This document shows positions 1 through 64,000 of a stretch of 64,000 nt of DNA, one piece after another. The DNA is from Micrococcus flavus. GTDB lineage: Bacteria; Actinomycetota; Actinomycetes; Actinomycetales; Micrococcaceae. Made by a program: the position numbers and the translations under genes. The notes beneath the pieces are model-generated. The model ran no database searches. It was not told the origin of the DNA and saw only the letters and a program-made list of their open reading frames with translations. Position 1 is the stretch's first letter. Each line of letters begins with the position of its first letter. Location: positions 62,001 through 126,000 of the forward strand of contig NZ_JACHMC010000001.1 of the NCBI RefSeq assembly GCF_014204815.1. Direction: 5' to 3'.

Positions 1-94
1 TGACCGCCAGGGCGCGCCCCGGTGACGCGTGGGGCCGACCCGGGTGACGGCGTCGTGAACGGGCCCCGTCCGCTCCGCCCCACCCCACCCCGGC

Positions 95-165
95 GAATCC
101 ACTGCACTTGTGACCCGAATGAGGGCGGATTCGGCCCCCAGAAGGGTCAGAAGTGCAGTGGATTC
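95..165. repeat. 71-bp palindromic interspersed repeat, family A copy 1
   Basis: A 71-bp inverted repeat beginning GAATCC and ending GGATTC. The outer 15 bp of the arms match perfectly; after one mismatch a further 6 bp (TGACCC/GGGTCA) pair, leaving a short central loop. Four more copies of exactly the same length lie at 44570, 55911, 56567 and 61812. It sits in the gap before the VOC gene, which is transcribed toward it, so it could act as a terminator or mRNA 3' end structure; that role is inference. Confidence 0.85.
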
Positions 166-187
166 GCTCCTCCCGGGGAGGGTCGGC

Positions 188-601
188 TCAGGCCGCCATG
201 AACTCCCACTGGTGGCCGTCCGGGTCGATCACCTGACGGGAGAAGACGCCGGAGGCGGACATGTCCTCCTGCAGGTCCTCCGGCAGCTCGACTTCGGTCC
301 CGCCGGCCTCCACCGCCGCCGCCACCAGGCGGTCCACGGCCTGCCGGTCCGGCGCGGTGAGCTGCAGCAGGGCCGAGTTCGTGGTGAGGCAGTCGGCGAT
401 CTCGCGCTCCCCGATGAAATCCGTGTAGAACCCGGGACTCAGGTACATCGCGAAGGTGGAGTCGGTGAGCGCCACGCACACGGAGTTCTCATCCGAGAAG
501 TCCTCGTCGATCCCCGCTCCGACGGCGGTCCAGAAGGAGCGGATGCGCTCGGTGTCCGTGGTCGGGAGGTTGATGTACACCGGCTGGGAGAACAGGGCCA
601 T
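188..601 (-). CDS. VOC superfamily (glyoxalase/bleomycin resistance-like) protein
   Basis: A 137-residue single-domain protein of the vicinal oxygen chelate fold. It opens with the typical beta-strand Q-P-V-Y-I-N-L-P, carries the S-F-W segment of the first module and ends with D-P-D-G-H-Q-W-E-F, a common C-terminal VOC signature. Members bind a metal and small molecules; this divergent type is often not catalytically assigned, so the substrate is unknown. A GTG 9 nt upstream (610) is possible, but the ATG at 601 is preceded at 7 nt by TACGGT, matching the leaderless promoter pattern seen throughout this window. Confidence 0.8.
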   Translation of the reverse strand: MALFSQPVYINLPTTDTERIRSFWTAVGAGIDEDFSDENSVCVALTDSTFAMYLSPGFYTDFIGEREIADCLTTNSALLQLTAPDRQAVDRLVAAAVEAGGTEVELPEDLQEDMSASGVFSRQVIDPDGHQWEFMAA

Positions 602-740
602 GCCGAGCACCGTAGTCCAGGCCGCGCGCGCGGAGCGAACTGCCGGCCGAGGCGTGACCGGTGTCTCTCCGCGCGGCCCCGCGGGCGCGACGTCGACCGT
701 CCGCCGTCAGCGCGTCCGGGCCCGTTGGTAGCGTGAGCGC

Positions 741-1628
741 ATGAGCCTTCCCCCCTCCGCGCCCGCCGACGGCACCGCACCCGGGCCCGTCCCCGCCGGC
801 TGGCCGCCGTCGGGATGGCCGGGCCGCGCTGAGCGCCGCCGGGCCGACCCTGCGCGCTGGGCCCCCGGCCCGTTCCACTGGGGGGACGCGCTCGTGGTGC
901 TGGCGTACGGCGGGATCATGGTGCTCGGCCTGGGGTTCCTGCTGGCCGCGGCGCTGGGCCTGGTGCCCGCGGACCCGTCCGCCCTCACCGTGCTGGACGG
1001 GTTCACAGTGAACCTGCTCAGCTACGCCATCCTCGTGACGCTCGTGCTGCTGGTGGCCTGGCGGCCGCTGGTCACCTCGCTGCGGGTCTTCGCCACCGGC
1101 ACGTGGTGGAAGATCCTGCTGCTGCCGGCGCTGTGGTTCACCACCATCCTCGTCAACGCCCTGCTGCTGTCCCTGATCGGGGACGCGCAGACCAGCGCCA
1201 ACCAGGCCGCCCTCGAGGAGATGACCACGCAGGCCCCGCCGGCGCTGATGATCCTCATGACCGTGGTGGGCGCTCCGCTCGTGGAGGAGTACCTGTTCCG
1301 GCACCTGCTGGTGGGCAAGCTCTCCCGCTGGATCAACGTGTGGGTGTGCGCCGCGGTGTCCGTCCTGGCGTTCTCCTTCCTGCACTTCCTGGGCACGGGC
1401 GGCGACTTCCGCCTCGTGGAGGTGGTCCCGTACCTCACGCTCGCGGTGACCATCACGGTGACGTACATCCTCATGGGCCGCTCCTTCGGGTACGCGGTGC
1501 TGCTGCACATGGTGAACAACGGCATCGCGATCGCCATGCTCTACCTCGTGGCCCCGCTGCTGCCGGAGATGCCGCAGCCGGTCACCCCCACCACGGTCCT
1601 GGCGCCCTTCCTGGCGCTGCTCGGCTGA
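741..1628 (+). CDS. CPBP family intramembrane glutamic endopeptidase
   Basis: A 295-residue polytopic membrane protein with a proline-rich cytoplasmic N-terminus (about residues 1-45). The three CPBP (Abi/CAAX-protease-like) motifs are present: E182-E183-Y-L-F-R187, F211-S-F-L-H215 and H256-M-V-N-N260, spread over the last transmembrane helices. The family cleaves or processes peptides within the membrane and includes bacteriocin self-immunity proteins; the substrate here is unknown. TAGCGT lies 6 nt before the ATG, suggesting a leaderless mRNA. The MATE gene follows after a single base, so the two are probably cotranscribed. Confidence 0.88.
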   Translation: MSLPPSAPADGTAPGPVPAGWPPSGWPGRAERRRADPARWAPGPFHWGDALVVLAYGGIMVLGLGFLLAAALGLVPADPSALTVLDGFTVNLLSYAILVTLVLLVAWRPLVTSLRVFATGTWWKILLLPALWFTTILVNALLLSLIGDAQTSANQAALEEMTTQAPPALMILMTVVGAPLVEEYLFRHLLVGKLSRWINVWVCAAVSVLAFSFLHFLGTGGDFRLVEVVPYLTLAVTITVTYILMGRSFGYAVLLHMVNNGIAIAMLYLVAPLLPEMPQPVTPTTVLAPFLALLG

Positions 1629-1629
1629 C

Positions 1630-3066
1630 GTGACGGCCTCGCTCGGCCCCCGGCGCGACGCGGTCCCTCGCCCCTCGCGTCCCACCCCCTCCGGTACGGG
1701 CGCGACGGCGGCCCCGCCCCCGGAGTCCGGCCGCGGCCTCTCCCGGCGTATCCTGGGCCTGGCGGTCCCTGCGTTCGGCGCGCTGATCGCCGAGCCCCTC
1801 TTCCTGCTGGCGGACACCGCGATCGTCGGGCATCTGGGCACCGCCCAGCTGGCCGGCGTCGGGGTGGGGACCACGGTCCTGCACACCGCCACGGGGCTGA
1901 TGATCTTCCTGGCGTACGCCACCACGCCCGCGGTGGCGCGGATGATCGGCGCGGGGAACCTGCCCGGCGCCATGGCCCGCGGCCGGGACGGGATCTGGCT
2001 CGGGCTGCTGCTGGGCACGGCGCTCGCGCTCGCGGGCTGGGCCGCCGCCCCGCACCTCACAGCGGCGCTCGGCGCGGCAGGGGAGACCCACGCCCACGCC
2101 ACCGCGTACCTGCAGTGGTCCATGCCCGGGCTGCCCGCGCTGCTGGCGGTCCTGGCCGCCACGGGCGTGCTCCGCGGCCTGCAGGACACCGTCACCCCGC
2201 TGGTGGTGGCCGGCGGCGGGTTCGCGGTGAACATCGCCCTCAACGTGGTGCTCGTGTACGGGGCGGGGCTGGGGGTGGCCGGCTCCGCGATCGGCACCTC
2301 CGCGGTGCAGTGGGCCATGCTGGCCGTGTACCTGGCGGTCCTGGCGCCCCGGTTCCGCCGCGCCGGCACGGGCCTGGCCCCGCTGGCCTCCGGCATGCGC
2401 GCCACCGCGCAGGTGGGCTCGTGGCTGCTGCTGCGCACCGCGAGCCTGCGCGCGGCCATCCTCATCACCGTCATGGCCGCCACCGGCCTGGGGGACGTCA
2501 CCCTCGCGGCGCACCAGCTCGTCTTCACCCTGTACTCCACGCTCGCGTTCGCCCTCGACGCCCTCGCGATCGCCGCGCAGGCGCTGATCGGCACCGAGCT
2601 CGGGGCGTCCCGGCCGCGCCAGGCCCGGCGCCTGACGGAGGTGATGGTGCGCTGGGGGCTGGGCTTCGGCGTCGTGACCGGCGTGCTGCTGGCAGCGCTG
2701 GCCTGGGTGCTGCCCCCGCTGTTCACCCCGGACCCGGCCGTGCAGGCCGCCGCCACCGCCGGGCTGCTGGTCCTCGCCCTGTCCCAGCCCGTGGCCGGGT
2801 ACGTGTTCGTCCTGGACGGCGTGCTGATCGGCGCCGGCGACGCGCGGTACCTGGCGCTGGCCGGTGTCGTGAACCTGGCGGTGTACGCCCCCGCGCTGTG
2901 GCTGCTCGCCCAGGCGGCCGCGGGCGGGCTCGGCCGGGGCCCCGCGTCCGACGGCGCCGCGCAGGTCGCGCTGCTGTGGTGCGGGTTCGCGGGGGTGTAC
3001 CTGGGGGCGCGGGCGCTGACCCTCGGCCATCGCGCGCGGCGGGACGCCTGGATGACCCTCGGCTGA
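1630..3066 (+). CDS. MATE family efflux transporter (DinF-like)
   Basis: A 478-residue integral membrane protein with about 12 hydrophobic segments arranged as two homologous halves. The early segment P-A-F-G-A-L-I-A-E-P-L-F-L-L-A-D and the A-x-V-G-H-L-G-T motif are typical of DinF-type MATE carriers, which export cationic drugs or metabolites by Na+/H+ antiport. The GTG start lies one base after the stop of the CPBP protease gene, indicating an operon. The first 30 residues are Pro/Arg-rich and probably cytoplasmic. Substrate unknown. Confidence 0.88.
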   Translation: MTASLGPRRDAVPRPSRPTPSGTGATAAPPPESGRGLSRRILGLAVPAFGALIAEPLFLLADTAIVGHLGTAQLAGVGVGTTVLHTATGLMIFLAYATTPAVARMIGAGNLPGAMARGRDGIWLGLLLGTALALAGWAAAPHLTAALGAAGETHAHATAYLQWSMPGLPALLAVLAATGVLRGLQDTVTPLVVAGGGFAVNIALNVVLVYGAGLGVAGSAIGTSAVQWAMLAVYLAVLAPRFRRAGTGLAPLASGMRATAQVGSWLLLRTASLRAAILITVMAATGLGDVTLAAHQLVFTLYSTLAFALDALAIAAQALIGTELGASRPRQARRLTEVMVRWGLGFGVVTGVLLAALAWVLPPLFTPDPAVQAAATAGLLVLALSQPVAGYVFVLDGVLIGAGDARYLALAGVVNLAVYAPALWLLAQAAAGGLGRGPASDGAAQVALLWCGFAGVYLGARALTLGHRARRDAWMTLG

Positions 3067-3099
3067 GCCCGGCGCGGCCCGCCTCCCTAGACTGGGGCG

Positions 3100-3681
3100 G
3101 TGACCACGCAGAAGACCCCCCTCGCCATCTCGTCCGAGGTGTTCAAGCCCATCCTGATCCGCGCCGGCGTGGCGCTGCTCTTCGGGCTCTCCACCGTGTT
3201 CCTCCAGAACCCGGGGCTGACCTGGATGAAGGTGGCGTTCGCGCTGTTCCTCGTCTTCTCCGGCTCCGCCCTGTGGGAGTACCTGCGCCGGGACTGCGTG
3301 CCGGAGGCCATGCGCTCCCCGCTGTCCCTCGCGGCGGCCGCGTGGCTGCTCGGCACCGTGCTGCTGTTCTTCTTCGGCACCCCCGGCGGCGTGGGCCTGA
3401 CGGTGGCCGCCGCACTGATCCTCGGCGGCGTGGCCGAGCTCGTGGCCTGGGCGCGCTTCCGCCGGACCTTCATCCCCGCGCGGGACCAGCTCTGGACCGG
3501 GCTCGTCGGCCTCGCCTCCGGCGCGGCGCTGGCGGTGGGGGCCGTGCAGGGGCTGGACCCGCACGGCCAGCTGGGCATCGTGGGCGGCGGCGCGATCATC
3601 ACCGGCGTGCTGCTGCTGATCTCGGGCCTGGGCTTCCACCACGAGGTCCGGCGGGACCGCGGCACCGCGCAGGGCCTCTGA
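3100..3681 (+). CDS. hypothetical multi-pass membrane protein (HdeD/DUF308-like layout)
   Basis: 193 residues with about six transmembrane helices in three hairpins, an arrangement like HdeD/DUF308 proteins, though I cannot assign the family firmly. The GTG start is preceded at 6 nt by TAGACT, which fits a leaderless promoter, so transcription is probably independent of the MATE gene 33 bp upstream. The C-terminus is charged (H-H-E-V-R-R-D-R) and likely cytoplasmic. No catalytic motif seen. Confidence 0.7.
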   Translation: MTTQKTPLAISSEVFKPILIRAGVALLFGLSTVFLQNPGLTWMKVAFALFLVFSGSALWEYLRRDCVPEAMRSPLSLAAAAWLLGTVLLFFFGTPGGVGLTVAAALILGGVAELVAWARFRRTFIPARDQLWTGLVGLASGAALAVGAVQGLDPHGQLGIVGGGAIITGVLLLISGLGFHHEVRRDRGTAQGL

Positions 3682-3818
3682 CCTCCGGGCGCCCGTCCCG
3701 CCCCCGGCGAACGGGCCCGCCGTCCGGAGTGACCCCGGCGTAGACTGGCCGGGTCCGACGCGCCCGCATCCCGCGGGCGCCGCCGACGCCCCCGATGCCC
3801 ACCCGTAGGAGACCCGCT

Positions 3819-4241
3819 GTGAGCGCACAGTCCCCCCGACCGTCCGACGACCGCACCCGCCGTGGTGCCGGCCGACCGGCACGCGGCGGCCTGCGCAGCA
3901 GCGTGACGGGCCCGCTGGTGTTCTCCGCGGTGCTCGGCCTGGTGGGCGGCTCGATCGCCGCGCTCACCGCCTCCGGCGGCACGGACAACCCGCTGCGCAT
4001 CGACATCGGCCTGATCGCCTTCGGCGTGTTCTTCATGACCTCCCTCGTGGTGGTGGCCATGCTCCAGCTGGCCTCTCGCGAGAACCCCGAGCGCCTCTCC
4101 CAGGGCTCCGGGATCAACCGCTCCTCGGAGGAGGAGTTCCAGCGCCGCGCCGCCGAGCGTCGGGCCAAGGCCGCCCAGGAGCGCCGGGCCGGCGCCTCCG
4201 GGCAGCGCCCCGCCGGCGACGGCGAAGCCCCCCGCGCCTGA
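3819..4241 (+). CDS. hypothetical protein with two transmembrane helices
   Basis: A 140-residue protein: basic, Arg/Pro-rich N-terminus, two hydrophobic helices in the centre (about residues 30-50 and 62-84) and a highly charged, helical C-terminal tail rich in Arg, Glu and Ala. The GTG start at 3819 is chosen over the in-frame ATG at 3795 because AGGAG at 3807-3811 is ideally spaced for it. No domain is recognised; the architecture is common among small actinobacterial membrane proteins of unknown role. Confidence 0.7.
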   Translation: MSAQSPRPSDDRTRRGAGRPARGGLRSSVTGPLVFSAVLGLVGGSIAALTASGGTDNPLRIDIGLIAFGVFFMTSLVVVAMLQLASRENPERLSQGSGINRSSEEEFQRRAAERRAKAAQERRAGASGQRPAGDGEAPRA

Positions 4242-4280
4242 GCGCCGGCGTCCGCCCCGCCGCCCCTCCGGGCTCCGGCG

Positions 4281-5288
4281 TCAGAACCCGAACTGCGCCG
4301 CCACCGTGCGCAGGGTCTCCGCCGAGGTCGCCAGGCGCGCCCGCTCGTCCTCGTCCAGCTCGACCGGCAGCACCCGCTCCACCCCGGCGCGGCCCACCAC
4401 GGACGGCAGGGACAGGGCCACGTCCGCCAGCCCCATCACCCCGTCCATGACGGTGGAGACCGGCAGGATCGCGTGCTGGTCCCGCAGGATCGCCTCGAGC
4501 AGCCGCGTCGTCGCCACGCCGATCGCGTAGTTCGTGGCGCCCTTGCCCTGGATCACCTCGTACGCGGCGTGCGTGACCTCGTGGGCGATGCCGTCGAGTT
4601 CCTCCCGCGTGAACGCGGGGGCGTCGGCGTCGGGCCAGGCGAGCAGCGGCGTCGGGCCGATGCTGGCGGAGCTCCACACGGGGAACTCGGTGTCCCCGTG
4701 CTCGCCGAGGATCACGGCGTGCACCGAGGAGGGATGGACGTGCACGCGGGAGGCCAGCTGCCAGCGCAGCCGCGAGGTGTCCAGGAGGGTGCCGGAGCCG
4801 ATCACGCGGCCGGCCGGCAGGCCCGTGATGCGCTGGGCCGCGAGCGTGAGCACGTCCACGGGGTTGGAGACCAGCACGATCAGCGCATCCGGGGCCACGG
4901 ACTGCACCGTGGGCAGCAGCGTCCGCAGGATCGCGATGTTCGCCTCCGCCAGGTCCAGGCGGGTCTGGCCGGGCTTCTGCTTGGCGCCGGCAGTGATCAC
5001 GACCACCTCGGCGTCGGCCAGCACGGCGGGGTCGTCGCCGCCGGTCATCTGCGTGGTCGAGGTGAAGGCCGTGCCGTGGGCCAGGTCCAGGACCTCGGCG
5101 CGGACCTTGGGGCCGTCGATATCGTAGAGCGCGACCTCGCGGGCCACGCCGCGGATCAGCGTGGAGTAGCAGATCGCGGTGCCGACGGCGCCGGCGCCGA
5201 TCACGCCGACCTTCCGGTGGCGCAGGGCGGGGGAGGCGGGGCGGGCGTCGTCGAGGGGCATGGGCACGGCAGCGTCGGAGAGGCTCAT
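4281..5288 (-). CDS. ldh: L-lactate dehydrogenase
   Basis: NAD-dependent L-lactate dehydrogenase interconverting pyruvate and lactate in the cytoplasm. Length (335 aa) and motifs are canonical: dinucleotide fold G-A-G-A-V-G at 31-36, D/N residues after the second strand for NAD(H) preference, active-site loop ending Q-T-R110, substrate-binding L-D-x-x-R around 169-173, and catalytic G-E-H-G-D at 195-199. The lactate-type specificity loop (Q-K-P-G-Q) argues against malate dehydrogenase. TAACCT lies 6 nt before the ATG, again the leaderless arrangement. Confidence 0.93.
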   Translation of the reverse strand: MSLSDAAVPMPLDDARPASPALRHRKVGVIGAGAVGTAICYSTLIRGVAREVALYDIDGPKVRAEVLDLAHGTAFTSTTQMTGGDDPAVLADAEVVVITAGAKQKPGQTRLDLAEANIAILRTLLPTVQSVAPDALIVLVSNPVDVLTLAAQRITGLPAGRVIGSGTLLDTSRLRWQLASRVHVHPSSVHAVILGEHGDTEFPVWSSASIGPTPLLAWPDADAPAFTREELDGIAHEVTHAAYEVIQGKGATNYAIGVATTRLLEAILRDQHAILPVSTVMDGVMGLADVALSLPSVVGRAGVERVLPVELDEDERARLATSAETLRTVAAQFGF

Positions 5289-5327
5289 GCGGCCAGGTTA
5301 GGCGTCACCCGCGGGGCGGGGGAGCGG

Positions 5328-6080
5328 TCAGTCGCCCTTCTTCTTGGCCTTCTTCCTGCCCTTCTTCTTGGACTTCGTGGACTTCTTGCCGTCCTTGTCC
5401 TTCTTCTTCGCCTTCTCCTTCGGCTGCCCCTCCGCGACGACGTCGGCCGCCGCGTCCGCGGGCTCGTCCCCGGCCGCGGTGGCCGGCTCGACGGCGGGGG
5501 CCGCCGTCTCCTCGTCGGCCTCGGCCTGACGGGCCCGGTAGCTGCGCACATGCGTGCGGTTGGCGCAGTTGGCGGCGTCGCAGAAGCGTTTGGAGCGGTT
5601 GCGGGAGGCGTCCACCAGCGTGTTCTCGCAGTCCTCGCCCGCGCACGTGCGCAGGCGGTCCAGCTCGCCCTCGAGGGCGGCCTCGGCGAGGGCCAGGGCG
5701 GCCATCGCGGTGAGGCGCTCGACGGCATCGGCCGGGGTCTGCGCGGGGGTGAGGTCCACGGCGCCGTCCGCGTCGGCCACCAGGCGCAGCGCGCCGGTCT
5801 CGGCGAGCAGGGCGTTCACGGCCTCCAGGGCTGCGGCCTGGTCCTCCGCGGCGAGGGCCCACAGCTCGGTGAGGCGGGCGCGCAGGGCGTGGGCGCGGTC
5901 CCGGGCGGCGGCGGCCACCCGCAGGCGCACGTCCCCCTCCTGCAGCTCGGGCACCAGCGTGGGGAGCTGCGTGCCGGCGGTCAGGCGCTCCTCGGCGGGC
6001 TGACCCCCGCGCATCCCGGGCGCGGAGTCCAGGAACACGGTGATCGACGTGAGGCGGCGCAGGGTGGGGGCGGAGAGCAT
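5328..6080 (-). CDS. CGNR zinc finger domain protein with lysine-rich tail
   Basis: A 250-residue protein of the ABATE/CGNR family of putative stress-related transcription factors. An alpha-helical N-terminal domain (about 1-150) is followed by the CGNR zinc finger near 153-190 (C-A-G-E-D-C ... C-D-A-A-N-C-A-N-R), which keeps four cysteines and the N-R pair. After an acidic linker the last ~30 residues are almost entirely Lys with Gly, Ser and Asp, which is not usual for this family and resembles a nucleic-acid-binding histone-like tail. TAGGCT lies 6 nt upstream of the ATG. Confidence 0.85.
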   Translation of the reverse strand: MLSAPTLRRLTSITVFLDSAPGMRGGQPAEERLTAGTQLPTLVPELQEGDVRLRVAAAARDRAHALRARLTELWALAAEDQAAALEAVNALLAETGALRLVADADGAVDLTPAQTPADAVERLTAMAALALAEAALEGELDRLRTCAGEDCENTLVDASRNRSKRFCDAANCANRTHVRSYRARQAEADEETAAPAVEPATAAGDEPADAAADVVAEGQPKEKAKKKDKDGKKSTKSKKKGRKKAKKKGD

Positions 6081-6252
6081 GGGCCCAGCCTACGGCGGAG
6101 GGCCCCTGGCCGTGGCCCGCTTCACAGCCGTTGACACATCCTGCCGTGTCCTGGCGCTCGGCTAACCTGACCGTCAGACCTCCGCGGCCGTCCGCGGGGA
6201 CGAGCCGACGAGGGCGCTGGAGCGTCCCCGCACCCAGCATCCAGGAGTCGCC

Positions 6253-7908
6253 ATGTCCCAGACCACCCAGACGGAGGGCCGCCTCTCCGCCGGCCACGCG
6301 ATCGTCAAGACGCTCGAGGCGCACGGCGTGAAGCGCATCTACAGCGTGCCGGGCGAGTCCTACCTGGATGTCCTGGACGGCCTGCACGATTCGCAGATCG
6401 AGAACGTGGTGTGCCGCCACGAGGGCGGCGCCACCTACATGGCCGAGGCGGACGGCAAGATGAACGAGGTGCCCGGCGTCGCCATGGTGACCCGCGGCCC
6501 CGGCGCCGCGAACGCCCATGTGGGTCTGCACACCGCGTGGCAGGACTCCACCGCCATGGTCCTGTTCGTGGGCCTCATCCCGTTCGAGCACCGCGACCGC
6601 GAGGCCTTCCAGGAGTTCGACCCGCACGCCTGGTTCGACTCCGGCGCCAAGCGCGTGATGGTCCTGGACCACCCCGAGCGCGCGTCCGAGATCGTGGCCG
6701 AGGCCATGTTCGCCGCCGCGTCCGGGCGCCCGGGCCCCGTCGTCGTCGGCCTGCCGGAGGACGTCATCCGCGTGGAGATCGACGCCGAGCTGCACCCGCA
6801 GATCCCCGTGGCCACCGGCGGCATGACCGTGGAGGACTGGAAGGCGCTGCACGCCGCGCTCAAGGAGTCCAAGAAGCCGCTGTTCATCACCGGCGGCAAC
6901 GACTGGACCGACGCCGGCGCCGACGCGCTCACGTCCTGGCTCGAGGACCACCGCATCCCCGCCGCCGCGGAGTGGCGCACCGAGGGCACCGTGCCGTTCT
7001 CCTCCCCCTCCTACGTGGGCCCCATCGGCTACGGCCGCCCGGACTGGACGCAGCGGCTGCTCGAGGAGACGGACCTGATCGTGTTCGTCGGCACCGTCCC
7101 CGGGGACGTGGTGACGGACGGCTTCACGATCCGCCAGAACTGGGACAAGAAGAACTTCCTGGTCACCATCGACCCGTCCCTGCGCGGCCGCTCCGGCCCC
7201 GTGTCGCACCAGATCGTGGCCAAGCCGGACGTGTTCGTCCGCGACCTGGTCCGCATGGACCTCGCGGTGAAGCCGGAGTGGGAGGAGTGGGCCTCCCGCA
7301 TGCGCGGCGAGCAGGAGACGTTCGCCGCGCTCCCGTCGGCGGAGCCGTCCGAGGGCCAGGCGAGGATGTCCACCCTCATGGCGAACCTCGTGCCGAAGCT
7401 GCCGAAGGACTCGATGATCTCCCTCGGCGCCGGTGAGCACACCAACTGGGCACACCGCTACTTCCCCACCGAGGGCTACCGCGCCATGATCTCCGCCCGC
7501 AACGGCTCCATGGGCTACTCCGTGCCCGGCGCCGTGGCCGCGTCCCTGAACTTCCCGGACCGGGTGGTGGTCACCATCGCCGGCGACGGCGAGTTCCTCA
7601 TGAACGGCCAGGAGATGGCCACCGCCGCGCAGTACGGGGCCACCCCGCTGATCGTGGTCATGGACAACCAGGAGTACGGCACCATCCGCACCCACCAGGA
7701 GCGCGAGTACCCCGAGCGCGTCTCCGGCACCCAGCTGAAGAACCCGGACTTCGCGAAGATGGCCGAGGCGTTCGGCGGCGTCGGCATCCGCGTCGAGCAG
7801 GACGAGGACGTCCCGGCCGCCGTGGAGAAGGCCCTGGCGACCGTGCAGCAGGGCGAGCAGTTCGCCCTCATCCACCTGATCGTGGAGCAGCGCGTCAAGG
7901 CGTACTGA
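6253..7908 (+). CDS. thiamine diphosphate-dependent enzyme, acetolactate synthase-like
   Basis: A 551-residue cytoplasmic enzyme with the three-domain layout of ThDP decarboxylases/carboligases. The N-terminal Pyr domain holds the catalytic glutamate in V-C-R-H-E-G-G-A; the C-terminal PP domain has the G-D-G-x26-N-N-like cofactor motif (G-D-G-E-F-L-M-N ... V-M-D-N). It belongs to the acetolactate synthase/sulfoacetaldehyde/glyoxylate carboligase superfamily, but no ilvN subunit gene is adjacent, so a role in branched-chain synthesis is not supported. The start is fixed by AGGAG at 6242-6246, 6 nt before the ATG. A strong terminator follows. Confidence 0.82.
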   Translation: MSQTTQTEGRLSAGHAIVKTLEAHGVKRIYSVPGESYLDVLDGLHDSQIENVVCRHEGGATYMAEADGKMNEVPGVAMVTRGPGAANAHVGLHTAWQDSTAMVLFVGLIPFEHRDREAFQEFDPHAWFDSGAKRVMVLDHPERASEIVAEAMFAAASGRPGPVVVGLPEDVIRVEIDAELHPQIPVATGGMTVEDWKALHAALKESKKPLFITGGNDWTDAGADALTSWLEDHRIPAAAEWRTEGTVPFSSPSYVGPIGYGRPDWTQRLLEETDLIVFVGTVPGDVVTDGFTIRQNWDKKNFLVTIDPSLRGRSGPVSHQIVAKPDVFVRDLVRMDLAVKPEWEEWASRMRGEQETFAALPSAEPSEGQARMSTLMANLVPKLPKDSMISLGAGEHTNWAHRYFPTEGYRAMISARNGSMGYSVPGAVAASLNFPDRVVVTIAGDGEFLMNGQEMATAAQYGATPLIVVMDNQEYGTIRTHQEREYPERVSGTQLKNPDFAKMAEAFGGVGIRVEQDEDVPAAVEKALATVQQGEQFALIHLIVEQRVKAY

Positions 7909-7951
7909 CCCCGGCGCCCCCGGCGGAGCTCACGACGACGCCCGCGCTCCC

Positions 7952-7990
7952 GGCCCCCCGACCCTCCCCTCGCGGTAGGGTCGGGGGGCC
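7952..7990 (+). terminator. strong hairpin terminator after the ThDP enzyme gene
   Basis: Perfect 14-bp stem (7952-7965 with 7977-7990, GGCCCCCCGACCCT and its complement) closing an 11-nt loop, 44 bp past the stop codon. No T-tract follows, as is common in high-GC actinobacteria. Confidence 0.8.
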
Positions 7991-8019
7991 GTCCGGCGTC
8001 CTCTGAGCAGGGAGCCCCC

Positions 8020-8058
8020 GTGACCGGGGAGCGCGACCGGCCGCACACCTTCACCCCC
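8020..8058 (+). other. possible gene start cut off by the IS110 element
   Basis: AGGGAG at 8009-8014 lies 5 nt before a GTG at 8020 that opens a frame reading V-T-G-E-R-D-R-P-H-T-F-T-P before entering the presumed left end of the IS. This looks like a genuine translation start whose remainder has been displaced. It may be the original 5' end of the SulP gene now starting at 9577, or of a lost gene. Tentative. Confidence 0.3.
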
Positions 8059-8061
8059 GTT

Positions 8062-8313
8062 ACCTTTCTCGTGGCTCCTCCATCGATCAGGATGAGCAGG
8101 TGCCGGCCAGCCGGTCCTCGGCATGATCGTTGCCCCCAGTCGACTGCATGATCCGGGGGGTGTTGTCACCGAGGACCGGTCTGGTGACCACGGATCGCTA
8201 ATAGAGGCGCGAGCCCCTCACCGGGGCCCTTCGTAACGTGGATGCCGAGCGTGATCACCACTGGAGCTGGCCAGCACACTCATGGCCCCCGCAAGCCCAG
8301 GAGGACGACCGCG
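8062..8313 (+). ncRNA. candidate IS110 bridge RNA in the left non-coding end
   Basis: IS110 recombinases of this subgroup are known to be guided by a structured bridge RNA encoded between the left end and the recombinase start. Here that region contains a long stem: 8107-8121 pairs with 8169-8184, 15 bp with a single bulged T, enclosing a 47-nt apical region with repeated GCATGATC. Further small hairpins lie at 8213-8227 (GCCCC/GGGGC) and 8266-8275. The fold and the extent of the RNA are my inference; guide pairing to target and donor was not demonstrated. Confidence 0.42.
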
Positions 8314-9537
8314 ATGACAGTCCAGCCCCCAGCCGTGTTCATCGGCCTTGACGTCGGCAAGGCCGAGCACCACGCCGTGGCCCTCACCGCGGCCGGGAAG
8401 AAGGTCTACGACAAGGCCCTGCCCAACGACGAGACCCGCCTACGCGGCATCCTCGCCGAGCTCACCACCACCTACGGGCCGGTGCTGCTCGTGGTGGACC
8501 AGCCGGCCACGATTGGGGCCCTGCCCGTGGCCGTGGCCCAGGCCTGCGAGGGCGTTGAGGTGGCGTACCTGCCCGGGCTGGCGATGCGACGGATCGCTGA
8601 CCTGCACCCCGGCTCGGCCAAGACCGACGCCAAGGACGCGGCGATCATCGCTGAAGCAGCCCGCACGATGCCCCATACGCTGCGCTCCATCCGAGTCGAT
8701 GAGGAACAGATCGCAGAGCTGGCCATGCTCGCCGGTTTCGATGACGACCTCGCCGCGCAGATCACCGCGACCTCGAACCGGCTGCGCGGACTCCTCACCC
8801 AGATCCACCCGGCGCTTGAGCGCGTGCTCGGGCCCAGGATCACCCACCCCGCCGTGGCAGACCTTCTCGGCCGGTACCCCACCCCGGCGCAGCTGAAGAC
8901 CGCCGGGGCGGGGAATGTGCGTGCCCGGCTGCGCAAGCACGCCCCACGACTGGCGGGCTCGCTCACGGAGCAGATCTTCCAAGCCCTGGACGAGCAGTCC
9001 GTGGTCGTGGCTGGCACGCAGGCCGCGGCCACCGTGGTGCCCATCCTGGCCGAACAACTCGCCGGACTGACCCGTCAGCGGGCCGGACTGGCCTCCCAGG
9101 TGGAGGCTGTGGTGGAGGCCCACCCTCTTCACCCGGTCCTGATCTCGATGCCCGGAGTAGGGATCAGGACCGCCGCACGCATCCTCACTGAAGTTGTGGG
9201 CAAGGACTTCGTCGATGCCGGGCATCTGGCCTCATACGCCGGGATCGCCCCGGTCACCCGACGCTCAGGGACCTCGATCCGCGGAGAGCACGTAGCCCGG
9301 GGAGGAAACAAGCGCCTGAAGCGGGCCCTGTTCCTCTCAGCGTTCGCTTCGCTGTCACACCCGCCTTCCAGGGCGTACTACGACCGCAAACGAGCCCAGG
9401 GCAAACGCCACAACCAGGCGCTGATTGCGCTGGCCCGGCGCCGCACCGACGTGCTCTACGCGATGCTCCGCGATGGCACCCTGTATCAAGATCCGACCGC
9501 CCCGCCAGCACCATCATCAGTCGCTCTCGCGGCTTGA
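8314..9537 (+). CDS. IS110-family transposase (DEDD recombinase)
   Basis: A 407-residue serine/DEDD recombinase. The N-terminal RuvC-like domain starts with F-I-G-L-D13-V-G-K and includes the acidic T-D-A-K-D-A stretch near residue 108. The C-terminal transposase_20 domain carries S-M-P-G-V-G-I-R-T-A and the Y-A-G-I-A-P ... R-S-G segment with its conserved serine, and it ends with the basic helix R-A-L-F-L-S-A. Length is normal and the frame is intact, so the element may be active. The ATG at 8314 is preferred over 8242 because AGGAGG at 8299-8304 precedes it. Confidence 0.93.
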   Translation: MTVQPPAVFIGLDVGKAEHHAVALTAAGKKVYDKALPNDETRLRGILAELTTTYGPVLLVVDQPATIGALPVAVAQACEGVEVAYLPGLAMRRIADLHPGSAKTDAKDAAIIAEAARTMPHTLRSIRVDEEQIAELAMLAGFDDDLAAQITATSNRLRGLLTQIHPALERVLGPRITHPAVADLLGRYPTPAQLKTAGAGNVRARLRKHAPRLAGSLTEQIFQALDEQSVVVAGTQAAATVVPILAEQLAGLTRQRAGLASQVEAVVEAHPLHPVLISMPGVGIRTAARILTEVVGKDFVDAGHLASYAGIAPVTRRSGTSIRGEHVARGGNKRLKRALFLSAFASLSHPPSRAYYDRKRAQGKRHNQALIALARRRTDVLYAMLRDGTLYQDPTAPPAPSSVALAA

Positions 9538-9576
9538 CGAAAACCATAGAGGCACCCCCCACACGACGGGAGACCC

Positions 9577-11115
9577 GTGTCCACCGCCGCCCCGCACGCG
9601 CCCACGCCTCAGCAGGCCGCCGAGCCGACGCCCGAGCAGCTCCAGTCCGTCCGCCGCGCCCTCCGCTCGCCCGGCCGCCTCAAGACCGAGGTGCTCGCAG
9701 GTCTCGTGGTGGGGCTCGCCCTGATCCCCGAGGCCATCGCCTTCGCGCTGATCGCCGGCGTGGACCCGCAGGTGGGCCTGTTCGCCGCGGCCACCATGGC
9801 CATGACCATCGCGTTCGTGGGCGGTCGGCCGGCCATGATCTCCGCGGCCACGGCCGCCACGGCTCTCGTCGTCGCGCCCCTCGTGCAGTCCCACGGGCTG
9901 GACCATCTGCTCGCCGCCGTGATCCTCGCCGGCCTGATCCAGGTGGTGCTCGGCTTGCTCGGTGTCGCGCGGCTCATGCGGTTCGTACCGCGGTCCGTGA
10001 TGGTGGGCTTCGTCAACGCCCTGGCCATCCTGATCTTCACCGCGCAGCTGCCGGACCTGATGGGCGTGCCGTGGCTCGTCTACCCGCTCACCGCCCTGGG
10101 CCTGGCGATCATCCTGCTGCTGCCACGGCTGACCACGGCCGTGCCCGCCCCGCTCGTGGCCATCGTCGTCGTCACGGCGATCGTGCTGCTGGCCGGCGCG
10201 GACGTGCCCACCGTGGGGGACAAGGGCCGGCTGCCGGAGGCCCTGCCCGCGCTGCTGGTCCCGGACGTCCCGTTCACCCTCGAGACGCTGCAGGTGATCG
10301 CGCCCTACGCGCTGGCCATGGCCGTCGTCGGGCTGCTGGAGTCCCTCATGACCGCCAAGCTCGTGGACGACATCACGGACACCCGCTCCTCGAAGACCCG
10401 CGAGTCCTGGGGCCAGGGCGTGGCCAACGTGGTCAGCGGGTTCTTCGGGGGCATGGGCGGCTGCGCGATGATCGGCCAGACCATGATCAACGTGAAGGCC
10501 TCCGGGGCCCGCACCCGCATCTCGACCTTCATGGCGGGCGTGTTCGTGCTCCTGCTCTCCGTGACCCTGGGGGACGTGGTGGCGCTCGTGCCCATGGCCG
10601 CGCTCGTGGCCGTCATGATCTTCGTGTCCCTCGCGACCTTCGACTGGCACTCGATCCAGCCGTCCACGCTGGCGTTCATGCCGAAATCCGAGACGTTCGT
10701 GATGCTCGTGACCGTGGCGGCCACCGTCCTCACCCACAACCTCGCGATCGGCGTGGGCCTCGGCGTGCTCGCCGCCATGGTGATGTTCGCCCAGCGGGTC
10801 TCCCACCTGGCCACCGTCACCCGCACCCTCGAGGGCGAGGGGCGCGACGCCGTCGCGCACTACCGCGTCCAGGGCGAGCTGTTCTTCGCCTCCTCCAACG
10901 ACCTCTACCCCCAGTTCGACTACGCGGGGGACCCGGCGCGGGTGCGGATCGACTTCCGTGACGCCCACCTGTGGGACGCGTCCACGATCGCCGCCCTCGA
11001 CGCCATCGAGGAGAAGTACCGGCGGCACGGTGCCGCCGTGGAGATTGCCGGCCTCAACGTGGCCAGCCGTGCCATGCGCGCCCGGATATCCGGCCGCCTC
11101 GGCGGAGGGCACTGA
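9577..11115 (+). CDS. SulP family inorganic anion transporter with STAS domain
   Basis: A 512-residue transporter. The N-terminal two thirds hold 11-12 membrane segments of the SulP/SLC26 fold, including the early L-I-P-E-A-I-A-F-A motif and G-L-F-A-A. From about residue 420 a cytoplasmic STAS domain follows (V-R-I-D-F-R-D-A-H-L-W-D-A-S-T), the anti-sigma-antagonist-like regulatory module. The family moves sulfate, bicarbonate or other anions; the substrate is not predictable here. The gene begins right after the IS110 right end and has a weak ribosome site, so its original promoter or first codons may have been displaced. Confidence 0.87.
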   Translation: MSTAAPHAPTPQQAAEPTPEQLQSVRRALRSPGRLKTEVLAGLVVGLALIPEAIAFALIAGVDPQVGLFAAATMAMTIAFVGGRPAMISAATAATALVVAPLVQSHGLDHLLAAVILAGLIQVVLGLLGVARLMRFVPRSVMVGFVNALAILIFTAQLPDLMGVPWLVYPLTALGLAIILLLPRLTTAVPAPLVAIVVVTAIVLLAGADVPTVGDKGRLPEALPALLVPDVPFTLETLQVIAPYALAMAVVGLLESLMTAKLVDDITDTRSSKTRESWGQGVANVVSGFFGGMGGCAMIGQTMINVKASGARTRISTFMAGVFVLLLSVTLGDVVALVPMAALVAVMIFVSLATFDWHSIQPSTLAFMPKSETFVMLVTVAATVLTHNLAIGVGLGVLAAMVMFAQRVSHLATVTRTLEGEGRDAVAHYRVQGELFFASSNDLYPQFDYAGDPARVRIDFRDAHLWDASTIAALDAIEEKYRRHGAAVEIAGLNVASRAMRARISGRLGGGH

Positions 11116-11163
11116 GGCCTGGGCGGAGCGCCGTACGCCGAGCCCGGCGGAGCGCCGAGCCGG

Positions 11164-11853
11164 TCAGGGCAGCGGTGCCGTCGGGACGTCGAAGCGCACG
11201 GTGGGGTCCTGCTTCGGGGTGCCGTCCAGGCGCGTGTGGACGCGGTCCCGGAGGACGCCGCCGCACGCGGTGACGACGGCGACGGAGCCGGCGTTGGACT
11301 CGTCGCACGTCACGAGGGCAGTCTCCACGCCCTCGGCGTGCAGCAGGGCGAGGGCGCCGCGGAGCATCCGCCGGGCGTGTCCGCGCCGCCGGAACCCCGG
11401 GCGCACTGCGTACCCCACGTGCCCGTTGACGTGTCGCAGCCCCTCGTTGAGCTCCCACCGCACGGACACGCGCCCCACCAGCGCGCCCTCCGCGTCCTCG
11501 GCGGCGAGCATCGACGAGCGCACCCACCGCGGGTCCGTGTCCCCGCGGGCGTCCCGGGCGAATGCCTCACGCACGGCCGTGAAGTCGCCCTCTTCCTCGT
11601 AGCCCATCAGGAACGCGAATCCGTCCTGGGACAGCTCGGCGACGGCGGCCCGCGCCTGCGCCTCGTCCCGCGCCGCCAGGGGGCGCAGGGTCAGCCCGTC
11701 CACCGTGATCGTCGGGGAGGGGTCGGGCAGGGCCGTGGCGTCAGGTGCGGCCGGGGAGGGGACCGTGGGGGCGATGTCCGTGACGGGACGGCCGGGCATG
11801 TCGGGCGAGGCGCCGGTCGAGGCGGAGGTGCGGGCGTCGTCGGGGGCGGGCAT
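11164..11853 (-). CDS. GNAT family N-acetyltransferase
   Basis: A 229-residue acetyl-CoA-dependent acetyltransferase of the GNAT superfamily. After a 45-residue Pro/Ala-rich, probably disordered N-terminus the domain shows the motif-A segment Y-A-V-R-P-G-F-R-R-R-G-H-A that binds the CoA pyrophosphate and E-S-N-A-G-S-V-A-V for the later helix. The substrate is unknown. TACCGT lies 6 nt before the ATG. It is convergent with the SulP gene and divergent from the DUF779 gene. Confidence 0.82.
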   Translation of the reverse strand: MPAPDDARTSASTGASPDMPGRPVTDIAPTVPSPAAPDATALPDPSPTITVDGLTLRPLAARDEAQARAAVAELSQDGFAFLMGYEEEGDFTAVREAFARDARGDTDPRWVRSSMLAAEDAEGALVGRVSVRWELNEGLRHVNGHVGYAVRPGFRRRGHARRMLRGALALLHAEGVETALVTCDESNAGSVAVVTACGGVLRDRVHTRLDGTPKQDPTVRFDVPTAPLP

Positions 11854-11878
11854 GGGACCACGGTAGACCGGCAGAAAG

Positions 11879-11894
11879 GGTGACGTGAGTCACA
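11879..11894. promoter_or_regulatory. CRP/GlxR-like palindrome upstream of the DUF779 gene
   Basis: GGTGACGTGAGTCACA, differing from the TGTGA-N6-TCACA palindrome by one base. It lies just upstream of the TAGGGT -10-like box (11903-11908) of the alcohol-oxidation module and near the divergent GNAT promoter. A matching perfect site precedes the aldehyde dehydrogenase at 13813. GlxR/CRP-type binding is inferred from the consensus only. Confidence 0.45.
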
Positions 11895-11915
11895 TGACGG
11901 GCTAGGGTGGGGCGC

Positions 11916-12338
11916 ATGGACACCCCCGCCGGCACCGCCCTCGAAGCTCGCCCCGAGATCGCGGGGGAGGCCGTGTCCCGCGTCGCCATGACGGCCGCGG
12001 CGCTCGAGCTGATCCGCCGACTCCTCCCGATCCATGGCCCGCTCATGTTCCACCAGTCCGGCGGCTGCTGTGACGGCTCCTCGCCCATGTGCTACCCCGC
12101 CGGCGACTTCCGCACGGGCGCCTCCGACGTCCTGCTGGGCACCTTCGCGCTGCCGGCCGAGGGGGACCAGGCCGCCGGGGAGATCCCGTTCTGGATGTCC
12201 GCCGCCCAGTTCGAGTACTGGAAGCACACCCACCTCACCCTGGACGTGGTGGACGGGCGCGGCTCCGGCTTCTCCGTCGAGGCGCCCGAGGGCAAGCGGT
12301 TCCTGATCCGTTCGCGGTTGATGGCCGGCTCGGGATGA
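11916..12338 (+). CDS. DUF779 protein associated with aldehyde dehydrogenase
   Basis: A 140-residue protein of the DUF779 family, recognisable from F-H-Q-S-G-G-C-C-D-G-S-S-P-M-C-Y-P, which holds three cysteines that could bind a metal. Family members are usually encoded beside acetaldehyde/aldehyde dehydrogenases, as here, but their biochemical role is not established. The ATG at 11916 follows TAGGGT by 7 nt. The stop overlaps the start of the GAF regulator gene (ATGA), indicating translational coupling. Confidence 0.82.
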   Translation: MDTPAGTALEARPEIAGEAVSRVAMTAAALELIRRLLPIHGPLMFHQSGGCCDGSSPMCYPAGDFRTGASDVLLGTFALPAEGDQAAGEIPFWMSAAQFEYWKHTHLTLDVVDGRGSGFSVEAPEGKRFLIRSRLMAGSG

Positions 12339-13762
12339 GCTCGACCCTCGCCACGGGCGCCTACCGACGCGCCGTGGACCGGGCCCACGAGTCCCTCGCC
12401 TCGGTCCGCCTGTCGCTCGCGCCGTCGTCGCCCACCGCTCCGACCGGCGCGGACCAAGGCCTGCGCGCCGCCCTCCAGGGGCTGCGGCGAGAGGTCCGCG
12501 AGTCCTGGCTGCGCTCCCTCGGCGCCCTCACCCCCGCGGTGCCCGGCCAGACCGACCCGGCCACCCTCGCCGACGACGACCTCGCCGCCGCACGTCGCGA
12601 GCAGCGTCTCGCCGTGGCCCTGCCGGTGGTCCGCCGCATGCTCATCCACCCCGCGGCCGAGGCCGGGATGCTCGCCGCGATCGGCAACGCGCGCGGCCAC
12701 CTGCTGTGGGTCGAAGGCGACCGGACCGCGGTGCGCCACGCCGAGGCCATGGGCTTCGTGGCCGGTGCCGACTGGTCCGAGGCGTCCATGGGCACCTCCG
12801 CCCCCGGCATCGTCCTCGCGACCGGCGCCCCCACGCAGGTCAGCCGCGGTGAGCACCTGAGCCCGCGCGTGCACCCGTGGAGCTGTTCGGCCGTCCCGCT
12901 CACGGACCCTGCCACCGGGCGGCTCGTCGGGGTCCTGGACCTCACGGGCGGCGAGGACGCCGTCAGCCACCTCGCCCTGCCGCTGCTCCAGGCCACCGTG
13001 GACGCCGTGCACGCCGCCTGGCGGGACCTGCCCGCCCCGTCCCGGGGCCGTCCCCGCGGCACCGTCCCGACGCCGTGCCCCTCGGTCCCGCCGTCCGCCT
13101 CGCCGGAGCCGAGCCCCGCCGCTGCGCCGCACCGCCACGACGCCGCCGCGGGCCTGCTGCGCGTCACCGGCCACCTGCCGCCCACGCTGGACGGGGTCGA
13201 GCTCACCGGCCGGCACGCCGAGATCCTCACCCTCCTCGCGTGGCACGGCCCGGGTCTGACCGGTGCCGAGCTCGAGGTCGCGCTGTATCCGGAGGAGACC
13301 GCCGGGCATCGGCCCGCGCCGGGCGACGCCCCCGCCCGCGCCATCTCGCTGCGCGCCGAGGTGCATCGACTCCGCCGGGCGCTGCAGGACGTGGGGGCGC
13401 TGGTGGCGCTGCTGTCCCGGCCGTACCGGCTCGTGGGGGAGGTGCATGCGGACCTGCTGTGCGCGCGGGAGGCGCTGCGCGCCGGGGATCTGGACCGTGC
13501 GCTGCACGCGGCGGCCGGGCCGGTGCTGCCGCGGTCGGTGTCCCCCGGTGTCGCCTCGATCCGGGTGGAGCTGGGGGAGGCGCTGCGCGAGGCCGTCGCC
13601 CAGGACGCGGATGTCGAACAGCTCTGGGCCTACCTGGGCCGCCCCGAGGCCCGCGACGACGTCGAGCTCTGGGGCGCCGCCCTGCGTCTGCTGCCGACGG
13701 ACTCGCCGCGGCGCGCGCTCGCCGTGGCCACGCTCGAGCGGATCGAGCGGGACCTGGCCTGA
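12335..13762 (+). CDS. GAF domain transcriptional regulator of the aldehyde/alcohol module
   Basis: A 475-residue protein resembling the sensory half of AcoR-type activators. It has an N-terminal helical region, then a GAF domain (about 115-225; W-S-E-A-S-M-G-T-S-A-P-G and C-S-A-V-P-L-T-D) and a Pro/Ala linker. The C-terminal region with L-T-G-R-H-A-E-I-L-T-L-L-A looks like a DNA-binding helix. There is no AAA+ domain, so it is not a sigma-54 activator. The start overlaps the DUF779 stop by 4 nt. Its position before the aldehyde and alcohol dehydrogenases suggests it regulates them; that is inference. Confidence 0.75.
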   Translation: MSSTLATGAYRRAVDRAHESLASVRLSLAPSSPTAPTGADQGLRAALQGLRREVRESWLRSLGALTPAVPGQTDPATLADDDLAAARREQRLAVALPVVRRMLIHPAAEAGMLAAIGNARGHLLWVEGDRTAVRHAEAMGFVAGADWSEASMGTSAPGIVLATGAPTQVSRGEHLSPRVHPWSCSAVPLTDPATGRLVGVLDLTGGEDAVSHLALPLLQATVDAVHAAWRDLPAPSRGRPRGTVPTPCPSVPPSASPEPSPAAAPHRHDAAAGLLRVTGHLPPTLDGVELTGRHAEILTLLAWHGPGLTGAELEVALYPEETAGHRPAPGDAPARAISLRAEVHRLRRALQDVGALVALLSRPYRLVGEVHADLLCAREALRAGDLDRALHAAAGPVLPRSVSPGVASIRVELGEALREAVAQDADVEQLWAYLGRPEARDDVELWGAALRLLPTDSPRRALAVATLERIERDLA

Positions 13763-13812
13763 CCCGGCCCGCCCCTCACCCGCGCCCGGCTGCAACCTTC
13801 GTGCAACCTCCT

Positions 13813-13828
13813 TGTGACTAGGGTCACA
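13813..13828. promoter_or_regulatory. CRP/GlxR-like operator upstream of aldehyde dehydrogenase
   Basis: TGTGACTAGGGTCACA is an exact TGTGA-N6-TCACA palindrome, the consensus of CRP and of actinobacterial GlxR. It includes a TAGGGT that could serve as a -10 box, lies about 56 nt before the ATG at 13885 and is followed by a ribosome site. Such a location implies cAMP-dependent control, probably repression if TAGGGT is the -10. Not demonstrated. Confidence 0.6.
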
Positions 13829-13884
13829 GCCACGGCAAGGCGCCACCCGGCGCCGAGGCAACCGCAGGCAAAGGAGCCAGCACC

Positions 13885-15408
<1,524 letters not shown>

Positions 15409-15462
15409 GCCGACGCCGGCACCGCACGACCCCCCTCCCCACTCCACGAAAGGTGATCCCCC

Positions 15463-16494
15463 ATGACCACGATGAAGGCAGCCGTCGTCACCCAGTTCGG
15501 CAGAGAGGCCGACGTCACGGAGGTCGAGCGCCCGACGCCCGGCCAGCACCAAGCGCTCGTGAAGCTCATCTCCTCGGGCGTCTGTCACACGGACCTGCAC
15601 GCGATGGAGGGCGACTGGCCGGTGAAGCCGACCCCGCCGTTCATCCCGGGTCACGAGGGCGTGGGCATCGTCGAGGAGGTCGGACCCGACGTCGAGAACC
15701 TCAAGGTCGGGGACATGGTCGGCAACGCGTGGCTGGGGGGCGCGTGCGGCCACTGCCAGTACTGCCGCACCGGGTGGGAGACCCTGTGCGAGGAGCAGAT
15801 CAACGGCGGCTACTCCATGAACGGATCCTTCGGCGAGTACATGCTCGTGGACGCCCGCTACGCGCCCGTGATCCCCGAGGGCGCGGACCCGATGGAGGTC
15901 GGCCCGATCCTGTGCGCCGGCGTCACGGTGTACAAGGGGCTGAAGCAGACCGAGGTGCGGCCCGGGCAGTGGGTCGTGATCTCCGGCATCGGCGGCCTGG
16001 GGCACATCGCGGTGCAGTACGCCGTGGCGATGGGCATGCGCGTGGTGGCCGTGGACGTCGCGGACGACAAGCTGGCGCTCGCCACCCGGCACGGCGCGGA
16101 GCTGACCGTGAACGCGAACGTCGCGGACCCCTCCGTGGAGATCCAGGAGAAGATCGGCGGCGCCCACGGCGTGCTCGTCACGGCCGTGCACCCGCAGGCG
16201 TTCGGCCAGGCCATCGCGATGACCCGCCGCGGCGGCACCATCGTGTTCAACGGCCTGCCCCCGGGCGACTTCCCCGCGCCGATCTTCGACATCGTCCTCA
16301 AGGGCCTGACCATCCGCGGCTCGATCGTGGGCACCCGTCAGGACATGGTCGAGGCGCTCGAGTTCTATGCGGCCGGGAAGATCCACCCGACGTTCCACAC
16401 CCGTCCGCTCACCGAGATCAACGACGTGTTCGAGGAGATGCGCCACGGCAAGATCGAGGGCCGCGTCGTCATCGACTACGCGATGCAGGACTGA
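15463..16494 (+). CDS. adhP: zinc-dependent alcohol dehydrogenase
   Basis: A 343-residue medium-chain Zn alcohol dehydrogenase of the AdhP type, oxidising ethanol and other primary alcohols with NAD. Catalytic zinc ligands are visible as C41-H-T-D and G-H64-E-G; the structural zinc site has all four cysteines (A-C-G-H-C-Q-Y-C ... L-C). The Rossmann motif is G-I-G-G-L-G-H. It follows exaC by 54 bp with AAAGG before the ATG, so alcohol to aldehyde to acid is encoded by consecutive genes. Confidence 0.93.
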   Translation: MTTMKAAVVTQFGREADVTEVERPTPGQHQALVKLISSGVCHTDLHAMEGDWPVKPTPPFIPGHEGVGIVEEVGPDVENLKVGDMVGNAWLGGACGHCQYCRTGWETLCEEQINGGYSMNGSFGEYMLVDARYAPVIPEGADPMEVGPILCAGVTVYKGLKQTEVRPGQWVVISGIGGLGHIAVQYAVAMGMRVVAVDVADDKLALATRHGAELTVNANVADPSVEIQEKIGGAHGVLVTAVHPQAFGQAIAMTRRGGTIVFNGLPPGDFPAPIFDIVLKGLTIRGSIVGTRQDMVEALEFYAAGKIHPTFHTRPLTEINDVFEEMRHGKIEGRVVIDYAMQD

Positions 16495-16554
16495 CGTGTC
16501 GCCTGGGCATCCGCTGGGCGCGGGGTAGTATCGATACATCACGCGCACCAGTGC

Positions 16555-16601
16555 GACGGCGGTCGTCCCGCCCGAAGATCCGGGCCGGGGCGGCCGCCGT
16601 C
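16555..16601. terminator. probable bidirectional terminator between adhP and the hydrolase
   Basis: GACGGCGG (16555-16562) pairs with CCGCCGTC (16594-16601), extended inward by GC-rich imperfect pairing, in the gap between two convergent genes. No T-tract follows. A separate perfect GTATCGATAC palindrome lies at 16528-16537. Confidence 0.45.
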
Positions 16602-16648
16602 ATCGTCGCGGGGGCGGGGCGGGCCGCAGCGCGCCCGACGCCCGAGCC

Positions 16649-17554
16649 TCAGCGGGCCGCGGCCGGGGCGACGCCGTCGCGCAGCCACTCCAGCGTGGCC
16701 GGCCAGAAGGTCGGCGCGAACCGCGCGTGGAACAGTCCGAAGTGCCCGATCTGCCCGACACCGAGCTCCTCCGGCCGCACCCGCCAGCGCACCGTCCGCC
16801 GATCCGGCGAGTAGGCGTCCGCGCGGTCGAGGGCGGCGTCGGTGCCGAAGTCGTCGTCGACGGGCGCCACGATCAGCGCGTCCGCCGTGAACGCGGCCAG
16901 ACGACGGCGCAGCTCGTCCCGGCCGGCGGCGGTGCGGGCGCCCGCGGTGAAGTCGCGCCGACTGCGCGCCCAGTCCAGGGCGACCCCGCGCGGCAGGTTC
17001 TCGAGCCAGCCGAGCCGCCGCCCCGGGAAGTGACCGCGGGCCAGCGTGACCACCGGCATCGCCGCGTGCCACCGCGCCCACATCCGCGCCCTCCCCGGCC
17101 GCGCCCGGTAGTCCCGCCAGTACGCGTGCTGCCCGCCCACGGCCATGTGCCGGGCCACGTGACGCGCCTCGTCCGCGAGCCCGACGCCGAACCCGCCGAA
17201 GCTGTGGCCCACCGTCAGGAGGGGGCCGGGCAGGCGCGTCCGGGCCCAGCCGAGCACGGCGTCCGCGTCGAGGGCGCCCCAGTCCGCCCAGCGCGCCCGC
17301 CGGGCCACGGCGAACGGCTCGCGGGACTCCCCGACGCCCCGGTAGTCGAACGTGACCGTGTGGAACCCGTGGCCGGCGAGGAACTCGGCGTAGCGCCGGT
17401 AGTACGTGGCCTTCACCCCGGTCGCCGGGGCGATCACCACCGCGCCGGCGGGCGGGGCCGGGGGCGTCGTCGTCGTGGGGGCGAAGTGGCGGGCCGCGAG
17501 CACGAAGCCGTCGCGGGCGCGGAGGCGCACGGGGGTGGAGGTGGTCTGCGTCAC
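16649..17554 (-). CDS. alpha/beta hydrolase
   Basis: A 301-residue alpha/beta-hydrolase fold protein. The oxyanion region and nucleophile elbow are seen as V-G-H-S-F-G-G-F near residue 118, with Y-R-G-V-G-E-S-R before it. Candidate acid (D-D-D-F-G-T) and histidine (I-G-H-F-G-L-F) residues lie in the expected C-terminal positions. Family members are esterases, lipases or thioesterases; the specific substrate is unknown. The GTG start is chosen because TAGGGT lies 6 nt upstream. Confidence 0.83.
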   Translation of the reverse strand: MTQTTSTPVRLRARDGFVLAARHFAPTTTTPPAPPAGAVVIAPATGVKATYYRRYAEFLAGHGFHTVTFDYRGVGESREPFAVARRARWADWGALDADAVLGWARTRLPGPLLTVGHSFGGFGVGLADEARHVARHMAVGGQHAYWRDYRARPGRARMWARWHAAMPVVTLARGHFPGRRLGWLENLPRGVALDWARSRRDFTAGARTAAGRDELRRRLAAFTADALIVAPVDDDFGTDAALDRADAYSPDRRTVRWRVRPEELGVGQIGHFGLFHARFAPTFWPATLEWLRDGVAPAAAR

Positions 17555-17602
17555 GCCGCCACCCTAGGTGCGGGGCGGAGCGGCCTGCGACACAATGGGC
17601 CC

Positions 17603-18037
17603 ATGACTGAGACCCTCCAGAGCTCGTCCGGCGAGAGCCGGGACGAGATCCTCGCCCGCCTCGAGGAGATCTACGCGAACGACCCCGCGGTGCGCGAGCA
17701 CGGCGTCACCCTGGGCGAGGCCGCCGAGGGCCACGTGACCCTGCACCGGGACGTCACCGCGGACATGGTGAACTCCCACGAGATCTGCCACGGCGGCTTC
17801 CTGTTCCACCTGGCCGACTCGGCGCTGGCGTACTGCGTGGCCACCTTCGGGGACACCCCCGTCACCCGCCGCGCGGACATCACCTACGTGGCCCCGGCCC
17901 GGCTGGGCGCCCATCTCGTGGCCACCGCGCGCGAGAACGCCGAGTTCGGCCGGGACCGCGTGATCGAGGTCCGCGTCACCGCCGATGACGAGCTCGTCGC
18001 CTACTTCACCGGCCAGGCCACCAGCCCGCGCCGCTGA
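17603..18037 (+). CDS. paaI: hotdog-fold thioesterase, PaaI type
   Basis: A 144-residue acyl-CoA thioesterase of the PaaI group. The hotdog signature N-S-H-E-I-C-H-G-G-F-L-F-H-L-A-D-S-A contains the catalytic N/H and D residues. PaaI hydrolyses ring-hydroxylated phenylacetyl-CoA in the phenylacetate pathway, but no other paa gene is nearby, so a general housekeeping thioesterase role is equally possible. CACAAT lies 6 nt before the ATG. Confidence 0.85.
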   Translation: MTETLQSSSGESRDEILARLEEIYANDPAVREHGVTLGEAAEGHVTLHRDVTADMVNSHEICHGGFLFHLADSALAYCVATFGDTPVTRRADITYVAPARLGAHLVATARENAEFGRDRVIEVRVTADDELVAYFTGQATSPRR

Positions 18038-18071
18038 CCCCGCCGCCCCGCCCCGCAAGAGAGGAACCCGC

Positions 18072-18422
18072 ATGACCACCGCACCCGAGAAGCCCACCCC
18101 CACCGGCCCCGCCTTCCCGACGGGCCCGGTCATGGAGTCCGTGCGCCTGCACGTGGCCGAGGGCGCCGAGGAGTCCTTCGAGGCCGCCGTCGCGGAGGCC
18201 GCTCCGATGTTCCGGGAGCACGGGGCGACGTCGTTCCGCCTGCTCCGGCAGGTGGAGGAGCCGCAGCACTACCGGCTGCTCGTCGGCTGGCCGCGGATCG
18301 AGGACCACACGGAGGGCTTTCGGAACTCCCCGGCGTTCCCCGCGTGGCGGGCGCTGGTGTCCCCGCACCTGGTGAAGACCCCCGAGGCCACGCACTGGAC
18401 GGACATCCTGTCCCAGGCCTGA
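18072..18422 (+). CDS. antibiotic biosynthesis monooxygenase (ABM) domain protein
   Basis: A 116-residue ferredoxin-like alpha+beta protein of the ABM/quinol monooxygenase type: an initial beta strand (S-V-R-L-H-V), an E-S-F-E helix and the typical R-L-L-R-Q-V-E-E-P-Q-H-Y-R-L-L-V strand pair, then H-T-E-G-F-R. Such small dimers oxidise quinols or degrade haem-like substrates without cofactors; the substrate is unknown. AGAGAGG 11 nt upstream and the short gap to paaI (34 bp) suggest cotranscription. Confidence 0.72.
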   Translation: MTTAPEKPTPTGPAFPTGPVMESVRLHVAEGAEESFEAAVAEAAPMFREHGATSFRLLRQVEEPQHYRLLVGWPRIEDHTEGFRNSPAFPAWRALVSPHLVKTPEATHWTDILSQA

Positions 18423-18455
18423 CCGCTCCGGCGCCCGCCGTGGCCCCGTGGCCGC

Positions 18456-19010
18456 TCAGAGGTGCAGGGCCGCCAGCCGCGTGAGGGAGGCCCGGATGCC
18501 GCGGGCGTTGTCCTGCGGGGTGCGGGCGAGCTCGTGTACGCGCATCGCGGCCTTGGAAAGGTGCGAGTAGTCGAAGGTCTCGGTGACCTCGGTGGCGCCG
18601 TCCCTGGCGTCGAGGAACTCCCAGCGCCAGCGGTGGCCGCCCGGGTGCCGCCACTCGAGCACGCGGCTGGGCTCGGCCTCCGTCACCGTGTTCGTCATCC
18701 GGTAGGGGACGCCGAACTTCCGCATGCGCACCGTGAACCGGTCGCCCGTGGCCAGCCGGTGGGGGCCGACGACCGTCGCCTGCACCGTCCCGGAGCCGTC
18801 CACCTCGTGGTGGCGGTGGGGGTCCGCCAGCAGGGCCCACAGCTCCTCGGCGGGCGCGGCCACGGTGTGCCGGAAGGCCACGCGGTGCGGGCCGGCGTCG
18901 ACCCGTTCGGGCCAGCCGGCCTGCTTCGCGGCGGAGGGGCGGGCGTCGGCGGGGCGGCGGGCGCCGCCGTCGTCGGGGGAGGGGGAGAAGGCGGAGGAGG
19001 GGGTGTCCAT
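18456..19010 (-). CDS. SRPBCC (START/Bet v1-like) family protein
   Basis: A 184-residue protein with a disordered 40-residue N-terminus followed by a polyketide-cyclase-like SRPBCC domain. Typical features are the opening beta strand V-A-F-R-H-T-V-A-A-P-A-E-E-L-W-A-L, the V-D-G-S-G-T-V turn and W-E-F near residue 130. The fold binds hydrophobic ligands in a central cavity; the function is not assigned. TAGGGT lies 6 nt before the ATG. Confidence 0.78.
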   Translation of the reverse strand: MDTPSSAFSPSPDDGGARRPADARPSAAKQAGWPERVDAGPHRVAFRHTVAAPAEELWALLADPHRHHEVDGSGTVQATVVGPHRLATGDRFTVRMRKFGVPYRMTNTVTEAEPSRVLEWRHPGGHRWRWEFLDARDGATEVTETFDYSHLSKAAMRVHELARTPQDNARGIRASLTRLAALHL

Positions 19011-19172
19011 GCGCTCACCCTAGGGCCAGCCCCGGCCCTGCGCCTCCCTGCCGCAGCCCCACGACGGAGCCGCCCATGGCCGCCCCCGTCCGGCCCGCAG
19101 GAGTCGGCTGGACTCGAGCGCCGCGCGCCGTCGCACTGAACGGTCCGCGCCCGACGGGTCTAGGGTGAGGCC

Positions 19173-19589
19173 ATGAGCGCATGGGGAATGCACGCCTTCG
19201 AGAACGACGACGCCCAGGACCTGGTGGACCAGATCCTGGATGGGACCTTCCGGCTGGAGGAGCGCCGCGGCACGTTCCGCTCCGAGGAGGACGGGTACAT
19301 CGACGCGGCCTCGGGCGCGGAGCTGATCGCCCTCGGCGCCGTGGTGCGCGTGGCGCAGGACGCCGCCTCCCCGGCCGCCCCGGCTCTCCACGAGATCGCC
19401 GGCACGGACGAGCTGGACCTGGAGGACTTCCTGGCCCAGTTCACGGACGAGGACCTGCAGACCCTGCGCGAGCTGATCGGGGTGACCGTCCACGACCCGG
19501 CCGCGTCCGAGCTCTACGAGCTCTGGAACGAGGCCGGTGAGCGCGAGGAGTGGGCCCGCGTCTCCCAGGAGGAGGGCCTCCCGGGCTGA
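19173..19589 (+). CDS. DUF4259 domain protein
   Basis: A 138-residue acidic protein beginning M-S-A-W-G-M-H-A-F-E-N-D-D-A-Q-D-L, which fits the DUF4259 opening (typically G-x-W-G-x-x-x-F-D-N-D-x-A). It is helical, rich in Glu and Asp, and lacks signal or membrane segments. The function of the family is unknown. TAGGGT is 6 nt before the ATG. The gene is convergent with copA, the two stops being 9 bp apart. Confidence 0.65.
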   Translation: MSAWGMHAFENDDAQDLVDQILDGTFRLEERRGTFRSEEDGYIDAASGAELIALGAVVRVAQDAASPAAPALHEIAGTDELDLEDFLAQFTDEDLQTLRELIGVTVHDPAASELYELWNEAGEREEWARVSQEEGLPG

Positions 19590-19598
19590 CCGGGTGCC

Positions 19599-22139
19599 TC
19601 AGCGCGCGTAGCGCGTGAGCCGCAGGGAGTTCAGCACCACCAGCACGGAGGAGGCGGCCATCGCGCCGCCGGCGATCATCGGGTTGAGCAGGCCGGCGGC
19701 CGCCACCGGGATGCCGAGCGTGTTGTAGGCGAACGCCCAGAACAGGTTCGTGCGGATGATGTGCAGCGTCCGCCGGGACAGCTCGAGCGCCTGCACCACC
19801 TGGTCCAGGTCCGAGCCCAGCACGGTGATCTGCGCGGCCTCCTGCGCCGCGTCCGTGCCGGAGCCCATCGCGATGCCCACGTCCGCGGCGGCCAGCGCCG
19901 GGGCGTCGTTGACGCCGTCGCCCACCATCGCGACGACGGCGCCCTCGCCCTGCAGGCGGCGCACCACGTCCACCTTGTCCTCGGGTCGCACGCCGGCGAT
20001 CACGTCCTCGGGGGCGATCCCGACGGCGGCGCCCACCTGGGCGGCCACCGCGGCGTTGTCCCCGGTCACCAGCAGCGGGCGCAGCCCGAGCCCGCGCAGG
20101 CGGGCGATCGCGGCGGCGGAGGAGGGCTTCACGGTGTCCTGCACCGCGAGAATGCCGGCCGGGCGGCCGTCCACGGCGACCCACACGGCGGTGGCGCCGG
20201 CGGCCTCGGCGTCCGCGAGGGCGGCGCGGTGGGCGTCCGTCAGGGCGTCGGGGCCGAGCTCGGCCTCCAGGAAGGAGGTCCGGCCCACGGACACGCGGTG
20301 CGGGGTCGGGCCGCCGGGGCCGTCGGCCAGCGCGACCGTGCCGCGCACGCCGCCGCCGGCCGTGGAGGAGAAGTCCTGCACCGCGGGCACGTCGAGTCCG
20401 CGCTCGCGGGCCCCGTCCACGATGGCGTGGGCGATCGGGTGCTCCGAGCCGGCCTCCACCGCCGCGGCCAGCGCGAGGAGCGCGTCCTCGGGGAGGGGCG
20501 CGGCGTCGTCGGAGACCGGGGTGGGCGCCGTCTCCCGCACGGAAGCGTCCGACGCGCCGGCCGTTTCACGAACGGAAGCGTCCGACGCGCCGGCCGTGTC
20601 CCGAACGAAAGCGAGGGGGGTGACGGCGGTGAGGCGCATGCGGCCCTCGGTCACGGTGCCGGTCTTGTCCAGCACGATCGTGTCCACGGTGCGGGAGTCC
20701 TCGAGGACCTCCGGGCCGCGGATGAGGATGCCCAGCTGGGAGGCGCGGCCGGTGCCTGCGAGCAGGCCCACGGGCGTGGCCAGGCCGAGGGCGCACGGGC
20801 ACGCGATCACCAGGACGGCGACGCCGGCGCGGAGGGCGGGGGCGACGTCGCCCGTCACCAGCAGCCAGACCGCGAAGGTCAGCACCGCGATCACCAGGAC
20901 GATCGGCACGAACACCGCGGAGATCCGGTCCGCGAGGCGGGCCACGCGGGCCTTGCCGGTCTGCGCGTCGGCCACGAGCCGGCCCATCTGCGCCAGCGTG
21001 GTGTCCGAGCCCACGCGGGTGGCGCGGGCCACCAGGCGGCCGGACGTGTTGAGGGTGGCGCCGGTGATCGCGTCCCCGGGCCCCACCTCCTCGGGGACGG
21101 ACTCGCCCGTGAGCAGGGAGGCGTCCACGGCGGAGCGGCCCTCGAGCACCTCGGCGTCCGTGGGGACCTTCTCCCCGGGGCGGATGAGCACGACGTCGCC
21201 GGGGGCCAGGGACTCGGCGGGCACCGTGCGCTCGGCCCGGGTGGCGGGGTCGTAGAGGGTGGCCTGCGCGGCGCCGAGGTCCAGCAGGGCGCGCAGGGCG
21301 GCACCGGCCTCCCGCTTGGCGCGGGCCTCCAGGAAGCGGCCGAGCAGCAGGAACGTGGTGATCACCGCGGCCGTCTCGAAGTACAGGCTGTGGTGGGCCA
21401 TGGCGGCCATGCCCCCGCCCACGTGGGCGGTCATGTCCGGGTCCAGGACCAGCTCGACCGCCGAGTACAGGTACGCCACGAGCACGCCCACGGACACGAG
21501 CGTGTCCATGGTGGAGGAGCCGTGGCGGGCGGCGCGGAACGCGGCGGTGTGGAACGGCCACGCCGCCCAGAACACCACGGGGGTCGCCAGGGCGAACGCC
21601 ACCCACCCCCAGTGCGGGAACTGCAGGGCCGGGACCATGGAGATCAGCACGAGCGGCACCGTGAGCAGCGCCGCGCCGATCAGCCGGGGCTTCAGCACGT
21701 CCTCCCGGGGCCCGTGGGACATGTGGTCATGCGCCTCGCCGGGGCCGGCCCCGTGGTGGTCCAGGTCGTGCGCCTCGGGGGCGGCGTCGCCGTCGTGTGC
21801 GGGATGCCGGACGTGCGCGTCGTCGTCGTGGTCCGCGGCGGGGCGGGCCGGGGCGGCGGCCGGGCGGCGCACCGTGGCGCCGTAGCCGGCCTTCTCGACG
21901 GCGGCCACCACGTCCTCGTCGGACACACCCGCGGGCACGGTGACGGCGGCCTGCTCGAGCGGCAGGTTGACGGAGGCGCTGACGCCCTCGATCTTGCCGA
22001 GCTTGCGCTCCACGCGCCCCACGCAGGATGCGCAGGTCATGCCGGTGATGTCGAGGTCCACGCGGCGCGTGGCGCTCGGGGCGGGGGCCCCGGGGCCGGC
22101 GGTCGCGTCGGGTGCGGTGAGGGGAGCGTGCTCGGCCAC
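19599..22139 (-). CDS. copA: copper-translocating P1B-type ATPase
   Basis: An 846-residue Cu(I) exporter. In order it has an N-terminal heavy-metal domain (G-M-T-C36-A-S-C39), a His/Asp-rich linker (about 105-150), eight membrane helices, the actuator T-G-E-S, the ion-binding C-P-C in I-A-C-P-C-A-L-G, phosphorylation site D-K-T-G-T and hinge G-D-G-V-N-D-A. The nucleotide-binding domain carries an unusual 33-bp tandem repeat encoding S-V-R-E-T-A-G-A-S-D-A-like units just after the phosphorylation site. The GTG start lies 3 nt after the copZ stop; csoR is upstream. Confidence 0.93.
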   Translation of the reverse strand: MAEHAPLTAPDATAGPGAPAPSATRRVDLDITGMTCASCVGRVERKLGKIEGVSASVNLPLEQAAVTVPAGVSDEDVVAAVEKAGYGATVRRPAAAPARPAADHDDDAHVRHPAHDGDAAPEAHDLDHHGAGPGEAHDHMSHGPREDVLKPRLIGAALLTVPLVLISMVPALQFPHWGWVAFALATPVVFWAAWPFHTAAFRAARHGSSTMDTLVSVGVLVAYLYSAVELVLDPDMTAHVGGGMAAMAHHSLYFETAAVITTFLLLGRFLEARAKREAGAALRALLDLGAAQATLYDPATRAERTVPAESLAPGDVVLIRPGEKVPTDAEVLEGRSAVDASLLTGESVPEEVGPGDAITGATLNTSGRLVARATRVGSDTTLAQMGRLVADAQTGKARVARLADRISAVFVPIVLVIAVLTFAVWLLVTGDVAPALRAGVAVLVIACPCALGLATPVGLLAGTGRASQLGILIRGPEVLEDSRTVDTIVLDKTGTVTEGRMRLTAVTPLAFVRDTAGASDASVRETAGASDASVRETAPTPVSDDAAPLPEDALLALAAAVEAGSEHPIAHAIVDGARERGLDVPAVQDFSSTAGGGVRGTVALADGPGGPTPHRVSVGRTSFLEAELGPDALTDAHRAALADAEAAGATAVWVAVDGRPAGILAVQDTVKPSSAAAIARLRGLGLRPLLVTGDNAAVAAQVGAAVGIAPEDVIAGVRPEDKVDVVRRLQGEGAVVAMVGDGVNDAPALAAADVGIAMGSGTDAAQEAAQITVLGSDLDQVVQALELSRRTLHIIRTNLFWAFAYNTLGIPVAAAGLLNPMIAGGAMAASSVLVVLNSLRLTRYAR
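20527..20615 (-). repeat. in-frame 33-bp tandem repeat (family C motif) within copA
   Basis: Two full 33-bp units (20527-20559, 20560-20592) and a partial third (from 20593). Each begins GCCGT and contains a version of TCCCGAACGAAAGCG. They encode 11-residue steps of the form V-R-E-T-A-G-A-S-D-A-S. The third unit matches, with one mismatch in 20 bases, the intergenic motif at 44484-44507, so a dispersed element appears to have entered the copA coding sequence without breaking the frame. Confidence 0.8.
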
Positions 22140-22142
22140 GGG

Positions 22143-22361
22143 TCAGCCCTCCACCGTGCGGTAGCCGGCCTCCTCGACGGCGGCGCGCAGCTGCGCGGGG
22201 TCGAGCTCGGCCTCGGAGGTGACGGTGGCGGTGGAGACGCCGCCCGCGGTCAGGTCCACGTCCACGGCGGTGACGCCCTCGAGCTCGCCGATCTCCTCCT
22301 GCACGGAGGAGACGCAGTGGCCGCAGGTCATGCCGTCGATCTTCAGGGTGGTGGTGGTCAT
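22143..22361 (-). CDS. copZ: copper chaperone, heavy-metal-associated domain protein
   Basis: A 72-residue HMA-fold protein carrying the metal site G-M-T-C-G-H-C near residues 10-16. It delivers Cu(I) to CopA, whose gene starts 3 nt after this stop. The ATG at 22361 is preceded by GAGAGGA at good spacing. Length and the beta-alpha-beta-beta-alpha-beta pattern are typical. Confidence 0.92.
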   Translation of the reverse strand: MTTTTLKIDGMTCGHCVSSVQEEIGELEGVTAVDVDLTAGGVSTATVTSEAELDPAQLRAAVEEAGYRTVEG

Positions 22362-22420
22362 GGTGCCGGTCCTCTCGAACGGGGTGAGGGGGTGCGCGGT
22401 CGCGCCCCCCGCGGAGCGTC

Positions 22421-22735
22421 TCAGCGCAGCAGCCGGGCGATCGCGGCGGTGGCCTCGGCCACCTTGGCGTCGACGATCTCCTGGCGGCCCTCCTGGTCGG
22501 CCTGCACGGCGGCGTCCGCCACGCAGTGCCGCAGGTGGTCCTCCACGAGGCCCAGGCTCACGGCCTGCAGTGCCTTGGTGGCGGCGGCCACCTGGGTGAG
22601 GACGTCGATGCAGTAGACGTCCTCCTCCACCATGCGGTGGATCCCGCGGACCTGTCCCTCGACGCGCTTGAGGCGCTTGAGGTAGGCCTCGCGCTGCGGC
22701 GAGTAGCCGTGGCCGGCGTGCTGGTCGTGCTCCAT
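22421..22735 (-). CDS. csoR: copper-sensing transcriptional repressor
   Basis: A 104-residue CsoR/RcnR-family repressor. The Cu(I)-binding triad is intact: C42 in V-Y-C-I-D, H67 and C71 in D-H-L-R-H-C, with the helical [13 protein letters not shown] segment typical of the family. Cu(I) binding releases DNA. The ATG at 22735 is preferred to the ATG at 22747, which lies inside the probable -10 box. A matching operator sits directly upstream, so the csoR-copZ-copA operon is very likely autoregulated. Confidence 0.92.
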
Positions 22736-22744
22736 GCCCCTGAC

Positions 22745-22772
22745 CATATACCCCCAGGGGGTACTCTGTCAC
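22745..22772 (-). promoter_or_regulatory. csoR promoter with CsoR operator in the spacer
   Basis: On the minus strand GTGACA (22772-22767) and TATATG (22750-22745) are separated by 16 bp, a good vegetative promoter. The spacer holds the palindrome TACCCCCAGGGGGTA (22749-22763), typical of CsoR operators with their C/G tracts. Bound CsoR would cover the RNA polymerase site. The ATG at 22735 follows closely. Confidence 0.78.
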
Positions 22773-22778
22773 CGGGGG

Positions 22779-23501
22779 TCAGGCGGTGTGACCGGGCTCC
22801 TGCTCCTGCAGCTCGGCGATCAGGCCGCGCACCTGCAGGTCCAGGGCGTCCCGCACGCCGCGCACCTGCTCGATCCCCATGCCGCGGATCGAGGGCACGG
22901 ACCAGTGCTGCACCTCCACGTGCTCGGGGAGGTCGAACGGCTCCGCGCCGTCGAAGAGCACCACGGTCTGGGCGGCACGCAGGATGTCCGGATCCACGGG
23001 CTTGGGGAAGGCGTGGTGGAGGGGCAGGCCGATCTCCCTCATGGCGTCCAGGGCCAGGGGCAGCACGGAGCCCGCCGGGGTGGTGCCGGCCGAGCGGGCC
23101 TTCACCGCGCCGCCGGAGCGGTTCTCCAGCAGGGCGGCCGCCATCTGGGACCGGCCCGCGTTGCCGTGGCACACGAACAGCACGCGCGGGTGGCGCGACT
23201 CGAGGGTGCCCGCGGCGATCGCCTTCGCGCGCAGGCGTGCGGCGGCGTCGTTCGCGGCGGTGGAGGCCAGCAGCTCCGGGTGGCGGCTGGTGCGCGCGAG
23301 CCGTGCGTACGAGTCCAGCAGCAGGGCGTGGACGGAGGCGAGGTCGCCGAGCTCCGGGTAGCGGGCGTGCAGGCGCTCCGCCTCGCGCTCCAGGACGTGC
23401 GCCGTCATCCCCTCGGGCGCCGACGGCACCACCGGTATGGCCCCGGTCGGGTCCAGGGGGACGTCCCCGGTGATGGAGGGGTCGGAGGGGAGGGGCGCCA
23501 T
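22779..23501 (-). CDS. arsC: arsenate reductase / LMW phosphatase with N-terminal three-helix bundle
   Basis: A 240-residue protein: an N-terminal helical region (about 35-95) like the three-helix-bundle dimerisation domain of actinobacterial arsenate-mycothiol transferases, then a low-molecular-weight phosphatase fold with the active loop C111-H-G-N-A-G-R-S-Q-M. Such enzymes form an arsenate-mycothiol adduct that mycoredoxin reduces. No ars pump is adjacent, so the arsenate role is likely but not certain. The start at 23501 gives the usual length. It ends 31 bp before the csoR promoter region and may be cotranscribed with the copper genes. Confidence 0.82.
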   Translation of the reverse strand: MAPLPSDPSITGDVPLDPTGAIPVVPSAPEGMTAHVLEREAERLHARYPELGDLASVHALLLDSYARLARTSRHPELLASTAANDAAARLRAKAIAAGTLESRHPRVLFVCHGNAGRSQMAAALLENRSGGAVKARSAGTTPAGSVLPLALDAMREIGLPLHHAFPKPVDPDILRAAQTVVLFDGAEPFDLPEHVEVQHWSVPSIRGMGIEQVRGVRDALDLQVRGLIAELQEQEPGHTA

Positions 23502-23590
23502 GCGTGCTCCTGCGGGTCGGGGCGCGCGGGGCCGCGCCGGGGACCACCACGGTAGTCGGCCCGGCGGGGCCGTGGGAGACAATGGCGGTC

Positions 23591-24838
23591 ATGTCCGCCT
23601 CCTCCCCGAGCGTCGCCGCGCTCGCCGCCCGCGCCTCGGGTCTGCCCGAGGGTGCCGTCCCCGCCGTCGCCCGCGTCCTGGTGTGGGCCCGTGAGGGCCG
23701 CGTGCGGGTGGGCGTCGGCGGGTGGACGGTGCTGGTGACCGGCCCGCGCCGCGTGGAGCGGCTCTCCGCGATCTGGCGCGCCGCCGTGGCCGCCCGCCCG
23801 GACCCGTCGGCGCCCGCCCACGCCTGGGTGTCCTCCGTGTTCGACGACGCCTCGCCCGCCCCCGCCGTGCTGCGCGTGCCCGCCCGGATCCTCGAGGCCG
23901 GGTCTGCGGGCGGCGAGCCCGTCGAGGTGCCCGCACGGATGACGGAGGAGGCCCTGCGCGCCGCGGTCTTCCGGGACGCGTGCGTCCGCCTCCTCCCCGA
24001 CGACGACGTCCCCCTGACGCCCGAGGACCCCGCCGCCGCCTGGGACGACGCCGGCTACGCCGCCGGGGTGCGCGAGGTCCTGGACCGCATGGCGTCCTCG
24101 GGCGGGGCGCTCGGCAAGGTGGTGGTCAGCCGCACGGACACCGTCCCCGCGGACGAGGCGGCCCTGTGGGGCGCGGTCGAGGCGCTGCGCGCGCAGTACC
24201 CGCAGACGTGGGTGTTCGCCGTCGGCGGGCTCGTGGGCGCCACCCCGGAGATGCTGGCCACGCGTCGGCGCGGAGAGGTCACGTCCCGCGTCCTCGCCGG
24301 CTCCGCCCCCCGCGGCGCGGACGCCGCCGAGGACGCCCGCAACCGGGAGCACCTGGCCACCGACCCGCGCCTGGCCGAGGAGCACCGCTGGGCGGCGCGC
24401 TCCGTGGTGGAGGTGCTGGAGCCCGTCGTCGAGCTGGAGGACGTCGACCCGGCACCCGAGGTCCTCACCCTGCCCAACGTCCACCACCTCTCCACGTCCG
24501 TGCGTGGACGCCTGCGCTCCGCCGAGGGCACCGTCCTGGACGTGGTGGGGCCCCTGCACCCCACCGCGGCGGTCGGCGGGATCCCGCGGGACGCGGCCCT
24601 CGCGGTGATCCGGGACGTGGAGCCCGTGGACCGCGGCCGGTACGCCGGGCCGGTGGGCTGGCTGGACGAGACCGGCGACGGCGAGATCGCCCTGGCCCTG
24701 CGCTGCGGTCAGCAGGTGCCCGGCGGGGTCCGCCTGCAGGCCGGCGGGGGCATCGTGCCCGGCGCGGTGCCGGAGGAGGAGGTCGCCGAGGTGGCGGCGA
24801 AGCTCCTGCCCATGCGTCGCGCCCTCGGGCTCGCCTGA
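23591..24838 (+). CDS. menF: isochorismate synthase
   Basis: A 415-residue chorismate-utilising enzyme converting chorismate to isochorismate, probably for menaquinone synthesis, the main quinone of this group. Conserved segments of the C-terminal domain are present: G-K-V-V-V-S-R, G-A-T-P-E-M-L, L-A-G-S-A-P-R-G, H-H-L-S-T and L-H-P-T-A-A-V-G-G. The N-terminal 110 residues are less conserved, as usual. The ATG at 23591 follows GACAAT by 7 nt; an in-frame ATG at 23582 overlaps that box and is less likely. EntC-like siderophore use is possible, but no such genes are nearby. Confidence 0.86.
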   Translation: MSASSPSVAALAARASGLPEGAVPAVARVLVWAREGRVRVGVGGWTVLVTGPRRVERLSAIWRAAVAARPDPSAPAHAWVSSVFDDASPAPAVLRVPARILEAGSAGGEPVEVPARMTEEALRAAVFRDACVRLLPDDDVPLTPEDPAAAWDDAGYAAGVREVLDRMASSGGALGKVVVSRTDTVPADEAALWGAVEALRAQYPQTWVFAVGGLVGATPEMLATRRRGEVTSRVLAGSAPRGADAAEDARNREHLATDPRLAEEHRWAARSVVEVLEPVVELEDVDPAPEVLTLPNVHHLSTSVRGRLRSAEGTVLDVVGPLHPTAAVGGIPRDAALAVIRDVEPVDRGRYAGPVGWLDETGDGEIALALRCGQQVPGGVRLQAGGGIVPGAVPEEEVAEVAAKLLPMRRALGLA

Positions 24839-24856
24839 GGAGGCGAGCCCGAGGGC
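24821..24856. terminator. perfect hairpin terminator spanning the menF stop codon
   Basis: A 16-bp perfect stem (24821-24836 with 24841-24856) and GAGG loop; the loop contains part of the TGA stop. It separates the convergent menF and three-helix-bundle genes and can work in both directions. Confidence 0.8.
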
Positions 24857-24876
24857 GCGGAGGGGGTCGCTGCCGG

Positions 24877-25176
24877 TCAGGCGGCGGAGAGCTGCGTGCT
24901 GGAGCCCGTGATGCGGGTCGGGGAGGCGGTGAGGGCCTCGAGGCGGCGGGTGGCCTCGTGCTCGGTCAGGGCCGGCAGGTACGTGGTGATGCGGGCGTCC
25001 GCCTTGAGGTCGGCGAACGCCTGCTCCACGGTGGCGCGGACCTCGGCCAGTGCCACGGCGCCGTCGAAGCGACGGACGAGCGTGTCCGTGACGCGGGCCA
25101 GCACGTGACGCTGCATGAGGGGGCTGGGGGTGGTGGGCATGTGGTGGTCGGTCAGGGGGATGGTCACCGTGATCAC
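24877..25176 (-). CDS. stand-alone three-helix bundle domain protein
   Basis: A 99-residue helical protein whose pattern (V-L-A-R-V-T-D-T-L-V-R-R-F ... V-E-Q-A-F-A-D-L ... R-I-T-T-Y-L-P-A-L) resembles the N-terminal three-helix bundle of actinobacterial arsenate reductases, such as that of ArsC encoded 1.4 kb away (H-V-L-E-R-E-A-E-R-L-H ... L-L-L-D-S-Y-A-R-L). It could pair with that domain. The GTG start follows AAGGA. Family assignment is by pattern only. Confidence 0.6.
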   Translation of the reverse strand: MITVTIPLTDHHMPTTPSPLMQRHVLARVTDTLVRRFDGAVALAEVRATVEQAFADLKADARITTYLPALTEHEATRRLEALTASPTRITGSSTQLSAA

Positions 25177-25484
25177 CGTGTCCTTCCGAGGCCGTGGCCT
25201 CTCTGGTGCTGGGGTGGGCGGGGCCCGCGGGGTCCTCCCTCCGTTCCGTCAGGTGAACGAAAGGTGAACAACTTGTTAACCACCATACTCGTTCTGCAGA
25301 GAAGTGCAAGAGGCGTGTTACCAACGGGACCGCGTGAGGCCCCCGGAATCCGGCCGAATATGCGTACCCATGGGGGTATGGAGGGCGGGGTGGGGTGAGC
25401 GCCATGCGGCTCGCAGGTGAACGACGCGTGAACCGCAGGGGGTCCCGTCGGGACGCCGGTAGGGTCCGGGCAGGAGGTCCTGCC
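25177..25484. other. regulatory-looking intergenic region, no gene
   Basis: 308 bp between divergent genes, clearly less GC-rich than its surroundings in the centre. It contains direct repeats of GGTGAAC (25252, 25263), an 18-of-19 symmetric palindrome (25263-25281) and TACCCATGGGGGTA at 25365-25378, which resembles a relaxed CsoR-type site. No ORF with a convincing start was seen. Confidence 0.5.
25263..25281. promoter_or_regulatory. candidate operator palindrome
   Basis: GGTGAACAACTTGTTAACC: eight of nine base pairs are symmetric about a central C, in an AT-richer patch between divergent genes. It lies 87 bp upstream of the three-helix-bundle gene and about 200 bp upstream of the MpaB-like gene. 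The regulator is unknown. Confidence 0.45.
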
Positions 25485-26282
25485 ATGTCATCCGTCCCCG
25501 CCCGCGGTCCTGCCCGCGCCGCCGAGGTGGCCCGCGAGGCCGCGATCCTGGCCGGTGCGGGCGCCGCCATCCTGCTCCAGGTGGCGGACCGCCGCGTCGG
25601 CGCCGGCGTGGCCGCCCACTCCCGCTTCACCGAGGATCCGCTGCGGCGGCTGCGGCACACCCTCGGCTACGTCTATGCGGTGGCCCTTCCCGAGGCCGCG
25701 CCCGCCCGCGACGCCGTCGTGGGGATGGTGCAGGCGCAGCACGCGCGCGTGCGCGGTGTGGACGGCGGCGGGCGGCCCTACAGCGCCGACGACCCCGACG
25801 CGCAGCTCTGGGTGGCCGCCACCCTGTTCTGGGCCGGGGAGCAGGTGCGCCGCCGCATCTGGGGCGTGCTGGACCCGGAGGACGCCGAGCGCCTCCTGCG
25901 GGAGTACGCCGTGCTCGCCACGGCCCTGGGCGTCCCCACGGGGGCCTGGCCTGCGGACCGGGCCGCCTTCACCGCGTACTGGGACCGCGCCGTGGCCGCG
26001 CTCGAGGTCACGGACGACGCGCGGGCGATCGCCGCCGACCTGTTCTCCGGCCAGGGCCTGCCCGCGCCGCTGCGGGCGGCGCTGCCCCTCGCGCGGTTCG
26101 TCACCGCCGGGATGCTGCCCCCGCGGGTGCGCGGCGGGCTCGGCTGGTCCTGGACCGGGCGGGACTCCCGCCGCGAGGCCCGGCTCTGGGCGCTCGTGCG
26201 CGCCGTCTACCCCCGGCTGCCCCGCCGGGTGCGGGGCGCGGTGGCGGCGTGGACGGTGCGGGGGCTGCCGACGTCGTCCTGA
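25485..26282 (+). CDS. oxygenase MpaB family (DUF2236) protein
   Basis: A 265-residue all-helical protein of the MpaB/latex-clearing-protein-like superfamily, putative haem-b oxygenases. The N-terminal [18 protein letters not shown] segment and H-S-R-F, the L-W-V-A-A-T segment and R-L-L-R-E-Y are typical. The substrate is unknown. The ATG at 25485 is fixed by AGGAGG at 25472-25477. It stands alone, downstream of the unusual intergenic region. Confidence 0.78.
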
Positions 26283-26329
26283 CCGGGCGCCGCGCCGGGG
26301 CCGGGGGTGCGGATGGGACAATGGCGGGG

Positions 26330-27724
26330 ATGTCTGACTACACCCCCCGCCGTCCCGGCTCCCGCCCCGTCCCCGCCCGCCAGAAGGACCGCGCGGGCAA
26401 GCCCGCCCTCGGGCGCCCGCGCCGCGGCATGATCGACGAGTCCGAGGCCCGCCAGCTCGCGGAGGACCGTGAGCGGATGCGCCGCGCCGGCGTCGCCCAC
26501 CCGCTCTCCGCGCCCTCCCGCCGCGAGCCCAAGGAGGAGGCCCGGCCCCAGGTCATGCCCAAGGCGGAGGGCTGGGTCCAGAAGGCCGACGCCGAGGGCC
26601 GGCCCCTGCTGCAGTTCAAGCAGCCCCGCGTCTCCCAGCCGCCCACGCACCTGGCGGACCTCACCCTCGGCGAGCGGCAGGAGAGGGCGAAGGAGATCGG
26701 CCTGCCGGCGTTCCGCGCCAAGCAGCTCTCCGTCCACTACTTCGAGCACCACACCACGGACCCGGAGCAGATGACGGACCTGCCCAAGGACAGGCGCGCG
26801 GAGATCGCCGGGGCGTTCTTCCCGCCGCTGCTCACCGAGGTGCGCCGCCTCACCACGGACCGCGGGGACACCGTCAAGTTCCTGTGGCGCCTGTTCGACG
26901 GCGCCCTCGTGGAGTCCGTGCTCATGCGCTACCCGGGACGGGTGACCCTGTGCGTGTCCAGCCAGGCCGGCTGCGGCATGAACTGCCCGTTCTGCGCCAC
27001 CGGCCAGAACGGCCTGACCCGCAACATGTCCACGGCGGAGATCGTGGAGCAGGTGGTCCGCGCCAACCAGGCGATCGCCGCCGGCGAGCTCGGCGGCACC
27101 CGGAAGGACGGCGGGCACGACGCCGACCGGGTCACCAACGTGGTGTTCATGGGCATGGGCGAGCCGCTGGCCAACTACAAGCGCGTCATGGCCGCCGTGC
27201 ACCGCATGGTGGACCCGGCCCCGGAGGGCCTGGGCATGAGCGCCCGCAACATCACGCTCTCCACGGTGGGCCTGGTGCCGGCCATCCGCAAGCTCGCCCA
27301 GGAGGGCGTGCCCCTGACCTTCGCGCTGTCCCTGCACGCCCCGGACGACGAGCTCCGTGACGAGCTGATTCCCGTGAACTCCCGGTGGAAGGCGGACGAG
27401 GCCATCGACGCGGCCTACGACTACTTCGCGGCCACCGGCCGCCGCGTGTCCATCGAGTACGCGCTCATCAAGGACATGAACGACCACGCCTGGCGCGCGG
27501 ACTTGCTCGCCAAGAAGCTCAACGCCCGCGGCAAGGGCTGGGTGCACGTCAACCCCATCCCGCTGAACCCGACGCCCGGCTCCATCTGGACCTCCTCCGA
27601 GCCGGACGTCACCCGCGAGTTCGTGGACCGGCTCAACGCGGCCGGCATCCCCGCGACCCTCCGGGACACCCGCGGCAAGGAGATCGACGGGGCGTGCGGC
27701 CAGCTCGCCGCCGACGACGACTGA
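26330..27724 (+). CDS. rlmN: 23S rRNA (A2503-C2)/tRNA (A37-C2) methyltransferase
   Basis: Radical SAM methyltransferase RlmN, which methylates C2 of A2503 in 23S rRNA and A37 in some tRNAs. The 464-residue protein has the cluster motif C-G-M-N-C-P-F-C (about residue 213), G-M-G-E-P-L-A-N and the C-terminal catalytic cysteine in G-A-C-G-Q-L. About 85 residues of basic, variable sequence precede the conserved domain, longer than in proteobacterial RlmN. GACAAT lies 7 nt before the ATG. Confidence 0.93.
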
Positions 27725-27769
27725 GCCCGCCGCCGGAGGGGGCCGGGGCGGTCCGTCTACAGTGGCGGC

Positions 27770-28612
27770 ATGGCCCAGGACCCGACCGTCCCGACCCGTC
27801 CGACCGCCCTGCCTGCCCTCGGCCTCGGCACGTACAAGCTGACCGGCGCCGAGGGGCAGGCAGCGATCGAGCACGCCCTCGCCCTCGGCTACCGTCACCT
27901 GGACACCGCCCAGGCGTACGGCAACGAGGCCGAGGTGGGGGCGGCCGTGCGGGCCTCCGGCCTGCCGCGGCACGAGGTCCACGTGACCACCAAGCTCACC
28001 GCGGATGCCTTCGGCGGCGTGGACCGGGTGCGCGCCGCCGTCGGGACCTCGCTCGAACGCCTGGGCCTGGACGCCGTGGACCTCGTGCTCCTGCACTGGC
28101 CCCACCCGTGGCGCACCCCCGAGGAGGGCACCTACCGGGATGCGGCGGCGGCGCTGGCGGCGCTCGCGGGGGAGAGCGGCCCGCTCCGGGGCTGGGGCGT
28201 CTCCAACTTCCTGCCCGAGCACCTGGACGCCCTGGCCGCTGACGGCCTCACCGCCGCGGTCAACCAGATCCAGGTGGACCCGCTCATCCAGCAGCGGGCC
28301 GTGCAGGAGGCCACCCGTCGGCACGGCGCCGCGGTGGTCGCCTACACGCCGCTCGGCCGCGGCGGGGACGTGTTCGCCCATCCGGCCGTGCGCTCCGTGG
28401 CCCAGGAGGCGGGCGTGAGCCCCGCGCAGGCCGTGCTCGCGTGGCACCGGGCCGGCGGGCGCGTGGCCATCCCGCGCTCGGGCTCACCGGCGCACCTGGC
28501 CGAGAACCTCGCCGCGCAGGGCGTGGCGCTCACCGCCGCGCAGCTCGCCGCCCTCGATGCCGCGGACACCGGCGCCCCCGCCCGGCAGGACCCCCTCACC
28601 TTCGGACTCTGA
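27770..28612 (+). CDS. aldo/keto reductase
   Basis: A 280-residue NADPH-dependent TIM-barrel reductase of the 2,5-diketo-D-gluconate reductase type (AKR5-like). The catalytic tetrad is visible: D and Y in D-T-A-Q-A-Y-G-N-E, K in T-T-K-L and H in L-L-H-W-P. The cofactor region I-P-R-S-G is also present. Physiological substrate unknown. TACAGT lies 6 nt before the ATG and a strong terminator follows. Confidence 0.88.
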   Translation: MAQDPTVPTRPTALPALGLGTYKLTGAEGQAAIEHALALGYRHLDTAQAYGNEAEVGAAVRASGLPRHEVHVTTKLTADAFGGVDRVRAAVGTSLERLGLDAVDLVLLHWPHPWRTPEEGTYRDAAAALAALAGESGPLRGWGVSNFLPEHLDALAADGLTAAVNQIQVDPLIQQRAVQEATRRHGAAVVAYTPLGRGGDVFAHPAVRSVAQEAGVSPAQAVLAWHRAGGRVAIPRSGSPAHLAENLAAQGVALTAAQLAALDAADTGAPARQDPLTFGL

Positions 28613-28627
28613 CCGGACGCCCCCGCA

Positions 28628-28674
28628 CACGACGACGGCGACGCCCCCTGCGAGGATGCGTCGCCGTCGTCGTG
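28628..28674. terminator. long hairpin terminator between convergent genes
   Basis: A 17-bp perfect stem (28628-28644 with 28658-28674) enclosing a 13-nt loop, placed between the aldo/keto reductase and the convergent FMN-binding protein gene. It can serve both. Confidence 0.85.
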
Positions 28675-28688
28675 GGTCGGGCGGGTGC

Positions 28689-29171
28689 TCAGAACTCCAC
28701 GGTGTCGTGGTCGCCCGGGCGGGCCTCGCCGCCGCTGAGCTTGGCCTTGACGATCTCCACCACGGTGGAGGCGGCGCCGGAGTCCCAGTACTCGGCGGAG
28801 TCGGCCTGCACGCGCACGAGCACGATCTCCGGGTCCTCGGGCTGCGCACCCTCCCCGAAGAACGCCTCGGTGGAGGAGTTCCAGTACTCGCGCTTGCGCT
28901 CGTCGTCGCGGACGATCGCGCCGTGGCCGGCCACGGAGGCCCAGAAGCCGTCGTCCTGCACGGCCACGTTCACGGGGCGGCCCTCGGAGTCCTGGGCGGC
29001 GTCGCCGGAGGCGCGGGTGATGAACCACAGCACGCCCGGCTCGGTCTCCACCTCCTGCACCGCCATCGGGCGGGACTCCAGGGTGCCGTCCGGATGCGCG
29101 GTGGTCAGCATGGCGATGCCGGCCTTCTCGACCTTCTCGAGCAGTTCGATGCGGGGATCCTTGTCAGCCAT
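28689..29171 (-). CDS. pyridoxamine 5'-phosphate oxidase family (general stress protein 26-like)
   Basis: A 160-residue FMN-binding split-barrel protein. The order I-A-M-L-T-T, S-R-P-M-A-V, L-W-F-I-T, V-A-V-Q-D-D-G-F-W-A-S-V-A-G is that of GSP26-type proteins. These bind flavin and are often induced by stress; the reaction is unknown. It is not a true PdxH, lacking the C-terminal dimer segment. AAGGAGG lies upstream of the ATG. Confidence 0.83.
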   Translation of the reverse strand: MADKDPRIELLEKVEKAGIAMLTTAHPDGTLESRPMAVQEVETEPGVLWFITRASGDAAQDSEGRPVNVAVQDDGFWASVAGHGAIVRDDERKREYWNSSTEAFFGEGAQPEDPEIVLVRVQADSAEYWDSGAASTVVEIVKAKLSGGEARPGDHDTVEF

Positions 29172-29281
29172 CTCGGCCTCCTTCGTCGGGGGACGTCGTC
29201 GCGCCCGCGGCCTCCCGCGGGCGTCGTGCCACCGACGCTAGGGCCAGGGGGCGATCCCGCGCGAGGGCTGGCGGGCGGGTC

Positions 29282-29743
29282 TCAGCCCTGGGCGGAGCGG
29301 CGCTGCACGCGTCGGGCCAGCCACTCCACGCCCAGGGCGTAGCCATCCACGCCCGCGCCGGCGATCACCGCGTCCGCCACGGCGGACACGTACGAGTGGT
29401 GCCGGAACTCCTCCCGGCGGTGGATGTTGCTGATGTGGACCTCCACGATCGGCACGTCCACCGCGGCGAGCGCGTCCCGGATGGCCACGGAGGTGTGGCT
29501 GTAGGCCGCCGGGTTGATCAGGATCCCGGAGTGCGCCGTGCGGGCCTCCTGGATCCAGTCGATCAGCTCGCCCTCGTGGTTGGACTGGCGGACGTCCACG
29601 GTGAGGCCGTGCTCGGCGGCGCGCTCCTGCGTGAGCGCGCGGACGTCGTCGAGGGTCTGCGTGCCGTACGTCTCCGGCTCGCGCGTGCCCAGGAGGTTGA
29701 GGTTGGGGCCGTTGAGGACGAGGAGGGGCAGGGGGGTGCTCAT
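29282..29743 (-). CDS. aroQ: 3-dehydroquinate dehydratase, type II
   Basis: A 153-residue type II dehydroquinase of the shikimate pathway, removing water from 3-dehydroquinate. Signature residues are present: N-G-P-N-L-N-L-L-G near the start, catalytic Y26 in [14 protein letters not shown] and the catalytic histidine in E-V-H-I-S-N. The frame extends upstream, but the ATG at 29743 begins the conserved protein and follows TAGGGT by 7 nt. Confidence 0.94.
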
Positions 29744-29882
29744 GCGCGCCACCCTACGCACGCCCCGGGGCCGCCGGGGAGGGGTCACGGAATAGGTGCC
29801 CGGCCGGCGTCGTTGGCCCGGGGGAACGACGCCGGCCCGCCCCCTCGGGACACGGCGCCCCGATCCCGAAGGAGTCGTCCCC

Positions 29883-30299
29883 ATGGCCACCACCGATCTC
29901 ACGCTCGAGCAGTTCGGCACCACCGTCGCCGAGAACGACACCGTCCTCGTGGACTTCTGGGCCGGCTGGTGCGGCCCCTGCAAGCAGTTCGCCCCCGTGT
30001 TCGAGGCCGCCTCGGACAAGCACGAGGATGTCGTCTTCGCGAAGGTGGACACCGAGGACCAGCAGCAGCTGGCCGCGATGGCCGGCATCACCTCGATCCC
30101 CACGCTGATGGCGTTCCGTGGTGGCGTCCTGGTGTTCTCCCAGGCCGGTGCGCTGCCGGGCCAGGCGCTCGATCAGCTCCTGGAGCAGGTCAAGGGCCTG
30201 GACATCGCCGAGGTCCGCCGCATGGCCGAGGAGCAGGCCGCCGGCCAGGAGCAGGCCGGCGAGGCGCCCGCGCAGGCCGACGCCGCCGACGGCCGCTGA
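29883..30299 (+). CDS. trxA: thioredoxin
   Basis: A 138-residue thioredoxin: D-F-W-A-G-W-C30-G-P-C33-K is the redox site and the cis-proline lies in S-I-P-T-L. The standard domain ends near residue 105; an additional ~30-residue Glu/Gln/Ala-rich tail follows, probably disordered. GAAGGAG precedes the ATG. A strong terminator ends the transcript. Confidence 0.93.
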
Positions 30300-30326
30300 G
30301 CCGCACCCTCACCCGAGACCCCGACC

Positions 30327-30354
30327 GGGGCCGCCGCGATCCTGCGGCGGCCCC
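30327..30354. terminator. hairpin terminator after thioredoxin
   Basis: GGGGCCGCCGC (30327-30337) pairs perfectly with 30344-30354 across a 6-nt loop. It lies between the convergent trxA and idi genes. Confidence 0.85.
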
Positions 30355-30377
30355 CGTCGTCGTCCGTCCGGGACCTT

Positions 30378-30935
30378 TCAGGCTGCGCCGAACGCCCCCT
30401 GCTCCCACTGCTGCACGAGCCACGGGCTGAACGCGCGGGGCACGGCCGCCAGCGCGGCGGTCAGCGCGTCGGGCGCCACCCAGCACCACTCGGCCACCTC
30501 GTCCGCCACCGGGTCCGGGTCCGCGTCCGCCACGGCACGGAACACCGGGCACACCTCGTTCTCCTCGACGCCGCCGGCGTCCGCGGCGCGGTAGCGGAAG
30601 TCCGGCAGGAGCGGGGTCACGTCCCGCACCCCGACCCCCAGCTCCTGCGGGGAGCGGCGCACGACGGCGTCCGCCGGGTCCTCGCCCGCGCCGGGGTGGC
30701 CGCAGAACCCGTTGGTCCACACGCCGGCGAACGCCTTCTTGCCCAGGGCCCGCCGGGTGAGCAGGAACCGGCCGTCCGGGGTGTACACATGACAGGAGAA
30801 CGCGAGGTGCAGGGGCGTGCCGCCCTCGGCGGTGGTCCGGTGCACCGTGGCCTTCGGCGCGGTGCCGATGGGCTCTCCCTCCGGTCCCAGCAGGACCACG
30901 AGCTCGGCGGGTGCGGCGGGGGTGGGTCGGTCCAC
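30378..30935 (-). CDS. idi: isopentenyl-diphosphate delta-isomerase, type 1
   Basis: Nudix-fold IPP isomerase converting isopentenyl to dimethylallyl diphosphate, the entry to isoprenoid and carotenoid synthesis. The 185-residue protein has the active cysteine in T-N-G-F-C-G-H-P, metal-site histidines and the E-N-E-V segment with catalytic glutamates. The GTG start follows GGAGG by 5 nt. It is divergent from the MarR-led carotenoid operon and shares its promoter region, consistent with joint regulation. Confidence 0.93.
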   Translation of the reverse strand: MDRPTPAAPAELVVLLGPEGEPIGTAPKATVHRTTAEGGTPLHLAFSCHVYTPDGRFLLTRRALGKKAFAGVWTNGFCGHPGAGEDPADAVVRRSPQELGVGVRDVTPLLPDFRYRAADAGGVEENEVCPVFRAVADADPDPVADEVAEWCWVAPDALTAALAAVPRAFSPWLVQQWEQGAFGAA

Positions 30936-30990
30936 GGGGGCCTCCGGATCTGCGTCTCCGGGCGCGGACGTCCGCGGCGGATGGCGATGT

Positions 30991-31019
30991 GCTGTTCGAC
31001 CGCCATACTATTTGACAGC
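30991..31019. promoter_or_regulatory. shared idi/crt promoter-operator region
   Basis: An AT-richer patch between divergent idi and marR. TACTAT (31006-31011) is a good -10 box for the rightward operon; GCTGT (30991-30995) and ACAGC (31015-31019) form an inverted repeat around it. The MarR protein encoded next door is the obvious candidate to bind here. Boundaries are approximate. Confidence 0.5.
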
Positions 31020-31051
31020 CGAGAGACACAGCACGGGCGGAGGAGAGGCGC

Positions 31052-31540
31052 ATGGCGGAGATGCCGTCGACGGTCACCGGGGTGACCGACCACGCGCGCG
31101 CGCTGCGCCGGATCGTCCGTCTCCACGGCGAGGTACGGTCGCAGATGCGCCGCCTCATGGGCCTGAAGGACACGGACTACGCCGCGCTCGCGCTGCTGAT
31201 GCGCCGGCCCATGGGGCCCACCGAGCTGGCCCGCGCCCTGCATCTGAGCACCGCCTCGGCCACCGCGGTGGTGGACCGCCTGGTGGCCACCGGACACGCC
31301 GTGCGCGAGCCGCACCCGCAGGACCGCCGCCGCACCGTGGTGCGCGCCGTCGAGTCCTCGCGCGAGTGGGCCATGGCGGAGGTCCAGCACATGGTGGGCC
31401 TCGTGGGGGAGGTCCTCGCGGACGCCTCCGAGGAGGAGTCCGCCGCGGTCCTGAGGTTCCTCGAACGCACCGCCGCCCACATGGAGGCCTGGCGGGACGA
31501 CCTCGCCGTCCGCGCCGACCGGCGGGAGGACGCCGCATGA
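31052..31540 (+). CDS. crtR: MarR family regulator of the carotenoid operon (CrtR-like)
   Basis: A 162-residue winged-helix MarR-family protein. Recognition helix and wing are seen as P-T-E-L-A-R-A-L-H-L-S-T-A-S-A-T-A-V-V-D and H-P-Q-D-R-R-R-T-V. It opens the carotenoid operon and overlaps crtE by 4 nt. In Corynebacterium glutamicum a MarR-type CrtR divergent from crtE represses carotenoid genes and responds to GGPP; the same role is inferred here from position only. GGAGGAGAGG precedes the ATG. Confidence 0.8.
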   Translation: MAEMPSTVTGVTDHARALRRIVRLHGEVRSQMRRLMGLKDTDYAALALLMRRPMGPTELARALHLSTASATAVVDRLVATGHAVREPHPQDRRRTVVRAVESSREWAMAEVQHMVGLVGEVLADASEEESAAVLRFLERTAAHMEAWRDDLAVRADRREDAA

Positions 31541-32628
31541 GCCCCCGCCACGACGCCGTCGCCGCCGTGCGCGCCGAGCTCGCCGACGTCTTCGCCCGCC
31601 GCCCGCTGGGCGAGGACGCCCCCGCCTCCTTCCACCTGATGTGGGACCGGCTGCGCGAGCAGACCGACGGCGGCAAGCTGGTCCGCCCGCGCCTCGTGGA
31701 CCTCGGCTATCGCACCGCCGCCGCCGACCCCGGCTCTCCCCGCCCGCGGTCCGTGGCCCGCCTCGGCGCCGCCTTCGAGCTGCTGCACGCCGCGCTGATC
31801 GTCCACGACGACGTGATCGACCGGGACATGGTCCGCCGCGGCCGACCCACCGTCGCGGAGCTCTACCGCCGGGAGGCGGCGCAGGCGGGGGCGCCGGCGG
31901 GGGAGGACGCCCACCTGGGCCGCTCCGCCGGGGTGATCGCCGGGGACGTCCTGCTGACCGAGGCGTTCCGTCTGGCCGTCACGTGCGCCGAGGACCCGGC
32001 CCGCGGCGCGGCGGCGGCGTCCGCGGTGTTCCGGGCCGCGACGGCCGCCGCCGCCGGTGAGCTGGAGGACGTGCTCTTCACGCTGCACCGCCACGCCGGG
32101 GAGCACCCGCCCACCGAGCGCATCCTCACCATGGAGCGGCTCAAGACCGCCGGCTACACGTTCGAGGAGCCGCTGCGCGCGGGGGCCCTGCTGGCCGGCG
32201 CCGCGCCCGCGCACGCGGACGCCCTCGCGGAGGCCGGCGCGCTGCTGGGCATCGCCTACCAGGTGATCGACGACGTCCTCGGCACCACGGGCGACCCCGA
32301 GCGCACGGGCAAGGCCGACGACGCCGACCTGCGCGAGGGCAAGGCCACGCTCATCACCGCCCACGGCCGGCGTGATCCCCGCGTGCGGGCGGCCCTCGAG
32401 CGCGTGACGCGCGCCGAGCGCGACGGCGCGGACCTGGCGGAGCTGGCCGAGGCGGTGCACGAGGCCCGCGAGGCGCTCGTGGCGGCCGGCTCGGTGGCCC
32501 ATGCCACCGACGTCGCCGCGGACCTCGTGGACCGCGCCCGCGCCCTGCTGGACGGGCTCCCGCTGGGGCCCACCGAGCGCGCCGAGTTCGTGGCCACGTG
32601 CCACCACATCCTGCATCGGGAGGCCTGA
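31537..32628 (+). CDS. crtE: geranylgeranyl diphosphate synthase
   Basis: Polyprenyl synthase condensing IPP with allylic diphosphates to GGPP. The 363-residue protein has the first aspartate-rich motif D91-D-V-I-D95 followed by R-R-G-R, and the second D245-D-V-L-G. K/R residues for IPP binding are in G-G-K-L-V-R-P-R. The start overlaps the MarR stop (ATGA). First enzyme of the C50 carotenoid route in this operon. Confidence 0.92.
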   Translation: MSPRHDAVAAVRAELADVFARRPLGEDAPASFHLMWDRLREQTDGGKLVRPRLVDLGYRTAAADPGSPRPRSVARLGAAFELLHAALIVHDDVIDRDMVRRGRPTVAELYRREAAQAGAPAGEDAHLGRSAGVIAGDVLLTEAFRLAVTCAEDPARGAAAASAVFRAATAAAAGELEDVLFTLHRHAGEHPPTERILTMERLKTAGYTFEEPLRAGALLAGAAPAHADALAEAGALLGIAYQVIDDVLGTTGDPERTGKADDADLREGKATLITAHGRRDPRVRAALERVTRAERDGADLAELAEAVHEAREALVAAGSVAHATDVAADLVDRARALLDGLPLGPTERAEFVATCHHILHREA

Positions 32629-32630
32629 GC

Positions 32631-33611
32631 ATGATCCGCACGCCCCGCCCGGCCGCCGTCGGGCACGGACGCGACGCGGCCCGGGACACGGACCTGGGGC
32701 TGTACACCGCCGCCGCCCTGGACGCGGCGTCCCGCGTGATCGGGCGCTACTCCACGTCCTTCTCCTGGGCCTGCCGGACGCTGCCGTCGGCCCAGCGCCG
32801 GGACATCGCGGCGATCTACGCGATGGTCCGGGTGGCGGACGAGATCGTGGACGGCACCGCGGGCGAGGCCGGCGTCCCCGCGGACCGCGTGGCCGCCGCG
32901 CTGGACGCGTACGAGGCCGCCTGCGAGGAGGCCATGGCCACCGGGTTCGCCACGGACCTCGTGCTGCACGCGTTCGCGGACGTGGCCCGCCGGCACGGGA
33001 TCACCCCCGCGCTCACCCGGCCCTTCTTCGCCTCCATGCGCGCGGACCTCACGGTGGCCGAGCACGGCGCCCGCTCCCTCGAGGAGTACATCCACGGCTC
33101 GGCCGAGGTGGTGGGGCTGATGTGCCTGCAGGTGTTCCTCTCCCTGCCGGGCACCCGGGCCCGGACGGAGGCGGAGCGGGAGCGCCTGCGCGCGTGCGCG
33201 TCCCGGCTCGGGGCGGCCTTCCAGAAGGTCAACTTCCTGCGCGACCTCGCCGCGGACCACGACGCCCTGGGCCGCACCTACTTCGAGGGCGCCACCCCGG
33301 AGGCGCTCACCGAGGAGCGCAAGACCGCCCTGCTGGCGGACCTGGACGCAGACCTCGACGCCGCCCTGCCGGGCATCCTCGCGCTCGACCCGCGCGTGGG
33401 ACGCGCCGTCCTGCTGGCCCACGGCCTGTTCGCCGAGCTGGCCCGCCGGATCGAGGCCACCCCTGCCGCCGAGCTCGCCCGCCGTCGTGTGCGCGTGCCC
33501 GACCCCGTCAAGGCCGCGATCGCCGCCCGCGTGCTGACCGCCTCCCCCGTGGGGGTGGGCCGTCGCGGCCGACCCCTGCCGTCCGAGACCCTTAGGAGCA
33601 CCCCCGCATGA
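32631..33611 (+). CDS. crtB: phytoene synthase
   Basis: Joins two GGPP molecules to phytoene. The 326-residue protein shows the squalene/phytoene synthase motifs: Y-S-T-S-F-S-W-A, first Asp-rich V-A-D-E-I-V-D, Y-I-H-G-S-A-E-V-V-G and second F-L-R-D-L-A-A-D-H-D followed by G-R-T-Y-F. The ATG at 32631, two bases after the crtE stop and behind GGGAGG, is preferred to the upstream in-frame start. The 3' end overlaps crtI by 4 nt. Confidence 0.93.
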   Translation: MIRTPRPAAVGHGRDAARDTDLGLYTAAALDAASRVIGRYSTSFSWACRTLPSAQRRDIAAIYAMVRVADEIVDGTAGEAGVPADRVAAALDAYEAACEEAMATGFATDLVLHAFADVARRHGITPALTRPFFASMRADLTVAEHGARSLEEYIHGSAEVVGLMCLQVFLSLPGTRARTEAERERLRACASRLGAAFQKVNFLRDLAADHDALGRTYFEGATPEALTEERKTALLADLDADLDAALPGILALDPRVGRAVLLAHGLFAELARRIEATPAAELARRRVRVPDPVKAAIAARVLTASPVGVGRRGRPLPSETLRSTPA

Positions 33612-35353
33612 GCACCTCCCCACGCCCCGACGCGCCCGCCCCCCGCCCTGACGAGGCCGCAGCGGACGCCGGCGGGCGCCGCGTCGTCGTGATCGGCGGC
33701 GGCTTCGCCGGCCTGGCCACCGCCGGCCTGCTGGCCCGCGACGGCCACCGCGTCACCCTCCTGGAGAAGAACGCGGAGCTCGGCGGCCGCTCCGGACGCT
33801 GGTCCGCGGAGGGCTTCACGTTCGACACCGGCCCGTCCTGGTATCTCATGCCCGAGGTGATCGACCGCTGGTTCCGACTCATGGGCTCCTCCGCCGCCGA
33901 GGCGCTGGACCTGCGCCGCCTCGAGCCGGGCTACCGCGTGTACTTCGAGGGCCATCTGGACGAGGAGCCGGTGGACGTGGTCTCGGACCGGGAGTCCGCC
34001 GCGGCCCTGGCCGAGCGGCTCGAGCCCGGCGCGGGCGCCCGCCTGCGCGCCTACCTGGACTCGGCGCAGGAGGTGTACGCCCTGGCCAAGCGGCGGTTCC
34101 TCTACACCGACTTCCGCGACCTCACCGAGCTGATCCGGCCGGACGTGCTGCGCGCCCTGCCGGCCCTGGTGCCCGGGCTGCTGGGGAACCTGCGGGACCA
34201 CGTGGCCGCCCGCTTCGAGGACGAGCGCCTGCGCCAGGTGCTCGGCTACCCGGCCGTGTTCCTCGGGACCTCCCCGGGCCGCGCCCCCTCGATGTACCAC
34301 CTCATGTCCCACCTGGACCTCGAGGACGGCGTCCAGTACCCGATGGGCGGGTTCGCCGCGCTCGTGGACGCCATGGCGGAGCTCGCCCGGGACGCCGGCG
34401 TGGAGATCGTCACGGAGGCCGAGGTGGGCGCGGTCGAGGTGCAGGAGACCCCCGCCCCGCGCGGCCGCGCGGCCCGCGCCCTTGAGCGCCTGCCCCGCCC
34501 GTGGGAACCCCGCACCCCGCGCGGCGCCCGCCGCCGGGCCGGCGCGGTGCGCGCCGTCGCGTGGACGGACGGCACCGGGGCGCGCCGGCGGACCGAGGCG
34601 GACGTCGTCGTCGCCGCCACGGACCTGCACCACGTGCAGACCGCCCTGCTGCCGCACCACCAGCGCGTCACCGAGGCCGCGTGGGAGTCCCGCGACCCGG
34701 GTCCCTCCGCCGTGCTGGTGTGCGTGGGCGTGCGCGGGCGGCTGCCGCAGCTGCTGCACCATACGCTGCTGTTCACGCGGGACTGGGAGGACAACTTCCG
34801 CCGGATCGAGGAGGGGGAGGACCTCACCGATCAGACCTCGATCTACGTCTCCATGACCTCCGCCACCGACCCGTCCACCGCGCCCGAGGGGGACGAGGCC
34901 CTGTTCCTGCTGGTGCCCGCCCCCGCGGAGACGGGCTGGGGCCGCGGCGGCGTCCGCACCCCCGACGTGGATGAGCCCGGCGACCCGCGGGTGGAGGCCG
35001 TGGCGGACCGCGCCCTGGCCCAGCTGGCCCGCTGGGCGGACATCCCGGACCTCGCCGAGCGGATCGTGGTGCGCCGCACGTGGGGCCCGGCGGACTTCGC
35101 CGCGGACGTGCACGCGTGGCGCGGCTCCCTGCTGGGACCGGGACACACCCTGCGGCAGTCGGCCCTGTTCCGCCCGCCCGTGCGCGACGCGCGGGTGGAC
35201 GGGCTCGTCTACGCCGGGTCCTCGGTGCGTCCGGGCATCGGGGTGCCGATGTGCCTGATCTCCGCGGAGATCGCCCGCGAGCAGGTCTCCGGGGTGCCCG
35301 CCGGCTCCGAGGCGGCGCTGCACGCGGGCCCACGACCCGGCGCCGCGGCCTGA
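33608..35353 (+). CDS. crtI: phytoene desaturase
   Basis: A 581-residue FAD-dependent bacterial-type desaturase taking phytoene to lycopene. The N-terminal dinucleotide fold is V-V-V-I-G-G-G-F-A-G-L-A-T-A with the ribose-binding E in L-L-E-K-N, followed by G-G-R-S-G-R. The C-terminal CrtI signature is present in G-L-V-Y-A-G-S-S-V-R-P-G-I-G-V-P-M. An insertion of about 35 Arg/Pro-rich residues near 285-320 makes it longer than usual. The stop overlaps the next start by one base. Confidence 0.93.
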   Translation: MSTSPRPDAPAPRPDEAAADAGGRRVVVIGGGFAGLATAGLLARDGHRVTLLEKNAELGGRSGRWSAEGFTFDTGPSWYLMPEVIDRWFRLMGSSAAEALDLRRLEPGYRVYFEGHLDEEPVDVVSDRESAAALAERLEPGAGARLRAYLDSAQEVYALAKRRFLYTDFRDLTELIRPDVLRALPALVPGLLGNLRDHVAARFEDERLRQVLGYPAVFLGTSPGRAPSMYHLMSHLDLEDGVQYPMGGFAALVDAMAELARDAGVEIVTEAEVGAVEVQETPAPRGRAARALERLPRPWEPRTPRGARRRAGAVRAVAWTDGTGARRRTEADVVVAATDLHHVQTALLPHHQRVTEAAWESRDPGPSAVLVCVGVRGRLPQLLHHTLLFTRDWEDNFRRIEEGEDLTDQTSIYVSMTSATDPSTAPEGDEALFLLVPAPAETGWGRGGVRTPDVDEPGDPRVEAVADRALAQLARWADIPDLAERIVVRRTWGPADFAADVHAWRGSLLGPGHTLRQSALFRPPVRDARVDGLVYAGSSVRPGIGVPMCLISAEIAREQVSGVPAGSEAALHAGPRPGAAA

Positions 35354-35688
35354 TGTACCTGGCCGCACTGCTCCTGGTCAGCGGCTGCTTCCTCCTCATC
35401 GACGCCCGCTGGCGGCTCGTGCTGTTCTCCGGGACCCCGCGCCGGGCCGCCGCGGTGCTCGTGGCGGGCGTGGCATTCTTCCTGGCGTGGGACCTGGTGG
35501 GGATCGCCGCGGACGTCTTCTGGCACGGCGCCAACGAGGTGTCCGTGGGCCTGTTCCTGGCGCCGGAGCTGCCCGTGGAGGAGGTCGTGTTCCTGTGGGC
35601 GCTCTGCCACCAGACGCTCGTCTACGTGGAGGGCGCCCCCCGGCTGCTGGCCTGGGCGCGGAACGCACGGGACGGAGTAGGGTCATGA
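35353..35688 (+). CDS. lycopene cyclase subunit, pair 1, first subunit
   Basis: A 111-residue three-helix membrane protein of the small heterodimeric lycopene cyclase family (CrtYc/Ye/Yg type). Diagnostic features are D-A-R-W-R-L near residue 18, W-D and L-P-V-E-E in the last helix. It is about one third identical by eye to the gene at 36919. In C. glutamicum the crtYe-crtYf pair lies at this place, between crtI and the prenyltransferase. It works with the overlapping next gene. Whether it makes epsilon, beta or gamma rings cannot be read from sequence. Confidence 0.85.
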   Translation: MYLAALLLVSGCFLLIDARWRLVLFSGTPRRAAAVLVAGVAFFLAWDLVGIAADVFWHGANEVSVGLFLAPELPVEEVVFLWALCHQTLVYVEGAPRLLAWARNARDGVGS

Positions 35689-36041
35689 CATACCTGCTGA
35701 TCAGCCTGCCGTTCCTGGCCGTGGCCGGCCTCGTGCTGGCCGTGGCGGGACACCGGGGCCGACTGACCCGGCGGGTGCGCCTCGGCGCCGCGGCGGCCCT
35801 GGTCCTCCTCGTCCTGCTGACGGGCGTCTTCGACTCCGTCATCATCGGGCTGGGGATCGTCGACTACACCGGGGCCAACATCGCCGGCGCCCGCATCGGG
35901 CTCGCCCCGGTGGAGGACTTCCTCTACCCGATCGCCGGCCTGGCCCTGCTGACCGGGCTCTGGACCCTCGTCCGGGACCCGCGGGCACACGAGGAGAAGA
36001 CCGGCCGGGGGACGCCGGAGGAGCTGGAGGACACCGCGTGA
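35685..36041 (+). CDS. lycopene cyclase subunit, pair 1, second subunit
   Basis: A 118-residue membrane protein, partner of the preceding gene (CrtYd/Yf/Yh type). It carries the conserved V-F-D-S-V-I-I-G-L-G-I-V-D-Y and G-L-A-P-V-E-D-F-L-Y-P segments, which form the second half of the active site in fused cyclases. Overlaps both neighbours by 4 nt, so translation is coupled. The charged tail after residue 95 is cytoplasmic. Confidence 0.85.
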   Translation: MTYLLISLPFLAVAGLVLAVAGHRGRLTRRVRLGAAAALVLLVLLTGVFDSVIIGLGIVDYTGANIAGARIGLAPVEDFLYPIAGLALLTGLWTLVRDPRAHEEKTGRGTPEELEDTA

Positions 36042-36922
36042 TCCGCACCCTGTTCTGGGCGTCCCGCCCGCTGAGCTGGGTCAACACGGCCTACCCGTTC
36101 GCAGCGGCGGCGCTGCTGGCCGGCGGGCTGCCGTGGTGGCTCATTGCCCTTGGGACCGTGTTCTTCCTGGTGCCCTACAACCTGGCCATGTACGGCATCA
36201 ACGACGTCTTCGACTTCGAGTCCGACCTGCGCAACCCGCGCAAGGGGGGCGTGGAGGGCTCCGTGCTGGCCGATCCGGCGGTCCGTCGCCGGGTGCTGGT
36301 CTGGTCCTGCCTGGTCCCGCTGCCGTTCGTGGCCGTCCTGGCCGGCTGGTCGGTCCTGCGCGGGGAGTGGGCCGCCGTCGGCGTGCTGGCCGTGTCCCTG
36401 TTCGCCGTGGCCGCGTACTCGTGGGCGGGGCTGCGGTTCAAGGAGCGCCCCTTCCTCGACGCCGTCACCTCGGCCACGCACTTCGTCTCGCCCGCCGTGT
36501 ACGGCCTCGTGCTCGCCGGGGCCTCCTTCACGGGGGAGCTGTGGGCGCTGCTGGCCGGCTTCTTCCTGTGGGGCATGGCCTCCCAGATGTTCGGCGCGGT
36601 GCAGGACGTGGTCCCGGACCGCGCGGGCGGGCTGGCCTCCGTGGCCACCGTGCTCGGCGCCCGGCCCACCGTGTGGACGGCCGCCGCCCTCTACGCCGGG
36701 GCGGGCCTGCTGATGCTGGGCACGCAGTGGCCCGGACCGCTGGCCGCCCTGTTCGCCGTGCCCTACCTGGGCAGCACGCTGCGCTTCGCCGGGATCACGG
36801 ACGCCACGTCCGGGCAGGCGAACCGCGGCTGGCGCACCTTCCTCTGGCTCAACTACCTGACGGGGTTCCTGGTGACCATGCTGCTGATCTGGTGGGCGTT
36901 CGAACGGGGCATCCTCGGATGA
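36038..36922 (+). CDS. crtE2: UbiA-type prenyltransferase, lycopene elongase
   Basis: A 294-residue polytopic membrane prenyltransferase homologous to CrtEb/CrtE2, which adds two dimethylallyl units to lycopene to give C50 flavuxanthin-type products. The first Asp motif is N55-D-V-F-D-F-E-S-D63 and the second D-V-V-P-D-R-A. About eight helices. GTG start overlapping the cyclase stop. It is flanked on both sides by cyclase subunit pairs. Confidence 0.9.
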   Translation: MIRTLFWASRPLSWVNTAYPFAAAALLAGGLPWWLIALGTVFFLVPYNLAMYGINDVFDFESDLRNPRKGGVEGSVLADPAVRRRVLVWSCLVPLPFVAVLAGWSVLRGEWAAVGVLAVSLFAVAAYSWAGLRFKERPFLDAVTSATHFVSPAVYGLVLAGASFTGELWALLAGFFLWGMASQMFGAVQDVVPDRAGGLASVATVLGARPTVWTAAALYAGAGLLMLGTQWPGPLAALFAVPYLGSTLRFAGITDATSGQANRGWRTFLWLNYLTGFLVTMLLIWWAFERGILG

Positions 36923-37245
36923 CGTACCTGCTCGTGCTCCTGGGCGTGCTCGGCTGCATGGCCCTCACGGACGCCCGCTGGCGGCTGTTCCTGTGGCGTC
37001 GGCCCGTGGCAGGGGCGGTGGTCCTGGCCGCCGGCCTCGCCTACTTCCTGTGGTGGGACGTGCGGGCGATCGCCGAGGGGATCTTCCTGCACCGCGACTC
37101 ACCGCTGATGACGGGGATCATGCTGGCCCACCAGCTCCCCCTCGAGGAGGCGTTCTTCCTCCTGTTCCTCAGCTACCTCACCATGGTGCTGTTCACGGGC
37201 GCCGTGCGGCTGCTCGAGCACCGCGCAGCGAGGTGCGCACCGTGA
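36919..37245 (+). CDS. crtYg: lycopene/C50 carotenoid cyclase subunit, pair 2, first subunit
   Basis: A 108-residue three-helix subunit with D-A-R-W-R-L-F-L and Q-L-P-L-E-E. Its place directly after the prenyltransferase matches crtYg of the Micrococcus luteus sarcinaxanthin cluster. With crtYh it would cyclise the C50 intermediate to gamma rings. Overlaps crtE2 and the next gene by 4 nt each. The symbol is given from position and order. Confidence 0.85.
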   Translation: MTYLLVLLGVLGCMALTDARWRLFLWRRPVAGAVVLAAGLAYFLWWDVRAIAEGIFLHRDSPLMTGIMLAHQLPLEEAFFLLFLSYLTMVLFTGAVRLLEHRAARCAP

Positions 37246-37634
37246 CCTTCTGGGAGCTCAACGCCGTGTTCCTCGGCCTCGGGCTGGGGGTGCTGCTGGC
37301 CGCGGCCCTGGTCGGGCGGGTGCGCGCCCGCCACGTGGGGGCGATCCTGCTGACGACCGCCGCGCTCTGGGTGCTCACCGCCGTGTTCGACAACGTCATG
37401 ATCGCCTCCGGGCTGTTCGACTACGGCGGCCACGCCCTGGCCGGGGTGCGCGTGGGGCTCGCGCCGATCGAGGACTTCGCCTACCCGCTCGGCTCCGCCC
37501 TGCTGCTGCCGGCGGTGTGGCTGCTGCTGACGGGGGACCGGCGGCGCCGTCGTCGTGAGGGGGACCGGGGGCGCGGCGCCCCGTCCCCGTCCCCGGCCCC
37601 CGCTTCCCCGACTGTGCCGGAGCGGGCGGAATGA
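37242..37634 (+). CDS. crtYh: lycopene/C50 carotenoid cyclase subunit, pair 2, second subunit
   Basis: A 130-residue partner subunit carrying V-F-D-N-V-M-I, L-F-D-Y and G-L-A-P-I-E-D-F-A-Y-P. GTG start overlapping the stop of the previous gene. The tail from about residue 98 is Arg- and then Pro/Ser-rich and differs completely from that of the pair 1 subunit. Position matches crtYh of M. luteus. Confidence 0.85.
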   Translation: MTFWELNAVFLGLGLGVLLAAALVGRVRARHVGAILLTTAALWVLTAVFDNVMIASGLFDYGGHALAGVRVGLAPIEDFAYPLGSALLLPAVWLLLTGDRRRRRREGDRGRGAPSPSPAPASPTVPERAE

Positions 37635-38269
37635 GCCCCTCGGACGCGTCGCATCCCCCCCGGAGGCGCACACTCGGCGGGAGGGTCCTCGCCGGACTCA
37701 TCCCCGCGGACGTGCTGCGGCTGCTCGGTCTGCTGATCGTGCCCGCGGCCGGCGCCGTGGCCGGCTGGCCGAGCGCCGCCGCCATGTTCCTGGTGTTCGG
37801 CGGCCAGTGGCTGCTGCGCTGGCTGGCCGGCGGGAGCCTGCTCGACTGGACCGGGCAGGTCCTGCTCCTCGCGGCCGGCTGGGCCAGCGCGATCGGCCTG
37901 TACCACCGGATCGAGGGACTGGACCTGGTCATGCACGCCGCCGTCACCGGCGTGGTCACGGGGCTGGTCGCCGTCGTGGTGCGCTCCGCCCTGCGCCGGC
38001 GCGGCCGGACCGGCGGCCCGGTGACCCCGGCCGAGGCCGTCCGCACGCTGGGCCCTGTGATCTGCGTGCTGGGCCTGGCCGCGGCGGGCACGGCGCTCGG
38101 GGTGGTGTGGGAGGTCGCCGAGTGGTGGGGCCACCACGAGGTCACGGAGGAGATCGGCGTCGGCTACGACGACACCCTCGGCGACCTCACCGCCGACCTC
38201 GTCGGTGCGGTGACGGCGGCCGTCGTCGCGGTCGCCTCGGTGCACTCCGTGCGGCAGGGTGCCCGGTGA
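37631..38269 (+). CDS. membrane protein in the carotenoid operon (YjdF/DUF2238-like)
   Basis: A 212-residue membrane protein with about six helices. The stretch V-W-E-V-A-E-W-W-G and G-Y-D-D-T-L-G-D-L-T-A-D-L-V-G-A is like the conserved core of YjdF/DUF2238 proteins, whose function is unknown. It overlaps crtYh and the glycosyltransferase by 4 nt, so it is an integral part of the operon; a role in carotenoid membrane handling or modification is a guess. Confidence 0.72.
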   Translation: MSPSDASHPPRRRTLGGRVLAGLIPADVLRLLGLLIVPAAGAVAGWPSAAAMFLVFGGQWLLRWLAGGSLLDWTGQVLLLAAGWASAIGLYHRIEGLDLVMHAAVTGVVTGLVAVVVRSALRRRGRTGGPVTPAEAVRTLGPVICVLGLAAAGTALGVVWEVAEWWGHHEVTEEIGVGYDDTLGDLTADLVGAVTAAVVAVASVHSVRQGAR

Positions 38270-39057
38270 GCGGGCCTGCGGCGGGCGGCGCACGCCCCGA
38301 GCCCCTGACCGCGCGCACCACGGTGTCCGTGGTGGTGCCCGTCCTCGACGACGCCGACCACCTGCGCGCGTGCCTCGCCCTCCTGGCCCGGCAGACCCGC
38401 CGCCCGGACGAGGTGGTCGTGGTGGACAACGGCAGCACGGACGACTCCGCCGCCGTGGCCCGCGCCGCCGGGGCCCGGGTGATCCACGAGCCCGTCCGCG
38501 GCATCCCCTCCGCCGCGGCCGCCGGCTACGACGCCGCCCGCGGGGACCTCATCCTGCGCTGCGACGCGGACTCGCGCGTGCCCGAGGACTGGGTCGAGCG
38601 GATCGTCGCGCGCTTCGCCGCCCAGCCGGAGATGCTGGGGCTCACCGGCCCCGGGGTCTTCTACGACCAGCCCGGGCTCCTGAGCCGGGTGCGCTCGGAC
38701 GCGTACACCGCGGCCTACCGGTGGGTCGGCGGCGCGGCCGTGGCCGGCACCCCGCTGTGGGGCTCCAACTGCGCCCTGCGGGCCGAGGCGTGGCGTGACG
38801 TGCGGGACCGCGTCCACCGTCACCGCGCGGACGTCCACGACGACTTCGACCTCAGCTTCCAGCTGCTGCTCCACGCCCCGGGCTGCACCCGGTTCGACGC
38901 CGGCCTCCGCGTGGGTGCGGCCGGGCGGCTCTTCTCCTCCCTCGACGCGCGGGTCCGTCAGGGCCGCATGGCCGTCACCACGATCCGCCTCAACTGGGCG
39001 GAGCTGTCCCCGGGCCTGCGCTGGGTGCGTCGGGCGCAGGCCGCCGCCCGCCCCTGA
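38266..39057 (+). CDS. crtX: family 2 glycosyltransferase, probable carotenoid glucosyltransferase
   Basis: A 263-residue GT-A fold glycosyltransferase: V-S-V-V-V-P-V-L-D-D, V-V-D-N-G-S-T-D and the metal-binding L-R-C-D-A-D-S near 95-100, with a later H-D-D-F-D-L-S acceptor/base region. As the last gene of the carotenoid operon it is the likely CrtX that glucosylates the C50 carotenoid (sarcinaxanthin glucosides are known from Micrococcus). The GTG start overlaps the previous stop. No membrane helix is obvious. Confidence 0.83.
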   Translation: MSGPAAGGARPEPLTARTTVSVVVPVLDDADHLRACLALLARQTRRPDEVVVVDNGSTDDSAAVARAAGARVIHEPVRGIPSAAAAGYDAARGDLILRCDADSRVPEDWVERIVARFAAQPEMLGLTGPGVFYDQPGLLSRVRSDAYTAAYRWVGGAAVAGTPLWGSNCALRAEAWRDVRDRVHRHRADVHDDFDLSFQLLLHAPGCTRFDAGLRVGAAGRLFSSLDARVRQGRMAVTTIRLNWAELSPGLRWVRRAQAAARP

Positions 39058-39125
39058 GGGCCGGGGACGGGCGGCGGGGTCCCGCGGCGGGGTCCGGCCG
39101 TGCCGTCGAGCGGCAGCCGCCGGGC

Positions 39126-40874
39126 TCAGGCGTTCCGGGCGGCCTCCCGCGCCTCCTCCTGGGACGGGCGCACCGGGTTCCGCCGCAGGGGCAGGCGGTC
39201 CAGCAGGCCGGCCAGGCCGGGGCGGCGCGAGGGCGTGTCCGAGCCGGTGTGCCGGCGCTCGGCCTCGGCCAGGATGTTCGCGGCCATCTCGGGGAACACG
39301 AGGGCGTGGAACGGCAGGATGGCCGTCCAGTACGCACGGCCCAGGGCGCCGTCCGGCATGAAGATCGCCCGCTGACGGTAGCGCGATCCGGTGTCCGTGG
39401 CCTCGGTGCTCAGCTGCAGCCAGGCCCGGCCGCCGGCCTTCATCTCGGCGCGGAGGGTCAGGCGGTGCCCGGGGTCGACGTCCTCCACGCGCCACCAGTC
39501 CACGTGGTCTCCCGCGCGGAGGCGGTCGGCGTCCCGGCGTCCGCGGGCCAGGCCCGGACCGCCCACGAGCTTGTCCATCAGGCCGCGGATCTTCCACAGC
39601 GTCGGCGTCGAATAGTACCCGTTGTGGCCGCCGATCGACTCGATCACGGGCCACACCGCCTCGGGCGGCAGGGCGGACTCGCGCTGGCGGTCGTCCGTGT
39701 AGACGGTCTTGCCGGCCCACTCCGGGTCCGAGGGCAGAGGGGCCGCCGGGTCGTTCGAGGCGTAGATGTCCGCGTTGAAGGTGACCTCCAGGGGGCCCTC
39801 CTCCTCGTGCTTGAGGGCGCGGCGCACGGCGTCCTTGTACGAGGTGAGGCCGCCCGGCGGGTCCGGGATGATCTGCGCGACGTCGTGGTTCTCGGTGACC
39901 GCGTCCTCGGCGAGCGAGGCCGCCAGGGGCATGGCGACCCCCATGGGGATGGGCGTCACGAGGCCGATCCAGAAGCCGGAGAGGCGCTGGGCCGGGATGG
40001 GCAGGGTGAGGACGCGGCGCCGGGCGAGTCCGGCCGCCTCGGCGTAGTCGGTGAGCATCTCCTTGAACGGCTGGGCGCGGCCGCAGCCGATCTGCGCGCG
40101 GGCCTGCACGGGCTCCGCCAGGGCCGAGGCGTGGACCAGGTAGTAGAGGACGTCGCGGATGGCGATCGGCTCCACCTCGTTCTTCAGCCAGCTCGGGCCG
40201 GGCATCACGACGAGGCGGTCCGCCAGGTGGCGGATCATCTCGAAGGACGTGGAGCCGGAGCCGATCACGATGCCGGCCTCGAAGGTGAGCGCCGGCGTCG
40301 CAGCGGCCTCGAGGCGCTCGGCCACCAGGGCGCGCGAGCGCATGTGGTCCGAGAGCTCCTCCACGGGCTTGTCGTCCGGGTGGAGTCCGGAGAGGTACAC
40401 GAGCTGGGTGATCCCGGCCTCGTCCGCGGCGGTGGCCACGATGTCCGCGATCTTCTGCTCGTGCTCCACGAAGTCGCCGCCGCCGCCCATCGAGTGCACG
40501 AGGTAGAGGGCGGTGTGCACGCCCTCCATGGCGTCCCGCACCTGATCCGGCTCGGACAGGTCGCACTGCACGGCCTCGACCTCGTCGGACCAGGCCCGGC
40601 CCGCGAGGTCGCGGGGGTCGCGCGCGGCGGCGCGCACCTGGAAGCCGGCGGCGAGCAGCTCGGGGATGAGGCGCCCGCCCACGTAGCCCGTGGCTCCGGT
40701 GACGAGCACCCGGCGGCCGTGGCCCTCGGGCAGGGAGAGCCCGAGCGGGGAGACGTGGTCCTCGGGAGCGGAGGGGACGTGGGGGTCGACGGTGTGGGCG
40801 CCGCCGACGGGGGCGGTGCCGGGGGAGGGGATGGAGCCGTCCTGGGGCGCGTGCCCCGTCTCGTTCTGCGTCAT
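39126..40874 (-). CDS. SDR-type NAD(P)-binding protein with C-terminal DUF2867 domain
   Basis: A 582-residue two-domain protein. Residues ~65-350 form an atypical short-chain dehydrogenase (V-L-V-T-G-A-T-G-Y-V-G-G-R-L at the start of the Rossmann fold). Residues ~370-545 form a DUF2867/SRPBCC-like domain (Y-Y-S-T-P-T-L-W-K-I-R-G ... D-W-W-R-V-E-D-V). Function unknown. TACCCT 6 nt before the ATG at 40874 supports that start. A shorter paralogue lacking the second domain lies at 58757. Confidence 0.82.
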   Translation of the reverse strand: MTQNETGHAPQDGSIPSPGTAPVGGAHTVDPHVPSAPEDHVSPLGLSLPEGHGRRVLVTGATGYVGGRLIPELLAAGFQVRAAARDPRDLAGRAWSDEVEAVQCDLSEPDQVRDAMEGVHTALYLVHSMGGGGDFVEHEQKIADIVATAADEAGITQLVYLSGLHPDDKPVEELSDHMRSRALVAERLEAAATPALTFEAGIVIGSGSTSFEMIRHLADRLVVMPGPSWLKNEVEPIAIRDVLYYLVHASALAEPVQARAQIGCGRAQPFKEMLTDYAEAAGLARRRVLTLPIPAQRLSGFWIGLVTPIPMGVAMPLAASLAEDAVTENHDVAQIIPDPPGGLTSYKDAVRRALKHEEEGPLEVTFNADIYASNDPAAPLPSDPEWAGKTVYTDDRQRESALPPEAVWPVIESIGGHNGYYSTPTLWKIRGLMDKLVGGPGLARGRRDADRLRAGDHVDWWRVEDVDPGHRLTLRAEMKAGGRAWLQLSTEATDTGSRYRQRAIFMPDGALGRAYWTAILPFHALVFPEMAANILAEAERRHTGSDTPSRRPGLAGLLDRLPLRRNPVRPSQEEAREAARNA

Positions 40875-40954
40875 ACCTCCAGGGTAGGGAGCGGCACGTC
40901 GGAGCCCCATGCCTGGGCGGCGGCGGGCCGCCGGTCCGTGAAAGACTGACCCCT

Positions 40955-43900
40955 ATGGCATCTGGCGTTCCCGGCGACCCGCTCCCGCACCTGCGGACCG
41001 AGGCCGTCCGCGCCCTCGCGGGGCCCACCAGCGCGGACCGCGGCTTCGAGATCGCGGCTGCGGGCGACGTCCTCCGCATCACCTACGACGCCTCCCGGCT
41101 GCGCCTGACCTCGTCCGTGCGCGGCACCGCGCCGCAGCCCTACCGCCAGGCCGTGCGACTGCAGGAGACGGGGGAGACCGCCGAGGACGGCACGCCCCTG
41201 CTCGAGCCCACCGCCGGGCGCTGCCAGTGCCCCGTGGGCGAGGACTGCAAGCACGTGGCCGCCGCCCTGTACGAGATCAGCCGCCGCCATGCCGACACGA
41301 CGCGCGAGGCCGCCCGGGACGAGCTCGCCCGGATGGTCACCACCGCGGACCGCCTGCCCGCCCACCGTCGGGATGCCATCCGCCCCGACACGGCCGACCC
41401 CGACCGCCGAGCGTTGGGTCAGGCAGGGAATGGGCCGCGAATGCCTGCGCAGCCCACCACTCGCGACCGGGACGGCGACGGGCGTGACGGGTTCGAGGGC
41501 GGCGCCCTCCCGTGGCGCGGCGTCCTCGAGCCCCTCGCCGGGCTCGACGGCGGTCCGCGCCGGCTGGCCCCGCCGCCGGACCTGGCGATCGGGGTCGAGC
41601 TGGTGGCCGAGTCCTCCCACAACGCGTTCCAGCAGTGGGGACCGGCCCCGGCGGGCGAGGAGCACCTGCGGGAGGACCGTCCGCTGTACGTGATCCTGCG
41701 CCCGCTCAAGCGCGGTGCGAAGGGCACGTGGATCAAGGGCGGGCTGACGTGGAAGGCCTTCCAGTTCCCGCGCGCGGAGTACGCCCCGGCGCAGGAGCGC
41801 GCCCTGCGCCTGGTGTGGCGCCAGCTGCAGGCGGAGGACTCCTACCCGACGGATGCCTGGTTCGGCCTGCACGCGTTCGACTCCGGCCGCATCTGGCAGC
41901 TGCTCGCCGAGGCGCAGGAGGCGGGCGTGCCGCTCGTGGCACAGGGCATCCTGGAGGACGTGGTCCTGGACCCGCCCGTGGAGGTCGGTCTGGACGTCAC
42001 CGCCGCCCCCGAGGGCGGGCTCGAGGTCACGCCCTCTCTGGTCCCGGCCCGCCGTCCCGCCGCGGACGACGACGCTGCCGGGCCCCGCCCGGAGCCGCTG
42101 CGGGGAGTGCGCGTGATCGGCTCGATCGGCTTCTACCGCCCGGTTGAGGAGGAGGACGGCACCTGGACGCTGCACCTGATCCCCGCGCGCCGGCCCGTGC
42201 CGGAGCCCGTGCAGCGCATGGTCCTGGACGGTCGGCCCGTGCCGGTGCCCGCCGCGGACCGGGCCGAGTTCCTCGAGCGGATCTACCCCCGCCTGCGCAC
42301 GGCCCTGGACGTGGCCAGCCGCGACTCCTCCGTGGCCCTGCCGGAGTTCGAGCCCCCCGTGCTGCGCCTGCAGGCGGACTTCCGCCCCGACCACCGCCTC
42401 GTGCTGCGCTGGTCATGGCTGTACTTCGACCCGCCCCGGGAGCTGGACCTCGGCACCGAGGGCCTGCGGGACCCCCGCCACGAGGAGGCCGTGGTGCGGG
42501 ACGCCGTCGAGGTGTGGCCGCGCGCCGCCCGGACGCAGGAGCAGGAGCTCGAGGGCGTGGGCGCGGCCCGCTTCTCCGAGACCGTGCTGCCGCGGCTGCA
42601 GCGGCTGGAGCACGTGCGCGTGGACGTCACCGGGGACCGCCCCGACTACCGCGAGCTGACCGCGGCGCCGCGCATCGAGGTCTCCACGAAGGCCGCGCGG
42701 CACGACTGGTTCGACCTGGGCGTGCAGGTGTCCGTGGACGGGCACGTGCTGCCCTTCGTGGAGCTGTTCACCGCCCTGGTCCAGGGCAGGACCACCCTCA
42801 TGCTGCGGGACGGGACGTGGCTGGGCCTGGACCACCCGGCGTTCGACCGGCTGCGGGCCCTGCTCTCCGAGGCCGCCACGCTGCAGGAGTGGACGCCGGA
42901 GAGCACCGCCGTGTCCCGTCACCAGGTGGGCTTCTGGGAGGACCTCAAGGAGGTCGCGGACGAGGTGCACGAGGACCCGGAGTGGACCGCCGCCGTCGGG
43001 CGCCTGGCCTCCGTGGACCGCCTGCCCGAGGCGCCGGACGTGCCGGGGCTCGAGGCGGACCTGCGCCCGTACCAGCGGGAAGGCCTGCGCTGGCTGCGCT
43101 TCCTCCACGACCAGGACCTCGGCGGGATCCTGGCCGACGACATGGGCCTGGGCAAGACCGTCCAGACCCTCGCGCTGATGGCCTACGCACGCGCCGCCCA
43201 CCCGGACCGGCCGCCGTTCCTGGTGGTGGCGCCGTCGTCGGTGGTGTCCGTGTGGGCGTCCGAGGCGGCGAAGTTCACCCCGGGCCTCGACGTGCGCGTG
43301 CTGGACACCACCACCCGCCGCCGCGGCACGGACGTGGCGGCGGAGGCGGCGGGCGCCGACGTCGTCGTCACCTCCTACACGCTGCTGCGGATCGACGCCG
43401 CCGGGTACAGCGGCGTGCGCTGGGGCGGCGTGGTGCTGGACGAGGCGCAGTTCCTCAAGAACAAGGCGTCCAAGGTGCACCAGGTGGCCCGCGACCTCGA
43501 CGCCCCGTTCCGGCTGGCCATCACCGGCACGCCCATGGAGAACTCGCTGACGGACCTCTGGGCGCTGCTCGAGGTGGTGGTCCCCGGGCTGTTCCCCAGC
43601 CACCGCCGCTTCCGCGAGGCGTACGTGACCCCCATCGAGTCCGGCGAGCACCCCGAGCGGATGGCCGCGCTGCGCCGCCGCGTGCGCCCGTTCATGCTGC
43701 GCCGCTCCAAGGAGCTCGTGGCCAAGGACCTGCCGCCCAAGCAGGAGCAGGTGCTCTCCGTGGAGCTCGAGGCGGCGCACCGCAAGGTGTACGACCGCGT
43801 GCTGGCACGCGAGCGGCGCAAGGTCCTCGGCCTGCTCGGGGACATGGACGGCAACCGGTTCACCATCTTCAAGTCGCTCACGCTGCTGCGCATGCTGGCC

Positions 43901-44470
43901 CTGGCCCCGCAGATCGTGGACGACGAGTACGCGGCGGTGCCGTCCTCGAAGCTCGAGCGGTTCCTCGCGGACCTCGAGGAGGTGCTGGCCGAGGGGCACC
44001 GGGTGATCGTGTTCAGCCAGTTCACGAGCTTCCTGCGCGTGGTGGCCGAGGAGCTGGACGCGATGGAGGTGGAGCACGCGTACCTGGACGGGTCCACGCG
44101 GAACCGCGCGGACGTCATCCAGGGGTTCCGCGAGGGCGAGGCGCCCGTGTTCCTCATCTCGCTGAAGGCCGGCGGCTTCGGGCTCACCCTCACCGAGGCG
44201 GACTACGTGTTCCTCATGGACCCGTGGTGGAACCCGGCCGCGGAGAACCAGGCCGTGGACCGCGCGCACCGGATCGGCCAGGAGCGCACCGTGATGGTCT
44301 ACCGCATGGTCTCCGAAGGGACGATCGAGGAGAAGGTGCTCGAGCTGCAGCAGCGCAAGGCCGAGCTGTTCGGGGCGCTCATGGACGAGTCCGACGACTC
44401 CGGCTCCGGCGCGTTCACGGACTCGTTGACGGCCGACGACATCCGGGAGCTGCTCGGCGCGGACACCTGA
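40955..44470 (+). CDS. SNF2-family helicase with SWIM zinc finger
   Basis: A 1171-residue SWI2/SNF2-type ATPase. The N-terminal SWIM finger has C90-x-C92 ... C98-K-H100. A long SNF2-associated region precedes the motor, which shows Walker A D-D-M-G-L-G-K-T (about 727-734), D-E-A-Q (about 828) and the C-terminal helicase lobe ending with Q-A-x-D-R-A-H-R-I-G-Q. Such proteins translocate on dsDNA and may remodel protein-DNA complexes; the cellular role is unknown. The region around residues 145-180 is a variable Arg/Asp/Gly linker. Likely start 40955, after AAGACT. Confidence 0.9.
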   Translation: MASGVPGDPLPHLRTEAVRALAGPTSADRGFEIAAAGDVLRITYDASRLRLTSSVRGTAPQPYRQAVRLQETGETAEDGTPLLEPTAGRCQCPVGEDCKHVAAALYEISRRHADTTREAARDELARMVTTADRLPAHRRDAIRPDTADPDRRALGQAGNGPRMPAQPTTRDRDGDGRDGFEGGALPWRGVLEPLAGLDGGPRRLAPPPDLAIGVELVAESSHNAFQQWGPAPAGEEHLREDRPLYVILRPLKRGAKGTWIKGGLTWKAFQFPRAEYAPAQERALRLVWRQLQAEDSYPTDAWFGLHAFDSGRIWQLLAEAQEAGVPLVAQGILEDVVLDPPVEVGLDVTAAPEGGLEVTPSLVPARRPAADDDAAGPRPEPLRGVRVIGSIGFYRPVEEEDGTWTLHLIPARRPVPEPVQRMVLDGRPVPVPAADRAEFLERIYPRLRTALDVASRDSSVALPEFEPPVLRLQADFRPDHRLVLRWSWLYFDPPRELDLGTEGLRDPRHEEAVVRDAVEVWPRAARTQEQELEGVGAARFSETVLPRLQRLEHVRVDVTGDRPDYRELTAAPRIEVSTKAARHDWFDLGVQVSVDGHVLPFVELFTALVQGRTTLMLRDGTWLGLDHPAFDRLRALLSEAATLQEWTPESTAVSRHQVGFWEDLKEVADEVHEDPEWTAAVGRLASVDRLPEAPDVPGLEADLRPYQREGLRWLRFLHDQDLGGILADDMGLGKTVQTLALMAYARAAHPDRPPFLVVAPSSVVSVWASEAAKFTPGLDVRVLDTTTRRRGTDVAAEAAGADVVVTSYTLLRIDAAGYSGVRWGGVVLDEAQFLKNKASKVHQVARDLDAPFRLAITGTPMENSLTDLWALLEVVVPGLFPSHRRFREAYVTPIESGEHPERMAALRRRVRPFMLRRSKELVAKDLPPKQEQVLSVELEAAHRKVYDRVLARERRKVLGLLGDMDGNRFTIFKSLTLLRMLALAPQIVDDEYAAVPSSKLERFLADLEEVLAEGHRVIVFSQFTSFLRVVAEELDAMEVEHAYLDGSTRNRADVIQGFREGEAPVFLISLKAGGFGLTLTEADYVFLMDPWWNPAAENQAVDRAHRIGQERTVMVYRMVSEGTIEEKVLELQQRKAELFGALMDESDDSGSGAFTDSLTADDIRELLGADT

Positions 44471-44483
44471 CCCCCGCCGCGAG

Positions 44484-44540
44484 GCGCTTTCGTTCGGGAA
44501 ACGGCGCATGACGGGACGCCTTCGTTCGGGAAACGGCGCT
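44484..44540. repeat. two copies of a short dispersed motif, family C
   Basis: CTTTCGTTCGGGAAACGGCG occurs at 44488-44507 and again, as CCTTCGTTCGGGAAACGGCG, at 44519-44538. Its complement is nearly identical to the third unit of the tandem repeat inside copA (20593-20612). TTTC and GAAA can pair, giving a small hairpin. It lies just after the SNF2 stop. Confidence 0.75.
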
Positions 44541-44569
44541 CCCGGCCGCAGGCGGTCCGGACCCGTTGC

Positions 44570-44640
44570 GAATCCACTGCGGTTCTGACCCTTCTGGGAG
44601 CCGAATCGGCCGTCAGAAGGGTCAGAAGTGCAGTGGATTC
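44570..44640. repeat. 71-bp palindromic interspersed repeat, family A copy 2
   Basis: Starts GAATCCACTGC and ends GCAGTGGATTC. The inner arms CTGACCCTTCTG (44585-44596) and CAGAAGGGTCAG (44614-44625) pair perfectly. Located downstream of the SNF2 gene, beside the family C copies, so two repeat families share one gap. Confidence 0.88.
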
Positions 44641-44677
44641 CCCGTGGACGCATCCATCATCCCGCCACGATCGAAAC

Positions 44678-44694
44678 CTATTGATTTTCGATAG
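44678..44694. promoter_or_regulatory. candidate operator for the DUF2975/HTH pair
   Basis: CTATTGATTTTCGATAG, an imperfect inverted repeat (6 of 8 pairs) in a distinctly AT-rich patch 22 nt before the DUF2975 ATG. The small HTH protein encoded downstream is the natural candidate to bind it. Confidence 0.5.
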
Positions 44695-44715
44695 ATCCTC
44701 ATCGACACTCAAGAC

Positions 44716-45192
44716 ATGAACCGCCCTCTGGCCCTGGCCCTCCAAGTCCTGTCCGTCGCCGGGATCCTCGGGATCCTGACCCTCCAGGTGTGGGCGATCC
44801 CCGCCGTCGCCGCCATCATGGCCGCGGAGTATCCCGAGTTCGCCTTCGCGCAGTGGCCGCTGACCGTGGCGCTGATCGCCGCCCTGGTGGCGATCCAGGT
44901 GGCGCTGGCCGCCGTCGTCCGCCTGCTGAGCCTGGTCCGCGCCCAGCAGATCTTCCGCGGCGATGGCCTGCGGTGGACGGGCGTGATGATTGGCGCGCTC
45001 GCCGCGGCGTGGGGGATCGTCGCCGTCACCACGGCCTGGCAGACCGTCACGGGTGCGAACCACTTCAGCATCCTCCTCCTGGAGCTGCTCGCCCTCCTCG
45101 TGGGCGGTGCGGTGATCCTGCTGATCGTGGTCATGCGCGGCCTGCTCGCCGACGCCACCGCTCTCCGCGTCGAGATGGACGAGGTGGTCTGA
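44716..45192 (+). CDS. DUF2975 membrane protein
   Basis: A 158-residue membrane protein with four hydrophobic helices, typical of DUF2975. Genes of this family are nearly always followed by a small YozG-like HTH gene, as here (2 bp gap). The pair is widespread but its function is not established. The first codons follow an AT-rich promoter region unlike most promoters in this window. Confidence 0.82.
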   Translation: MNRPLALALQVLSVAGILGILTLQVWAIPAVAAIMAAEYPEFAFAQWPLTVALIAALVAIQVALAAVVRLLSLVRAQQIFRGDGLRWTGVMIGALAAAWGIVAVTTAWQTVTGANHFSILLLELLALLVGGAVILLIVVMRGLLADATALRVEMDEVV

Positions 45193-45194
45193 GC

Positions 45195-45434
45195 ATGCCG
45201 ATCGTGGTGAGGATCGACGTCGAGCTGGCCCGCCGCAAGATGGGCGTCGCCGAGTTCGCGGAGCAGGTGGGCATCACCCCGGCCAACGTGGCGGTGCTGA
45301 AGAACGGGCGCGCGAAGGCCGTGCGGCTGTCCACGCTCGACGCGATGTGCCGGGTCCTGGAGTGCCAGCCCGGCGACCTGCTGGAGTGGGTGCCGGACGA
45401 CCCTGCGGAGAGCGGGGGCGAGGCAGGCGAGTGA
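45195..45434 (+). CDS. small Cro/CI-type HTH regulator (YozG-like)
   Basis: A 79-residue helix-turn-helix protein: I-D-V-E-L-A-R-R-K-M, V-A-E-F-A-E-Q-V-G-I-T-P-A-N-V-A-V-L-K-N-G-R-A and T-L-D-A-M-C-R-V-L-E-C-Q-P-G-D-L-L, the standard YozG-like pattern. It probably autoregulates the DUF2975 operon through the AT-rich inverted repeat upstream. The acidic C-terminus is poorly conserved. Confidence 0.88.
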   Translation: MPIVVRIDVELARRKMGVAEFAEQVGITPANVAVLKNGRAKAVRLSTLDAMCRVLECQPGDLLEWVPDDPAESGGEAGE

Positions 45435-45462
45435 GCCGGGGCCCTGCCCCACAATGGAGCCC

Positions 45463-46086
45463 ATGATCCGCGTCGAGCAGGCCCCCGCCGCCCACGAGCG
45501 CGACTGGCGCTGGCTCGACGAGCCGGCCCCCGCCGTCGCCAGCGGCCTGGCGCTCGCCGCGCTGCACGTGACCAGCGGCGCCGGCGGCGGGCTCCTGACC
45601 GCGGTGCCCGGGGCGACGACGGCGGCCGGGCTCCTCGCGCTGCTGGCGGTGGTCCTGGTGGTCGAGTCGGCGGGGCGGGCGCGTCCGTCCGGGCCCACGC
45701 TGCCCCGGCGGTCCCTGCTGTGGCTCGTCGCGGTGCCGGGGGTGGCGTTCGTGGGCGGGCTGCTGGCGCCGAACCCCTCCCTGACCCCGCTGCTGGCGCT
45801 GCCGGCCGCGGTGGTGGGGGCCGGCGTCGCGGACCGGCTGGACACCCGCTGGCCGCTGGTGCTGTCCGCCCTGGCCGGCGCCGCCGCCCAGCCCACGCTC
45901 CTGCGGGCGGTGGACCCCGTGCCCGCCGGCGTGCTGGTGCTCAACGGCCTGATCATGTCGGTGCTGGTGCTGATCCTGCTGACGGTGCTGACGTGGCTGC
46001 GCGCGCGCTCGCCCGGGGGCCGGCTGCACCGGCGAGGGGAGTTCGCGGACGACCACGACGACGACGGCGGCCCCGGCCGGGCGTGA
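45463..46086 (+). CDS. hypothetical multi-pass membrane protein
   Basis: 207 residues with about five to six transmembrane helices and an acidic, His/Asp-rich tail (D-D-H-D-D-D) that could bind cations. No family recognised. An in-frame ATG at 45454 exists, but CACAAT overlapping it and lying 7 nt before the ATG at 45463 favours the latter as a leaderless start. Convergent with the DUF421 gene. Confidence 0.68.
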   Translation: MIRVEQAPAAHERDWRWLDEPAPAVASGLALAALHVTSGAGGGLLTAVPGATTAAGLLALLAVVLVVESAGRARPSGPTLPRRSLLWLVAVPGVAFVGGLLAPNPSLTPLLALPAAVVGAGVADRLDTRWPLVLSALAGAAAQPTLLRAVDPVPAGVLVLNGLIMSVLVLILLTVLTWLRARSPGGRLHRRGEFADDHDDDGGPGRA

Positions 46087-46096
46087 GGGCCGGCGC

Positions 46097-46711
46097 TCAG
46101 CCCGCGTCGTCGTGGAGGTGCTCCGAGCCGATGGCGTCTCCCAGGAGGTCGAGGTCGATCGGCTCCCCGGCGCGGATCACGCTGAGGCGGCCGCTGGCCT
46201 CGAGGATGACCGCCTGGACCTCGCCGAGGTGGCGCACTCCGGCGGCGCGCAGGGCCGTGTTGAGGTGGCCGCGGGTGACGCGCCCGCGGCGCGCCTGGTC
46301 GGCGAGGATCCGGCCGCGGGCCACGATCACGCGGGCCCGGCCGCCCATCGTCCGGGCGCCGCGCACGGTGCCGGTGAGGGCGCCGAAGACCGCCTCGAGC
46401 ACGGCGAGCGTGGTCAGCCCCACGACGCCCGCGGCCAGCGTGGGCGGGTGGCCGAGGATGACGCGGCCCGCCACGGCGCCGAACATCAGGGCCACCACCG
46501 TGTCGAACACGGAGAGACCCGTGATCAGCCGCGCGCCGAACACGCGGAGCAGCAGGAGCGCCGTGAGGTAGATCCCGAGTGCGCTGAGCACCACCACCGG
46601 GACCCGCCACAGCTCCATCCCCAGGTGCTCCGTCAGCGCGGCGGGCCACCCCTGCGGCGGTGTCCAGCCCAGCACGGGAGCGACGGCGGAGGCAGGGCGG
46701 GCGGCGGGCAT
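46097..46711 (-). CDS. DUF421 (YetF-like) membrane protein
   Basis: A 204-residue protein with three N-terminal transmembrane helices (about 35-110) followed by the cytoplasmic YetF/DUF421 domain, recognisable by R-V-I-V-A-R-G-R-I-L and the G-V-R-H-L-G-E-V-Q-A-V-I-L-E-A-S-G segment. Function unknown. GAGAAT lies 6 nt before the ATG at 46711. Longer upstream reading is a shadow of the neighbouring gene. Confidence 0.85.
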   Translation of the reverse strand: MPAARPASAVAPVLGWTPPQGWPAALTEHLGMELWRVPVVVLSALGIYLTALLLLRVFGARLITGLSVFDTVVALMFGAVAGRVILGHPPTLAAGVVGLTTLAVLEAVFGALTGTVRGARTMGGRARVIVARGRILADQARRGRVTRGHLNTALRAAGVRHLGEVQAVILEASGRLSVIRAGEPIDLDLLGDAIGSEHLHDDAG

Positions 46712-46730
46712 GCGCCCATTCTCCCAGGGG

Positions 46731-47438
46731 ATGCCGCAGGGGCGCGGTCGGGGGCGCTGGGGAGCGGGCGCCCGCCGCGCCGCCTCCACTGTCACCGCCA
46801 CCCTCGCAGCCGCCACCCTCGCAGCCGCCGCCGTCGCGCTCACCGCGTGGTCGGGCGGCACCGGGTCCGCCAGCCCGACGCCGTCCCTCGCCCCCGCTCC
46901 CGGATCCGGCGAGGTGGTGACGGAGCAGGCCCTCTCCGGGTTCAAGCGCCTGGCCAACGCCGGCAACGGCAAGGACGTCATGGTCGTCACTGGCCACGGC
47001 TGGGAGGTGTTCAACGCCGGCATCCAGGCGAAGGCCCACGGCGACCACGTCCACAGCTACGCATCCGAGCCGGGCATGACCGGCGTGACCTTCCCCGGCG
47101 GCCACGCCGGCCACGTGGTGACCCACCACGGCCAGACCACGCTCTTCGCGGACGGTACCGGCAGGATCCAGACCTTCGAGTCCGCCCACCTGGACAAGGC
47201 CACGCGGGACCTCATGCCCGTGATGGAGGAGAGCACGACGTCGGCCCCGCACCACGGCGTGGCGCTCGAGCTGGCCGACGGGTCGCTGCTGACGACGCAG
47301 GGCACCGAGGAGTCCCGGGACACCGTGCAGGTGGTCGACCGCGCGTCCGGCGAGGTCAGGGCCGAGACCGACGACGGCCACGAGGGCCACGACCACGGCG
47401 CCGAGCCCTCGGAGGGCCACGAGGGGCACGACCATTGA
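46731..47438 (+). CDS. shortened AztD-like zinc metallochaperone, exported
   Basis: About 235 residues. After an export signal (R-R-A-A-S-T-V-T-A-T-L ... A-L-T-A-W) the protein matches the first-half core of AztD, the periplasmic beta-propeller zinc chaperone: L-A-N-A-G-N-G, K-A-H-G-D-H-V-H-S-Y, P-G-H-A-G-H-V-V-T-H-H-G-like and A-P-H-H-G-V-A-L-E-L-A-D-G-S-L-L. AztD is usually about 400 aa. Here the second half is replaced by a His-rich tail (G-H-E-G-H-D-H). The lipobox position is Trp, not Cys. No aztABC genes are adjacent. The upstream in-frame ATG at 46710 overlaps the DUF421 start. Confidence 0.6.
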   Translation: MPQGRGRGRWGAGARRAASTVTATLAAATLAAAAVALTAWSGGTGSASPTPSLAPAPGSGEVVTEQALSGFKRLANAGNGKDVMVVTGHGWEVFNAGIQAKAHGDHVHSYASEPGMTGVTFPGGHAGHVVTHHGQTTLFADGTGRIQTFESAHLDKATRDLMPVMEESTTSAPHHGVALELADGSLLTTQGTEESRDTVQVVDRASGEVRAETDDGHEGHDHGAEPSEGHEGHDH

Positions 47439-47676
47439 TCGTGTGACGAGACTCCGGCCGGGCGCCCTTCGTGGGGAGGGGTGCCCGGTCGGCGGCCGGG
47501 GGCGTCGTGGGGACGCTGACGGCCAGGGCCGGCACCTGCCGCCGGCCCGTGGATGGAGGAGGGCGGGGCCGCGTAGTGGGGACGCGGCCCCGCCCGCCTG
47601 CCCGCAGGCCCCGCGCCGGGAGGGCCTGCCGGATCCAGGAGGGCCTGCCGGAGAGGATGGCCCGGGGATGGTGGGG

Positions 47677-48471
47677 TCAGTCGGCCACCGGATCGTGGTC
47701 CGTGATCACGCTCAGGCGGTACCGGGTGCCCTCGGGGACCTCGGCGCTCACCACCAGGTCCTCCGCGTCCGACTCCGGCACCATGACGACGTATCCGCCG
47801 CAGCGGTCCGACCACCCCAGGGGTTGGTAGGCGGCGAAGCCGTCCGCCCCGAGGATGCCCACCGAGGACGGGCCGGCGTCCGGGTCGTCGCACAGCAGCA
47901 TCAGGCGCAGGGTGCCCTCGGGGCGTTCGCCGCCCATCGCCGCGCCCCCCTCCCCGGGGGTCTGGAGGCCCTGCAGCTCGGAGGCGATCACGTTGACGTC
48001 CGTCGTGGGCGTGCCGGGCAGCTCGACGCCCTCCAGGGCCCGGGCCAGGGGGTCCTCCGTCGGACTGCCCGCCCGGTGCGTGACGGCGGCCTCCGGGAGG
48101 GCGGCGAGGAAGCCCTCGCTCAACGGCAGAGCCCCGTTCCTGGCGGGATCGGCGCCCTCGGGCACGAACCCGGCACCGGCGGTGGAGCCGCCGCCCGAAC
48201 CCTGCGTGGCGCTCCCGGAGGCCGGCGCCGGAGTGCTCGGCGCCGTGGTGCCGGAGGCTGGCCCGCCCGCGGACGGCGTGGTGGTCTCGGACGTGCTCGA
48301 CGGGGACGGCGTCGTGTCGGAGGACGCCGCAGGGGAGGGTGTGGTGCCGGACGCCGTCGCTGGGCCCCCGCCGCCGGAGCAGCCGGCGAGCGTGAGGGCC
48401 AGGGTCAGGGCCGCCGTCGTGGCCGGGAGGGCATGGCGGGCGGAGCGGAGGGAAGGGGGTGAGGGGGTCAA
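47677..48471 (-). CDS. putative lipoprotein
   Basis: A 264-residue secreted protein with signal peptide and lipobox T-L-A-G-C, a long Ser/Thr/Pro/Gly linker of about 75 residues and a C-terminal domain (E-S-D-A-E-D-L-V-V-S-A-E-V-P) of unknown family. The TTG at 48471 is chosen: GGAGG lies 6 nt upstream and it gives a 31-residue signal peptide, whereas the ATG at 48558 would give an overlong 60-residue one. TTG overlaps the stop of a short upstream ORF. Confidence 0.72.
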   Translation of the reverse strand: MTPSPPSLRSARHALPATTAALTLALTLAGCSGGGGPATASGTTPSPAASSDTTPSPSSTSETTTPSAGGPASGTTAPSTPAPASGSATQGSGGGSTAGAGFVPEGADPARNGALPLSEGFLAALPEAAVTHRAGSPTEDPLARALEGVELPGTPTTDVNVIASELQGLQTPGEGGAAMGGERPEGTLRLMLLCDDPDAGPSSVGILGADGFAAYQPLGWSDRCGGYVVMVPESDAEDLVVSAEVPEGTRYRLSVITDHDPVAD

Positions 48472-48563
48472 GGCGGACCTCCGTCGGTCGGGGGAGCCCG
48501 TGCTCCCGGACGCCGGCCCGACCGGTCGTCGTGCAGTGCGTGAGGGGAGACTATGCATCGCAT
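48468..48563 (-). CDS. short upstream ORF overlapping the lipoprotein start
   Basis: A 31-codon frame (M-R-C-I-V-S-P-H-A-L ... P-P-T-D-G-G-P-P) beginning 7 nt after a TAGACG box, so probably read from a leaderless mRNA. Its TGA overlaps the TTG of the lipoprotein (TTGA), and its last codons carry that gene's GGAGG. This looks like a translationally coupled leader; the peptide itself need not be functional. Confidence 0.42.
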   Translation of the reverse strand: MRCIVSPHALHDDRSGRRPGARAPPTDGGPP

Positions 48564-48631
48564 GGGTCCCCGTCTAGCCCCCGGTGTGAGGGACGCCGGA
48601 TGTGCGCTTCGCGCGCGGCGGGGAGGAGTCC

Positions 48632-49303
48632 TCAGGCGGCCGGTGCCTGACCCCGCACCTGCCGCAGCACCTCGGGGGCGACCGCCGCGGCCCAGTCCTC
48701 GTAGCCGGCGCCGTTGGGGTGGAACAGGTCCCGGGCCAGGCGGCTGACCTGGTGCCTCAGATTCCGCCGCCACGTGGCCGCGTGCACGTCCGCCACGCCG
48801 AGGCCGTGCCGGGCGGCCACCCGCCGCACCACCGTGTTCGCCCGGCACACGCGGGCCTCGAACGGCGGGATGCGGAACGTCGGGACCAGGCCCAGCGTGG
48901 CGCCGGCGGGCAGGGCGCGGGCGATCGCCTCGAGGGGCTCCTCGAAGGCGGCCTCGCGGAACCGCCAAGCCCAGGTGACGTCGTTGCCGCCGACGACGCA
49001 CGTCACCGCGTCCACCCCGCTCGCCGGCATGAGGGGCAGCTGGTCGGCGAGCACGTCCTTCGCCATGGCCCCGCTGACGGCGAGGTTCACCACCCGCACG
49101 GGCCGGCCGGTCTCGGCGGCCACCCGCTCGGCCACCTGGGCCACGTACGTGCGCTCCACGCTCTCGGCCCCGATCCCGACGGCGGCCGAGTCGCCGAGAA
49201 CCACCCACGTGAGGGCGTCGGGGTCCTCGTGCGCGGCGAGGGCGTGCCAGTGGGCACGGTAGTCGGCGTCGTGCTGGGCCTGCCAGCCGGAGGGGGAGGG
49301 CAT
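48632..49303 (-). CDS. SGNH/GDSL hydrolase family protein
   Basis: A 223-residue esterase-like protein. Block I is V-L-G-D-S-A-A-V-G-I-G (catalytic Ser), block III is V-V-G-G-N-D-V-T and block V is L-F-H-P-N-G-A-G-Y with the catalytic His (Asp replaced by Phe-His-Pro-Asn spacing as in some actinobacterial members). No signal peptide, so probably cytoplasmic. The ATG at 49303 follows TAGCCT by 7 nt. Confidence 0.83.
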   Translation of the reverse strand: MPSPSGWQAQHDADYRAHWHALAAHEDPDALTWVVLGDSAAVGIGAESVERTYVAQVAERVAAETGRPVRVVNLAVSGAMAKDVLADQLPLMPASGVDAVTCVVGGNDVTWAWRFREAAFEEPLEAIARALPAGATLGLVPTFRIPPFEARVCRANTVVRRVAARHGLGVADVHAATWRRNLRHQVSRLARDLFHPNGAGYEDWAAAVAPEVLRQVRGQAPAA

Positions 49304-49385
49304 GCGCGCCAGGCTACCGGCGCCCTGACGTGCGGACACGCGGGAGGGCCTCGACTCGGGCCACCTCATGGGCCAGGGTTGGGCC

Positions 49386-49847
49386 ATGACGTGTCTCCGG
49401 GCCGTGGGCCGCTTCTACGGACGCTACGCGCAGTTCGGCGGCCGGGCCGGGCGCGCCGAGTTCTGGTGGGTGGTGCTGTACCTGTCCCTGCTGAGCATCG
49501 TGGTCACCGTGCTGTTCGGGGCCCTCGGGGCGGACACGACGACGGCCGCCCCCTCCGCCGTCGTGTTCCCCGGCTTCGCGGTCAGCGGTCTCAGCGTCCC
49601 CGCCGTCGACTCGATGACCGAGGCCTACCACGACGTCTCCGGTGTCCTCGGCCTGCTGCACATCGTCCCCATGCTGTCCCTCACGGCCCGCCGCCTGAGC
49701 GACGCCGGCCTCACCCCCGTCTGGATGCTCCTGGGTCTGATCCCGGGGCTCGGCGCGATTGCGCTGTTCGTGATGGTGCTGCAGCCGTCGGCTCCGCGCG
49801 AGAGCAGGGCAGGCGCGGCGTCGGGGGATCCGGTGCTGCGCCGGTGA
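49386..49847 (+). CDS. DUF805 membrane protein
   Basis: A 153-residue membrane protein of the DUF805 (YhaH-like) family, shown by F-G-G-R-A-G-R-A-E-F-W-W-V-V-L-Y near residue 20 and the A-R-R-L-S-D-A-G-L-T-P-V-W motif. Three to four helices. Function unknown. CAGGGT lies 6 nt before the ATG. Confidence 0.86.
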   Translation: MTCLRAVGRFYGRYAQFGGRAGRAEFWWVVLYLSLLSIVVTVLFGALGADTTTAAPSAVVFPGFAVSGLSVPAVDSMTEAYHDVSGVLGLLHIVPMLSLTARRLSDAGLTPVWMLLGLIPGLGAIALFVMVLQPSAPRESRAGAASGDPVLRR

Positions 49848-49862
49848 GACCACCCGGTCCGC

Positions 49863-49893
49863 GCAGGACCGCGTCCTGAGGACACGGTCCTGC
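49863..49893. repeat. hairpin repeat, family B copy 1
   Basis: GCAGGACCG (49863-49871) pairs with CGGTCCTGC (49885-49893), and inside it GTCCT pairs with AGGAC, so nearly the whole 31 nt folds. Two further copies with the same core lie at 53204 and 55376. Lies between convergent genes, where it could terminate transcription. Confidence 0.75.
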
Positions 49894-49928
49894 ACACAGT
49901 CCGAGGTCTGGTCGAGGGGGCCGGCCCG

Positions 49929-50762
49929 TCAGGCCGCCCCCGCGCCGGCCACTCCGCGCCCCACCCGCCCCGGGCCCGTCGGCGCCGTACGCCGGTACCA
50001 GTCGAGGCAGAGCAGGGCGATCAGCATGAGGTCGATGTAATCGCCCCCGTAGTACATGAGCTGGGCGCCCTCCTGGGCCTCCGCCGCCCCGACACCCGCC
50101 GGCGGGTGCGCGTAGATGTGCTTCGAGAGGATGGCGTGCAGAGCCAGGAAGCCCACCAGCACCCCGGCCCGCAGCGGGTGCCCGTGCGGATGCGGCGCCG
50201 GGTCCACCTGCAGCATCGCGGCGGTGAACACCCACCCGGCCAGGAGCACGTGCCCGTGCACCACCAGGTGCCCCACCGCGGAGGCGTGCATCCACCCGTG
50301 CAGGGGCGTGGTGTAGAGCAGCCACAGTCCGCCGATGTTCAGCACCGCCGCCACCACCGGATGCGAGATCACCCGCACGTACGGCGTGGACAGCACGCGG
50401 GAGAGCCGCCGCGCCCACACCACGGGCAGGCCGCGCAGGGCCACGGTCACGGGCGCGGACAGCACCAGCAGCATCGGGGCCAGCATGCCCAGCAGCAGGT
50501 GGCCCCACATGTGCGCCACGAAGTCGTGGTGGCCGGCCACCCCCAGCGGCCCCACCGCGACGACGCCGGCCACCACGCCCGCCGCCGCGCTCAGGGTGCG
50601 CGCGTCGGACCAGGCGCGCCCTCGGCGTCGTCCGGCGCACACGAGCACCACGTACAGGATCAGGAAGAGCAGCAGCCCCCCGCCGATGACGACGCCGGCC
50701 AGCGGGAACGGCGCGCTCGCCGCCTCGGCCCCGAGCTCGGCGCCGAGGCCGTGCTCATGCAC
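49929..50762 (-). CDS. cytochrome c oxidase assembly protein, CtaG (caa3) type
   Basis: A 277-residue protein with seven hydrophobic helices and histidines at helix ends (A-G-H-H-D-F-V-A-H-M-W-G-H-L-L-L-G-M), the pattern of the caa3_CtaG family, thought to act in copper delivery to cytochrome oxidase. It also has an early H-E-H. Overlaps the upstream DUF2243 gene by 8 nt; the GTG at 50762 is assumed. No oxidase subunit gene is nearby, so the role is from family only. Confidence 0.85.
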   Translation of the reverse strand: MHEHGLGAELGAEAASAPFPLAGVVIGGGLLLFLILYVVLVCAGRRRGRAWSDARTLSAAAGVVAGVVAVGPLGVAGHHDFVAHMWGHLLLGMLAPMLLVLSAPVTVALRGLPVVWARRLSRVLSTPYVRVISHPVVAAVLNIGGLWLLYTTPLHGWMHASAVGHLVVHGHVLLAGWVFTAAMLQVDPAPHPHGHPLRAGVLVGFLALHAILSKHIYAHPPAGVGAAEAQEGAQLMYYGGDYIDLMLIALLCLDWYRRTAPTGPGRVGRGVAGAGAA

Positions 50763-51297
50763 GGGCGGGAGCCGCGGCCGATCGGGAGCCGCGCCGCCAC
50801 GCCAGGACGCCGACCACCAGGAAGGCGACGGCGATGGCCATCCACACGAGGTCGTACACGAGGATGTTCTCGATCGGCGGGTACGGGCCGGTGCCGCGCA
50901 GCTCGGTGGGGATCACCTCGTACCGGATCTGGTGGATCTTCATCAGCTTGTGCTGGACGGTGCCGTCCCACGCCTGGAAGGCGCCGGCGCCGATCAGCAC
51001 GGCCGGCCACCACCGTCCCACGCCGGGCCCGCCCCGACGGCGCACGTCCGCGAACAGGAACAGCCCGGCCACGGCGGCGAACCAGCCGAACGCATGGAAG
51101 AGCCCGTCCGAGACGAGTCCGACGGCCGTGGTGGAGCGGTCGTAGAAGTGGTGCCAGTGCAGGAGCTGGTGCAGCACGGTCTCGTCCACGAAGGCGGCCA
51201 CGCCCACCCCGAAGAGGAGCCCGGACACCAGCAGTCGGCGGTGGAGGTCGGGGGCGGAACGGCCGACGGGGCGAGCCGTGGCGGAGAGGGAGGCCAT
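50755..51297 (-). CDS. DUF2243 membrane protein
   Basis: A 180-residue four-helix membrane protein with the DUF2243 signature: F-V-D-E-T-V-L-H-Q-L-L-H-W-H-H-F-Y, S-D-G-L-F-H-A-F-G-W and A-W-D-G-T-V-Q-H-K. The many conserved histidines suggest metal or haem contact. It is regularly found with CtaG-like genes, here overlapping one, pointing to a common role in respiratory complex assembly. TACCGT lies 7 nt before the ATG. Confidence 0.88.
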   Translation of the reverse strand: MASLSATARPVGRSAPDLHRRLLVSGLLFGVGVAAFVDETVLHQLLHWHHFYDRSTTAVGLVSDGLFHAFGWFAAVAGLFLFADVRRRGGPGVGRWWPAVLIGAGAFQAWDGTVQHKLMKIHQIRYEVIPTELRGTGPYPPIENILVYDLVWMAIAVAFLVVGVLAWRRGSRSAAAPARA

Positions 51298-51335
51298 GCG
51301 GCCCACGGTAGCGCCAGGCCGCGGGGATGCGCAGA

Positions 51336-52259
51336 TCAGGGGCGCGTTGCGGGCTCGCCGTCCAGCACGCGGTCGACGACGCCGGCCACCTCCGCCCGGT
51401 CCGCGGGTCCCAGCCCGAGCAGGGGACGGGGCAGGCAGCCCGGGGCGGCGTGGCCGAGGTGCTCGGCGGCCGCGGCGGTCACGCGCAGGCTCCCGTGCCG
51501 GGCGAACAGGTCCCACAGCGGTGCCAGCCGCTCCGACTCGGTGAGGGCGTCGGCGGGCCGCCCCTCCCGCACCGCGCGCGTGATCCGCACGGCGGGCTCC
51601 GGCAGGGTCCCGGCGATCACCGAGTACCAGGTGTCGCAGCCGGCGATCAGCCCCGCCGCCCCGAACGCGTCCCCGGAGACGCCCACGCCGACGTGCGTCG
51701 GCACCGCGGTGCGGATCTCCGCCACCCGCTCCGCCGCCGCCCACGGGTCCGCGGGCACGCCCGGGATCTTGAGGGACACGACGCCGGGCAGCGCCGCCAC
51801 GCGCCCGTACAGGGCGGTGCTGAACGTGAAGCGCGTGGTGCCCGGGTTGTCGTAGACGACCACCGGCAGCTCCGTGGCGGCGGTGACGTCCGCGTAGAGA
51901 TGCGCGACGTCGTCGTCGGTGAGGGGCTGGTAGGACTGGGGAGCGAGCAGCAGCCCCCGCGCCCCGGCCGCGGCGGCGTCCTCCGCGAAGGCGAGGGCGT
52001 GGGCGGTGCGCAGTGCGCTCACCCCGGCGTGCACGGGGACGTCCCCGGCGGCGTCGACGGCGAGGCGCACCACGCGCGCCCGCTCGGCGCGGTCGAGGTA
52101 GGCGCCGGAACCGGTGGAGCCGAGCACGGTGATCGCGTCGACGCCGGCGGCCGCGAGCCGCTCCACGATCCGCACGAGGGCGGCCTCGTCGAGGCGGTCG
52201 TCGCGCAGGGGCGTGAGGGGGAAGGCGTTCAGGGCCGCGCGTGCGGGGGCAGAGGGCAT
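51336..52259 (-). CDS. dihydrodipicolinate synthase family protein
   Basis: A 307-residue class I aldolase/lyase of the DapA/NAL superfamily. The lysine that forms the Schiff base is in V-S-L-K-I-P-G, the pyruvate-binding G-S-T-G-S is near residue 45 and the Y of the proton relay in V-V-V-Y-D-N-P-G-T. It is not clearly DapA (the G-T-T-G-E motif is altered), so another keto acid is likely. TACCCT 6 nt before the ATG. Confidence 0.85.
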   Translation of the reverse strand: MPSAPARAALNAFPLTPLRDDRLDEAALVRIVERLAAAGVDAITVLGSTGSGAYLDRAERARVVRLAVDAAGDVPVHAGVSALRTAHALAFAEDAAAAGARGLLLAPQSYQPLTDDDVAHLYADVTAATELPVVVYDNPGTTRFTFSTALYGRVAALPGVVSLKIPGVPADPWAAAERVAEIRTAVPTHVGVGVSGDAFGAAGLIAGCDTWYSVIAGTLPEPAVRITRAVREGRPADALTESERLAPLWDLFARHGSLRVTAAAAEHLGHAAPGCLPRPLLGLGPADRAEVAGVVDRVLDGEPATRP

Positions 52260-52444
52260 GGGGGGAGGGTAGCGGGGCCGGACCGGATCGTTGACGGATC
52301 AGGGCGCAGGGGGTGGACTGTGCCCCACATCCCCGGGCGCCCAGGAGGCCCTCATATCACATCAGCTCGAGCAGGAGATCATGGACGCCGCCCGCTCCTC
52401 GACGACAGGCTCCGGATCCCTGGCGGACGCGGTGGAGCACGAGC

Positions 52445-53140
52445 ATGCGTGAGGAGGACGCGCAGCGGGTGGACCTCAGCCACCGGCTGACCAGCGGCGG
52501 GACGGTGTTCCCGGGCGACCCGCAGATCCGGCTCGCCCCGGCCGCCCGGATCGAGGTCGACGGGTTCGCCGTCACCTCGGTGACCATGGGGTCCCACTCG
52601 GGCACCCACGTGGACGCGCCCAGCCACACGGTGGCCGGCGGGCGGACGATGGACGACGTCGACGTGGCCCGCCTGATCGGCCGGGCGCACCTGCTGCGCG
52701 TGCCCGGGCTCGCACCGCGGGAGCGGATCGGCCTGGCGCGGCTGGAGGGTCAGCTGGCCGCGCTGCCCGACGGCGCCCGGATCGTCCTGCTCGTCACGGG
52801 CTGGGACCGATTCTGGGGCGACGCCGCCTACCTCGACCACCCGTTCCTCGACGGCCTGGTGGGGGAGCACCTGCGGGACCGCGGGGTCGACGTGCTGGGG
52901 GTGGACACCCTCAACCCGGACGAGACCGCCCCCGAGGGGTCCGCGCCCCTGCCGGTGCACGAGGCGCTGCTCGGAGCCGACCGCCTCATCATCGAGAACC
53001 TCCGTGGGCTCGCCGACCTGCCGGCGTCGGTCACGAGCCTGGAGCTCACCGCCCTGCCCCTCCCGCTCGGCGGCGCGGATGGGGCGCCGGTCCGCGCGAT
53101 CGCGCGGATCCCCGCGGAGGCGTGGGCGGGTTGCCCCTGA
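52445..53140 (+). CDS. cyclase family protein (kynurenine formamidase-like)
   Basis: A 231-residue metal-dependent hydrolase with the family motif H-S-G-T-H-V-D-A-P-S-H near residue 47, and D-L-S-H-R-L at the start. Relatives include arylformamidase and isatin hydrolase; the substrate is unknown. No trp catabolic genes are adjacent. The stop codon lies in the first unit of a CCCCTGA tandem repeat. A small frame with a start at 52381 runs into the beginning of this gene. Confidence 0.85.
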   Translation: MREEDAQRVDLSHRLTSGGTVFPGDPQIRLAPAARIEVDGFAVTSVTMGSHSGTHVDAPSHTVAGGRTMDDVDVARLIGRAHLLRVPGLAPRERIGLARLEGQLAALPDGARIVLLVTGWDRFWGDAAYLDHPFLDGLVGEHLRDRGVDVLGVDTLNPDETAPEGSAPLPVHEALLGADRLIIENLRGLADLPASVTSLELTALPLPLGGADGAPVRAIARIPAEAWAGCP

Positions 53141-53175
53141 CCCCTGACCCCTGACCCCTGACCCCTGACCCCTGA
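53134..53175. repeat. six tandem copies of CCCCTGA
   Basis: Uninterrupted heptamer array that begins inside the last codons of the cyclase gene; the first TGA is its stop. Because seven is not a multiple of three, TGA appears in all reading frames. Array length may vary between strains by slippage. Confidence 0.92.
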
Positions 53176-53203
53176 GATCCGCGGGCCCGGCAGACCTCCC
53201 TTG

Positions 53204-53242
53204 TTCGTCAGGACCGAGTCGCACGGACGCGGTCCTGACGAA
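53204..53242. repeat. hairpin repeat, family B copy 2
   Basis: TTCGTCAGGACCG (53204-53216) pairs perfectly with 53230-53242 around a 13-nt loop. As in copy 3 it is followed by a GGTCCTGCGG box (53250-53259) and preceded by a GACCTC-like box, suggesting an element of about 75 bp. Confidence 0.78.
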
Positions 53243-53322
53243 AAGGTGCGGTCCTGCGGATGTGGGGTGCGGCCGGGCTGGGCGTGCGCCGGGCCGGAGG
53301 AGTCCGCGTCCCGTCGGCGCGG

Positions 53323-54102
53323 TCAGCCCCGCACCGCCTCCACCACCAGCATGCGGTCTTCGGCCGGGTCGAACGGGGTGCGGCGCCAGTCCCCGGAGAT
53401 CCGCTCCACTCTCAGCCCCGCCACGGCCAGGTCCGCCCGGACCTGCTCCGCGGAGCGGAACTGCAGGTGCTGGTCCAGCTCCAGCACGTCGCCCGAGTCG
53501 GGGAACTCGGTGCGCACGTGCATGGTCACCACGCCGTCCTCGTCCGGGGCGGAGGTGCGCTCCGACTCGATGAGGCGACCGGCCGGCGTCGTGCGCTCGG
53601 TGGGGTCCTGCTGCCAGCCCTCCCACGCGCGCCGGGCGGGGTTGCGCGTCTCGAAGACCAGCCGGCCGCCGGGGACGAGCCCCGCACCGATCCGCCGCAA
53701 CGCGGCGTGCCAGTCGTCGCCGATCAGGTGCATGGCCACGTTGCCGCTCATCACCGCCAGGTCGGCGGAGTCCGGCTCGATCAGCTCCGCGGTGCCGCGC
53801 CGCCATGTTACGTCGTCCCCGTCTGGACGGGTGCGGGCGACCTCGAGCATGGCCTCGGCCGGGTCGATCCCGACGACGCTCCGCCCCTCGCCCGCGAGCG
53901 TCACCGTGAGGATGCCGGTGCCGCAGCCGAGGTCGACGATGCGGGCCACGGGGCCGTCGGTGACAGCCGCGACCTCGTCCGCCACGCGGCGGAAGAAGAC
54001 GTGGTCCTCGACGGCGGCGTTGTCCACGTCGTAGACGGCGGCGAGGCGGGCGTCGTCGTAGGTGCGCCGGTTGGCCTCGGCGCGGGAGGGGGCGTCGGTC
54101 AT
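53323..54102 (-). CDS. class I SAM-dependent methyltransferase
   Basis: A 259-residue Rossmann-fold methyltransferase. Motif I is I-V-D-L-G-C-G-T-G-I-L, motif II V-G-I-D-P-A-E-A-M-L and later D-L-A-V-M-S-G-N-V-A-M-H-L. The substrate is unknown; small-molecule type by length. The start overlaps the stop of the upstream membrane protein gene (ATGA), so they form an operon. Confidence 0.87.
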   Translation of the reverse strand: MTDAPSRAEANRRTYDDARLAAVYDVDNAAVEDHVFFRRVADEVAAVTDGPVARIVDLGCGTGILTVTLAGEGRSVVGIDPAEAMLEVARTRPDGDDVTWRRGTAELIEPDSADLAVMSGNVAMHLIGDDWHAALRRIGAGLVPGGRLVFETRNPARRAWEGWQQDPTERTTPAGRLIESERTSAPDEDGVVTMHVRTEFPDSGDVLELDQHLQFRSAEQVRADLAVAGLRVERISGDWRRTPFDPAEDRMLVVEAVRG

Positions 54103-54716
54103 GCGCGCAGTCTGTCACCCGGGCCGGGCGCCCCCTGCCGCAGCGCCTGCCCCACCACGACCAGCAGCATCGCCGCACCGGCGGCCGCCGCCCCGGCCGG
54201 CCCCGCGGCGGGCACGCCGAGCATCGCGACGAGCGCCCCGCTCAGGCCCAGGGCCAGCATCGACCCGCCGATCCACCGGAACACCGGGGCGCCGAACGCC
54301 CGCGCGAACGGCAGGAAGTGCCCGCCCACCACGGCCGCCACCAGGGCAATCTGCGCCGTCGGCGCGTCTGCGGCCCGGGCCAGCAGGTGCGTCACGGGGA
54401 ACAGCAGCAGCATCACGACGACGGCGACTCCGTACACGCGCAGCGCCCCGGGCGTCGGGGGCGGCAGGGCGGGCAGGATCCGGCGGCGGAACAGGACCCC
54501 CACCAGGGTGAAGCCGACGAGGACGACCGCCAGCCCGCGGAGCGGCTCCTGCCACCCGGCGGGCAGGCCGGCGAGTCCGGCGAGCAGGAACGCCGCCCCG
54601 CCGACGACCCCGATCAGCCCGCCGAACACCACCGGATGCCGCAGATGGCCGATCCCGCGGACGCGCTGGCCGTCCACGATCTGCCTGTGAGCGTTGCCTG
54701 TGTGCACCCGTGTCAT
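54099..54716 (-). CDS. hypothetical membrane protein
   Basis: A 205-residue protein with about six helices and Ala/Gly-rich C-terminal segments. The phrase G-G-H-F-L-P-F-A-R-A-F in the fifth helix region is conserved in a group of small actinobacterial membrane proteins, but I cannot name a family. The ATG at 54716 is preferred because GGAGGGG precedes it. Coupled to the methyltransferase gene. Confidence 0.7.
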   Translation of the reverse strand: MTRVHTGNAHRQIVDGQRVRGIGHLRHPVVFGGLIGVVGGAAFLLAGLAGLPAGWQEPLRGLAVVLVGFTLVGVLFRRRILPALPPPTPGALRVYGVAVVVMLLLFPVTHLLARAADAPTAQIALVAAVVGGHFLPFARAFGAPVFRWIGGSMLALGLSGALVAMLGVPAAGPAGAAAAGAAMLLVVVGQALRQGAPGPGDRLRA

Positions 54717-54775
54717 CGTTCCCCTCCTGCTGTGTGCGACCGGGGCCATCGTGTCACGGCCGTTAGCCTCCTCCC

Positions 54776-55345
54776 ATGCCCTCCGCCTCGATCGACCACG
54801 TGCGGCAGGCCCGCCGCGTCCTGCTCCACGGGGTCACGGGGGCCGGGAAGTCCACCGCGGCCGTGCGGCTCGGCGCTGTGCTCGGCCTGCCGGTCACCCT
54901 CGTGGACGAGGAGTTCGGCTGGCTGCCGGGCTGGGTCCCGCGGCCGGAGGCCGAGCAGACCGCCCTGGCGGACTCGGTCACGGCGGGGGAGGCCTGGGTG
55001 CTGGACTCCGCCTACGGCTTCTACCGGCCGATGGTCATGGAGCGGGCCGACGTCGTCATCGCCCTGGACTACTCGCGGGCCCGGACCTTCACGCGCCTGG
55101 TGCGGCGCACGATCCGCCGGGTGGTGGGGCAGGGGGAGATGTGCAACGGCAACCGCGAGTCCTGGCGTCGGGTGCTCGGGGAGGAGTCGATCCTGCGCTG
55201 GCACGCCGCCACGTTCGACCGCAAGCGGGCATGGGCCCGGGAGCGGGAGGCCGCGGCGGAGGGGGCGCCGGTGCTGCGCCTGAGCACGCCGCGACAGTGG
55301 GAGCGGGTGCTGGCCCGGCTGGAGGGCAGGCGGCAGGCTCCCTGA
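54776..55345 (+). CDS. P-loop nucleotide kinase-like protein
   Basis: A 189-residue protein with Walker A G-V-T-G-A-G-K-S-T at residues ~19-27 and a Walker B-like V-V-I-A-L-D-Y. The pattern is that of the adenylate kinase-like/topology modulation (FlaR-type) proteins: W-V-L-D-S-A-Y, R-R-T-I-R-R and W-R-R. These phosphorylate small molecules; substrate unknown. TAGCCT lies 6 nt before the ATG. Confidence 0.82.
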   Translation: MPSASIDHVRQARRVLLHGVTGAGKSTAAVRLGAVLGLPVTLVDEEFGWLPGWVPRPEAEQTALADSVTAGEAWVLDSAYGFYRPMVMERADVVIALDYSRARTFTRLVRRTIRRVVGQGEMCNGNRESWRRVLGEESILRWHAATFDRKRAWAREREAAAEGAPVLRLSTPRQWERVLARLEGRRQAP

Positions 55346-55375
55346 AGCACGCTGCTCCTCCGGACCTCACGTCGT

Positions 55376-55410
55376 GCTCAGGACCGCGTCCTCAGGACAC
55401 GGTCCTGAGC
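55376..55410. repeat. hairpin repeat, family B copy 3
   Basis: GCTCAGGACCG (55376-55386) pairs with 55400-55410 and encloses a second small stem (GTCCT/AGGAC). The inner core differs by a single base from copy 1. Followed by AGGTCCTGCGG at 55419-55429, as in copy 2. Confidence 0.8.
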
Positions 55411-55469
55411 AGAAGGGGAGGTCCTGCGGCCGCCTCGCCCTTCGTCCCGCGCTCTGACAGGGTGGGGCC

Positions 55470-55910
55470 ATGGAGGGGATGGAGCGGGAGAAGGTCTGGC
55501 ACGTGCGGATCGCCGTCGCGGCGGCGCTCGTGGGATGCGCCGGCGTCGTGTCCGGACTGCGGCACGAGCTGGGGCTGGGATGGGCGGTCGGGCTGCTGAC
55601 GGCGTGCCTCCTGGGCGTGGCCCTCGCCCTGCGCGACGTGCACCACCGGGTGGACCAGGAGGAGGCGGGGCGTCAGGTGTTCTACGCCGGCCGGGGGAGT
55701 ACGGCGTGGTTCGCGGTGGTGATGGTGGGGGTCGCGATCGTGCCGGGCATGGTGATCCCCCTGCTCGCGGACGGGGCCGCCACGGCGCTGGGTGTGGGAC
55801 TCTTCGCCGCCGTGCTGACCGCGGCGGCACACGGCGTGCTCGCGGCCACCACCACCGGGGAGCCGCAGCCCGAGCCGGTCCCGGTGCCGTTGCGCCGCGA
55901 GGACGGCTGA
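55470..55910 (+). CDS. hypothetical membrane protein
   Basis: A 146-residue protein with four hydrophobic helices in two hairpins separated by a charged loop (D-V-H-H-R-V-D-Q-E-E-A). No family recognised. CAGGGT is 6 nt before the ATG at 55470. Its TGA stop is immediately followed by family A copy 3. Confidence 0.65.
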   Translation: MEGMEREKVWHVRIAVAAALVGCAGVVSGLRHELGLGWAVGLLTACLLGVALALRDVHHRVDQEEAGRQVFYAGRGSTAWFAVVMVGVAIVPGMVIPLLADGAATALGVGLFAAVLTAAAHGVLAATTTGEPQPEPVPVPLRREDG

Positions 55911-55981
55911 GAATCCGCTGCGGAAGTGACCCTTCTGAGGGCGGTGGCGGTCGCCAGAAGGGTCAGTTCCGCAGTAGATTC
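55911..55981. repeat. 71-bp palindromic interspersed repeat, family A copy 3
   Basis: Begins GAATCCGCTGCGGAA directly after a TGA stop and ends TTCCGCAGTAGATTC. Inner arms TGACCCTTCTG and CAGAAGGGTCA pair fully. The G/C changes in the outer arm relative to copy 1 are mostly compensated on the other side, arguing that the hairpin itself is under selection. Confidence 0.88.
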
Positions 55982-56050
55982 GGCGACGCCGGAGCACTCA
56001 GGAGAACGTCGGGCGCCGGGCGTCGGACGCTCCCGTGGCACTATCGGCTC

Positions 56051-56566
56051 ATGCCCGAGCGCCCCGCCCCCACGCCGCCCGCCGCCACACCCGGCCCCGC
56101 CCCTGCCGTCCATGCCGCGGGCTTCGACGAGCTCGACCGGACGACGGCCTACCGCCTCTGGCAGCTGCGGTCGCTGGTGTTCGTCGTCGAGCAGGACTGC
56201 CCCTACCTGGACCTGGACGGCCGCGACCTCGAGCCGGCCACCGTCCACCTGTGGGTTGAGGACGAGGCGGGCACGCCCGTCGCCACGCTGCGGCTGCTGG
56301 ACGACGGCGACGTCGCCCGGATCGGCCGCGTCGTCACCCACCCCGACGCGCGGGGCCGGGCCCTGGCCGGGGCGCTGTTGGACGAGGCGGTCGCCCGGAT
56401 CGGCGGGCGGCCGAGCGTGCTGGACGCCCAGGCCCACCTGGCGCACTGGTACGCCCGCTGGGGCTACGCGCCGGACGGGCCGGAGTTCCTCGAGGACGGG
56501 ATCCCGCACATGCCGATGCGGCGGGCGGGAACGGGTGCGACGGACGGGCGTCGCGCGCACATCTGA
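56051..56566 (+). CDS. GNAT acetyltransferase, ElaA family
   Basis: A 171-residue acetyltransferase of the ElaA group: L-W-Q-L-R-S-L-V-F-V-V-E-Q-D-C-P-Y-L-D-L-D-G-x-D near residue 40 is diagnostic. The CoA-binding loop is R-V-V-T-H-P-D-A-R-G-R-A-L-A and the end has Y-A-P-D-G-P-E-F-L-E-D-G-I-P-H. The acceptor is unknown. CACTAT lies 6 nt before the ATG; the stop is directly followed by family A copy 4. Confidence 0.88.
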   Translation: MPERPAPTPPAATPGPAPAVHAAGFDELDRTTAYRLWQLRSLVFVVEQDCPYLDLDGRDLEPATVHLWVEDEAGTPVATLRLLDDGDVARIGRVVTHPDARGRALAGALLDEAVARIGGRPSVLDAQAHLAHWYARWGYAPDGPEFLEDGIPHMPMRRAGTGATDGRRAHI

Positions 56567-56637
56567 GAATCGACTACGGAAGTGACCCTTCTGGGGGTGT
56601 CAGCGGGCGTCAGAGGGGACACTTCTGCAGTCGATTC
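56567..56637. repeat. 71-bp palindromic interspersed repeat, family A copy 4
   Basis: Begins GAATCGACTACGGAA immediately after the elaA-like stop and ends CTGCAGTCGATTC. The 5' arm of the inner stem is TGACCCTTCTG; the 3' arm has two changes. The convergent gene at 56610 has its last nine codons and stop inside this copy. Confidence 0.87.
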
Positions 56638-57170
56638 CGGACGCCGCCGTCCGACGTCGCCTGGACCACCGTCGTCTGCAGCTCCGCGGCGGTGCTCGTG
56701 TCCGGGGTCACCACGGTGAACCGCTGCCCCTCGTGCGTCGTGAGGACCAGCCCGGCGGGGCCGCCAAGGTCCAGGCGCACGCCGCGGCGGGAGCGGGCCC
56801 GCCCCGTCACCGGCCAGTTGATGTAGGCGACGCCCGGGCCGACGTCGTCCTGGACCTCCACCGTGGCCAGTGAGTCCAGGGGCAGCTCGCGGGAGTACAG
56901 CGGGGCCCGGAGGCGGAGTACGCCGGCGGCCGGGTCCATCGTCAGCTCGATGCGGGCCCGCAGGAACGCCGCGTGAACCAGCCACGCGACCAGCCCGAGG
57001 CTCGTGGCGCCGATCGCCAGGTAGCCCGGCGACCGCAGTTCCGGCTTCAGCAGCGGGAGCAGGATCAACGGGAGCGCCGTGACGAACACCAGCGCCCACC
57101 CCAGCACCCGGTAGCCGGCCGGCGGGTCGACGACGGCGGTGTGCTCCGCCTCGGCGGGTGCGGTGGTCAT
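56610..57170 (-). CDS. hypothetical membrane protein with PH-like domain
   Basis: A 186-residue protein with two transmembrane helices (about 18-38, 47-67) followed by a soluble beta-rich region (I-E-L-T-M-D-P-A-A-G-V-L-R-L) like bacterial PH-domain membrane proteins. The C-terminal R-N-R-L-Q-K-C-P-L and the stop are encoded by family A copy 4, so the original end was probably lost or extended. The ATG at 57170 overlaps the stop of the small upstream gene (ATGA). Confidence 0.72.
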   Translation of the reverse strand: MTTAPAEAEHTAVVDPPAGYRVLGWALVFVTALPLILLPLLKPELRSPGYLAIGATSLGLVAWLVHAAFLRARIELTMDPAAGVLRLRAPLYSRELPLDSLATVEVQDDVGPGVAYINWPVTGRARSRRGVRLDLGGPAGLVLTTHEGQRFTVVTPDTSTAAELQTTVVQATSDGGVRNRLQKCPL

Positions 57171-57364
57171 CGGTGCCCGATTCGGGCCGTCGTCCTGCCC
57201 ATTCCCGCTCCGATGATGAGCAGGGCCAGTCCGAGAAGCTGGAGCCCCCAGCCGAGGAGACCGCGCCACTCGAAGCTCGTGAAGGACACGAGGAACGCAC
57301 CTCCCAGGATGACCAGCACCGCCATGACCACGAGGAACACCCGTCTCGACCCTGTGTCAACCAT
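57167..57364 (-). CDS. small membrane protein
   Basis: A 65-residue protein with two predicted helices (about 8-30 and 38-58) and a basic C-terminus (R-T-T-A-R-I-G-H-R). It overlaps the next gene by 4 nt, so the two form an operon. No family recognised. The start at 57364 is favoured over 57388, giving a compact two-helix protein. Confidence 0.55.
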   Translation of the reverse strand: MVDTGSRRVFLVVMAVLVILGGAFLVSFTSFEWRGLLGWGLQLLGLALLIIGAGMGRTTARIGHR

Positions 57365-57433
57365 GTAGGGGACGTAGCATGCGCGCATCGCGGGGTGGCC
57401 AGGGGTGCGGCCCGCGGGCGGTGGGGTGGGGTG

Positions 57434-57964
57434 TCATGAGACCGCGGACATGCGACGCAGCCGCTGCACCTGGCGGTGATAGCCGACGAGCGGAAAGCTC
57501 GTGTACACCAGGGCCACCGCACTCAGCGTCGCGGCCGCCATCATCGCCGCGCGAGGCCAGTCGACGGCCGTCATCACCAGCACGACCAGGAGCACGGCGG
57601 CGAGCGTCACTGCGGTGTAGCGCAGGAACAGGGAGCGGTTGTCGAGTGCCTCCTCGAGTCGTGACTCCGTGCCGGTATGGACGGGGGCGGTGCCCGGGAC
57701 GGCCTTGAAGAAGTGGATGTGGCCGTAGGTGAGCACGGGCGTCCATCCGGCGGCCCGGAAGAGGTCGAGGTAGTCGTCGTCGGGGTCGGTCTCGTAGGCC
57801 ATGTCGAAGATGACGTCCTCGGGCTCGGCGTCCTCGAAGCGCCAGCCGTGGGCGGCCAGGGAGAATCCGGCCAGCCGCTGGCCGCGGCGGGCCATGTCCT
57901 CGAACATCGCGAGGTCCTTCTCCGGGGTGAAGGCCAGCCCGCTGCTCATGCGTGTGGTGCTCAT
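57434..57964 (-). CDS. DUF2812 domain membrane protein
   Basis: A 176-residue protein: a soluble N-terminal domain (F-S-L-A-A-H-G-W-R-F-E ... G-W-T-P-V-L-T-Y-G-H-I-H-F-F-K) typical of DUF2812, then two helices near 120-160. Genes for DUF2812 proteins are characteristically coupled to a PadR regulator, as here, with a 4-nt overlap. Function of the family unknown. Confidence 0.85.
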   Translation of the reverse strand: MSTTRMSSGLAFTPEKDLAMFEDMARRGQRLAGFSLAAHGWRFEDAEPEDVIFDMAYETDPDDDYLDLFRAAGWTPVLTYGHIHFFKAVPGTAPVHTGTESRLEEALDNRSLFLRYTAVTLAAVLLVVLVMTAVDWPRAAMMAAATLSAVALVYTSFPLVGYHRQVQRLRRMSAVS

Positions 57965-58284
57965 GTCGTCTCCATGATCTGGTCGGCCATCGCCAGGAGG
58001 CGGCGTCGGCGATCGATGTCACTCATCAGGACACCGCGTCCCCGGGGGGTGAGGCGATGGACGCGGCGGGCGTCGTCGCCGTCGAGCTCTTCGATGAACC
58101 CGGCGTCCCGGAGCTTCTTCAACGTGGTGTAGAGCGAGGCCGGGCCGAGGGTGAGGCGGCCATCGCTCCGCTCGGTGAGGAACTGCATGACGGCGTAGCC
58201 ATGGCGTGGCCGGGTGAGGGCCAACATCACGTGCAGGGCGGCGTCCGTGAGCTCGCCGTGCGCAAGGGCGGAGGTGCGGCTCAT
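57961..58284 (-). CDS. PadR family transcriptional regulator
   Basis: A 107-residue winged-helix repressor of the short PadR type: H-G-E-L-T-D-A-A-L-H-V-M-L-A-L, G-Y-A-V-M-Q-F-L, L-G-P-A-S-L-Y-T-T-L-K-K-L and Y/H-R-L-T-P-R-G. A perfect 38-bp palindrome lies 19 bp upstream and is almost certainly its operator, implying autorepression of the padR-DUF2812 operon. Confidence 0.92.
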   Translation of the reverse strand: MSRTSALAHGELTDAALHVMLALTRPRHGYAVMQFLTERSDGRLTLGPASLYTTLKKLRDAGFIEELDGDDARRVHRLTPRGRGVLMSDIDRRRRLLAMADQIMETT

Positions 58285-58302
58285 CGGGGTCCCGCCCCTC
58301 TC

Positions 58303-58340
58303 TGACTATCACTCATGGATATATCCATGAGTGATAGTCA
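58303..58340. promoter_or_regulatory. 38-bp perfect palindrome, probable PadR operator
   Basis: Each 19-nt half (TGACTATCACTCATGGATA and its complement) matches exactly. The sequence is strongly AT-rich for this genome, has a TATATC core and lies between padR and the rest of the upstream region, overlapping the likely promoter. Confidence 0.85.
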
Positions 58341-58459
58341 ATCATCGACTGCACGCGAGGACAAGGGCATGCGGCATCGGATGCCGACCTCGACACCCCC
58401 GGTCGTGACGACGCCCCGGATGCGCTCGGCACCCGGGGCGTCGTCGGAGGGGGTGGGGC

Positions 58460-58621
58460 TCAGTGGCCGTAGCCGCCGTCGTCGTCGGCCACGGTCTCCT
58501 TCTCGGCCTGCTCCGCCTTCTCGGCGAGGCCGTCGACCTCGGCGGGCTGCTGCTGCGCGGCCTGGTCCTGGTCGCCGGGGGCGTCGGAGTTCTTCATCTC
58601 GGTGTTCGGCTGCTCGGTCAT
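58460..58621 (-). CDS. small acidic protein
   Basis: A 53-residue hydrophilic protein, M-T-E-Q-P-N-T-E-M-K-N-S at the start and D-D-D-G-G-Y-G-H at the end, rich in Glu, Gln and Asp and probably disordered with one helix (A-E-K-A-E-Q-A-E-K-E). GAGGAGGG is well placed before the ATG, and codon use is normal, so it is likely a real gene. No family recognised. Confidence 0.65.
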   Translation of the reverse strand: MTEQPNTEMKNSDAPGDQDQAAQQQPAEVDGLAEKAEQAEKETVADDDGGYGH

Positions 58622-58756
58622 GGGTGCCCTCCTCAGGCGTGGTGGGTGACGGCCGGCCAGCCGTCACCGGGGTTCGACGAAGCGGGGGTGGGAGTGGATC
58701 GCCGTCGAGCCAGTCAACCAGGGGCGTCGTCGACGCGCCTATCGCTGGCCGCCCGG

Positions 58757-59866
58757 TCAGTCTCTGCCGGGCAGCACGTCACGGGCGGTGTCGGCTGCCC
58801 GCTGGAACAGGGACTGGTCCCCGCCGCCGGCCCAGGAGGGGTCGTGGGGCATCGGGCCCATCGGATCGGCCGCGTCCGGGTCCGCGGGCTCGGTCTCCCG
58901 CGGGTCCGCCAGGGACCGGCGGATCGACTCGTCCAGGCCCATCAGCTCGTAGCCCTGCGGCAGCAGGTCCCGCACGAAGTCCTGCTCCTGGCAGACCATG
59001 TCGTGGTGCAGGCTGTCGAGGAGGGCCTCCACCACGGGGGCGGGCACGTCCGTCATGCGCCCGGCGAGGACGCTCACCAGCTTTGTCGGCAGCAGCGGGA
59101 CGTCCACCTGGGGCCGGGTGAGGCCGGCCAGCTCGGCGTAGCGGGAGAGCAGCTCGGGGTAGCGCAGCTGCTCGGGGCCGCCGATGTCGTAGCTGCGGGT
59201 GGGGGAGTCGACGTCGGCGGAGGCCACCAGGGCCTCGAGCGCGTCCACGATCGCGATGGGCTGGACGAGGTGGTCCATCCAGGTCGGCACGGTCTGCAGG
59301 GGCATGCGCTCGCTGATCTGGCGGATGACCTCGAAGGACGTGGAGCCGCTGCCCATCAGCACCGCCGCGCGCAGGGTGATCACGCTCGCCTGCGCCTGGC
59401 TGAGGATCCGTTCCACCTCCAGGCGGGAGGACAAGTGGTCGGAAAGCTCCTCCTCCGGCGCCTCCGGGGGGATCAGGCCGGAAAGGTACACGATGCGCCC
59501 GACGCCGGCCTCGTCCGCGGCGTCCCGCATGATCTCGGCGGCCTCACGGTCCTTCTCGACGAAGTCCTTCCCGCCCATCCCGTGCACGAGGTAGTAGACG
59601 ACGTCGACGCCCTCGCAGGCCGCCCGGACCTGGTCGGCGTCGTTCACGTCCATGGTGACCGTCTCGACCCGGTCCGCCCACCACGGCTGCTCCTTGGACT
59701 CGTCGCGGCGGGTGGTGCGGACGCGGTGGCCGGCGTCGATCAGCTTCGGGACCAGGCGGCCGCCGACGTACCCGCTGGCGCCGGTCACCAGGATCAGGCG
59801 GGAGCCGCCGTCGGGGCCGGCGTCGTCGGGTGCGGTGGCGGGGGAGAGGGGGGCTGAGGTGGTCAT
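58757..59866 (-). CDS. SDR-type NAD(P)-binding protein
   Basis: A 369-residue atypical SDR: L-I-L-V-T-G-A-S-G-Y-V-G-G-R-L, then Y-Y-L-V-H-G-M-G and V-Y-L-S-G-L. It is a paralogue of the N-terminal half of the protein at 39126 (shared Y-L-V-H-x-M-G-G and S-G-S-T-S-F-E-V/M-I-R) but lacks the C-terminal DUF2867 domain. Its acidic tail (D-P-D-A-A-D-P) is unrelated. Function unknown. Confidence 0.85.
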   Translation of the reverse strand: MTTSAPLSPATAPDDAGPDGGSRLILVTGASGYVGGRLVPKLIDAGHRVRTTRRDESKEQPWWADRVETVTMDVNDADQVRAACEGVDVVYYLVHGMGGKDFVEKDREAAEIMRDAADEAGVGRIVYLSGLIPPEAPEEELSDHLSSRLEVERILSQAQASVITLRAAVLMGSGSTSFEVIRQISERMPLQTVPTWMDHLVQPIAIVDALEALVASADVDSPTRSYDIGGPEQLRYPELLSRYAELAGLTRPQVDVPLLPTKLVSVLAGRMTDVPAPVVEALLDSLHHDMVCQEQDFVRDLLPQGYELMGLDESIRRSLADPRETEPADPDAADPMGPMPHDPSWAGGGDQSLFQRAADTARDVLPGRD

Positions 59867-60060
59867 GTCGTCCTCACGGGGGGTTTCTCGGCTGGGATGG
59901 GGTCAGAAGGGGGGGTGTTGGGAGTGTGGAGGGAAGTCCACCAAGCACGGCGGGGGAAGGCAATGCCGCAGCTCCCGCGGGGGTGGTGTGAGAGGTGCCA
60001 CTGCCCCGACCACGTCTGCACCCGTTGCGGCATCCCTCAAGGAGCGCCGTCGATTCAGGG

Positions 60061-61131
60061 TCAGGGCAAGCGCAACTCCACCGAGTAGGCCAGGTGGTCG
60101 GAGGCGCCCACCTGGACGGTGCCGCAGGAGAGCACCTGGACATCGTCCGTGACGAGGACGTGGTCGATGGGTGCCCGCACCCACGGGGGTGCGCTCGCGG
60201 GCCATGTGCCCTCTGCAGAGCCGGGGCACTGCCGGGCGGTGTCTGCCAGGTGTGTCCGTGCGGCCAGAGGCCCATGGCGCAGGGTGGCGTTGAGATCCCC
60301 GGCCACGATCATCGGTCCCTCAGCGGCGGCGCGGTCCATCTCCTGCAGGCGGCTGAGGTCGGCGCGCCAGGAGTCCATCAGCCGCGGCAGCGGGGGTGCC
60401 GTGTGGACGCCCACGATCAGCGGGCCCTCCAGGGTGCCCGCCGGTTCCAGGGCCACGGTCCCGAACGTCATCGGGGTGGGAACGGCTGGACGGTGGGACC
60501 CCATGCGGGAGTGCATCGCGATCGCCGTGGGTGCCACCCCCGCCGGTCGGCCGCGGCTGAATCCGGCGTCGTCGCCCTCGTGGACGCCCTGGGCGAAGGC
60601 GGTCCCGACCAACGCGGTCCTCACGCGTGCTGGCGACGCCTCGAGCAGTACCAGCACGTCGGGGTTCACCACCGCGATGAGATGCTGCACGTCCGCCGCG
60701 GTGAGCGTGTCCAGACTGTTGAACACGGTGACGCGCACCTCGCGGCCAGCGTTCGCCGTCGCGGTGGAGGGGCCCGCCGCCCATGGCGGGCCATCGGGCC
60801 AGAAGAGCAGTCCCGTGCCCAGGAGTGCGAACATCACAGCGACGACGACGGCCCCGGCCTGTGCGCGCGCCCTCGCCCGCTGGCCCAGGGCGAGCACGCC
60901 GAGACCGAGAAGGACGAGTCCCGCTCCCGCGAGTCCTGGGAAGGCGAGGACCTGGGCGAAGAGGAGGCGCGTGCTCAGCCACTGCCCCGGGGTGCTCTGC
61001 GGCAGGAACACGGCGATCACACCCACAGTGAGCGCGAGGACGAGTCCGGCGGTGAGCACCCGGGTGAGCAGGCGGCGTACCGGCGTCCGAGCGTTCGCCC
61101 GAGATGCCGGTCCACGGCGATCAGCAGCCAC
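60061..61131 (-). CDS. membrane-anchored endonuclease/exonuclease/phosphatase family protein
   Basis: A 356-residue protein with three N-terminal helices (about 20-110), then an EEP domain: V-T-V-F-N-S-L-D, D-V-L-V-L-L-E, V-G-V-H-T-A, I-V-A-G-D-L-N-A-T and D-H-V-L-V ... G-A-S-D-H-L-A at the end, the metal and catalytic D/N/H residues. The domain faces outside if the helices are read normally. Substrates of such proteins may be nucleic acids or phospholipids. GTG start. Confidence 0.87.
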   Translation of the reverse strand: MAADRRGPASRANARTPVRRLLTRVLTAGLVLALTVGVIAVFLPQSTPGQWLSTRLLFAQVLAFPGLAGAGLVLLGLGVLALGQRARARAQAGAVVVAVMFALLGTGLLFWPDGPPWAAGPSTATANAGREVRVTVFNSLDTLTAADVQHLIAVVNPDVLVLLEASPARVRTALVGTAFAQGVHEGDDAGFSRGRPAGVAPTAIAMHSRMGSHRPAVPTPMTFGTVALEPAGTLEGPLIVGVHTAPPLPRLMDSWRADLSRLQEMDRAAAEGPMIVAGDLNATLRHGPLAARTHLADTARQCPGSAEGTWPASAPPWVRAPIDHVLVTDDVQVLSCGTVQVGASDHLAYSVELRLP

Positions 61132-61148
61132 GAGATCAGCCCCCGCCC

Positions 61149-61805
61149 TCAGCTGTGACCCAGCCCGAGGAAGAGCCGCAGCTCCTCGGCTCCCGTGATC
61201 CGCACCGGCTCGTCCCCGCGCACGAGCTCCTCCGGGCGCAGCTCGAAGTACACCTCGCCGGTCGGCACGCCGCGACGCTCAGCCTGGCCGCGGCCGGTCT
61301 CCCGGTAGCCGACCTTCTCGCTGACCCGGCGGGAGGCGGCGTTGTCCTCCCAGGCGGAGGAGGTGACGGCGTCGAGGCCCAGACCGTCGAACGCGAGCGC
61401 GCACATCATCCGCCGCATCCGGGTGCCCAGCCCCTGGCCCTGAAACGGCAGGCCCAGCCAGGAGCCGGTCTCCAGGCGGCGGGTGCCGGCGACGTCGGGG
61501 CCGTTCATGCCCTGCATGCCGATCACCCGGCCGTTCCGCCGCACCACAAGCTCGAGGCTCACGTCGCCGTCCACAGTGCGGGTGAGGGTGGAGGCGAAGA
61601 ACCGCAGGTAGTTGGCGGGCATCTCCTCGGCCGGGGCGTCCGTCCATGGGAAGAGGAACGGCGTCCAGGAGGGGTCGTGGATCCCGCCGGCGACGACGTC
61701 GAGCACCTCCGGCACGTCGGCCTCGCGCAGCGCGGTCATCCGCAGGTCGCCGGCCTCGACGACGAGTCCGTAGGGCGGCCAGATCTCCTCGAGGGTGCGG
61801 GTCAT
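61149..61805 (-). CDS. GNAT acetyltransferase, RimJ/RimL type
   Basis: A 218-residue acetyltransferase. Conserved parts are L-R-M-T-A-L-R-E-A-D, E-T-G-S-W-L-G, the CoA loop Q-G-Q-G-L-G-T-R-M-R and A-S-R-R-V-S-E-K-V-G-Y. RimJ/RimL-like enzymes acetylate protein N-termini or antibiotics; the target is unknown. The ATG is just 6 bp from family A copy 5, whose terminal GGATTC may serve as -10 box. Confidence 0.86.
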   Translation of the reverse strand: MTRTLEEIWPPYGLVVEAGDLRMTALREADVPEVLDVVAGGIHDPSWTPFLFPWTDAPAEEMPANYLRFFASTLTRTVDGDVSLELVVRRNGRVIGMQGMNGPDVAGTRRLETGSWLGLPFQGQGLGTRMRRMMCALAFDGLGLDAVTSSAWEDNAASRRVSEKVGYRETGRGQAERRGVPTGEVYFELRPEELVRGDEPVRITGAEELRLFLGLGHS

Positions 61806-61811
61806 GCCCGG

Positions 61812-61882
61812 GAATCCCCTGCAGAAATGACCCTTCTGGGGTCGGATGAGGGCCTCATAAGGGTCATTCTTGCAGTCGATTC
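61812..61882. repeat. 71-bp palindromic interspersed repeat, family A copy 5
   Basis: Begins GAATCCCCTGCAGAA and ends TTGCAGTCGATTC; the most divergent copy, with ATAAGGGTCA replacing CAGAAGGGTCA in the 3' inner arm. It spans the gap between two GNAT genes and encodes the last residues and stop of the one at 61864. Confidence 0.84.
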
Positions 61883-62961
61883 TGAGGGCTGGCCGGCCGG
61901 CGCAGCGGCGCCGTCGCCTCCATCGCCGCCTCCACGAGGATCGGCCGGAAGCCGAGGGCCTCGTTGACGTCCAGCATGGGCCGGTTCTCCTCGGCGTTCC
62001 AGGTGATGATCGCGCGGGCCTCGGGCATCGCCTCGCGCAGCGCGATCAGGTTCGCGGCCTTCACGCGCATCCCCAGCCGGTGGCCGCGGTGCTCGGGCAG
62101 CACGATGGTGTCCCACTGGTCGACGACGCCGCTCGTCCGGGAGCGCGGCGCGACGAGTTCATTGAGCCCGACGATCCGGCCGGTGCCGCGGTGGCGGACC
62201 ACGGCGCGGAAGAGGCGCCCGGTCAGGAGGATCTGCTCCTCCCTGCGGCGGACGCGCTCCGCATCCCACGTCTGCTCCGCGACGGTCAGGTCCCCGGCGG
62301 GCACGTCCGTGGACATGCGCGCCTTGAGGACGGCGAGGTCGGCGCGCAGGGACGCGTCGGCGTCGCCCTCCCAGGCGTGCACCTCGTAGTCCTCCGAGTG
62401 CCGCTCGGCCTCGCCGAGGGCCTCGGCCGGGTCGACGGCGGGCGCGGCGACGTCGTACCGGCTCACCCGCTCGACCTGGCCGAGGGAGAACCCGTAGGAC
62501 TGGGCGAGGCGCACCCCGGGGTGGTCGGCCGGGACCGTGCCGGCCCTGCTCGAGGGGGTGAGGACCCGTGCACCGGGAACGGGCGGCGGGGTCATGGGCC
62601 AGGTCTCGAACCGGGTCTTGCCGGTGGTGTCCTGGACGAGCCTGTCGGCCAGTGCGCGGCCATGGCCCCGTCCGCGGTGCCGCGGGTGGACGTAGACGTT
62701 GAGGGCGGCCGCGTCAGGGTCGTCGACGTGGTTGATCAGGACGCGGGCGTAGCCGACCGCCTCGCCGTCGACGTACGCCAGGTAGCGGCGCTGGGTGTAG
62801 TCCGTCTCGGCGCGGGCCGCGATGAGGGTGTCCTCGGGGGAGTCGTCCCACTCGGTGGTGCCGAGCAGCTCGTGGTTGTACTCGTCTCCGAGGCGGCAGT
62901 AGGCCCGCCAGTGGGGGTCGTCCGACGAGGCGGGCAGGGGGAACTCGATGATGTCAGGCAT
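61864..62961 (-). CDS. double-domain GNAT acetyltransferase
   Basis: A 365-residue protein with two GNAT domains: the first with V-Y-V-H-P-R-H-R-G-R-G-H-G near residue 92, the second with I-V-L-P-E-H-R-G-H-R-L-G-M-R near 300. The mycothiol synthase-like organisation is seen, but other motifs of MshD are lacking. Its C-terminal Q-N-R-L-Q-E and stop are from family A copy 5. The ATG at 62961 starts the conserved part; CTTTCTGCAGAAAG, a perfect palindrome, lies at 62972-62985. Confidence 0.83.
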   Translation of the reverse strand: MPDIIEFPLPASSDDPHWRAYCRLGDEYNHELLGTTEWDDSPEDTLIAARAETDYTQRRYLAYVDGEAVGYARVLINHVDDPDAAALNVYVHPRHRGRGHGRALADRLVQDTTGKTRFETWPMTPPPVPGARVLTPSSRAGTVPADHPGVRLAQSYGFSLGQVERVSRYDVAAPAVDPAEALGEAERHSEDYEVHAWEGDADASLRADLAVLKARMSTDVPAGDLTVAEQTWDAERVRRREEQILLTGRLFRAVVRHRGTGRIVGLNELVAPRSRTSGVVDQWDTIVLPEHRGHRLGMRVKAANLIALREAMPEARAIITWNAEENRPMLDVNEALGFRPILVEAAMEATAPLRRPASPQNRLQE

Positions 62962-63402
62962 GGGGTGATTGCTTTCTGCAGAAAGGGGTGGGCGCAGAGG
63001 CACCCGTCGAGCCGTGCTCGAGACGGGCGCGCGGGGAGGGCCGGTGGTGGGTCGTCGGACCCCCGGGGTCACTGCTGCTGCATCATGGGGTGAACTGTGT
63101 CACGACGCGGATCGGGGGGCAAGGGCCTTCGCTGTCGAGATGCAGCGCAGATTTCACCGGACGCGCGGGGAACTCTTGGCATATCGGGCGGGATCCGGTC
63201 GGGGTGACACTGGGTGTCCAGGTGGGCCCCCCGCGGGTCCCAGGGATCGCCCGAAACGTACGGGCGGCTGCGGCTCTGGCGGGTTGGTTGTGGCGAGTCA
63301 TGTGGCGGGCGGACAGGGCCGGAGGTGACGCACACGGCGCACGGCGCGACCCCTCGCCACAAACGACCGATTTAGCCGAGCAGTACGAACGAAGGAAACC
63401 CC
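62962..63402. other. long intergenic region upstream of an interrupted gene
   Basis: 441 bp without a convincing gene. It includes the 14-bp palindrome CTTTCTGCAGAAAG (62972-62985) near the GNAT start. The stretch 63090-63400 is probably a promoter/leader for the gene beginning at 63403, but I could not recognise a riboswitch or a good -10/-35 pair. Confidence 0.4.
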
Positions 63403-63444
63403 ATGAGCGCCCACGATCCCCATCTGACTGTTGCGGAGCATATC
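63403..63444 (+). pseudogene. 5' end of a gene interrupted by the ISL3 element
   Basis: AAGGAA (63392-63397) precedes an ATG that opens M-S-A-H-D-P-H-L-T-V-A-E-H-I, after which the sequence passes into the end of an ISL3-type element. Ribosome site and codon use are those of a real gene. The rest, if present, lies beyond the IS outside this window. Identity unknown. Confidence 0.6.
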
Positions 63445-63445
63445 G

Positions 63446-64000
63446 GGCTCTTCACCGTTGAGTGTGGTGTGTCATGTCTAACCCGCCGCCGATGAGGAGC
63501 ATCCGGAGGCGGTAGTTGTCCCGGTTGCGGAAGCCTCGGGCGATGCGTCGGTGGAGTTCGATGAGTCCATTGATGGCTTCAGTGCCGCCGTTGCTGGCGC
63601 CGTTGGTGTCGAAGTAGCCGAGGAACTCGCGGCGCCATCTGTTCAGGGTCTTGCCCAGCCGTGCGACCTCGGGGATCGGACACGAGGTGAAGGTGGCGAG
63701 GATCTTCTCGGCGACTGCTCGCCCGGCGGCATGAGTGCCCTGACGGTAGGCGGAGCGAACCTTCTGGGCGCACAACCACGCGATTTCGACCTCGATGTGT
63801 TGCTCGTGAGCGGCCCAGGCCGTCTCGAGCCGATCGCGTTGCCGATCGGTGAGATTCTCCGCGCCGGCGCGCAGGACGTTGCGGACCCGGTACAGCGGAT
63901 CGCTCTTGCGGCCGCGGTGGCCGTGGATCTGCTGCTGAACCCGCCGGCGGACATCATCGACGACAGTGGTGGCCAGCTTGACCACATGGAAGGCGTCCAG
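63446..64000 (-). mobile_element. ISL3-family insertion sequence, one end, continues past the window
   Basis: The terminal sequence GGCTCTTCACCGTTGAGTG at 63446-63464 resembles the inverted-repeat tips of ISL3 elements, and the transposase stop lies within it. The other end is outside the window, so target duplication cannot be checked. Confidence 0.75.
63452..64000 (-). CDS. ISL3-family transposase, C-terminal part
   Basis: The last ~180 residues of an ISL3-family DDE transposase. At the window edge the frame reads L-D-A-F-H-V-V-K-L-A, the catalytic-domain segment after the second Asp; the end has A-S-N-G-G-T-E-A-I-N-G-L-I-E-L-H-R-R-I-A-R-G-F-R-N, containing the catalytic Glu. The coding sequence continues upstream beyond 64000. 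The stop is inside the terminal inverted repeat. Confidence 0.9.
   Translation of the reverse strand: MDAFHVVKLATTVVDDVRRRVQQQIHGHRGRKSDPLYRVRNVLRAGAENLTDRQRDRLETAWAAHEQHIEVEIAWLCAQKVRSAYRQGTHAAGRAVAEKILATFTSCPIPEVARLGKTLNRWRREFLGYFDTNGASNGGTEAINGLIELHRRIARGFRNRDNYRLRMLLIGGGLDMTHHTQR

Follow-up and report, generated by a model that had tools for sequence, protein, structure and literature searches.

The window (the whole stretch of DNA analysed, 64,000 nucleotides of Micrococcus flavus) carries two complete heterodimeric carotenoid-cyclase pairs, one on either side of crtE2, and all four subunit genes (4/4) are intact. Both pairs lie, with crtE2, inside a single tightly packed run of genes on the + strand (35353-37634), in which each gene from Ya1 to Yb2 overlaps the next by 4 bases; the overlap between crtI and Ya1 is 1 base. 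An earlier note on this DNA had described four small cyclase-subunit genes over this interval, in pairs before and after crtE2, with both of the positions known for such pairs occupied, and this arrangement is confirmed at the locus, every gene being on the + strand. An assembly error is unlikely, as the gene order is identical in three genomes (the window genome, G003 and G009).

The upstream pair (pair 1, of the Kocuria type) consists of a first subunit, Ya1 (35353..35688, +, 111 aa), and a second, Yb1 (35685..36041, +, 118 aa). It is followed by crtE2 (36038..36922, +, 294 aa), encoding a UbiA-type lycopene elongase or C50 prenyltransferase (PF01040, 89.5 bits; NF009608, 449 bits), and then by the downstream pair (pair 2), with a CrtYg-type first subunit, Ya2 (36919..37245, +, 108 aa), and a CrtYh-type second subunit, Yb2 (37242..37634, +, 130 aa). 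Ahead of the pairs are the genes for a polyprenyl (GGPP) synthase, crtE (31537..32628, +; PF00348, 147.9 bits), a phytoene synthase, crtB (32634..33611, +), and a phytoene desaturase, crtI (33608..35353, +; TIGR02734, 532 bits). The assignment of crtB rests on position and synteny, all of its matches to squalene/phytoene synthase families being below the cut-offs; its start is uncertain, the mechanical open reading frame beginning at 32598. A gene for a MarR-family regulator (31052..31540, +; PF12802, 46.5 bits) adjoins and overlaps the 5' end of crtE; it also occurs in the other two double loci, in G002, in G007 and in some Kocuria loci, and was not found at the G006, G008 and G010 loci. A scan of the locus for promoters and terminators found none, such a scan being uninformative in a genome this GC-rich.

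Two further genes are linked to the downstream pair. The first (37631..38269, +) encodes a 212-aa protein, probably a membrane protein as judged by eye, for which Pfam and NCBIfam gave no match at E values up to 0.1; among 49 loci scanned, its gene turned up in nine, and these coincide exactly with the loci that carry the downstream pair. The second (38266..39057, +, the start codon being our choice) encodes a family-2-type glycosyltransferase, a candidate CrtX whose matches to family-2 glycosyltransferase models are all below the cut-offs. It is present in all nine loci with the downstream pair (9/9) and absent from G002 and from five Kocuria loci.

The lycopene cyclase domain TIGR03462 is recognized in Ya1, Yb1, Ya2 and Yb2 with 47.7, 46.4, 54.1 and 43.2 bits, all above its cut-off of 39.4 bits; in the Pfam protein scan, the cut-off of PF18916 is passed by Yb1 (34 bits) alone among the four. 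The defining feature of heterodimeric carotenoid cyclases is a P-x-E-E or a P-x-E-D motif in each of two adjacent small genes. The P, E and E of the former are found in 52/52 aligned Ya rows and the P, E and D of the latter in 52/52 Yb rows, both window pairs included, and the 15 Ya and 11 Yb positions that are at least 95% conserved over the 52 rows are unchanged in both pairs. Yb1 has its PxED intact, with FDS where FDN is usual. No solved relative of the Ya profile was found among PDB sequences at E values up to 1; structure models of Ya1 and Yb1 (mean pLDDT 84.4 and 81.6, respectively) have three main helices in each. Judged from these sequence features, the four subunits are members of the heterodimeric (CrtYcd/CrtYef/CrtYgh-type) carotenoid cyclases, with cyclase activity predicted.

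The double locus is found in 3 of the 11 Micrococcus genomes searched (the window genome, G000, with G003 and G009). All Micrococcus loci with both flanks (8/8) share the order NUDIX, (MarR), crtE-B-I, (pair 1), crtE2, (pair 2, 212-aa gene, glycosyltransferase), SDR and helicase, parentheses marking the variable parts. At this conserved locus, G006, G007, G008 and G010 are without exactly pair 1, and a tblastn search (E 1e-8) between their crtI and crtE2 genes recovered no remnants of it. G002 is without exactly pair 2, the 212-aa gene and the glycosyltransferase gene; since pair 1 is the sole heterodimeric cyclase found in that genome, it presumably works there. The sister genus, represented by G013, has pair 2 only. 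No further genome with two pairs in one cluster emerged from a sample of 395 genomes of the family, in which mostly 12 first-look candidates were scored per genome, so that a second copy could escape; six genomes rescored in full gave the same result.

In the rpoB tree, pair 1 is present throughout the clade (G002,(G009,(G003,G000))), and it is also found in G001. The latter is a metagenome-assembled genome with 6% contamination and only a fragment of rpoB, for which reason it is absent from the main tree and was placed separately; the fragment tree puts it outside a group of G004 and eight other pigment-gene species (support 97), and its grouping with G005 has a support of 42. We take G006 to be M. 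luteus and G1000 to be C. glutamicum; on that assumption the layouts given in the earlier note, a pair before crtEb in C. glutamicum and a pair after crtE2 in M. luteus, hold in both genomes. No published M. luteus locus with the double order was found, the parts of PMC6393565 and PMC12697074 that deal with the locus giving one pair, as does G006.

The two pairs are strongly diverged from each other (identity 44% for Ya and 36-38% for Yb). In the joined tree (48 of the 52 rows, G821, AcidMAG, G885 and G912 being left out; long-branch warnings for Tersicoc, Clavib, Sporosarc, Brevib and Arhombi), pair 1 groups with the Kocuria upstream pairs to the exclusion of C. glutamicum (100/98), and pair 2 groups with the M. 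luteus CrtYg/Yh group, G013 and kin (100/98), the seven Micrococcus downstream pairs forming one clade (95/95). Single-subunit trees concur, joining pair 1 to Kocuria with supports of 93 and 98 and recovering the pair 2 group with 98 and 83. A single clade of all Micrococcus cyclases is rejected by the AU test (p-AU 5.06e-7), as are three clades joining the pairs (p-AU 5e-7, 4e-74 and 3e-12). That one pair arose from the other by tandem duplication around crtE2 in recent times has nothing in its favour other than the gene content, and can be practically dismissed on these rejections and on the 36-44% identity between the pairs. The earlier note had argued that neither pair was a recent copy of the other and had proposed a phylogeny with CrtYe/Yf and CrtYg/Yh as a check; its argument is thus borne out.

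Pair 2 is the orthologue of M. luteus CrtYg/CrtYh, by its clade (95/95) and by shared synteny. Pair 1 has as its sister the C50 cyclase pair that Kocuria carries upstream, and the two share their gene position. The view of the upstream pair as C. glutamicum-like stands as far as position is concerned and fails on sequence. An identification of pair 1 with CrtYe/Yf is ruled out by the trees, although its location, flanked by crtI and the elongase gene, would fit; the C. glutamicum decaprenoxanthin cluster (crtE-cg0722-B-I-Ye-Yf-Eb) shares the upstream-pair position and the enzyme family with the window, but it has one pair only, and its CrtYe/Yf fall outside both groups with 28-41% identity to the four window subunits.

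The remaining crt genes were placed in trees of 24 out of 44 rows for crtE and 25 out of 46 for the others, the rows being chosen by us. Micrococcus holds together in the crtE tree (99) and the crtI tree (86), and G001 is placed differently in the crtE, crtB, crtI and crtE2 trees. Ornithinimicrobium laminariae groups with G013 in the crtB, crtI, crtE2 and cyclase trees (no crtE match was present on the stretch of Ornithinimicrobium examined). A hybrid cluster, with a Kocuria-type front half and an M. luteus-type back half, was considered and rejected: crtE, crtB and crtI of the double species group inside Micrococcus, not outside it (crtB weakly), so that no join between front and back is needed. 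Nor does composition give any sign of transfer, since the G+C content of both pairs (69.7-76.1%) is close to the window mean (74.2%).

It seems likely that we are dealing with one yellow-pigment operon for C50 carotenoids with two anciently diverged cyclases, whose double state is ancestral in Micrococcus and was followed by opposite losses. The double state would date from a Micrococcus ancestor; the M. luteus group would then have lost pair 1, G002 would have lost pair 2 together with the 212-aa gene and the glycosyltransferase gene, and three species would have kept both pairs. Several losses are required by G013, with its pair 2 only, which counts against an ancestral double state, as do the weak grouping of Micrococcus in the crtB tree (23) and the position of G001 outside the genus in the crtE2 tree. 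The double state could instead be derived, if a Kocuria-like donor passed pair 1 horizontally to the ancestor of G002, G000, G003 and G009, whose locus already had pair 2, and G002 lost pair 2 later. Such an origin would account for the absence of pair 1 from G013, G006, G007, G008 and G010, and movement of related crt loci from one genus to another does seem to occur, as in the case of O. laminariae and G013. We nevertheless regard it as rather unlikely, since pair 1 follows the rpoB tree inside its clade and is also found in G001, a low branch of the genus. Pair 1 is moreover less Kocuria-like (55-60% identity for Ya1 and 40-49% for Yb1) than crtE2 is (79-81%), and any transfer must therefore be old. 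For comparison, identities to G006 are 66-68% for Ya2, 64% for Yb2 and 81-82% for crtE2.

Under the ancestral double state, pair 1 has been kept beside pair 2 in three species. Among the double species, pN is below pS at p < 0.05 in 11/12 full-length comparisons of Ya1, Ya2, Yb2 and crtE2, with pN/pS of 0.18-0.32 for Ya1 (p 3e-5, 4e-8 and 0.012). For Yb1 the three comparisons give 0.64-0.72, not significantly below 1 (Fisher p 0.12-0.34), and 0.64-0.81 over the first 95 columns. The weak constraint on Yb1 fits a possible relaxation of constraint on pair 1 and a possible partial redundancy, and the long stem of Micrococcus pair 1 (0.94 per column in the joined tree) suggests that its function may have changed. 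Taken further, the Yb1 ratios, and the fact that the M. luteus group manages without pair 1, could mean that pair 1 is a decaying redundant relic in the double species, all cyclization being done by pair 2. This is doubtful, as both pair 1 frames are intact in the three species with their conserved residues kept, the gene overlaps are still in place and Ya1 is clearly constrained.

From known C50 pathways, CrtE, CrtB and CrtI would yield lycopene, CrtE2 would convert it to flavuxanthin by adding two C5 units, and membrane-bound Ya-Yb heterodimers would then close the rings. By analogy with its M. luteus orthologue, pair 2 very probably closes gamma rings, as the sarcinaxanthin gamma-cyclase, and glucosylation of the product is the probable role of the linked glycosyltransferase. 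Expression of M. luteus crtE2YgYh in E. coli gave a single peak of sarcinaxanthin, a gamma,gamma C50 carotenoid, and C. glutamicum crtYeYfEb gave a mixture of products, according to the relevant part of PMC6393565. Pair 1 would be a second C50 cyclase acting on the same substrate, either with a ring preference of its own or partly redundant; no proven product of the Kocuria pair was found in a limited range of literature, including portions of PMC12500396. Tentatively, and with less than an even chance, the two pairs may differ in ring specificity and share one flavuxanthin pool, giving mixed-ring pigments made by neither M. luteus nor Kocuria. Less plausible still is a difference in substrate, with one pair closing C40 rings on lycopene and the other C50 rings, so that the species would make both cyclic types. 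The cyclase family does include the C40 enzymes CrtYc/Yd (a section of PMC2889829), and pair 1 has fixed residues of its own; against this, the nearest relatives of both pairs are in clusters with a C50 elongase, and in G002 pair 1 stands alone beside crtE2.

Compared with known systems, the M. luteus sarcinaxanthin cluster (crtE-B-I-E2-Yg-Yh, crtX) occupies the same locus with the same flanks, and its downstream genes are the counterparts of pair 2, the 212-aa gene and the glycosyltransferase gene; unlike the window, it has no pair between crtI and crtE2 (G006). The pair of the Kocuria C50 clusters (crtE-B-I-Y-Y-E2) is the counterpart of pair 1 and, like it, lies between crtI and crtE2; unlike the window, the five loci searched yielded neither a downstream pair nor the 212-aa and glycosyltransferase genes. 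The K. rhizophila cluster is described in the pertinent section of PMC12500396 as crtE, B, I, Yg, Yh and E2 without crtX (the K. rhizophila row in our trees, L033, is from another strain), a labelling which hides that the clade of the Kocuria pair is not that of M. luteus CrtYg/Yh. Likened by description, lbtABC of Dietzia sp. CQ4 (C.p.450 beta-cyclase; PMC6393565, in part) is also a heterodimeric C50 cyclase with a linked elongase, but there the elongase and one of the subunits form a fusion, unlike in the window.

Neither the position of a pair nor its label (Ye/Yf or Yg/Yh) is thus a guide to phylogeny, which calls for caution in their use. Both known C50 layouts, with the pair before or after the elongase gene, are linked by a double state that still exists at a single conserved locus, and sister species have resolved this state in opposite ways. 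Species with both pairs, the first only or the second only form a natural comparison set for tracing the ring specificity of C50 cyclases to sequence, and if mixed-ring pigments are indeed made, the reciprocal losses would be switches of the pigment of the genus.

The lycopene elongase gene crtE2 (36038-36922) of M. flavus lies, as the earlier note had it, among four small genes for subunits of heterodimeric carotenoid cyclases: Ya1 (35353-35688) and Yb1 (35685-36041) on its upstream side (pair 1), and Ya2 (36919-37245) and Yb2 (37242-37634) on its downstream side (pair 2). All five genes are on the forward strand with overlapping ends, preceded by genes for a MarR regulator, crtE, crtB and crtI; all four subunits pass TIGR03462, Yb1 being the only one over the PF18916 cut-off. 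Pair 2 is followed by a gene for a 212-aa protein (37631-38269) and then by a glycosyltransferase gene. A Pfam and NCBIfam scan returned no family match for this protein, the gene for which sits between the downstream pair and the glycosyltransferase gene in all nine loci with a downstream pair; it is possibly an unnamed carotenoid-linked membrane protein.

crtE2 was present in 9 of the 11 Micrococcus genomes searched. Both pairs occur in three (the 2.55 Mb genome holding the window, G003 and G009), the downstream pair only in four (G007, G008, G010 and G006, which we take to be M. luteus NCTC 2665, as we take G1000 to be C. glutamicum ATCC 13032) and the upstream pair only in one (G002), while G001 has the upstream pair on a contig that ends inside crtE2. 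The search found neither crtE2 nor a Ya match in G004 and G005, in which the yellow C50 pigment may be absent. Among the best 80 of at least 588 named crtE2 loci, some of them interrupted by contig ends, 77 have the upstream pair only, two the downstream pair only (L036, L039) and one both (L032, from M. lacusdianchii, the crtE2 of which is 94% identical to that of the window).

Wider surveys covered samples of each group. At least 231 of 395 genomes of the family have a Ya match and at least six have two, namely the three Micrococcus and G170, G348 and G363, where the second pair is on a separate contig away from the crt cluster (L203-L208); these last three belong to one genus, and the stretch examined around their second pair is without crtE2. 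In the class sample (394 genomes, at least 161 with a match), two matches were seen, besides the window, only in G680 (one strong, one weak) and G629 (both weak), on different contigs in each case. At least 63 of 221 Corynebacterium genomes have a match, the double matches of G873 and G994 being split hits of one gene; the strong matches to a first cyclase subunit in G824 and in G945 come from two separate loci each. Elsewhere, then, second matches lie on other contigs or at separate loci, or are split hits, and a single cluster with two pairs was observed in three Micrococcus species and nowhere else in these samples. Among the genomes searched this is a rare arrangement, but one that the three species have in common. 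No description of two cyclase pairs in one cluster was found in the parts available to us of the open-access literature (PMC6393565, PMC12697074, PMC12500396, PMC3598387, PMC2889829, PMC11596720), a scope outside which Netzer et al. 2010, on M. luteus, falls.

In separate Ya and Yb trees (52 rows each), pair 1 stands beside the upstream pair of Kocuria (support 93 and 98), and pair 2 clusters with those of M. luteus, G013 (another genus), Ornithinimicrobium and some Arthrobacter (98 and 83); the joined alignment (48 rows) gives 100/98 for each grouping. AU tests, for which the program warns of pull by long branches, rejected a single clade of all 12 Micrococcus pairs (p-AU 5.06e-7) and one comprising the six from species with both pairs (p-AU 3.86e-74). 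The subunit phylogeny proposed in the earlier note thus shows no recent-duplicate grouping, and its view that neither pair is a recent copy holds: the pairs are old and distinct. Gene position is no guide to phylogeny: in Arthrobacter rhombi (L043) and Arthrobacter sp. H35-D1 (L041) the upstream place is taken by a pair that resembles pair 2.

The crt locus of Ornithinimicrobium laminariae (L039) falls with G013 in the trees of crtB, crtI, crtE2 and the two cyclase subunits, a pattern suggestive of a transferred cluster. Sporosarcina beigongshangi and an Acidobacteria MAG (L047, L056) have a C50 crt cluster like that of Arthrobacter, reflecting either cross-phylum transfer or contamination.

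At least 95% of the 52 rows agree at 15 positions in Ya and at 11 in Yb, and both window pairs are unchanged at all of these. The five Micrococcus pair-1 rows share D55, H87 and L90 in Ya1 and S51, I53 and G91 in Yb1, positions with another letter in at least 75% of the remaining rows, each of the six letters recurring in 1 to 9 of these. In full-length comparisons within the group of double species, pN/pS is 0.14-0.19 for crtE2, 0.18-0.32 for Ya1, 0.21-0.42 for Ya2, 0.25-0.47 for Yb2 and 0.64-0.72 for Yb1 (Fisher p 0.12-0.34), and 0.41 (p 2e-7) for Yb1 between the window and G002. By these values pair 1 was constrained over a long time, and Yb1 may now be less so.

It is possible that pair 1 was acquired by an old transfer. 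An ancestral double cluster followed by reciprocal loss is favoured by the shared flanks, the precise absences, the gene trees and the position of G001. All eight Micrococcus loci examined with both flanks share these, single-pair species lacking precisely one of the two blocks, and Micrococcus is kept together in the crtE (99), crtI (86) and, weakly, crtB (23) trees, as it is, without G001, in that of crtE2 (97). An rpoB tree built from 19 genomes over 3510 columns, with G013 as nearest other genus, joins the window's genome to G003, then G009, then G002 (100), the order of G006/G007 versus G008/G010 having a support of only 56. On a 926-base rpoB fragment G001, a MAG with 6% contamination whose placement shifts between gene trees, falls outside G004 and the eight other species with the pigment genes (97), beside G005 (42).

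As for products, E. coli carrying M. luteus crtE2YgYh gave a single sarcinaxanthin peak, and crtYeYfEb of C. glutamicum led to sarcinaxanthin, sarprenoxanthin and decaprenoxanthin, according to the part of PMC6393565 available to us. Pair 2, as the ortholog of CrtYg/Yh, would be expected to make gamma rings.
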